A DNA stretch of 23,245 nt from positions 1 to 23,245 of the IMG/VR virus record IMGVR_UViG_3300046522_000214, one strand, 5' to 3'. This document shows positions 1 to 23,245 of the stretch, one piece after another; the stretch's first letter is position 1; every line of letters begins with the position of its first letter. Position numbers and translations under genes: made by a program. Source of the stretch: a virus. The notes under the pieces were generated by a model. It did not search any database. It was given only the letters and a program-made list of their open reading frames with translations, and was not told the origin of the DNA.

Positions 1-11
1 ACCCCACGAAA

Positions 12-449
12 ATGCGCAATGCCGCGGAGTATGTCCGCACCCAACACCATGTCGTTGTCGACCCGGATCACTCGATCGAGGACGTCACCACTCCCGGCTA
101 TTGGCAGCACCATGTCGATCGGCTGCGCGTCCATGACCTTGTCGACGTCATCGGCGAGCGTTTCGACGCCACTCTCCGGGTTACCGGCAAGGGCAATGGC
201 TATGTCGAGATGCGCGTGCTGCGCAAGTGGGAAGACGAGGCGCCGACCGCCAAGCTTTCCGACGAGGAGCGCGCCAGGATCGAGGCAAGCATTCCCGACG
301 GCTATGCCATCGACCACACGCCGAAAACCCTCTGGCGGGCTCGCCTGAAGGACGGCGGCAACGAGATCAGCCGCAACCACAAGTCCAAGGTCGAGGCCAT
401 CCAATCGGCCGTCACGCATTCGCAGCGTGCTCAAGGCATCGCCGCATGA
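12..449 (+). CDS. Phage protein of unknown function upstream of the tail genes
   Basis: I do not recognise this 145-residue protein. It is soluble, charged and His-rich near the N terminus, with no signal peptide or membrane segment. The C-terminal third, roughly residues 95-140, reads like a small alpha/beta module with alternating aromatic and basic residues and ends in an EAIQSA helix. It vaguely recalls DUF2188-type proteins, but this is not secure. The frame stays open to the window edge and no ribosome binding site is visible in the 11 bases before the ATG, so the true start may lie outside the window. It overlaps the next gene by an ATGA start/stop and lies just before the gp11-like gene, where T7-like phages have their capsid region. 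A structural or capsid-associated accessory role is inference from position only. Confidence 0.6.
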   Translation: MRNAAEYVRTQHHVVVDPDHSIEDVTTPGYWQHHVDRLRVHDLVDVIGERFDATLRVTGKGNGYVEMRVLRKWEDEAPTAKLSDEERARIEASIPDGYAIDHTPKTLWRARLKDGGNEISRNHKSKVEAIQSAVTHSQRAQGIAA

Positions 450-673
450 GCAACGTCGTCGACCTCCCGGTCATCACCACATTGCCAATCGACACGAAAC
501 GCGTGCTCGCCAAAGCGGCGGAGCAAGCGTTCACACGCGTCATGATCATCGGTGTGACCGAGGAGGGCGAGGAATACTTCGCGTCTTCTGACCCGGATGG
601 CGGAACGCTGCTTTGGGACATGGAGCGCGTGAAGCACGCCTTGATGAAGGTCGCGGACGAATACGAGGAATAG
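446..673 (+). CDS. Small conserved-looking phage protein, unknown function
   Basis: This is a 75-residue acidic protein. The start is the ATG at 446, whose ATGA overlaps the stop of the preceding gene; a longer reading from 227 would lie entirely inside that gene. It has a hydrophobic strand with VMIIGV, followed by GEEYFASSDPDGG and a C-terminal helix rich in Lys and Glu. The pattern of a helix, a VIG strand, a YFASS strand and a closing helix resembles a small protein I associate with rhizobial phages, but I know of no assigned function. It is co-transcribed with the tail adaptor gene that begins six bases later. Confidence 0.6.
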   Translation: MSNVVDLPVITTLPIDTKRVLAKAAEQAFTRVMIIGVTEEGEEYFASSDPDGGTLLWDMERVKHALMKVADEYEE

Positions 674-679
674 AGCCCC

Positions 680-1300
680 ATGGCAGACCGATTAGAAATA
701 TATCGTGGTGCCCTCAGGCTCCTCGGCCCGTCGAACCTTGCTTCTCTGGCAGAAGACCGGCCGGAGAAGCGGGCTCTCGATGGCGCATGGGATAGCTGCA
801 TTCAGTTCATGCTCGAAAACGGCATGTGGAATTTCGCGATCCGCACGGTCGAGCTTTCCTTTGACGAGGACATTGAACCGCTGTTCGGCTTCGATCATGC
901 CTTCTCCAAGCCGGCGGATTGGGTCCGCACCGTCGCGATCTCTGAAACCGCCGACTTCCGCGAGGGAATCCGCTCCTATGAGGACGAGACGAGCTACTGG
1001 CATGTGAGCCTTGAGACGATCTATGTCCGCTATGTATCCAATGACGACGCCTACGGGCGCAACGTCGGGGCATGGCGGCAACACTTCGCCAAGGCGATCG
1101 AGGCCTATCTCGCCTTCGAATGCGGCCTGCCGATCTCCTCGGACAAGAGCAACCGCAACGACCTCTATCAACTCTTCAAGAGCCGCCTTCAGGACGCCAA
1201 GACCAAGGACGCGGTCGACGAGCGGGTGAGGGAGAAGCCTCCCGGCAGTTGGACGCGGTCCCGCAACTGGGGCAACCCGAGAGATCGCTATCGTGGCTAG
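680..1300 (+). CDS. Tail tubular protein A / head-tail adaptor (T7 gp11-like)
   Basis: This 206-residue protein is close to the usual length of T7 gp11-type adaptors. These form a twelve-membered ring between portal and tail nozzle and dock the tailspikes. The N-terminal region (residues 1-60) shows the family pattern: LEIYRGALRLLG, a LASLAEDRPEKRALD helix, a Trp after it, then the ENGMWNFA segment. The middle carries the conserved KPADWVRTVAI stretch, and residues 110-175 form the second helical half. The C-terminal tail is basic (SRNWGNPRDRYRG). The last eight bases overlap the nozzle gene. Its place directly before a gp12-like protein supports the call, which rests on family pattern recognition and synteny. 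Confidence 0.85.
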   Translation: MADRLEIYRGALRLLGPSNLASLAEDRPEKRALDGAWDSCIQFMLENGMWNFAIRTVELSFDEDIEPLFGFDHAFSKPADWVRTVAISETADFREGIRSYEDETSYWHVSLETIYVRYVSNDDAYGRNVGAWRQHFAKAIEAYLAFECGLPISSDKSNRNDLYQLFKSRLQDAKTKDAVDERVREKPPGSWTRSRNWGNPRDRYRG

Positions 1301-3995
1301 AACGGCGAATTATTTCCACGCCTTCAATACGGGGGTGCAGGATAAGACCGCGTTGCCGCGCGTCGATCTGGAGCGCATGCGGCTTGCGGCCGAAGACCAG
1401 ACCAATTTCCTCTGCAAGGCGACTGGTCCCGCCTTCATGCGCCCCGGCCTGCAATATCTGACGCCATCTGCCGGCAATGCCGAATGCATGATCAAAGAGT
1501 TCATCTTCGGTGCGACCGATGCCGCGTTGCTGGAATTCTCCAGTCAGGCGCTGCGAGTCTTCGTAGATGATACGGTGGTCACGCGGGCGGCAGTCTCCAG
1601 CACCGTCACCAATGGCGATTTCTCGTCAGCGACAGGCTGGACAACGACCGGCGTTGATGGTGGCACGGCCGTCATCTCCGGCGGCAAGCTGACGCTGAAC
1701 GCCAACAACGTCAACGCCATCGCCAAGTGCGGCCGATCGGTCTCCACCTCATCCCCTGGCATTGAGCATGCATTGCGCGTCGTGGTCGATCGCGGCCCGG
1801 TCACATTTCGTTGCGGCTCATCCACTGGCGCCGACGACTACATTGCCGATACAGAGCTTGCGACGGGCACGCATTCCCTGGCCTTCACGCCATCCGGATC
1901 GTACTACGTCCAGTTCTCCAGCACGAACATCATCATCAACAGGATCGTTGACAGCATTCAGGTCGAGGCGGCCGGCATCATGTCGCTGCCAACACCCTGG
2001 TTTCTGGCCGATCTCACCAATATTCGCATCGCTCAATCTGCCGATGTCTGCTATGTCGCATGCGCTGGAATCCAGCAACGCCGCATCGAGAGGCGGTCGC
2101 AGCGGTCATGGTCGGTCTGCCTCTACGTCTGCGATGATGGCCCATTCCAGGCCAGCGGCCGCGCCAGCATCCGGCTTCGCCCGCTGGCCCTGAACGGCAA
2201 TACAGCCCTGCAATCGAACGCGGCATATTTCACGGCAGACCATGTCGGAGCGATGTTCAAACTGTCGCACTCCGGCCAGTATGTCAGGCAGAACCTTTCC
2301 TCTGCCGACAGTTACACCGATCCGATACGGGTGTCTGGCATCAGCACCGGCGTCAACGACCGGAACTTCACGGTCACCTTGACGGGCACATGGGTCGGGA
2401 CGGTTACGCTCGAACGTTCCTATGATGGCCCGGATACCGGCTTCGTGTTCGTGAAGTCGTGGACGGCCAATACGGTCGAGACGACCGGCGACACCGACGA
2501 CAACTCGATCTATTGGTATCGTGTCGGCTTTCGCCCGAGCGAATACACATCCGGCACGGTCACTGCTCAAATCGTCTATGATGGCGGCGGCGGTTATGGG
2601 ATCTGCCGGGTAACGGCCTTCACATCATCGACCCTCGTCAGCGTCGAAGTCCTGAAGTCGTTCAAGCGTGAGGAGTATACGCTTGACTGGAGCGAGGGAG
2701 AGTGGTCCGACAATGCCATCTGGCCTTCCGCCGTCGTCCTTTCCGATGGCAGGCTGTGGTGGTCTGGGCAGGACAGGATATGGGGCTCGGTCTCCGACGC
2801 TTTCGCAAGCTTCGATGAGGAAACGGAAGGCGACAGCGGCCCGATCTCGCGCTCGATCGCGACCGGCGGCGTCAATGACACCAAATGGCTGCTTTCGCTT
2901 CAAAGGCTGCTGGTCGGCACGGAAGGCGCCGTTGCAACGGTCAAGTCGTCTTCGCTTGACGAGCCGCTGACGCCTACGAACTTCGGCATCCGGGATTCCT
3001 CGACGACTGGGGCGGCTTCCATCGACCCGATCAAGGTCGATGCGCGCGGCATCTTCGTGGAGCGCGCAGGGAGCGCCTTGCTCGAGCTGACCTTTGATGG
3101 CACGGCATCGGACTATAACGCCACGCAGATCAGCAAGCTTACGACCGACATCTTCGCCAGCGGCGTTTGCTCGATCGCCATCCAGCGCCGTCCCGATACC
3201 CGCATTTGGCTTTGCATGAACGATGGGACTGCTGTCGCCATGGTCTATGAGGCTGACCAAGAGGTTCTGGCCTTTATCCCGATGGAAACGGATGGTGACT
3301 TCGAAAGTGTTGCGGTGCTGCCGGATCTCGTTCAAGACCGGGTGTATTTCTCGGTCAAGCGCACCATCAACGGCAGCGATGTTCGCTATATCGAAAAGAT
3401 GGCGATGGATTCCGAGGCCAGGCCGACGACCCTGTGCAAAGTGATGGATTCGTTCAAGAGCGGGACCAATGGGCCGGCGTCCACAACCATCGCCGTCGGC
3501 ACACATTTGGCCGGTGAAGCGGTGGCCGTGTGGGCCGATGGTGAACCCTTGGAAACCTCACGCGGCGTTCCAGCGACCTTTACAGTGGATGTGAGCGGCA
3601 ACATCACAGTGCCGGCAACCGTCACGAATTGGGTTGCAGGCCTTCCCTATCAGGCTCGCTACAAGTCGGCGCGTCTGGCCTACGGTGGAGACATTGGAAC
3701 GGCCATGCTCCAGAAGAAGACGGTTGACAGCGTCGGGCTCGTTCTTACCGATTTCGTGCGGCAAGGGCTCAAAATAGGCGCATCATTCGATGATCCCTAT
3801 CGCCCGCTCGACAATCTGCCGATCATGGCCGATGGCGCGACACAGTCGGATATCGTCTCAAGTGTCATTCGCGACGAGCAGGCGATCCCGTTCGCCGGCG
3901 AGTGGAACACCGATTCACGCGTCTGTATCGCTTGCCAGAGCCCTTATACAGGCACACTCCTTGGCCTCGTGCTGACGATCACGACGAACTCCTGA
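1293..3995 (+). CDS. Tail tubular protein B / tail nozzle (T7 gp12-like)
   Basis: This 900-residue protein starts with GTG, overlapping the adaptor gene by eight bases; GAGAG upstream serves as a weak ribosome binding site. The N terminus has the nozzle signature: a FNTGVQDKTALPRVDLERM stretch, an N-F-L segment, then FMRPGLQYL. The C terminus has the matching conserved end, with GLVLTDFVRQGLKIG and later FAGEWNTDSRVCI. Nozzle proteins assemble as a hexamer at the tail tip and form the DNA exit channel. Residues about 105-228 look like an inserted beta-sandwich (NGDFSSATGWT, then Gly/Thr-rich strands) of the carbohydrate-binding CBM_4_9 type. Family members vary widely in such inserts. The gene is followed directly by the gp13-like gene through an ATGA-type overlap. 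Confidence 0.85.
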   Translation: MARTANYFHAFNTGVQDKTALPRVDLERMRLAAEDQTNFLCKATGPAFMRPGLQYLTPSAGNAECMIKEFIFGATDAALLEFSSQALRVFVDDTVVTRAAVSSTVTNGDFSSATGWTTTGVDGGTAVISGGKLTLNANNVNAIAKCGRSVSTSSPGIEHALRVVVDRGPVTFRCGSSTGADDYIADTELATGTHSLAFTPSGSYYVQFSSTNIIINRIVDSIQVEAAGIMSLPTPWFLADLTNIRIAQSADVCYVACAGIQQRRIERRSQRSWSVCLYVCDDGPFQASGRASIRLRPLALNGNTALQSNAAYFTADHVGAMFKLSHSGQYVRQNLSSADSYTDPIRVSGISTGVNDRNFTVTLTGTWVGTVTLERSYDGPDTGFVFVKSWTANTVETTGDTDDNSIYWYRVGFRPSEYTSGTVTAQIVYDGGGGYGICRVTAFTSSTLVSVEVLKSFKREEYTLDWSEGEWSDNAIWPSAVVLSDGRLWWSGQDRIWGSVSDAFASFDEETEGDSGPISRSIATGGVNDTKWLLSLQRLLVGTEGAVATVKSSSLDEPLTPTNFGIRDSSTTGAASIDPIKVDARGIFVERAGSALLELTFDGTASDYNATQISKLTTDIFASGVCSIAIQRRPDTRIWLCMNDGTAVAMVYEADQEVLAFIPMETDGDFESVAVLPDLVQDRVYFSVKRTINGSDVRYIEKMAMDSEARPTTLCKVMDSFKSGTNGPASTTIAVGTHLAGEAVAVWADGEPLETSRGVPATFTVDVSGNITVPATVTNWVAGLPYQARYKSARLAYGGDIGTAMLQKKTVDSVGLVLTDFVRQGLKIGASFDDPYRPLDNLPIMADGATQSDIVSSVIRDEQAIPFAGEWNTDSRVCIACQSPYTGTLLGLVLTITTNS

Positions 3996-4357
3996 TGCTG
4001 CAGATCGTTCAGGTGCCTCCGACAGCCATAGAGGCAGCGGAGGGGATCAAGATCGATCTTCCGACTGTTGCCTATATCGGGGTCGATGATGGTGAGATAG
4101 TCGGCTCCGGCGGGCTGGCATGGGGCGCCGGACGCTGCTGGATCTGGCTTCGAACCGAAAGAACGCGGCCTGAATACGCGATCCCGCTCATGCGCCAGAC
4201 AAGGAAGCTGATGGCCAAGGCAAGGCAGTTCGGCGAAACCAACGTGTTTACGCCTCGCGATGCGGCATATCCGACGTCTGAAAAGCTACTAAAGGTCTTG
4301 GGGTTTGAAATGCACGGCATTGAAGAAGGCTTGGAGGTCTGGCGATGGCAGCTCTAA
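3995..4357 (+). CDS. GNAT-fold phage protein (T7 gp13-like)
   Basis: This is a 120-residue protein. I place the start at the ATG at 3995, which overlaps the nozzle stop codon; an upstream in-frame ATG at 3902 lies within the nozzle gene and is less likely. The sequence has the layout of a GNAT acetyltransferase fold: beta strands around VAYIGVDDGEIVGSGG, a WIWL strand, a long helix with PLMRQTRKLMAKARQFG, a VFTPRD strand, then the C-terminal SEKLLKVLGFEMHG motif typical of GNAT ends. T7 gp13, an internal virion protein needed for morphogenesis, also has an acetyltransferase-like fold and sits between gp12 and gp14, as here. The classical acetyl-CoA Q/RxxGxG/A motif is not visible, so I would not claim enzymatic activity. 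Confidence 0.7.
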   Translation: MLQIVQVPPTAIEAAEGIKIDLPTVAYIGVDDGEIVGSGGLAWGAGRCWIWLRTERTRPEYAIPLMRQTRKLMAKARQFGETNVFTPRDAAYPTSEKLLKVLGFEMHGIEEGLEVWRWQL

Positions 4358-4782
4358 CGGCGATTGCCGGTATCGTCTCCGCTGTCGGCACTATTGCGGC
4401 TGGCAAGGCTGAGCAGAACAACCAGAACTACGTTGCCAAGCAAGAGGACATGAAGGCCAAGGAAGAAATGGCCTCATCTCAGCGCGAGGCGCAACAGAAC
4501 CTCAATGAGGCGGATCTCGCCAATTCCAGGGCTCAGGCATTGGCCGCGTCGTCTGGTGGCGGCGCTGGCGCGGAAGCCCCGACGATTGTCAAGCTCATGA
4601 GCGACACGGCAGGGCAGGGCACGCTGAACGCCAACACCACGCTCTATGGCGGCATGGAACGCGCCTCCGGCTTGAGAGACAGCGCCAAGGGTCGCAGGGC
4701 AGCCGGCAAGGCATCGTTCCTTGGTTCCGTCCTCGGCGGCTTCGGGCAGGCCGCTGGCGGCTTCAGCAAAGCATTCGGCTAG
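4345..4782 (+). CDS. Internal virion protein (T7 gp14-like)
   Basis: This 145-residue protein overlaps the GNAT-like gene by 13 bases. GGAGG eight bases before the ATG supports the start. The N terminus is an Ala/Gly-rich hydrophobic helix (AALTAIAGIVSAVGTIAAG), followed by a long amphipathic helix rich in Gln, Glu and Ala (residues 22-70), an Ala/Ser/Gly-rich hinge, and a second Gly/Ala-rich hydrophobic end (SFLGSVLGGFGQAAGG). This matches small gp14-type ejection proteins, which leave the capsid first and form the outer-membrane part of the DNA translocation channel. Its stop codon sits in a CTAG palindrome that also supplies the stop codon of the minus-strand endonuclease gene. Confidence 0.75.
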   Translation: MAALTAIAGIVSAVGTIAAGKAEQNNQNYVAKQEDMKAKEEMASSQREAQQNLNEADLANSRAQALAASSGGGAGAEAPTIVKLMSDTAGQGTLNANTTLYGGMERASGLRDSAKGRRAAGKASFLGSVLGGFGQAAGGFSKAFG

Positions 4783-5381
4783 TCAAGCCACGCCCATGTC
4801 TTTCGCTCTTGGATTGATCTGACCGTACTAGGGGAGATGTTGAACTTATCAGCTAGGTATTTCAATGTCCTAGCTCCTTTTAGGGTCAGTATCTCTCGGG
4901 CTTGCACATCAGTTATTTTGCAGCTTCCTTGGCGGATACCACGATTTGATGTGCCATGCAGAAGTTTGTCTGCTTGGTTATCTTTCGAGGTTTTCCATTC
5001 CAGATGGTGGGGATTAACACAGCCGAGATGCCCTTTCCCGCAGTTGTGGGCGGCTTCGTGCGTGGGTGAGGGTGGAGCGCCGTGGACGATTTCGCAAACA
5101 TATCTGCTGGCGAGCGCCATCCTCCCGTCGACAGAAACATGCCCATAACCATTGGTGCTTTTGCAAAACGGCCAAAGAAGGCAGTCGGCGCCCTGATAAA
5201 GGATAGCTATTTCGTGAATGAACTGCATCGGCTCACCACGGGACGTTCGTCCGCTCAATGGGTTGCCATATCTATTGAAGCGTTTGTAATGCGCGCGGCA
5301 ATAGCCTTTGCATCCCTTGGCACTGTAGTGGGAGTTCTTGTTGCAGTTGTCGACAGAGCATGGAATAAAATCGGTAGCCAT
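4779..5381 (-). CDS. HNH homing endonuclease
   Basis: This is a 200-residue protein on the opposite strand to all its neighbours. The start is the ATG at 5381, set by GGAGG eight bases upstream; a TTG at 5396 would overlap that ribosome binding site. Domains in order: an N-terminal zinc-finger-like part (C8, C13, C24, C28, H31); an HNH_3-type nuclease core with H112, CVNPHHLEW (N123, H125, H126) and N135; and a C-terminal helix-turn-helix (residues 155-195, with LADKFNISPSTVRSIQ) likely to bind DNA. Such free-standing endonucleases cut a target in related genomes lacking the gene and spread by repair. Base composition differs from the neighbours: 52 of 120 bases are G or C at 4801-4920, against 42 of 60 at 4681-4740. 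This fits recent invasion between the gp14-like and gp15-like genes. Confidence 0.88.
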   Translation of the reverse strand: MATDFIPCSVDNCNKNSHYSAKGCKGYCRAHYKRFNRYGNPLSGRTSRGEPMQFIHEIAILYQGADCLLWPFCKSTNGYGHVSVDGRMALASRYVCEIVHGAPPSPTHEAAHNCGKGHLGCVNPHHLEWKTSKDNQADKLLHGTSNRGIRQGSCKITDVQAREILTLKGARTLKYLADKFNISPSTVRSIQERKTWAWLD

Positions 5382-5389
5382 TATTCGAA

Positions 5390-5394
5390 CCTCC
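5390..5394 (-). promoter_or_regulatory. Ribosome binding site of the HNH endonuclease
   Basis: GGAGG on the minus strand lies eight bases before the ATG at 5381. It decides between this ATG and the TTG at 5396, which overlaps the site itself. Confidence 0.75.
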
Positions 5395-5412
5395 AATGTT
5401 CGGTTTGGTCAG

Positions 5413-5445
5413 AACCCGTCGCGGTGGTGAGACACCCGGCGGGTT
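5413..5445. other. Strong hairpin upstream of the gp15-like gene
   Basis: AACCCGTCG (5413-5421) pairs with CGGCGGGTT (5437-5445), with one G-U pair. After a bulged C, GGTG (5423-5426) pairs with CACC (5433-5436), closing a GTGAGA loop. This gives about 13 base pairs. No T run follows on either strand, so an intrinsic terminator is unlikely. It lies in the leader between the endonuclease start and the gp15-like ribosome binding site. An RNA processing or stability element, like the RNase III sites between T7 late genes, is one possibility (inference). Confidence 0.45.
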
Positions 5446-5479
5446 CGCTGATTCTACCAGTCGCGGCTGGAAATTCAAA

Positions 5480-5484
5480 GAGGA
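5480..5484 (+). promoter_or_regulatory. Ribosome binding site of the gp15-like gene (TTG start)
   Basis: GAGGA lies eight bases before the TTG at 5493. It supports the rare TTG start over the next in-frame ATG at 5556, which would remove 21 residues that look like the normal N terminus of this family. Confidence 0.6.
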
Positions 5485-5492
5485 AGTCATAA

Positions 5493-8400
5493 TTGGCACG
5501 CCTTCCAAGCAAGTTCGATCTCAGCCAGCAGCCGTCGGGCCGCTCGGGTCGCCAGATGGCTGAGTATGATGTGTCTGGCCTTGGCCGTGGAATCGCCAAC
5601 CTCGGGCAGGATATCGCCTCGATCGGCGCCGATGTTCAGAGGCAGAGGAACACGGTGGATCTCGCGCGCGCCGAAGCGGCCAAGGCTCAAGGCTTCATCG
5701 AGACCGAGAACGCCTTCGACAATGACGGCGACTATTCGACCTTCAAGCAGCGCGCTCCGAAGCAGACCGGCGAAATCGTCACCAAGGCAGCCGATCTCAT
5801 CCGCGATCCGCAGATGCGCGAGCGTTGGAAGCTCGGGGCCCAGACCGATGCGGCCCGCGTCAACGATTCCATCGGCGACAAGGCGCACAATCTCGGCAAG
5901 CAGGCCGAGACGGTTGCCTTCGACGACGCGCTGGAAACGAACCGCCGCATCTATGTCGATCCGAACACCTCGGAAGATGCCAAGGCCAAGGCGCGCGCTG
6001 ACATCGATGGCGCTATCGCGACCGGCGAACAGAGCGGCTTGCTCACCCCGGCACAGGCTGCGGCCCGTCGTGACCAGTATATCAAGAACGCTGACTTCAA
6101 CCGGGCCAAGCTCGAGGTCGAGCGGGATCCGTCGAAGTTCACCCCCGGCGATGTCGTTGATCGGATCATCGGCGTCGAGAGTGGCGGCAACGCGAGCGCC
6201 AAGAACCCGAACTCATCCGCCACAGGTGCTGGTCAGTTCATCGACTCCACATGGCTGGCGACGGTCAAATCGCATCGTCCAGACCTATTCCAGGGCCGGA
6301 GCGCCGCCGACGTTCTCGAACTGCGGAAGGACAAGGCGCTCTCTCGCGAGATGACGTCATATCTGGCGAACGATAATGCCGACTTTCTCCGCAATCAGGG
6401 CGTCAGCCCTACCGGCGGCGATATCTATCTGGCGCACTTCCTCGGACCGGCCGGCGCGGCGCGCGTCATCAAGGCAGACCCAGGCGCCACGGTTGAAAGC
6501 GTGGTCGGGCAAGACGTCGTCAATGCCAATCCGTTCCTGAAGGGAATGACGGCCAATGACGTACGGTCGTGGTCGGCAAAGAAGATGGGGTCGGAAGCCC
6601 CGGCCTATTTCAAGAACCTTTCGCCGGAAGAGCAACAGGTCGTCTATAACCAGGCGGAGACCCGTCGCCGTGAAATCGCGGTCGAGCAGCGCGGCAATAT
6701 CGAGACCGTCATCCAGAACGCTCCAGCGGCCATACAGAACACCGGGACATACGATGGGGCAGTTCCATCCCGATCCGAGTTCATGGACGCCTACGGGCCC
6801 CAGGATGGCAGCGAGCGCTATAACAAGTTCTCCGCCGCTCTCGATGTCAGCCAGCAGGCCTATAACTTCCGCACCATGTCGGCCGAGGACATTCAGTCGG
6901 CGGTCAATGAGGCAAAGCCGGTATCGAGCGGCAATGATGCGGCGATCGAGACGGCACGCTATGACATGCTGTCAAAGGCCGCTGAAAGCACGCTTGCCGC
7001 CCGCAAGGCAGATCCATCCACCTATGCGCAGCAGGCGTTCCCGAACGTCGCACGGGCTTGGGAAGATGCGTCGACGACCGGCAACTATCAGGCTGCGATG
7101 AATGTCACGGCTCAGGCTCAGCAGCAGCTTGGCATCAAGGACATGAAGCTTCTGCCGAAGCAGGTGGCCGATAGTTCCGCCGTGGCCTTCAATAACCCGG
7201 ATGCCACGGACGATCAGCGGCTCGGCGCGGTCAACTCTCTGATATTCTCGACGGCAGACCCGAAGCAGCGCCAGGCCGTGTTCAAGCAGTTGGTGGATGC
7301 AGGCGTGCCGGCAATGACGGAAGGCGCGGTAGAGGCGGCAGCGCGCGGCGATACCGGCGCGGCCAAGCGGCTGATGCAGGCGGCCTTGACCGATGCGTCG
7401 AAGCTTCCGAAGTCCGGGGACATCAAGCCGGCCGATATCGACAACTCGCTCTATTCGAATGTCTGGGCGCCTGGATCGATCGGCGATGCGACCTATGGCG
7501 TTGGCTATGGCGATGCATCGAGCCTTGAGCGGGCGCAGCGCGGCGGCGAACTGATGAAGAAGGCCGTCCAGCTTCGCATTTCGCAGGGGCAGGATCTGGA
7601 GTCGGCTGTCTCTGGCGCTTCAAAGGATCTCTTCGGCGACAAGAAGGTCTATGACGGCTCATGGTCGGTGCATGCCAATCTGCCGGTCCCGAGCGATACC
7701 GACGAGACGACGCTGACAAACGGCCTCGATGCGGCCAAGACCTCGTTCAAGGCGGCGCTTGAGATGCAGCGGGACAAGATCGTGGGTGGCAATGTCTCTC
7801 CCGCTCCGACCGGCGAATTCAAGGGTTTGGTGTCTCCGGGCAATATCGATCTCGCCAAGCGGCCGACGGTCAAGAACGAAGACGGCTCGATCAGCACGGT
7901 TCGCTCCATGTCTTTCAATGAGGACGGCAAGGAAATCCTCGTCCCGACAGTCTCGCCGGATGGCAAGATCATGACTGACGAAGAGGCAATCGACCTCTAT
8001 CACCAGACCGGCCAGAACCTCGGCGTCTTCGCCGATGCAGGCTCGGCTGACGCTTATGCCTCGGCACTGCATGACGCTCAGGCGAAATATTATGATCCGG
8101 CAAGGGCGAGCACCAAGGCCATCCTCGATACGTCAACACAGAACCGCGTCGATGACATCCTTGAAAACGGTGTCTTCGTAGTGACCGGCGATGGCGTCGG
8201 GCTGCGCGATCCGTATACCGGCCAGTTCGTTCCAGGCAGCGATGGCGTCACGCCGCTGTCCCTGCCGCTGCAAACCATACTTGATCTCGGGGCTAACCGT
8301 CCGCGCTCGAATGAAGCTGGTGGTCGATATCTGAGCGGGGAATCGAATACGGAGGTATCTCCCACGGCCAAGCGCTATATGGAGGGCAAGCCCGTTACCA

Positions 8401-8519
8401 AGGAGCCCTCACCCGTAGCCAAGCAATGGCTTCAGGGCGGCGCCACCGCGCAGCCAGACGCGCAGCCAGACGCGCCAGCACCCGCATCGACAGACAATGG
8501 TGGCGGGGGCGGTTTCTGA
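5493..8519 (+). CDS. Internal virion protein with lytic transglycosylase domain (gp15/gp16-like)
   Basis: This 1008-residue protein starts at TTG with GAGGA eight bases upstream. The N-terminal 215 residues are helical. Residues about 220-345 form a lysozyme-like transglycosylase (SLT) domain: GVESGG contains the catalytic Glu (E229), followed by SATGAGQFIDSTW and a DIYLAHFLGPAGAARV stretch. This domain would cut peptidoglycan locally during DNA ejection. In T7 the equivalent domain sits in gp16; here it is in the first large ejection gene. The middle, about 370-760, is long and helical with no recognised domain. Residues 774-868 carry a module seen repeatedly in phage structural proteins, with GLVSPGNIDLAKRP, STVRSMSF and ILVPTVSPDG. 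The end is Pro/Ala/Gly-rich with a duplicated AQPD. It overlaps the next gene by ATGA. Confidence 0.85.
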   Translation: MARLPSKFDLSQQPSGRSGRQMAEYDVSGLGRGIANLGQDIASIGADVQRQRNTVDLARAEAAKAQGFIETENAFDNDGDYSTFKQRAPKQTGEIVTKAADLIRDPQMRERWKLGAQTDAARVNDSIGDKAHNLGKQAETVAFDDALETNRRIYVDPNTSEDAKAKARADIDGAIATGEQSGLLTPAQAAARRDQYIKNADFNRAKLEVERDPSKFTPGDVVDRIIGVESGGNASAKNPNSSATGAGQFIDSTWLATVKSHRPDLFQGRSAADVLELRKDKALSREMTSYLANDNADFLRNQGVSPTGGDIYLAHFLGPAGAARVIKADPGATVESVVGQDVVNANPFLKGMTANDVRSWSAKKMGSEAPAYFKNLSPEEQQVVYNQAETRRREIAVEQRGNIETVIQNAPAAIQNTGTYDGAVPSRSEFMDAYGPQDGSERYNKFSAALDVSQQAYNFRTMSAEDIQSAVNEAKPVSSGNDAAIETARYDMLSKAAESTLAARKADPSTYAQQAFPNVARAWEDASTTGNYQAAMNVTAQAQQQLGIKDMKLLPKQVADSSAVAFNNPDATDDQRLGAVNSLIFSTADPKQRQAVFKQLVDAGVPAMTEGAVEAAARGDTGAAKRLMQAALTDASKLPKSGDIKPADIDNSLYSNVWAPGSIGDATYGVGYGDASSLERAQRGGELMKKAVQLRISQGQDLESAVSGASKDLFGDKKVYDGSWSVHANLPVPSDTDETTLTNGLDAAKTSFKAALEMQRDKIVGGNVSPAPTGEFKGLVSPGNIDLAKRPTVKNEDGSISTVRSMSFNEDGKEILVPTVSPDGKIMTDEEAIDLYHQTGQNLGVFADAGSADAYASALHDAQAKYYDPARASTKAILDTSTQNRVDDILENGVFVVTGDGVGLRDPYTGQFVPGSDGVTPLSLPLQTILDLGANRPRSNEAGGRYLSGESNTEVSPTAKRYMEGKPVTKEPSPVAKQWLQGGATAQPDAQPDAPAPASTDNGGGGGF

Positions 8520-10546
8520 TGACCTTCAGCTTCATCCAGAACCCGACCGGCCAGGCGATGACGGATAGCGATCTCGTCACCTCGGCGCTCGATCAGCCGA
8601 TGTCGCTTGGTTCGACGTTCTGGGATCAGACCAAGGGCGGCGTGCTGGAAAGCTTCGGGCTCGGCACGGCCATCCGCAGTCTGTCAGTCCCGGAAGCCGT
8701 GCCGCCGGAATCAGACAGCTCGATCGTCAACACGCTCAGCGCCGTCAACCGTGCGATAGCACCGGAGACCATCGTCAGACGGATTGCCGGCACGGTCTAT
8801 GATGGCTCACAGTCGATCACCGAAGACCAATACAAGCAGTCCCCATCATTCCGCAAAGACATCCCTTGGCAGCAGGGCATGACTGAAGAGCGCGCGGCGG
8901 CGCTTGCGGAGCAGGATGACGTCAAGCAGGTTCGCGCCTTCTACGGACAGAAACGGCCGGTCACAGCGTTCTTCGGCAACCTTGCAGGCCAAGCCGTCGA
9001 TCCGATCAACTATATCCCGATTGCCGGTGAAGCGGTGCAGGCCGCAAACGTCGCCCGTTTCGGCAGAGTGACCGGCAAAGCGCTGACATCGGCGCTCGAT
9101 GCCGCGGCCAATACCGCCATTGCAGGACTTTCAACGGCATCGGAGCGCGGCCAGCTTGGCGACGACGTGTCGTGGCAGTCGACGGTCTCTCAGATCGCCA
9201 TGGCCGCGATGATCGGCGGAGCATTCGGCGCCATCCATGGCCGCTTCGGTCGGTCGACACCGGCAGAACTCAGGGCAGAGGCAGAGGCAAAGCTCGCCAC
9301 GCTCGACAATGTGCAGGCTTCGCGGGTCTCGCTGAACGACGCGCTTGACGGGATGATCCGGGACAGTGAGGTCAATCTCTCCCCGGCCAGCAGTGAGTTC
9401 GTTGCCAAGGCAGCTGATCAGGAACTGCCGAAGGTGCAAGGCTACAGGCCAGAGTATGAGCTGCAGCGGGTCGAGGATGGACAGGCTGCCATTTCGGCAG
9501 ATCAGATTGATCGCGTATCAAGGACAGTTCCAGATCCAGGACAGGCGCCAAAGCGCCCACAAACCCTATTTGACTTCCTCGCATCCTCTGGCGGCATCAA
9601 AGAAGATGCAGGCGAACTGAAATCCCTTGGCGTTTCGCGGAAGTTTGTGCCTGGCCGAGGTGCGCTTGTCCGCAAAAGTGGGATGGCGCTCGACAAGGCT
9701 CGGGAAGCGGCGGCACAAGCCGGTTACTTCGACCATCTCTACGGCTCCGCAGATGAGGCTACCGCAAAAAGCACGGTGAGAGACCTCCTTGATCTGGTTG
9801 ACCAAGAGGCAAGAGGCACGCCAGCCTATTCGATGGCTGAAAGCGATCGGGTACAATCATTGTCCGACCACGCCGCCGCTGTGGAGAGACGCGACGACTA
9901 TAAGAAATTCGTCAAAGATTTGTCGGATACCCTGAACGAGAACAAGATCGGCGTCTCGGTTGACGACGCTATCCTTGCCCGCGCAACTGACATTATGGTA
10001 GAAGAGAAGCTCTCTCCGCTCGATGCTTTTGATAAGGCGGTCCTAGAGGACGAAGCGCGGCTCGAGGCGTCTCTGTCTGAACGTGGGATTAGTTATAGCA
10101 ATGACCCAGATTATGCAGACATCCCCTTCTTCGACGAACCGGGGCCAACTTCTATTGAAGCGGGCGGAATTGCTGGAGAAGCGCAGCGCGGCGGCGGACC
10201 CGGAGGATTCGAAGGAAATGCTTCGGATCGCCGGCAACCTGCGGGCGCTCTCGGCTCTTCGCTCCAAAGCGTAGATAGATCAGTCCCGGCCGACCCTGTT
10301 GACCCAGCAGTCGCGCAGGCCGCAACGCGCGTCGGCAAGCCAGAGGCAACCCGCGCTTTAGCTGAACAGTATCGCGTCAATCCTGAAACCGGCGACTTCC
10401 CGGAGCTTGCCGACATCGAGCAGTTGCGCACCGAAGGCCGGTTGACCGAGGACGATCTCGCCGCGCTCGACGATGCCGACGAAGTCATCAAGACGGCGAA
10501 TGCCTATGGTGAAGCCCTGAAATCCTTTGCATCATGTGTGATATAG
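8519..10546 (+). CDS. Large internal virion protein with polyvalent-type module
   Basis: This is a 675-residue protein. I choose the ATG at 8519, which overlaps the previous stop, rather than the ATG at 8426, which would add a basic stretch encoded inside the upstream gene. Residues 1-255 resemble the N-terminal part of large ejection proteins: WDQTKGGVLESFGLGTAIR, then DPINYIPIAG and an Ala/Gly-rich hydrophobic segment (IAMAAMIGGAFGAIHG, about 222-237) that could enter a membrane. Residues 350-435 form a distinct module (LFDFLASSGGIKEDAGELKSLG, then FVPGRGALVRKSGMALDKA). I associate it with the accessory domains of phage and plasmid polyvalent proteins, whose function is mostly unknown. Residues 440-550 are charged and helical. 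The stop abuts the next start (TAGATG). A structural role is inferred from position and size. Confidence 0.7.
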   Translation: MTFSFIQNPTGQAMTDSDLVTSALDQPMSLGSTFWDQTKGGVLESFGLGTAIRSLSVPEAVPPESDSSIVNTLSAVNRAIAPETIVRRIAGTVYDGSQSITEDQYKQSPSFRKDIPWQQGMTEERAAALAEQDDVKQVRAFYGQKRPVTAFFGNLAGQAVDPINYIPIAGEAVQAANVARFGRVTGKALTSALDAAANTAIAGLSTASERGQLGDDVSWQSTVSQIAMAAMIGGAFGAIHGRFGRSTPAELRAEAEAKLATLDNVQASRVSLNDALDGMIRDSEVNLSPASSEFVAKAADQELPKVQGYRPEYELQRVEDGQAAISADQIDRVSRTVPDPGQAPKRPQTLFDFLASSGGIKEDAGELKSLGVSRKFVPGRGALVRKSGMALDKAREAAAQAGYFDHLYGSADEATAKSTVRDLLDLVDQEARGTPAYSMAESDRVQSLSDHAAAVERRDDYKKFVKDLSDTLNENKIGVSVDDAILARATDIMVEEKLSPLDAFDKAVLEDEARLEASLSERGISYSNDPDYADIPFFDEPGPTSIEAGGIAGEAQRGGGPGGFEGNASDRRQPAGALGSSLQSVDRSVPADPVDPAVAQAATRVGKPEATRALAEQYRVNPETGDFPELADIEQLRTEGRLTEDDLAALDDADEVIKTANAYGEALKSFASCVI

Positions 10547-13432
10547 ATGGCCGATAACGAATTCGTTCGCTCCTCCTGCTATGCCGCCGCGGCAAATGCT
10601 GCAAAGGCCGCTGGCGCCGAACTGAGCGAGCGTGACCTCGCGAGCGCCTTCCGTGCCGCACAGGACGAGAAAGCCCGTCTCAAGGCCGCCGGCATTACCG
10701 ACAACGTCGCCGATCGGATGAAGGGCATCGCCGAACAGACGGCGGAGCGCACCCGCATCGCCGCTGCCCTGCAGAAGAAGCATGCAGCGCTGAACATCCT
10801 GGCGCGCGATCGGCTTGAGCAGACCATCGAAGCCTTCAAGAAGGCCGGTCTGTCGCCAAGGGATTCGATCCTTGCGGTCATGGAAGGCTCACAGCAGGGT
10901 ATTGCGGGGGCGCGGGACTCGGTATCGGCGAGGCGTCTCGGCTATGAGGCCCGCTATGTCGGCGGCATGATGGCGGAAATTCAGAAGGATCGGCCGCATC
11001 TGGTCAACGTCCTTTCCGACAAGCGCCTATCCGACGACGTCTTTCGCGAGATGGGCGAGCTGCGCGAGGGCGGCAAGCCCGGGGTGACCGGCAATGAGGA
11101 TGCCAAATATCTAGCTGACGTTTTCGCCAAGCATGTCGAGGCGAGCCGCACCGATCTGAACCGCCTCGGCGCGTCGATCGGCAAGCTCGACGGCTGGGCC
11201 GGCGCTCAGGTCCATGACGACATGAAGATGATGCAGGCGGGCAAGGAGACATGGATCGACGGTATCGCGCCGCTGCTTGATCTCAATCGCACCTTCCCGG
11301 ATGCCGCATCTGCCGACGAGGTCAAGAAGATCCTCGGCGACATGTACGACACGATCATCACCGGGGTTCCGAACAAGGAGACGGCCAAGGAGAAAGGCCA
11401 GCGCGTCAACCCGGCCAATCTGGCGAAGTCGCTCGGCAAGACCCGCGTGCTGCATTTCAAGGACGCCGAAAGCGCCATCTCTTACCGGGATGCGTTCGGC
11501 TACGGCAATTCGATCTATGGCATCATGTCTCATCAGCGCCGTGCCGCGAATATGGCCGCGCAGATGGATATGTTCGGCCCGAACCCGGAAGTGATGTTCA
11601 ACAGCCTGGTCGAGGGCGAGCGCCGCAAGCTTCGCGATGATCAAAGCCTCTCGCCGCAGGACAAGGTCAAGCAGATCCAGAAACTGAACGCCGATGCCGG
11701 CCCGCTGCGTGGGGCCTTCGATGTCATGTCCGGCGCCATCTCGCGGCCTGGCAATGTCAATGCCGCAAAGATCGGCAACGATATCCGGGCCGTCCAGAGC
11801 ATGGCAAAGCTTGGTGGCGCGGTGCTGACTGCCATGCCGACGGATGTGGTCGGCGCGGCTCAGGCGGCGATGTTCCGCGGCTCCGGCTTCTTCAATGGCA
11901 TGGTCAAGCAGATCGGCGGCATCATGAAGGGACGCCCGAAGGCAGAGCAGGCCGAAATCTCCTATCTCTTCGGGGAGGGCTTTGACAGCCTGATCGGCGA
12001 TGTTCTCTCGCATGGCCTCGCCAATGACGGCCCGGTCGGCAAGATGAGCAAGCTGACGGAAACCTTCTTCAAGTGGAACGGGCTCAACTGGTGGACCGAT
12101 GTCGGCCGCTCCGTCGTCGGCCGCACGGTCGCCGCCGAGATGGGCATGCGCGCCGATACCGCCTTCAAGGATCTGCCGGCGAACTATTCGCATGTGCTCG
12201 GTCTGCATGGCATCGGAGAAAAGCAATGGGAAGCCCTACGGCAGGCGACACGGCGCGAGGCTGGCGGGAACGCCTACATCACGCCCGACGCCATCCGTGA
12301 CCTTCCTGACGGCGCTGTTGAGCCATTGGTCGCCAGTCGGCTAGGCGTGACGAAGAAAGCTCCGCCACCGAAGGAAGGAAAGACCCGCTTCTATTATGGT
12401 GCGGCAGATCCGGCGCATGATGTCCGGACACAAGATGATCTTTGGGTAGCTCCGCAAGAAGACTATGCAAAGAACTACCGCGCCGCGCCCGAGGGCAACA
12501 CGCTCTGGTATGTGGATGTCCCGGATGATCAGCTCGTCGCTCTCAAAATCAGGGATGACATCAACAATTACAACATCATCGGCAAGCTCCCGAAGGAATG
12601 GGCACAAAAGGCAAAGCGGCTCGAAACACAAAGCTCTGTATCGCCGGAGCGCAAAGCCGAAATCCTTGAGCAAGGCCGCCGAGATCTGGAACTCCAAGCA
12701 CTTCGCTTCGTCGCCGATGAAACCAACTATGCCATCGTAGAGACAGACGCCGCATCGAGACGCATCTCCACCCTTGGCACCCGGCCGGGAACAATCGCCG
12801 GAGAATCCGCCCGCTTCGTGATGCAGTTCAAGGGGTTCCCGATCGCCTTCAGCCAGCGCATCCTTGGGCGCGCGCTGTTCGGCGGCCGCGGCGCCTCCAA
12901 ATACGAGCGCATCATGAACAATGCTCCGCATCTCGGGGCGCTGATCGGCGGGCTCACCGTCGCCGGCTATATGGCAATGACCATGAAGGATCTGGTCAAG
13001 GGCAACTGGCCGCCGCGCGATCCGCTCGACCCGAAGGTTCTGACCGCAGCGCTGACGCAGGGCGGGGCGCTCGGCATCTACGGGGATTTCCTGTTCGGCC
13101 AGCAGAACCGCTTCGGCTCCGGCGCCCTTGAGACGTTCTCCGGCCCGTTCATCGGCACCATGAGCGATATCATCAATGTTCCGCTGAAAGCCCGATCGGC
13201 ACTGGAGAAGGGAGAGCGGCCGCAGATGGCCGGCGATATCCTCAATCTGGCGCTGAACAATACGCCATTCATCAATCTGGCCTATGTCCGGCCGGCTCTG
13301 GATGTGCTGTTCATCAACTCGCTGAGAAATTGGGCAAGCCCCGGCTATGTCAATCGCCAGCAGCGCAACCGCATCAAAGACTATGGCCAGCGCCCGCTAC
13401 TGCCAGCCACGCTATCAGAAGTGCTCCGATAG
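10547..13432 (+). CDS. Large internal virion / DNA ejection protein (gp16-like) with ADP-ribosyltransferase-like insert
   Basis: This 961-residue protein begins directly after the previous stop. It is almost entirely helical, with recurring family segments: SAFRAAQDEKARL near the start, GNSIYGIMSHQRRAANMAAQM in the middle, and a C-terminal third with RFVMQFKGFPIAFSQRILG, followed by hydrophobic helices (LGALIGGLTVAGYMAMTM) likely to enter the inner membrane. Proteins of this type leave the capsid with the genome and form the periplasmic tunnel. Residues about 603-698 interrupt the conserved core. They read like a compact ADP-ribosyltransferase-type fold: RFYYGAADPAHDV, DLWVAPQEDYAKNYRAA, then LWYVDVPDDQLV. 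The insert is somewhat lower in GC (130 of 240 bases at 12361-12600, my count). The final 59 bases overlap a minus-strand membrane protein gene. Confidence 0.8.
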   Translation: MADNEFVRSSCYAAAANAAKAAGAELSERDLASAFRAAQDEKARLKAAGITDNVADRMKGIAEQTAERTRIAAALQKKHAALNILARDRLEQTIEAFKKAGLSPRDSILAVMEGSQQGIAGARDSVSARRLGYEARYVGGMMAEIQKDRPHLVNVLSDKRLSDDVFREMGELREGGKPGVTGNEDAKYLADVFAKHVEASRTDLNRLGASIGKLDGWAGAQVHDDMKMMQAGKETWIDGIAPLLDLNRTFPDAASADEVKKILGDMYDTIITGVPNKETAKEKGQRVNPANLAKSLGKTRVLHFKDAESAISYRDAFGYGNSIYGIMSHQRRAANMAAQMDMFGPNPEVMFNSLVEGERRKLRDDQSLSPQDKVKQIQKLNADAGPLRGAFDVMSGAISRPGNVNAAKIGNDIRAVQSMAKLGGAVLTAMPTDVVGAAQAAMFRGSGFFNGMVKQIGGIMKGRPKAEQAEISYLFGEGFDSLIGDVLSHGLANDGPVGKMSKLTETFFKWNGLNWWTDVGRSVVGRTVAAEMGMRADTAFKDLPANYSHVLGLHGIGEKQWEALRQATRREAGGNAYITPDAIRDLPDGAVEPLVASRLGVTKKAPPPKEGKTRFYYGAADPAHDVRTQDDLWVAPQEDYAKNYRAAPEGNTLWYVDVPDDQLVALKIRDDINNYNIIGKLPKEWAQKAKRLETQSSVSPERKAEILEQGRRDLELQALRFVADETNYAIVETDAASRRISTLGTRPGTIAGESARFVMQFKGFPIAFSQRILGRALFGGRGASKYERIMNNAPHLGALIGGLTVAGYMAMTMKDLVKGNWPPRDPLDPKVLTAALTQGGALGIYGDFLFGQQNRFGSGALETFSGPFIGTMSDIINVPLKARSALEKGERPQMAGDILNLALNNTPFINLAYVRPALDVLFINSLRNWASPGYVNRQQRNRIKDYGQRPLLPATLSEVLR

Positions 13433-13655
13433 CCGCCAGCGTCCACATCAGCAGCGTGCTTGAGAGAAGCGCTTTCGCGCCTGTCTTCCCATCGACGATG
13501 AACCCGATCGCAATGATAACCAGGAAAATCCATCCTAGCCCGAGCGGGAGTTCGAAGCCTCTCGCCCATCGCTGATCGACCGCGATACCGCCGATGAAAG
13601 CGGAGCCGAGCAGCAGAACCATGAATTTCAGGAATTGGGCAGCGTCTCTAGTCAA
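13374..13655 (-). CDS. Small three-helix membrane protein, unknown function
   Basis: This 93-residue protein starts at TTG with AGGAGA five bases upstream; a later in-frame ATG at 13622 would cut into the first helix. Three hydrophobic segments are clear: FMVLLLGSAFIGGIAV (about 11-27), WIFLVIIAIGFIV (about 42-54) and LLMWTLAAIGALLIAWLAVAG (about 68-88), with short charged loops between. It runs against the late genes and its 3' end overlaps the end of the gp16-like gene. I do not recognise the family. Candidates are a superinfection-exclusion protein, another lysogeny-expressed moron product, or an antiholin-type membrane protein; the sequence does not decide between them. Confidence 0.6.
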   Translation of the reverse strand: MTRDAAQFLKFMVLLLGSAFIGGIAVDQRWARGFELPLGLGWIFLVIIAIGFIVDGKTGAKALLSSTLLMWTLAAIGALLIAWLAVAGAGHSL

Positions 13656-13660
13656 TCGTA

Positions 13661-13666
13661 TCTCCT
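13661..13666 (-). promoter_or_regulatory. Ribosome binding site of the minus-strand membrane protein
   Basis: AGGAGA on the minus strand lies five bases before the TTG at 13655. It is the main reason to accept the TTG start and to regard this antisense frame as a real gene. Confidence 0.6.
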
Positions 13667-13748
13667 AAGCCGCCCGCCCGCATCATCACTAAAACCGCGA
13701 CGAAAGCAAGCCTCTACCCAAGGGGCCTGTTCGCCATGAGGATTTTCA

Positions 13749-16040
13749 ATGACATCGATCTCGATTGACCGAACCGACGGGCTGTCTTCGGCCGCCGCCA
13801 TCAAAGGCCCGTGCAAGGCGGCCACGACCGTCAACATCACGCTCTATGGCGAGCAGACGATTGACGGTGTCGCCATCGTGACCGGCGATCGGGTGCTGGT
13901 GAAAAACCAGACGGCGGCCTATGAGAACGGCATCTATGTCTGCGACACCGGCCAATGGCGTCGGTCGAAGGACTTCAATCGGACGAACGATGTCGTCAAG
14001 GGCACGACTGTTTTTGTCACGGATGGCACCGTCAACGCCGGAACCAACTGGATCGTCACGTCAAGCAATCCGGTCGTCATCGGCACGAGTTCTATTTCGT
14101 TTGTGAGCATCGCGGCGCCGGCCGGCAGCGTCAGCACCGCCGCGATACAGGACGGCGCCGTCACGACTCCAAAGATCGCCGACGGGGCTGTGACCACGGT
14201 CAAGATCGCCGACGATACCGTGACGGCTGCGAAGATTGCTCCTGGCACAATCATTCAGACCGTCCTTACTCGGACTGCCCTGAAGGCGCTCGACACGACG
14301 AAGGCGACAACGGCCTATCTCAAGGAAGCCGGACGTGAAGGCGTCTTCAAATGGACGACCGGCAATTTCTCGACGCAGATCACCGCCGATACCGCCGAGG
14401 GCATCTATATCAAGGCGAATGCAATTGCCTCCACGGCGGGCGCATGGGTGCGCGCTTATGTCGGTTTGGCAGACATGCGTTGGTATGGCGCGATCGGAGA
14501 CGGAACGACCGACGACACGGCTGCAGTTGCAGCGGCATTCGCGGCTGGCGTTACCCTGTCCGGTGCTAAGAAGACTTACGCGGTGACCGGGAACGTGTCG
14601 CTACCAGCAAACATCAATCTTTCCGACGCAGCTTTCAAGCAGCTGACACCGAACAGCACGACCCGCAAGACACTCTTCGCCAACGGCGTCAGCAATGTAA
14701 CGCTGCTGCGTGTGACGGTGGACAGGAACGGCAACGGCCTGGGCGGCTCGCTTTCGACAGCGGCTGGCATATGGGTTACCGGCGGGTCGGGACACTACCT
14801 TGAAGACTGCGAAGTCTATGGTTCCGATATGGGCTCGGGTATCGTTATCAGCGGCGCGTCTAACTTCAATGTTGTGCGTCCCAAGATCCACGATATTCTC
14901 TACGTCTCTGCGTCTCTGCCGCCTGACGACCAGACGCAGGGCCTTTGGTTCAGCGCCTGCACCGACTTCTCTGTTCTGGAGCCAAGGATTTATCACATCG
15001 GCGGCATCGTCGGCGGTTCGTTCCGCCAGGCCTTTGGCCGGATGATGCCGTTCGGTCTTGGCTGCTCTTACTTCCGCGTCGTCGGTGGCGAGCTATACGA
15101 CGGTGACGTCGGTATCGACCTGACCGGCTCGGCGGGTAATTTCAACTTCGTGCTGATGGGCGTCACCGTTCGCGATGTCGAGACATGGGGCATCAAGCTT
15201 GCCAACTACAACCGTTTCGGCATGGTGATCGGCTGCAATGTCCACCGTGCGGGATCGGCAGGTTTTGTCGGTAGCGGCCCGACGGTTGACGTCGACCCGG
15301 ATAGCCCGGTTCCTTCCAGCCTCCCACAGCGGGTAAGCTTCGTTGGTTGCGGTGCCTGGAGCACAGGCTTTGGTAACACCGGGCGCGGAACGTCTCAGCC
15401 CGCTGGATTCCTGATCATCCCAGGCGCCGCGCCAAGCTATCAGGATTATCCGCGCGGCTACAGGTTCGTAAGCTGCACCGCGGTCGACAACCAGACAGTG
15501 AAAACCCAATATGACGGGTTCCGGAATGAGGTCTCCTATGGCGGCGCGCCGCTCAATGAAATGGTGGATTGCCGTTCCGGTGGCTATGCCGCTGGCGGGC
15601 ATCATTCCTTCGGGTTCCATTATCCGGCCTGCCGTGTTTACAACAGCGCCTCCGTCGCCATCCCGAACACCACAACAACGACGATCGGTTGGGATAGCGA
15701 AGACTATGACGGCGCTGCGATGCACAGCACGTCGGTTAACAATGATACGATCTTCGTACCGCACCCTGGCTGGTATCATGTCGACGCGGTTGTCATGGTG
15801 GCTGCGAGCGGTACGGGCACACGCACGATCCGCATTACCCAAGGCGGCGTCGTTCAGACACGGCTCAGGAGCCAGTCACCCGGCCTGTCATCCGGAGACC
15901 ACACGCTCACGATCAGTGGCGACGTCTATGTGAGCGATATAACGGGCGGCATTCGGGTGGATATAACGCAGACCTCAGGCGGCAGCTTGAACGTGCTGAC
16001 CAATTCGAGCCTGTCTGTCCGGCAGGTCTTGTTCAACTGA
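13749..16040 (+). CDS. Tailspike / tail fibre with beta-helix and C1q-like C-terminal domain
   Basis: This is a 763-residue receptor-binding protein. GAGGA a few bases before the ATG supports the start. Residues 20-125 form an N-terminal virion-attachment type region (VLVKNQTAAYENGIYVC, then a GTNWIVTSS segment). Residues 135-164 are three ten-residue repeats of the form DGAVTTxKIA, a common stalk element. From about 237, WYGAIGDGTTDDTAAV marks the start of a pectate-lyase-type right-handed beta-helix running to about 620, rich in Gly, Asn and short strands. Residues 630-763 look like a TNF/C1q-type jelly roll (SVAIPNTTTTTIGW, then VPHPGWYHVDAVVMV), which often trimerises or binds ligand. Such spikes bind and often cleave capsular or O-antigen polysaccharide. 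A catalytic pair cannot be assigned by eye. Confidence 0.88.
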   Translation: MTSISIDRTDGLSSAAAIKGPCKAATTVNITLYGEQTIDGVAIVTGDRVLVKNQTAAYENGIYVCDTGQWRRSKDFNRTNDVVKGTTVFVTDGTVNAGTNWIVTSSNPVVIGTSSISFVSIAAPAGSVSTAAIQDGAVTTPKIADGAVTTVKIADDTVTAAKIAPGTIIQTVLTRTALKALDTTKATTAYLKEAGREGVFKWTTGNFSTQITADTAEGIYIKANAIASTAGAWVRAYVGLADMRWYGAIGDGTTDDTAAVAAAFAAGVTLSGAKKTYAVTGNVSLPANINLSDAAFKQLTPNSTTRKTLFANGVSNVTLLRVTVDRNGNGLGGSLSTAAGIWVTGGSGHYLEDCEVYGSDMGSGIVISGASNFNVVRPKIHDILYVSASLPPDDQTQGLWFSACTDFSVLEPRIYHIGGIVGGSFRQAFGRMMPFGLGCSYFRVVGGELYDGDVGIDLTGSAGNFNFVLMGVTVRDVETWGIKLANYNRFGMVIGCNVHRAGSAGFVGSGPTVDVDPDSPVPSSLPQRVSFVGCGAWSTGFGNTGRGTSQPAGFLIIPGAAPSYQDYPRGYRFVSCTAVDNQTVKTQYDGFRNEVSYGGAPLNEMVDCRSGGYAAGGHHSFGFHYPACRVYNSASVAIPNTTTTTIGWDSEDYDGAAMHSTSVNNDTIFVPHPGWYHVDAVVMVAASGTGTRTIRITQGGVVQTRLRSQSPGLSSGDHTLTISGDVYVSDITGGIRVDITQTSGGSLNVLTNSSLSVRQVLFN
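14151..14240 (+). repeat. Three 30-bp in-frame repeats in the tailspike stalk
   Basis: Three consecutive ten-codon units encode DGAVTTPKIA, DGAVTTVKIA and DDTVTAAKIA. They are typical of triple-stranded fibre stalks and can change copy number by slippage or recombination. Confidence 0.8.
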
Positions 16041-16048
16041 GGTTTCGC

Positions 16049-16282
16049 CTACTTGGCGGCGGTGTAATACCAAAGCTCTTCAAGTTCTTCGGCCGTTGGC
16101 GATCGGTACTCCCACCGCCCCGGCAAGCGCCTACGCATGACGGCTATGCCATCGCGGTCAACGTGGTGATCCCACTGGTCGGAGAAGAAGAAGTCAATCA
16201 GGGCGTTCATGATCTTGTTCAGCATGGCGGTTTTGTAGCGCGCCGCGAGTAACTTTTCAATCCACAATCTGGAGCCTCCCAT
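16049..16282 (-). CDS. Small protein of unknown function, minus strand
   Basis: This protein has up to 77 residues. The first ATG (16282) shares a CATG palindrome with the start of the divergent holin-like gene. Internal ATGs at 16225 and 16210 would give 58 or 53 residues starting near LIDFFFSDQW; none has a convincing ribosome binding site, so the start is uncertain. The C-terminal half has an MRRRLPGRWEYRSPTAEEL stretch. An arginine-rich strand followed by WEYR and a helix recalls very small proteins common in Rhizobiales, of no known function. It stands alone on the minus strand between tailspike and lysis genes, so a moron-like origin is possible. Confidence 0.5.
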   Translation of the reverse strand: MGGSRLWIEKLLAARYKTAMLNKIMNALIDFFFSDQWDHHVDRDGIAVMRRRLPGRWEYRSPTAEELEELWYYTAAK

Positions 16283-16535
16283 GCTCGTCTATAACTGGCG
16301 CGAGGTGCTGAAGCGTGCCTGGTCCATTCGGTTCATGGTGCTCGCGCTCGTCTTCATCGTCCTTGAGCCGATCTACAATTTCGTCGCTGCGACCTGGGTA
16401 TCTCACAACATCTATATCCAACTCGGCATGTCGGTGGTGACCGGCCTCCTCACTGCAGCCGCCATCGTGGCGCGCATCGTCTTTCAACAGAAAATCTCAG
16501 GGGATTTGAATGGCAAACCGCCTACAGAAGGGTAG
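16281..16535 (+). CDS. Holin-like membrane protein
   Basis: This is an 84-residue protein with GGAG six bases before the ATG. It has two hydrophobic segments: FMVLALVFIVLEPIYNFVAA (about 18-37) and LGMSVVTGLLTAAAIVARIV (about 48-67), a basic N terminus with WREVLKRAW, and a polar C-terminal tail. Size, two-helix topology and position directly before, and overlapping, the endolysin gene by 26 bases all fit a holin or pinholin. The WKEVLKRAWS-like start is familiar from holin-like proteins of rhizobial phages. Together with the SAR-type endolysin this would set lysis timing by collapsing membrane potential. The functional call is inference. Confidence 0.7.
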   Translation: MLVYNWREVLKRAWSIRFMVLALVFIVLEPIYNFVAATWVSHNIYIQLGMSVVTGLLTAAAIVARIVFQQKISGDLNGKPPTEG

Positions 16536-16974
16536 TGCCGCGGCTGCAATGGCCGTGGCGCTAGTCGGAAGCTTCGAAGGGCTGCGCCAGAACGCCTATC
16601 CCGATCCGGCCACACAGGGTCAGCCGTGGACCATCTGCTACGGGTCTACGAACGGCGTGAAGCCTGGCGACCATAAGACCGTCGAACAATGCAAGGCGAT
16701 GCTGTCTCTGGAGCTCCAAACCTATGCCAAGGGCATCGAGGGGTGCACCCGCGTCCCGCTGCCTGATGCTCGGTTCGTCGCCCTCACGTCATTCGCCTAC
16801 AATGTGGGTGTCAAGGCTGCATGCGGCTCCACTGCCGTCAAGCTCATCAATCAAGGCAAGACCGCTGAAGGCTGCGAGGCTCTCCTGAAGTGGAACCGCG
16901 CCGCCGGTATCGTTTTCCCAGGTCTCACCCGTCGCCGGCAGAAGGAACGCCAGTTCTGCTTGGATGGCATCTGA
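16510..16974 (+). CDS. GH24 endolysin (T4/P21-type lysozyme), probably SAR-type
   Basis: This 154-residue muramidase cleaves the MurNAc-GlcNAc bond of peptidoglycan. The catalytic Glu-Asp-Thr arrangement is visible as E23 (SFEGLRQNAYPD), D32 and T41 (WTICYGST). The helical lobe follows, with FVALTSFAYNVG and the closing GLTRRRQKE segment characteristic of GH24. Residues 8-21 are a short, weakly hydrophobic Gly/Ala/Val stretch immediately before the catalytic Glu, as in signal-anchor-release endolysins such as that of phage P21. That would allow Sec export in an inactive, membrane-tethered form. The stretch is short for a membrane anchor, so the SAR call is less sure than the enzyme call. AGGGG lies upstream, and the stop overlaps the i-spanin start by ATGA. 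Confidence 0.9.
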   Translation: MANRLQKGSAAAAMAVALVGSFEGLRQNAYPDPATQGQPWTICYGSTNGVKPGDHKTVEQCKAMLSLELQTYAKGIEGCTRVPLPDARFVALTSFAYNVGVKAACGSTAVKLINQGKTAEGCEALLKWNRAAGIVFPGLTRRRQKERQFCLDGI

Positions 16975-17336
16975 TGTTCGGTATCCTCGATTACCTCAAG
17001 CTCGGGGCAGGCGTGGCCGCTGGGCTCATGATCTATCACCTCTACGCGGTATCGATCGGTTATCCCTCCGCAGCTCGAGAGGCACGCGCCGGCTATGTCC
17101 TCATTGCCGAAAAGACCGCAGCCGAAGCCAAGGCCGCCGAGATGGAGCGCCAGCGCAATGCAGCCGCCAAGGCGACCGAAGAGCACCGCAGGCGCCTCGA
17201 AGCCGCACAGGCATCGGAGCAGGCAGCGAAAGACACCCTCGAGAGTGAGATCCGATCGAATGAACTCATCCTATCGCAGAAGAACCGCGCTTGCATTGCT
17301 GACAGCGACGATCGGACTTTCATCCTGCACCACTGA
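16974..17336 (+). CDS. Inner-membrane spanin (Rz-like)
   Basis: This is a 120-residue protein. The start is the ATG at 16974, which overlaps the endolysin stop; the longer reading from 16890 lies within the endolysin gene. One N-terminal membrane segment (LKLGAGVAAGLMIYHLYAV, about 8-26) is followed by a long periplasmic coiled coil rich in Ala, Glu, Lys and Arg (residues 40-105), the standard i-spanin design. With the o-spanin it would join inner and outer membranes in the last step of lysis. The C-terminal 25 codons overlap the out-of-frame o-spanin gene, as in lambda Rz/Rz1. Confidence 0.85.
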   Translation: MFGILDYLKLGAGVAAGLMIYHLYAVSIGYPSAAREARAGYVLIAEKTAAEAKAAEMERQRNAAAKATEEHRRRLEAAQASEQAAKDTLESEIRSNELILSQKNRACIADSDDRTFILHH

Positions 17337-17568
17337 ACGGCTGAACAAGGCCGCGACGACGCAGGGCACGATCAAGGCTTCCGTCGTTCTCCCGGACTAT
17401 CCGCAGGACTGTCGGGCTCTTACGCCGCACGCAGCCATCGACGTTGGCGCAGAGCTTCGTTCAGTGCTCGTCCGCGAGCGTGGGCAGCTCGACAAGGCGA
17501 ACGCGCGAGTGGGCCGCTGTGGTCAGTTCTATGACGATGTGAAATCAAAATACGGGAAAACGCCATGA
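17260..17568 (+). CDS. Outer-membrane spanin lipoprotein (Rz1-like)
   Basis: This is a 102-residue protein. I choose the ATG at 17260 because it gives a textbook lipoprotein signal: basic RRR at 6-8, a hydrophobic ALALLTATIG core and the lipobox LSSC with C23. The longer frame from 17095 lies inside the i-spanin gene and would bury that signal. After the lipidated Cys the mature protein is small and polar, with KASVVLPDYPQDC and a C-terminal helix containing LRSVLVRERGQLDKANARV, plus a CGQFYDD end often seen in alphaproteobacterial o-spanins. The gene starts inside the i-spanin frame (77-base overlap) and its stop overlaps the next start (ATGA). Confidence 0.85.
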   Translation: MNSSYRRRTALALLTATIGLSSCTTERLNKAATTQGTIKASVVLPDYPQDCRALTPHAAIDVGAELRSVLVRERGQLDKANARVGRCGQFYDDVKSKYGKTP

Positions 17569-20096
17569 GCATGATGTTGGGGCTTTCCCTCGGGATCACG
17601 AACCAGTTGAGCATCGGCGGTGGAGGCGGTGGCCTGCCATCTTTGGCCGCGTATTCATACGAGACAGAGACGAACACGCTGGCGGCCGCTTTCTCAGTGG
17701 CTCCTACAACGAACCGCAAGCGGACGATCAATCGCGCGATCAAGCGCCTGAAGGCTGCCGGCATCTGGACCAAGGCCAAGATGATCATGGCCCTCGGCGC
17801 AGACGAGAATGCGTCTCTCCGCTGGTGGAACGACCCGACAAGAACCGGGGTGAAGATCAGCACGCCAGGCTTCAATGCGTCCTTCGGCTGGACGGCGACG
17901 GCGAACGGGCAGGCGATCAACACTAACCTGAATGCCAACGAACTCACGCAGAACGATCTTGGCGCATACGTCTATTGCACCTCGGAGCCAACCGGCAGCA
18001 GCAATAGCGACATGGGTGCTATCGACGCCTCGTCTCAGGGCATCAACATCTGCGCACGACGCGCGACCAATGACAATTACACTCTCCGGCTCGCAGGAAC
18101 TGCGGTCACGACGATTTCGGCTGATAACGATACGTTCGGCGGCGGATTGACTGGTGGCAGCCGTTCAGACAGCGCCAACATCACCGGATCGCATAACGGC
18201 GTGGCCAAGAATACGGTCGCCAATGCATCGGTCGCTCTTCCGAACCTCAACATCTATCTCCTCGCCCATAATGCCAATGGTTCGGTTTCCGGCTTTTCCC
18301 CACGTCGCCAGGCTTTTGCCTATATCGGCCGAGCCCTGACCAATGCTCAGGAAATAGAACTGACGGCCATTGTCGGCGAATACCTCGAGGCAGTGGGTTA
18401 TGGCGATGCCTACATCGAGGAAGTCGGCGTCGGCACGGCAAATATCACAGCCGATTTCATCGCCTACGGCTTTACCGCTCAGTCGGTCATGGCCTGCCTA
18501 CAGGCGGCCCGCAACGGCCTGACGGTCGCCCTTGTCGGTGGTTGGCGTGATCGCTTCAACTTCGGCGGCATGTCGTCTGGTGGCCTAGGCTTCGGCGACG
18601 TCGAGAACACTGCCGCATTCGGCGGCCTTGTCCGCTGGCTCACCAAGCGCATCCAGACGATCGGCAACGTTGCGACGGAGCAATATTATTTCGAGCCTCG
18701 CTGGTGCCAATGGGCTCTCCGCGAGCTTCTGACATCCACAAAGAATGGCGGTTACTCGATCCCGATCTACCAGACGAACGGCGTTCTCGCGGTCCAGAAG
18801 ACCGGCGCCAAGGTCACATCGTTCACCACCGTCGATGGAAGAACATTCACCATCAAGGGATGGATGGATGGCTCTTACGAAATGGACTTCGCGAAGGCTG
18901 CGGGCTGTTCCTACATCTATGGCCGCGAGGCAGCGACGGGATCGAGCGCGGAAGCCAACAACGGGGTTCGCTCTTCCTTCAACGAATATGCTGGCGTCGA
19001 TCCGTGGATTACTCCCGGCGTCACTGCGAGCGGCACAATTAATATGATCACCGCGGTCAGCTCAACCTTCACGCCAGGACTTAATACGCTGCCGGCGGCC
19101 GGAACTGCCGACCCGCATAACCAGGCATACAACTTCCGCTTCACCATGACGAACTCCCCGCGATGGAGGCGTCCGCTACCGAACACGCCGCCTGCCGGAT
19201 ATAACGTTGCGGATTACGAAATCCTCCTGCGCTTCATGGCCGCGAATCCGACGCTGGTCGGCTTTATGGATTACTTCAAGGCTGACGCCTTCGCCACGGT
19301 AGGCGGGGAGCAGAAATTCGACGTGAACAACAGGGCCGGCCCAGCCGCCCCATCGACGGACTATATCGGCAAGAATTGGGATTACGCACTGGCTTCTGTC
19401 TCTGTCCGTGAAGCCCTATGGAAAGCCCATTATAACTGGATCATGGGGATGCTGTATCTTCTGCAGTACGGCACCGATCCGCGCATCTCGGCGACACTCA
19501 AGACGAGCTGCCTGAACTGGGGGCTCTGTGCCGACCACTATTTCAGCCCGCATGAAAACGATACAGTTGGAATGACGCCGCAGCTTTACGTCCGCGAGGC
19601 TCTTCGTCTCGATGGCGTAGCGAAGATGCTTGGCGATGAACTGAAACGCGGCGATGGCGGCGTTCCGACCATCTCGACGAATACCGTTTCCTGCATCTCG
19701 TATTTCATGGACAGCCATGGCGTTAACTATGTCGCCTACGAGAAGACGGCAGGAACATGGATCGTCGCAGGCGAGGGTGGCCTATCTGATGACATCGGTG
19801 GTTCTGATGGCATGTTCCCGCTGCCGTTGGAGATCTGCACTCCCAAGGTCGCAGACTGCACCAATGGCTTCGTCTCTTTCGGGTTCTCGGCAAGCCACGT
19901 CGCTTTCGGTGCGATCCGCATGGAGTTCACGGCGATGCAGGCAGGCCAGAGCCTCGGGCAGGTAGCCGCGGAAGCGATCAACAACAACCGGACCTTCCAG
20001 GATGCGGCGAACTACACACCGGCCCGCACGGCGCTTCTCGCCAATGCCTTTGCGCTGACGAATGAACTGGTTCCGGTGCTGCCGCAGACGACCTAA
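17565..20096 (+). CDS. Lectin-like domain fused to FAD-dependent oxidoreductase-like domain; probable virion protein
   Basis: This 843-residue protein starts at an ATGA overlap with the o-spanin. Residues about 40-285 match a concanavalin/LamG-type module frequent in rhizobial phage fibre proteins (INRAIKRLKAAGIWTK, then GAYVYCTSEPTGSSNSDMG and IYLLAHNANGSVSGF). From about 290 to the end the sequence follows the FAD_oxidored family (PF12831) in order: ADFIAYGFTAQSVMACLQAA, NFGGMSSGGLGFGDVEN, YYFEPRWCQWAL, TVDGRTFTIKGWMDGSYEMD, AYNFRFTMTNSP, STDYIGKNWDY, LCADHYFSPHENDTVGM, PQLYVREALRLDG, and near the end SASHVAFGAIRMEF. The first FAD motif is degenerate: the usual GGxPAG appears as YGFTAQ (301-306), so redox activity is doubtful. 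There is no signal peptide. A receptor-binding or enzymatic virion protein is inference from the lectin module and late position. Confidence 0.8.
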   Translation: MSMMLGLSLGITNQLSIGGGGGGLPSLAAYSYETETNTLAAAFSVAPTTNRKRTINRAIKRLKAAGIWTKAKMIMALGADENASLRWWNDPTRTGVKISTPGFNASFGWTATANGQAINTNLNANELTQNDLGAYVYCTSEPTGSSNSDMGAIDASSQGINICARRATNDNYTLRLAGTAVTTISADNDTFGGGLTGGSRSDSANITGSHNGVAKNTVANASVALPNLNIYLLAHNANGSVSGFSPRRQAFAYIGRALTNAQEIELTAIVGEYLEAVGYGDAYIEEVGVGTANITADFIAYGFTAQSVMACLQAARNGLTVALVGGWRDRFNFGGMSSGGLGFGDVENTAAFGGLVRWLTKRIQTIGNVATEQYYFEPRWCQWALRELLTSTKNGGYSIPIYQTNGVLAVQKTGAKVTSFTTVDGRTFTIKGWMDGSYEMDFAKAAGCSYIYGREAATGSSAEANNGVRSSFNEYAGVDPWITPGVTASGTINMITAVSSTFTPGLNTLPAAGTADPHNQAYNFRFTMTNSPRWRRPLPNTPPAGYNVADYEILLRFMAANPTLVGFMDYFKADAFATVGGEQKFDVNNRAGPAAPSTDYIGKNWDYALASVSVREALWKAHYNWIMGMLYLLQYGTDPRISATLKTSCLNWGLCADHYFSPHENDTVGMTPQLYVREALRLDGVAKMLGDELKRGDGGVPTISTNTVSCISYFMDSHGVNYVAYEKTAGTWIVAGEGGLSDDIGGSDGMFPLPLEICTPKVADCTNGFVSFGFSASHVAFGAIRMEFTAMQAGQSLGQVAAEAINNNRTFQDAANYTPARTALLANAFALTNELVPVLPQTT

Positions 20097-20107
20097 AGCA
20101 AGCGGCC

Positions 20108-20133
20108 CGACGTTCTGTTGAAGCAGAGCGTCG
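20108..20133. other. Stem-loop after the oxidoreductase-like gene
   Basis: CGACGTTCTG (20108-20117) pairs with CAGAGCGTCG (20124-20133), ten pairs with one G-U, around a TTGAAG loop. It begins 11 bases after the stop codon. No T run follows, so it is either a non-canonical terminator or an mRNA 3'-end stabiliser; this is inference. Confidence 0.45.
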
Positions 20134-20216
20134 AGCCTGACCACCTCGATCACGATCATCGAGAATGGCTGATCTATTCTGCCACGCTCACCTTCTGAAA
20201 TCCTTAATGGCATGGC

Positions 20217-20636
20217 ATGGGCGGCTTAATGACAAGCAACGACGATATCCTCCTGATGCTCGGACGCGTCGAGGAAGGCGTAAAGCGAATCCGGGAAGAC
20301 TTTCAGGAGGAGAAGCAGAGTGCCCACGAAAGCCGGTCGGTAATCCATCGACGGCTCGATGAGCAGAGACAGCAGATCCACCTACTGGATAAGGTGGTGG
20401 AGATCAGCAGCGGCGTAGACGCCACTCTACGGGAAGAAATCAAAAGCCTCAAGGAGACCGTCGAGAAGAACCATGACGCGGTCGCCCCCACTCTCGAGGA
20501 GTGGAAAAAGATGAAGACGCTGGGCTACGGCATCTCAGGGCTGATCGCCTTCGCCGGGTTGACGATCGGCGCCGTGGTCACGTGGGCCAGCGATGGGGCT
20601 GTCTCGGCACTCAGGCATTGGCTCAAGATAAATTAG
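20217..20636 (+). CDS. DUF1515-like coiled-coil membrane protein
   Basis: This protein has up to 139 residues; a second ATG at 20229 (MTSNDDILLMLG) gives 135 and is about as plausible, as neither has a strong ribosome binding site. Residues 15-95 are a charged coiled coil with ESRSVIHRRLDEQRQQI, the pattern I recall for DUF1515, a family described from rhizobia. Near the C terminus is one hydrophobic segment (GYGISGLIAFAGLTIGAVVTW, about 104-124), followed by a short basic tail. Coiled coil plus one C-terminal membrane helix also resembles XhlA-type accessory lysis proteins. Its function is unknown; its location after the lysis and fibre genes allows an accessory lysis role as inference. Confidence 0.65.
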   Translation: MGGLMTSNDDILLMLGRVEEGVKRIREDFQEEKQSAHESRSVIHRRLDEQRQQIHLLDKVVEISSGVDATLREEIKSLKETVEKNHDAVAPTLEEWKKMKTLGYGISGLIAFAGLTIGAVVTWASDGAVSALRHWLKIN

Positions 20637-20788
20637 GGCTTTGGATGCGGTTAAACATCCCCCACCTTTAGAACTGATATTTCCTTACCATTCCAGACAA
20701 ATGCCGGCGTGCTTTCGGAGACGATGATTTTCATCCCGCAGAACTCGGCAGACCACGGCGGTACGCTCGATCATGCTCTCCATCTCCA

Positions 20789-21223
20789 TTACCTTCCATT
20801 GTCCTTGATGGCGCCCTTGATCGACGAGATGCATTCACGAAGAGCATTGATCTGGCCAATGTCGGTATAGAGCGGAAGTCGGGCTTCTATGATCGCTACC
20901 GCAGTGTCCAATCCATAGGGTGTGGCGTCATAAACCGCGAAGCCGAGCGGGTCGTCTTTTTCGGTGATCCACATTGCGCCCAAGGGCACGTTCTGGACCG
21001 GCGCGTTCTCTCCATGACGCAACCACGCAATAGGCTCTAAACCGGATGACGGTTTCGCCCGGTGGTTCCAGGCCGCTATAGCCTCATGTCGCGCCGCCAC
21101 GTCGCCGCCCGGGCACGCGTGGCAGTTCGAACACATGACCCAATGACGAGGGTTGAATTCGTTGTCACCGCATGCGATGGCCTTTCCACCGCAGAACGGG
21201 CAAGGCTTCAGGTCGTCGGTCAT
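20789..21223 (-). CDS. Lar-like restriction alleviation protein with C-terminal extension
   Basis: This is a 144-residue protein. I choose the ATG at 21223, with GGAGAG four bases upstream; the ATG at 21235 contains that ribosome binding site. The N-terminal 55 residues match Lar-type proteins: LKPCPFCGG (C8, C11), MCSNC (C31, C34) forming a four-Cys zinc ribbon, then EAIAAWNHRA. Lar of the Rac prophage moderates type I restriction; many phage proteins with this motif have no tested function. Residues 60-144 are an extra domain I do not recognise (PIAWLRHGE, DDPLGFAVYD, and a helix ending IKGAIKDNGR). It is convergent with the DUF1515-like gene and lies beside attP, a usual place for counter-defence genes. 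Confidence 0.7.
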   Translation of the reverse strand: MTDDLKPCPFCGGKAIACGDNEFNPRHWVMCSNCHACPGGDVAARHEAIAAWNHRAKPSSGLEPIAWLRHGENAPVQNVPLGAMWITEKDDPLGFAVYDATPYGLDTAVAIIEARLPLYTDIGQINALRECISSIKGAIKDNGR

Positions 21224-21357
21224 TTCTCTCTCCATTATTCAGTACCACAGGCCGTCTCACTCTCGAATGTCATCATAGCTTTTGACGCGCGGCCGACGCC
21301 AAGCCCAAGTTCAATGAACCTAGAGGGAAATACGCAAAACGCCACCCGAAGGCAGCG

Positions 21358-21370
21358 TAAGCATTTGATA
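21358..21370 (-). promoter_or_regulatory. IHF consensus site beside attP
   Basis: On the minus strand TATCAAATGCTTA fits the IHF consensus WATCAANNNNTTR at every defined position. It lies 15 bases from the tRNA-derived core, where tyrosine-integrase attP sites commonly carry IHF sites that bend the DNA. One such match could occur by chance in a window this size, so the support comes from its position. Confidence 0.5.
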
Positions 21371-21385
21371 TTGCTTTGAAAAGGA

Positions 21386-21432
21386 TGGTGGGCGTGACAG
21401 GGATTGAACCTGTGACCCCTACGATGTCAACG
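21386..21432 (-). other. attP core: 3' half of tRNA-Val(GAC)
   Basis: Read on the minus strand this is the 3' half of a tRNA. It has an anticodon loop TTGACAT (anticodon GAC, valine), anticodon-stem 3' strand CGTAG, variable loop GGGTC, a perfect T arm (ACAGG, TTCAATC, CCTGT; 21397-21413), acceptor 3' strand CACGCCC, discriminator A, and an encoded CCA at 21386-21388. The geometry is standard throughout. No D arm or matching GGGCGTG acceptor strand precedes it; only the innermost bases of the anticodon stem remain. It lies 66 bases from the end of the integrase gene. Phage genes occupy both sides, so this is best read as attP rather than attL or attR. Confidence 0.8.
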
Positions 21433-21444
21433 AATGTCCCGCCA

Positions 21445-21460
21445 CCGGAAACCCGGAAAC
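21445..21460. repeat. Tandem 8-bp repeat next to the attP core
   Basis: CCGGAAAC occurs twice in a row (21445-21452 and 21453-21460), 12 bases beyond the tRNA-derived core on the integrase side. Short direct repeats here are typical of integrase arm-type or excisionase binding sites; that role is inference. Confidence 0.4.
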
Positions 21461-21498
21461 TCCTTGCAGTGCGCCCTATGTAATTAGCAACTACGGCA

Positions 21499-22557
21499 TC
21501 ACTTTCCATGTTTGTTCTCTTTTGCAGGTTCAACGGTGACAGTGGGAACTACGTATAGCCCGATCTCAAGAGCGTCCGCGGATTGCCGCAGATAGTCGGG
21601 GCTGTATCGAGCATACACCTTGCGGGTGATGTTGGGGTTGCTGTGCCCCAGATATTGAGCGATTTCTTCCATAGGCCGGCCGGCTTCTGCAAGCCAGACT
21701 GCAGCTGTGTGCCTAAATACGTGAGCCGATACGTCTGCAACTCCTGCTTCACGAGCAGCGGTTGCGATGCCCCTCTTCAGGCTCTTCACGTTATCCCCAG
21801 CCCATTCTATCACATACTCCGACATCGACCCTTTCTTGGCTTCGCGAAGAGCGACCAGGAGGCTTGAGTTGATCGGTATGATCGCGCGGCCTTTGCGCTT
21901 AACCGGGTCTTCCGGGTCTCTGAGATGTATCAGCTTCCTCGACAGATCGACGCGATCCCATTTCAGCTCGAGGATAGCGGTCACGCGCGCCGCAGTGGCG
22001 ATCATCAGATGGATTGCCAGCTTCAGGTGCGGAGTCTTTGCGTGGGCAAGGATTCTCGCAACTTCGTCGCGGGTAAGATAGCGATCTTTCGCTTCCGGCT
22101 TTGTCGGCCGCTCAATGTCCGGCGCAAAGGCAATGAGCTTGTTCGAAGCTGCCCACTTCAGGACGGTGCGCAAATGCCCTAGTTCGGTATGGATGGTTCC
22201 ATCCGATATATTCCGTCCCTGCCACACCTCCTTGCGGCGCTGCTCGGTGTGCGCGCGGCAATCCTCCTTCGTGATACTCTCTCCGTGCCTCTTGCCAAAC
22301 CTCGGCTCAAGCGCCTTCCATGTGTGCGTCATGGTCTCCAGGACGGCTTTCCCGTAGCTGTCGGCTACGTAGGCCGCCCAAAGATCGGCGACCGTTCTGC
22401 CAGCCGGTCTGGTTACTTCTGCATAAAGGGCTGGCGCAAGGAGGTAAGCTTCGCTCGGGTCGTCGGTGGCAAGTGTGTAACGGTGGCGCTTTCCGTCGCG
22501 CTCAAAGGTGAGAGCGAGCTTTCCTCTAAGTCGGGTGATCCGCCATTCTGCCGGCAT
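21499..22557 (-). CDS. int: Tyrosine site-specific integrase
   Basis: This is a 352-residue protein. I choose the ATG at 22557, with GGAG eight bases upstream, over a reading from 22665 that adds 36 residues from inside the excisionase gene. Residues 1-50 look like an N-terminal arm-binding domain (WRITRLRGKLALTFERDG), residues 52-150 the core-binding domain, and residues 158-330 the catalytic domain. Active-site residues visible: R191 in ATAARVTAILELKW, a Lys around 220-222, H279 and R282 in HVFRHTAAVWL, H305 in YLGHSNPNI, and the nucleophile Y315 in KVYARY. It would integrate the phage at the host tRNA-Val gene using the adjacent attP. It is encoded in one leftward unit with the excisionase. 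Confidence 0.92.
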   Translation of the reverse strand: MPAEWRITRLRGKLALTFERDGKRHRYTLATDDPSEAYLLAPALYAEVTRPAGRTVADLWAAYVADSYGKAVLETMTHTWKALEPRFGKRHGESITKEDCRAHTEQRRKEVWQGRNISDGTIHTELGHLRTVLKWAASNKLIAFAPDIERPTKPEAKDRYLTRDEVARILAHAKTPHLKLAIHLMIATAARVTAILELKWDRVDLSRKLIHLRDPEDPVKRKGRAIIPINSSLLVALREAKKGSMSEYVIEWAGDNVKSLKRGIATAAREAGVADVSAHVFRHTAAVWLAEAGRPMEEIAQYLGHSNPNITRKVYARYSPDYLRQSADALEIGLYVVPTVTVEPAKENKHGK

Positions 22558-22709
22558 TGAAAATTCTCCACGTCTTCGCCCCTGATGCGCATCAACTTCC
22601 CACCGAGGCGGAAATAAGGCAATTGTCCCGAGTACATCAAATTGCGAATATGTCGTTCCGAGCATTGCCAGTGCTTGGCAAGGGTGGCTGGAGTGTAAAG
22701 GGTGATCAT
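22413..22709 (-). CDS. xis: Excisionase / recombination directionality factor (MerR-type helix-turn-helix)
   Basis: This is a 98-residue protein. Its start, the ATG at 22709, is set by GGGGGAGAGG just upstream. Residues 2-50 form a winged helix-turn-helix of the excisionase/AlpA type: LYTPATLAKHWQCSERHIRN, then GQLPYFRLGGKLMRI and EDVENF. Such proteins bind attP arms and tip integrase towards excision; some also act as repressors. The C-terminal half (about 51-98) is Ser/Thr/Pro-rich and low in complexity. It is encoded out of frame over the first 145 bases of the integrase gene, an unusually long overlap that would couple their expression. The start shares one base with the upstream stop (TGATG). 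Confidence 0.8.
   Translation of the reverse strand: MITLYTPATLAKHWQCSERHIRNLMYSGQLPYFRLGGKLMRIRGEDVENFQCRQNGGSPDLEESSLSPLSATESATVTHLPPTTRAKLTSLRQPFMQK
22566..22569 (-). promoter_or_regulatory. Ribosome binding site deciding the integrase start
   Basis: GGAG on the minus strand lies eight bases before the ATG at 22557, inside the excisionase coding region. It favours the 352-residue integrase over a longer version. Confidence 0.6.
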
Positions 22710-23032
22710 CACCTCTCCCCCTTATTGGCGTCGAGTTCGCAGCCCTGCATCAAATGATGCCGAGACTTTCGCTCCCATTCTGCCAGGTCGGTTTGGTATT
22801 GCTCTTCAAGCCACAGCGCGACAGTGCCGCTACGGGTGGCGATCGGCCTATCTGGCCTGTCAATGTTGTGCTGCTCAACATATTCGTCGAAGCGGCCGCC
22901 ATTCACCCAAGCCTCTGGGTCTTTCGAAACAGCAAGCGTGGCCGCGCGCCGGTCCATCGCGTCCATATTGCGTGCACGGACACATAGGTCCAATCCTTCT
23001 GAAAGCAGAGTTCGGCAAGTGTCGCAGGTCAT
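22709..23032 (-). CDS. Small phage protein of unknown function
   Basis: This 107-residue protein has AGGAGG eight bases before the ATG. The N terminus has a CDTC pair (C3, C6) followed by a helix with LLSEGLDLCVRARNMDAMDRR cut by a charged loop. The centre holds GGRFDEYVEQHN, and the C-terminal part has WLEEQYQTDLAEWERKSRHHL. There is no signal peptide or membrane segment. I do not recognise the family. It lies between the leftward gene at 23029 and the excisionase, overlapping both by a few bases, so it belongs to the same early/recombination transcript. Confidence 0.6.
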   Translation of the reverse strand: MTCDTCRTLLSEGLDLCVRARNMDAMDRRAATLAVSKDPEAWVNGGRFDEYVEQHNIDRPDRPIATRSGTVALWLEEQYQTDLAEWERKSRHHLMQGCELDANKGER

Positions 23033-23245
23033 TCCCGCTCCCTCCTACTCTCGGCCCTTATCCGCTCATGCTCCCGCTGGGCCGAGGGATCTGCAAACGT
23101 GAAGGGTTTGGGGGCGGGAACTGGTGCAGGGTCGGACTTCAGCGCGCGGATGGTAGCGGCGATCTCGTTAACAGCGTCCTTCACCCGGACGTCATAGAAA
23201 TATTTCGCCACAGGGCTGTCTCCATAATCGTATGGACAATAGGCC
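23029..23245 (-). CDS. Partial protein of unknown function at the window edge
   Basis: The frame is open to the end of the window, so the start is probably outside it. A GTG at 23211 would give a 60-residue version but has no ribosome binding site. The visible part starts with AYCPYDYGDSP, then a helix VKDAVNEIAATIRALKSDP, a Pro/Ala linker (APVPAPKP) and a charged C-terminal helix with REHERIRAESRRERE. Its stop overlaps the next gene start (ATGA). I recognise no family. It is the first visible gene of the leftward unit carrying excisionase and integrase. Confidence 0.5.
   Translation of the reverse strand, partial: AYCPYDYGDSPVAKYFYDVRVKDAVNEIAATIRALKSDPAPVPAPKPFTFADPSAQREHERIRAESRRERE

What the first reader, a model, noticed from the sequence alone, without database searches (positions are those of the whole stretch)
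12350..12640. ADP-ribosyltransferase-like domain inserted into a gp16-like DNA ejection protein
Seen: about 95 residues (603-698) interrupt the conserved C-terminal core, with lower GC than typical here and a pattern RFYYG, WVAPQEDYAKNY, LWYVDVPDDQL that resembles phage and polyvalent-protein ART-type folds. Known: ejection proteins enter the host cell with DNA. Inference: the phage may deliver an effector domain into the cytoplasm or periplasm at the moment of infection, to modify host or defence proteins.
Basis: partly seen in the sequence, partly recalled or inferred. Interest (0 to 1): 0.68.

Follow-up and report, generated by a model that had tools for sequence, protein, structure and literature searches.

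The report
ART-fold cassette in phage ejection protein
A phage protein that is normally thrown into the bacterium together with the viral DNA carries an extra 95-residue piece that belongs to the ADP-ribosyltransferase-fold family of phage 'polyvalent' domains; a distant relative has a similar piece in the same place and close relatives carry other cargo, so these entry proteins look like swappable effector carriers, although this particular copy seems to have lost its usual active-site residues.

Summary
ORF 10547-13432 (961 aa) is a phrog_684 internal virion (ejection) protein. Residues about 604-698 (nt 12356-12640) are an insertion: a 97%-identical relative (L001) has 17 bp where the window has 302 bp, and of 109 other aligned homologue rows only one (L077) carries a related segment there.

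The insert belongs to a compact, roughly 85-residue domain family found in phage polyvalent-type proteins: a profile of 15 relatives, window excluded, scores it E 2.4e-13 (best of 5000 shuffles, 0.05). AlphaFold models of the insert and of L077's copy retrieve ADP-ribosyltransferase (ART)-fold structures, at low Z (5.2 and 4.0 at best). L077's ejection protein is 32% identical, with its domain in the same linker, apparently a separate acquisition. The neighbouring ejection-protein gene carries a Pfam ART-PolyVal domain in the window's closest relative. Another close relative has an HExxH-bearing insert elsewhere.

Activity is doubtful: at the strand-1 His/Arg position the window has Tyr, an otherwise invariant Ser is Ala, and the modelled last strand has no acidic residue. 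Most likely this is a captured ART-fold cargo domain delivered at infection, probably not a standard ART enzyme in this copy.

The parts
10547..13432 (+). 961-aa internal virion (ejection) protein, phrog_684, host of the insert
   Evidence: phrog_684 'virion structural protein' E 4.2e-162, residues 11-948; homologues annotated 'putative internal virion protein' in Pelagibacter phages
12356..12640 (+). inserted segment, residues about 604-698 (net +95 codons, in frame)
   Evidence: absent in L001-L009 and L026-L028; L001 has 17 bp in place of 302 bp
12377..12622 (+). ART-fold domain proper, residues about 611-692
   Evidence: profile of 15 relatives, E 2.4e-13 on the insert; AlphaFold model pLDDT 70.4, pTM 0.62; ART-fold hits
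12386..12400 (+). strand 1 motif RFYYG (residues 614-618); Tyr617 where 14 of 15 relatives have His and 1 has Arg
12437..12481 (+). strand 2 and following helix, DLWVAPQEDYAKNYR (residues 631-645); Trp633 at the aromatic position, Ala635 where 15 of 15 relatives have Ser
12503..12523 (+). strand 3, LWYVDVP (residues 653-659), Y655, D657, P659 invariant in 16 rows
12566..12586 (+). last strand region NYNIIGK (residues 674-680), no acidic residue
8426..10546 (+). upstream internal virion protein (706 aa) whose middle is a second variable cargo site; ART-PolyVal there in L001 and, below cut-off, in G200
   Evidence: phrog_342 E 4.4e-9; alignment; Pfam PF18760 E 1.7e-11 in L001
9431..10222 (+). 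the window's own variable middle in the upstream protein (contains PQTLFDFLASSGGIKEDAGEL), shared with Rhizobiaceae-group prophages and with a polyvalent-type protein
   Evidence: phmmer E 4e-26 to 4e-21 in L032, L033, L055, L036, L053; 1.8e-6 in L059

Best explanation
A compact ART-fold domain of the kind found inside phage polyvalent proteins was captured, in frame, into a tolerant linker of a podovirus-type ejection protein. The ejection protein is packaged in the virion and leaves it with the DNA, so the domain rides along as cargo and reaches the host envelope or cytoplasm at entry (inferred from the family, not shown). In related copies that keep the usual His it would modify a host molecule early in infection (inferred). 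In this copy the strand-1 His is Tyr, an otherwise invariant Ser is Ala and the last strand has no acidic residue, so it most likely acts by binding, as a pseudoenzyme, or is decaying, rather than as a standard ADP-ribosyltransferase. Shown here: insertion, homology, second occurrence at the same site, residue state. Predicted: fold. Inferred: delivery and function.
For: Insertion and borders. Homology to the compact domain family: 33.2 bits, E 1.2e-8 in a search of about 5,500 sequences with a 5-sequence profile; 48.6 bits, E 2.4e-13 with a 15-sequence profile, best of 5000 shuffles 12.2 bits, E 0.052. Fold: window model pLDDT 70.4, pTM 0.62; of the 50 VIA rows, 49 are ART-superfamily entries by my reading of titles, best Z 5.2, rmsd 3.6, 77 residues, KptA. 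Relative L077: pLDDT 87.8, pTM 0.79, 48 of 50 VIA rows ART-superfamily by title, best Z 4.0. BFVD hits of the L077 model include several proteins named PolyVal ADP-ribosyltransferase or ART-PolyVal-like, none below E 0.001. Same site in L077: BLASTP aligns both inserts and both flanks; L077's close relative L082 (94%) lacks it. Residue state. Neighbouring gene carries Pfam ART-PolyVal in L001.
Against: Structural Z-scores are low and within the range the tool warns may mean only a common arrangement; Foldseek found no hit below E 0.001 for either model, and its own list for the L077 model was mostly unrelated chains (best E 0.94). No Pfam or PHROG family recognises the window insert; only one relative, L059, touches PF18760 in this segment, at E 0.11. 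A profile-profile comparison with three ART-PolyVal domains gave nothing (probability 0.8%). Delivery, NAD binding and any activity are untested. There is only one window-type sequence, so constraint on the altered positions cannot be measured.
Confidence: 0.62

Rival explanations
1. Active ART effector: the domain still binds NAD+ and ADP-ribosylates a host or defence protein at entry, with Tyr617 and Trp633 doing the work of the usual residues, much as T4 Alt acts from the head.
For: Scaffold positions R614, Y616, G618, A641, Y655, D657, P659 are kept in all 16 rows, so the fold is probably maintained; strand-1 residue varies in the family (Arg in L160); T4 Alt is a known injected ART (PMC5512222, passages and section 9).
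Against: Loss of the His or Arg at strand 1 and of the invariant Ser only in this copy, no acid in the modelled last strand; human PARP13, a well-known inactive member, has the same His to Tyr change (recalled, from no call).
Confidence: 0.2
2. Neutral passenger or decaying relic: a recent acquisition tolerated in a disordered linker, with no function.
For: Found in one genome only among close relatives; lower GC than the gene; two family-conserved positions changed.
Against: Frame intact, and 11 of the 13 positions tabulated as conserved in at least 14 of 15 relatives are kept despite 20-40% overall identity; repeated capture of cargo in these proteins in different phages.
Confidence: 0.17
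3. Structural elaboration: the insert has been recruited to build or stabilise the ejection channel and has nothing to do with host modification.
For: The same linker holds a long coiled-coil-like stretch (by eye) in Acinetobacter phage TPWB-05, so the site accepts non-enzymatic additions.
Against: 97%-identical phage L001 does without it; the domain recurs in unrelated protein contexts.
Confidence: 0.1
4. Assembly chimera in the metagenome contig.
For: Single contig; read data not available.
Against: In-frame 285-bp net gain, matching flanks on both sides, homologous domain at the same site in L077, which comes from another record.
Confidence: 0.03

Closest known systems
ART domains of polyvalent proteins (Pfam PF18760 ART-PolyVal; Tox-ART-HYD2 clade, Iyer et al. 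2017, PMC5512222)
   Same: Phage late-gene context; homologous compact copies sit inside large polyvalent-type proteins, one of which (L059) also has a full PF18760 and a PBECR5 domain; predicted ART fold.
   Different: About 85 residues instead of 140; the long middle section is missing; window has Tyr for the strand-1 His, Trp for the strand-2 Tyr and no strand-5 acid; carried by a virion ejection protein with a single recognised added domain, not a 2-15 domain polyvalent protein.
T4 Alt
   Same: Concept: an ART packaged in the head and injected with DNA (PMC5512222, section 9 read).
   Different: Alt is a separate head protein of the R-S-E type; here the domain is spliced into an ejection protein and is of the H-Y-D-like side.
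Ejection protein of L077 (IMGVR_UViG_2636416108_000001)
   Same: phrog_684 protein, compact ART-like domain in the same linker.
   Different: 32% identical overall; its domain keeps the His and Ser and is 69% identical to the copy in L069's neighbouring protein, so it probably has its own source.
N4-like virion RNA polymerases with ART domains
   Same: Ejected virion protein fused to an ART (PMC5512222, passages).
   Different: Different carrier protein; there the ART is one of several domains of a giant polymerase.

Membership tests
phrog_684 internal virion / ejection protein | Full-length profile match | tested here: met
   E 4.2e-162, residues 11-948, profile 5-819 of 840
phrog_684 internal virion / ejection protein | Present in the virion and ejected with DNA | not testable with these tools
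   inferred from homologues annotated as internal virion proteins
Compact ART-like domain family (15 relatives in A7) | Profile match by a model built without the window | tested here: met
   48.6 bits, E 2.4e-13 against 12.2 bits for the best of 5000 shuffles
Compact ART-like domain family (15 relatives in A7) | His (or Arg) after strand-1 Tyr, and Ser at end of strand 2 | tested here: not met
   Tyr617 and Ala635; relatives 14 His + 1 Arg of 15, and 15 Ser of 15
ART superfamily fold | Predicted structure resembles solved ARTs | tested here: inconclusive
   ART entries fill the VIA lists of two models but at Z 5.2 and 4.0 at best; Foldseek E 0.053 at best
Pfam PF18760 ART-PolyVal | Score over the curated cut-off | tested here: not met
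   window insert is not among the members matching PF18760 even at E 10; the one match is L059 at E 0.11
Tox-ART-HYD2 clade (polyvalent ARTs) | His in strand 1, Tyr in strand 2, Asp in strand 5 (PMC5512222 section 9) | tested here: not met
   Tyr617, Trp633 and no acid in residues 674-680; strand-5 alignment is uncertain
Polyvalent protein | 2-15 disparate domains in one polypeptide (PMC5512222 abstract) | tested here: inconclusive
   one recognised added domain in this protein; a second variable segment lies in the neighbouring gene
T7/P22 gp16 | Homology to a solved gp16-type protein | tested here: inconclusive
   no convincing PDB sequence match for the profile of 9 homologues; fold of the carrier not predicted
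ART enzyme | NAD+-dependent ADP-ribosyl transfer or NADase | not testable with these tools
   needs an assay

The most novel reading that the evidence does not exclude
Ejection proteins of this podovirus-type lineage are interchangeable effector carriers. A compact ART cassette moves as a unit between phage proteins and has landed twice, independently, in the same linker of the ejection protein. Sister phages load the same two genes with ART-PolyVal or an HExxH-bearing segment instead, so each phage brings a different set of host-acting domains in with its first proteins. The window copy would be a pseudo-ART that binds its target without modifying it.
Probability: 0.4. Interest if true: 0.75.

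Novelty: new variant of a known kind. Interest (0 to 1): 0.6.

Why it matters
Injected ARTs are known from T4 Alt and predicted for polyvalent proteins, but the effectors have not, in what I could search, been tied to the short-tailed phage ejection proteins themselves. If right, the ejection proteins are a place to look for early anti-host and anti-defence domains: compare close relatives, find the insert, and the cargo is delimited to a few residues. It also gives a natural pair, L001 and the window (97% identical carrier without and with this cargo), for testing what an entry-delivered domain does.

Tried and rejected
Sequence searches with the bare insert led nowhere at first: no Pfam family over its cut-off (two sub-threshold, E 0.058 and 0.099) and no PHROG, no viral contigs relative, no plasmid match, no PDB sequence match of note. 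The break came from weak Xanthomonas phage hits at E 0.2-0.9, which on translation proved to be the same domain.

Whole-genome scans for the domain: a profile of 3 rows gave 5 of 297 genomes of the family of Rhizobium BK251 at E 0.0125-0.041 and one of 6 rows 2 of 247 at E 0.001-0.003; I did not count these as members. With 16 rows, 0 of 385 genomes of the wider class, a search without a positive control.

Considered and dropped: assembly chimera; intein-like or transposon-like mobility (only a 7-bp shared word at the junctions, likely chance); a link of the carrier to T7 gp16 (no match). A profile comparison of the compact family with three ART-PolyVal domains failed. Foldseek on the L077 model against PDB was mostly noise. 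Cyanophage A4 pre-ejectosome chain 9k3a_B appeared at Z 2.8; its paper was not held, so I draw nothing from it. Literature: no paper held both 'ejection protein' and 'polyvalent protein', none held 'ejection proteins', 'effector domain' and 'inserted'; 'ejectosome' with 'ADP-ribosyl' gave 2 papers, seen in listing only. The library lacks most subscription journals.

Full report
Observation. The window is a 23,245-bp IMG/VR virus record. ORF 10547-13432 encodes 961 aa and matches phrog_684, 'virion structural protein', over residues 11-948, E 4.2e-162. Homologues in Pelagibacter phages are annotated 'putative internal virion protein'.

It is an insertion. In viral contigs 22 loci encode relatives. 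The closest, L001, is 97% identical and lacks net 95 residues; L002-L008 (75-96%) and L009 (31-34%) lack them too, as do prophage copies in Rhizobium sp. BK251, Rhizobium sp. P40RR-XXII and Endobacterium cereale (L026-L028). At DNA level 302 bp in the window replace 17 bp in L001. The insert has 53.3% GC against 62.6% on average for the rest of the gene.

Survey. From 148 loci held at that point I collected 118 distinct ORFs matching a profile of the carrier; I dropped 8 shorter than 700 aa and the window's own copy, and aligned 109 with the window. Several rows are overlapping or near-identical copies of one gene, so 110 rows are fewer than 110 genes. Insertions of 50 aa or more occur in 5 of 110 rows: window (94 aa by this alignment, near residue 604), L077 (102 aa, same linker), Acinetobacter phage TPWB-05 (L145, two stretches of 104 and 79 aa at 598-604, coiled-coil-like by eye), L008 (248 + 59 aa around residue 275) and Stenotrophomonas phage BUCT708 (L144, 120 aa near residue 252). 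Eight further rows have a 26-aa insertion near residue 232. Thus there are two tolerant places, and the one near residue 600 is used by two ART-like domains and one other element. The L008 insert contains HESIH, a zincin-type motif by eye; no Pfam or PHROG family confirmed it.

What the insert is. Weak tblastn hits in seven Xanthomonas phages (E 0.2-0.9) pointed to a segment KVRVYHGG...VYFSTDRKYAEGYR...VYWIDI in a giant protein next to an HEMGH motif. Searching with it and with later finds brought relatives from viral contigs. Two lie in proteins of the ejection region: L077, in a phrog_684 protein itself, and L069, in the gene upstream of a phrog_684 protein. The others lie in very large open frames of about 1,290-2,915 residues, some cut by the locus end. 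In L060 and L061, which look like related proteins (L060: phrog_9880; L061 not scanned), the domain sits before or after the HELGH stretch, so it appears to move as a unit. The last scan added two more such large frames, L163 and L164, not used in the profiles. A profile of 5 relatives without the window scored the window insert at 33.2 bits (best of 5000 shuffles 10.6), and one of 15 relatives at 48.6 bits, E 2.4e-13 (best shuffle 12.2 bits, E 0.052). Homology to this compact family is therefore firm.

Fold. AlphaFold2 with 8 sequences gave pLDDT 70.4, pTM 0.62 for the window insert, with the order strand, strand, helix, strand, helices, strand. With 16 sequences the L077 insert gave pLDDT 87.8, pTM 0.79. 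For the window model the Foldseek list is led by tRNA 2'-phosphotransferase KptA/Tpt1 and ParT, best E 0.053. The VIA second look, 50 rows shown, holds KptA/Tpt1 (Z 5.2, rmsd 3.6, 77 residues), ParT, cholix, exotoxin A, Rhs toxins, an anti-CRISPR (6kyf), diphtheria toxin and PARPs; 49 of 50 rows are ART-superfamily by my reading of titles, in part from recall, the exception being 8dwq. For the L077 model 48 of 50 rows are, best Z 4.0, the exceptions being 8dwq and 9k3a_B, but Foldseek itself gave mostly unrelated chains. BFVD hits of that model include proteins named PolyVal ADP-ribosyltransferase and ART-PolyVal-like, none below E 0.001. One relative, L059, touches Pfam ART-PolyVal in this segment at E 0.11. 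The Z-scores are low, so I call the fold well supported but not proven.

Active site. Iyer et al. 2017 (PMC5512222; passages and section 9 read) describe polyvalent ARTs as having His in strand 1, Tyr in strand 2 and Asp in strand 5. In the 16-row alignment the strand-1 position is His in 14 of 15 relatives, Arg in one, and Tyr617 in the window. The aromatic position of strand 2 is Trp in 14 of 15 relatives and Phe in one, and Trp633 in the window. The Ser at the end of strand 2 is kept in 15 of 15 relatives and is Ala635 in the window. The last strand (NYNIIGK) has no acidic residue, though the alignment there is uncertain. Of 13 positions tabulated that are conserved in at least 14 of 15 relatives, the window keeps 11 and loses exactly positions 617 and 635. 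That pattern is what a pseudoenzyme would show; with one sequence it cannot be told from drift. Human PARP13, inactive, has the same His to Tyr change (recalled, no call).

Second capture at the same site. L077's carrier is 32% identical to the window's, and BLASTP aligns both flanks and both inserts in one path. Its 94% relative L082 has an empty site, as do L083, L084 and L089. L077's domain is 69% identical to the copy in L069's neighbouring protein but 29% to the window's, so separate acquisition is more likely than common descent with many losses; no tree was built. L069's neighbour is itself an insertion relative to the homologous protein of Salmonella phage SPN1S (L147), which lacks it.

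The neighbouring gene is also a cargo site. The gene just upstream (8426-10546; phrog_342, E 4.4e-9) varies in its middle. In L001 it contains a Pfam ART-PolyVal domain, E 1.7e-11, over cut-off. In the window it holds another segment, shared with prophages of that family (E 4e-26 to 4e-21) and with the polyvalent-type L059 (E 1.8e-6). In L002 it holds another segment again that resembles a PBECR nuclease by eye only (no Pfam hit).

Reading. The simplest account is that ejection proteins of this lineage accept cargo domains in a few linkers and that phages exchange them. Because the carriers are internal virion proteins, the cargo would enter the cell at the start of infection (inferred). For T7, a review (PMC8954989, passages read) places the C-terminal part of gp16 in the host cytoplasm; whether the window's carrier is arranged alike is unknown. 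What this copy does is open: binding without catalysis is my first choice, activity second, relic third.

Novelty. ARTs in heads and in polyvalent proteins are known. An ART-like cassette inside the podovirus-type ejection protein, at a site used more than once, I did not find in print (searches, in a library that lacks most subscription journals). I rate it a new variant of a known kind.

Noticed in passing
L008:4826-5770: A 96%-identical relative carries about 307 extra residues at residue ~275 of the ejection protein with an HESIH motif, zincin-like by eye; no Pfam or PHROG match.
   Followed up: partly
L001:1595-3994: The closest relative's upstream ejection protein (800 aa) holds a Pfam ART-PolyVal domain (E 1.7e-11) that the window's copy lacks.
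   Followed up: yes
window 9431-10222: Variable middle of the upstream protein, with PQTLFDFLASSGGIKEDAGEL, shared with Rhizobiaceae-group prophages and a polyvalent-type protein; function unknown.
   Followed up: partly
L002:2096-3994 (same in L026, Rhizobium sp. BK251): A different cargo segment in the upstream protein that looks like a phage BECR-type nuclease by eye; no Pfam hit.
   Followed up: no
L144 (Stenotrophomonas phage BUCT708), residues near window 252: 120-aa insertion of unknown kind in the ejection protein.
   Followed up: no
PDB 9k3a_B, residues 1418-1601: Cyanophage A4 pre-ejectosome chain appears among ART-fold rows of the L077 model at Z 2.8; may hold an ART-like domain, not checked.
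   Followed up: no
L160, ORF 2748-8447: A divergent member of the compact family has Arg in place of His at strand 1.
   Followed up: no
window 13749-16040: Probable tailspike or tail fibre with an endosialidase-type N-terminal extension (PF12218, E 2.8e-4, below its cut-off) and a weak beta-helix match.
   Followed up: no

Follow-up and report, generated by a model that had tools for sequence, protein, structure and literature searches.

A late phage gene that joins a lectin-like module to an FAD_oxidored domain in an exchangeable slot behind the spanins

The window analysed here, a stretch of 23,245 nucleotides, represents a 23-kb piece of a temperate podovirus-like phage of the Rhizobium type. 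It contains an intact ORF (17565-20096, + strand) that encodes a protein of 843 aa, in which ORF analysis and Pfam and PHROG matches distinguish a short N-terminal tag, a lectin-like module and a full-length FAD_oxidored (PF12831) domain, in that order. The gene is coupled to the late operon, its lectin and FAD parts have a single fusion history, and the slot that it occupies is exchanged among related phages. Judging from these sequence comparisons, we lean slightly towards the reading that the product is a late-expressed modular phage protein carrying a working flavoenzyme to the bacterial surface.

Architecture of the fusion protein and its place in the late genes

The tag (MSMMLGLSLGITNQLSIGGGGGG, residues 1-23; 17565-17633, + strand) is shared with GDSL/SGNH and BNR_4 proteins that occupy this slot in related phages. 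The first 25 residues of the protein include no charged residue, and a search for a signal peptide or transmembrane segment found no hydrophobic stretch of sufficient length. The second part, which starts at 17634 and ends at 18416 (+ strand; residues 24-284), is a jelly-roll (ConA/LamG-like), lectin-like module recognized by AlphaFold, Foldseek and PHROG. The FAD_oxidored domain (residues 297-813; 18453-20003, + strand) was identified by alignment with cellular enzymes and by its match to positions 1-406 of the 416 in the PF12831 profile (E=7e-39, 134.7 bits; the curated cut-off is 27 bits). A sequence-only reading of this DNA had proposed these two domains; the profile match and the jelly-roll model show both to be real, and the motifs that it quoted (YGFTAQ, FGGMSSGGLG and AFGAIRMEF) are all present.

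PF12831 and the jelly roll were the only domains detected, and no hydrolase, lyase or deacetylase fold was found by Pfam or in the AlphaFold model of the module. A PHROGs scan with the full-length 843-aa protein gave no matches, but the separated lectin module did match. In a PDB sequence search, the sole match of the full protein was a sulfate-binding protein, which was chance-like and was set aside; a profile of the C-terminal domain gave weak PDB matches only, to flavin-dependent halogenase. The full-length AlphaFold model, built with six sequences, was poor (mean pLDDT 43), and its Foldseek matches, mainly FAD/NAD Rossmann flavoproteins and jelly rolls, are used as support only.

The region from about residue 24 to 284 has no Pfam family but recurs as a module in many phages. 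Against PHROGs it matched phrog_18498 (E=9e-13) as well as phrog_26223 and phrog_17104, and tblastn matched it to phages Murp, Mwe-JY13, phiM12 and others. The AlphaFold model of the module, based on 32 aligned modules, reached a mean pLDDT of 92.3 and a pTM of 0.90, and together with Foldseek it indicates a ConA/LamG-like jelly-roll beta sandwich. The PDB structures retrieved by Foldseek included domain 4 of the arabinanase AbnA (5hon), trans-sialidase lectin domains, the tailspike of cyanopodophage Pan3 (9vyh) and, by fold only, the receptor-binding jelly rolls of clostridial neurotoxins; many viral LamG/ConA proteins were matched in BFVD. AbnA domain 4 and the Pan3 tailspike share the fold with E-values in the 1e-5 range, at a low identity of 10-17%. 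In other phage sequences the module is joined to a Mu-type GP46 baseplate protein (L037, E=7.5e-26), to a head-completion protein (L064, E=8e-14) and to a minor-tail-type protein (Gordonia phage Murp), and in phiM12 a GDSL-type esterase region and an Ig/Hoc-like stretch precede it. In the protein of one locus (L051:3560-5800), three tandem lectin modules come after an MLGLSL-type tag.

Upstream in the window are genes for tail tubular-type proteins, internal virion proteins, a 961-aa virion protein and a separate beta-helix tail fibre or spike (13749-16040, + strand; weak End_N_terminal match). These are followed, on the + strand, by a holin-like protein (DUF7940; 16281-16535, phrog_1356 holin), a lysozyme-type endolysin (16510-16974, profile matches), a Rz-like i-spanin (16974-17336, its start placed by homology to RHph_Y25) and a Rz1-like o-spanin lipoprotein (17260-17568). 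The o-spanin stop codon and the start of the fusion gene overlap as ATGA, and the fusion gene is therefore coupled to the lysis operon. Beyond it lie a DUF1515-like gene recognized by homology (20217-20636, + strand) and, identified by profile matches on the opposite strand, genes for a Lar-like restriction alleviation protein (20789-21235) and for the tyrosine integrase of a temperate phage (21499-22665). The position previously assigned to the gene, between the spanins and accessory genes, is thus borne out.

Conservation of the FAD_oxidored domain

In the sequence-only reading the domain was called degenerate, YGFTAQ standing where GGxPAG was expected in the dinucleotide-binding loop. This description is mostly wrong. 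The loop of the cellular relatives compared likewise begins Y-G-x-T (YGGTSAG, YGCTSAG, YGGTPGG and YGMTSGA), so that in this subfamily YG is normal and GGxPAG is not a general feature; because the loop is common but not strict in the family, we classed the fusion protein in PF12831 by its profile score. In its YGFTAQS, compared with YGGTSAG, the third glycine is replaced by Ser. That glycine is missing in the window protein's own subclade, is kept in the related phage proteins of RHph_N3_19 (YGATSQG) and locus L018 (YGLTSIG), and is Ala in a cellular enzyme of Rhizobium sp. AB2/73. The acid that follows the second strand (the beta-2 acid) is Gly in all phage members and is also missing from the AB2/73 enzyme and from a Sphingobium and one Spirosoma protein. 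Judged from the alignment, these two are the only genuine alterations, and both positions vary in cellular relatives too. The fusion protein may bind FAD weakly or not at all, because the third glycine is lost in its subclade and the beta-2 acid in all phage members.

Five cellular relatives share 89 invariant columns, of which the window protein keeps 65 and changes 24; all nine phage proteins of this type (see below) keep 41. Among these 41 are 28 polar residues, retained in 9 of 9 phage proteins. They include D435, Y438, E439, D441, R454, E455, R525, D586, N588, R615, R677, D716, H718, E737, H778, R785, E787 and Q795, and they fall in the D-Y-E-x-D, GRE, YVR.xxR, D.H, H..G..RME and Q motifs. 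The GGM.SGGLG..D motif and the C-terminal H.A.G..RME..M..GQ motif are both present in the fusion protein. This pattern of residue conservation speaks for a working, if specialised, flavoenzyme.

An exchangeable slot and the history of the fusion

When the window was compared with phages by megablast, homologous DNA around the slot was found solely in the flanks, at 16266-17366 and at 20090-20639 (+ strand), the latter being common to phages that carry other payloads. Phages with these flanks share the order lysis genes, X, DUF1515-like gene, integrase. RHph_Y25 and RHph_N2 have a two-domain GDSL/SGNH esterase as X (and the annotation of RHEph18 agrees), RHph_I1_23 and RHph_Y1_10 encode an SGNH protein of 452 aa, and in RHph_N3_2 and RHph_I3_18 a BNR_4 propeller stands in front of that same lectin module; homology starts again at the stop codon of X. 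On this genome comparison, the slot is swappable, with payloads exchanged behind the spanins in related phages. Because the other occupants are sugar-active proteins as well, it has the appearance of a swappable surface-altering tool. Genes for SASA-type acetylesterases also occur near lysis cassettes of related phages (L022:6143-6991 and L029:6389-7327).

An HNH endonuclease-like gene (4779-5396, - strand) is inserted among the virion genes of the window; its identity to HNH genes of related phages is 51-55%. Two of these relatives, in L019 and in RHph_N3_2, immediately precede the slot gene, and homing could therefore help payload exchange.

Several, although not all, slot payloads of related phages carry the same tag, which occupies the first 15-20 residues (window, MSMMLGLSLGITNQLSIGGGG; RHph_Y25, MSLMLGLSLSLNNQLGGGG; RHph_I1_23, MSLMLGLSLSINNQLGGGG; RHph_N3_2, MLLGLSLALTNPRLNSGGG). 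The peptide is kept while the codons differ, mostly synonymously within LGLSL (TTG GGG CTT TCC CTC in the window, CTT GGA TTG TCC CTT in RHph_Y25). Conversely, the payloads of RHph_N3_2 and RHph_I3_18 are nearly identical and their N-termini are different, from which it appears that the N-terminus is an exchangeable plug in its own right. The N-terminus of the RHph_I3_18 protein resembles that of the lectin protein of Microcystis phage Mwe-JY13, the gene of which is directly behind portal. A natural tag swap is seen in two BNR_4-lectin proteins (L028:3814-6003 and L026:3913-6003) that are nearly the same but have different N-terminal tails. Short Y.G..AI-type repeats open both the RHph_N3_19 fusion (at L007:3935-4050) and a stand-alone lectin protein (at L058:3893-4000) and may represent a further, third type of plug. 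A search for the tag itself in phages and IMG/VR found no copies, the query being short and the patterns possibly too strict.

The sequence-only reading had proposed looking for the same fusion in other phages, and eight further proteins share the lectin/FAD order. Three are in GenBank (RHph_I72, 75% identity; RHph_Y55, 74%; RHph_N3_19, EVB99_110, 39%) and five are in IMG/VR loci (L002, 82%; L004, 81%; L019, 46%; L003, 40%; L018, 33%), the L018 protein having an extra Ig-like domain in front. The RHph_I72 (EVC26_036, QIG76482.1) and RHph_Y55 (EVB71_023, QIG68875.1) proteins have the same architecture, their 74-75% identity extending over 97% of the sequence, but N-terminal tails other than that of the window protein; they are deposited as 'FAD dependent oxidoreductase', and the deposited records describe no role. 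Judged by ORF order and sequence, the IMG/VR genes are near or behind lysis-type genes. That neighborhood is not a fixed rule, however, since the gene lies between the portal and major head genes in RHph_I72 and RHph_Y55 and between terminase and portal in RHph_N3_19.

In the FAD-domain tree the nine phage proteins group as one clade (support 97/98) adjoining the AB2/73 enzyme, and the lectin tree likewise unites their modules in one clade (support 99/97). Because the two trees are congruent, the simplest account of these sequences is one fusion event followed by transfer as a unit among unrelated phages. The dN/dS values (FAD domain, 0.05-0.11; lectin module, 0.03-0.13; rough figures with dS near saturation in several pairs) show, at the level of codon substitution, that the fusion is under purifying selection. 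With the patterns used, neither a cellular nor a prophage copy turned up among 84,980 species genomes. An 'FAD-dependent oxidoreductase' is noted in T4-like alphaproteobacterial phages (PMC10783043); tblastn with the FAD domain of the fusion retrieved no T4-like phage. A human faecal scaffold (MT836609), with 181 FAD-domain residues at 24% identity, was left out of the comparison.

The AB2/73 enzyme (WP_209160096.1) is the nearest cellular relative found, with 37% identity over 93% of the FAD domain. It shares with the phage domains a GGWR[DE] loop (GGWRE in AB2/73) and the polar core, but has a Tat-like leader and no lectin, whereas the phage proteins have the tag and the lectin module instead. 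All of the cellular relatives used start with signal-like sequences, consistent with work outside the cytoplasm, and the RRKFI that the alignment reveals in the AB2/73 leader is what one would expect of a cofactor enzyme exported in the folded state. The AB2/73 gene (L011:9914-11662, plasmid pAtAB2-73d) is flanked by virB1 and a gene for a virA-like sensor kinase.

Proposed mode of action and comparison with known virion enzymes

The mode of action proposed here is inferred as regards attachment to the virion, binding of a glycan, occupancy by FAD, catalysis, and the substrate and electron acceptor. Because it has no export signal, the fusion protein is modelled as folding and taking up FAD in the cytoplasm. 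The short tag and a glycine linker would then dock it on the virion, or it would remain in the lysate; binding of a rhizobial host-surface glycan would fall to the jelly-roll module; and oxidation by the FAD_oxidored domain would affect a group of this glycan or of a linked envelope component, which might help penetration, receptor alteration or particle release. The substrate is a guess by analogy with the neighboring payload classes and the lectin. The earlier suggestion of a virion-type surface protein, here with a role related to glycans, gains indirect support from the slot, the shared tag, the fusions of the lectin module to virion proteins and the absence of a signal or transmembrane segment.

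An alternative is that the FAD domain is a dead scaffold, without FAD binding or catalysis, and that the fusion is simply a large receptor- or surface-binding protein. The Ser at the third loop glycine, the Gly at the beta-2 acid and the 24 changed columns of the window protein would fit such a protein, as would its PF12831 score (135 bits, compared with 197-203 for RHph_N3_19 and L018). We nevertheless consider it unlikely. The pocket-type polar residues are kept in every phage protein and cellular-invariant residues widely so, the AB2/73 enzyme likewise has no beta-2 acid and carries Ala in place of the third glycine, and the higher-scoring RHph_N3_19 and L018 proteins retain that glycine, so that the earlier notion of a mere scaffold is not upheld.

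If the domain is active, it might still act elsewhere than on the bacterial surface. The product of a moron or auxiliary gene would serve inside the infected cell or lysogen (in metabolism, lysogenic conversion or superinfection exclusion) and not in the virion. The last late gene before Lar and integrase is a usual place for accessory genes, exchange of payloads is typical of accessory loci, and the RHph_I72 and RHph_Y55 annotations would suit such a role. This explanation seems improbable to us, given that the domain is fused to a module found on virion proteins, that the gene sits inside the block of head genes in RHph_I72, RHph_Y55 and RHph_N3_19, that the protein has no export signal with which to act on the surface of a lysogen, and that the cellular relatives look exported. 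Another scenario is that a free enzyme is released at lysis and acts on the matrix around the burst cell, helping progeny to spread without stable attachment to the particle. Translational coupling to the o-spanin and lysis operon would agree with this, and the lectin would hold the protein on the matrix. However, the conserved slot-specific tag, which is swapped for other short N-termini in RHph_I3_18, RHph_N3_19 and RHph_I72, suggests an N-terminal binding role, and some relatives are located away from lysis genes; we regard a free enzyme as very unlikely.

If the preferred reading of a flavoenzyme carried to the surface is correct, a conserved, lectin-steered redox enzyme would add new chemistry to phage entry or release, and the fusion would offer an entry point to PF12831, a large family on which scant literature was found under the Pfam name. 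The slot also offers a natural comparison among near-relatives that have the same flanks and tag and carry esterase, propeller or oxidoreductase payloads. More generally, some tailed phages may display on their particles a lectin-steered, active flavin oxidoreductase that alters host-surface glycans by redox chemistry, the enzyme being one cartridge for a slot in which a short N-terminal tag precedes an exchangeable esterase, propeller or oxidoreductase; we put this forward tentatively, as possible rather than probable.

The FAD annotation of the RHph_I72 and RHph_Y55 proteins in GenBank was already known; a literature search found neither the lectin-FAD fusion nor a role for it described, and what is new is the proposed modular, surface-acting phage protein with a redox payload. 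Such a payload would be novel because the virion-associated carbohydrate enzymes listed in a review are hydrolases, lyases and deacetylases, the word oxidoreductase being absent from it (PMC5380687). Like those polysaccharide enzymes, which include tailspike depolymerases and deacetylases, the fusion would present a glycan-related, modular and exchangeable payload behind a conserved N-terminus; unlike them, it carries an oxidoreductase domain.
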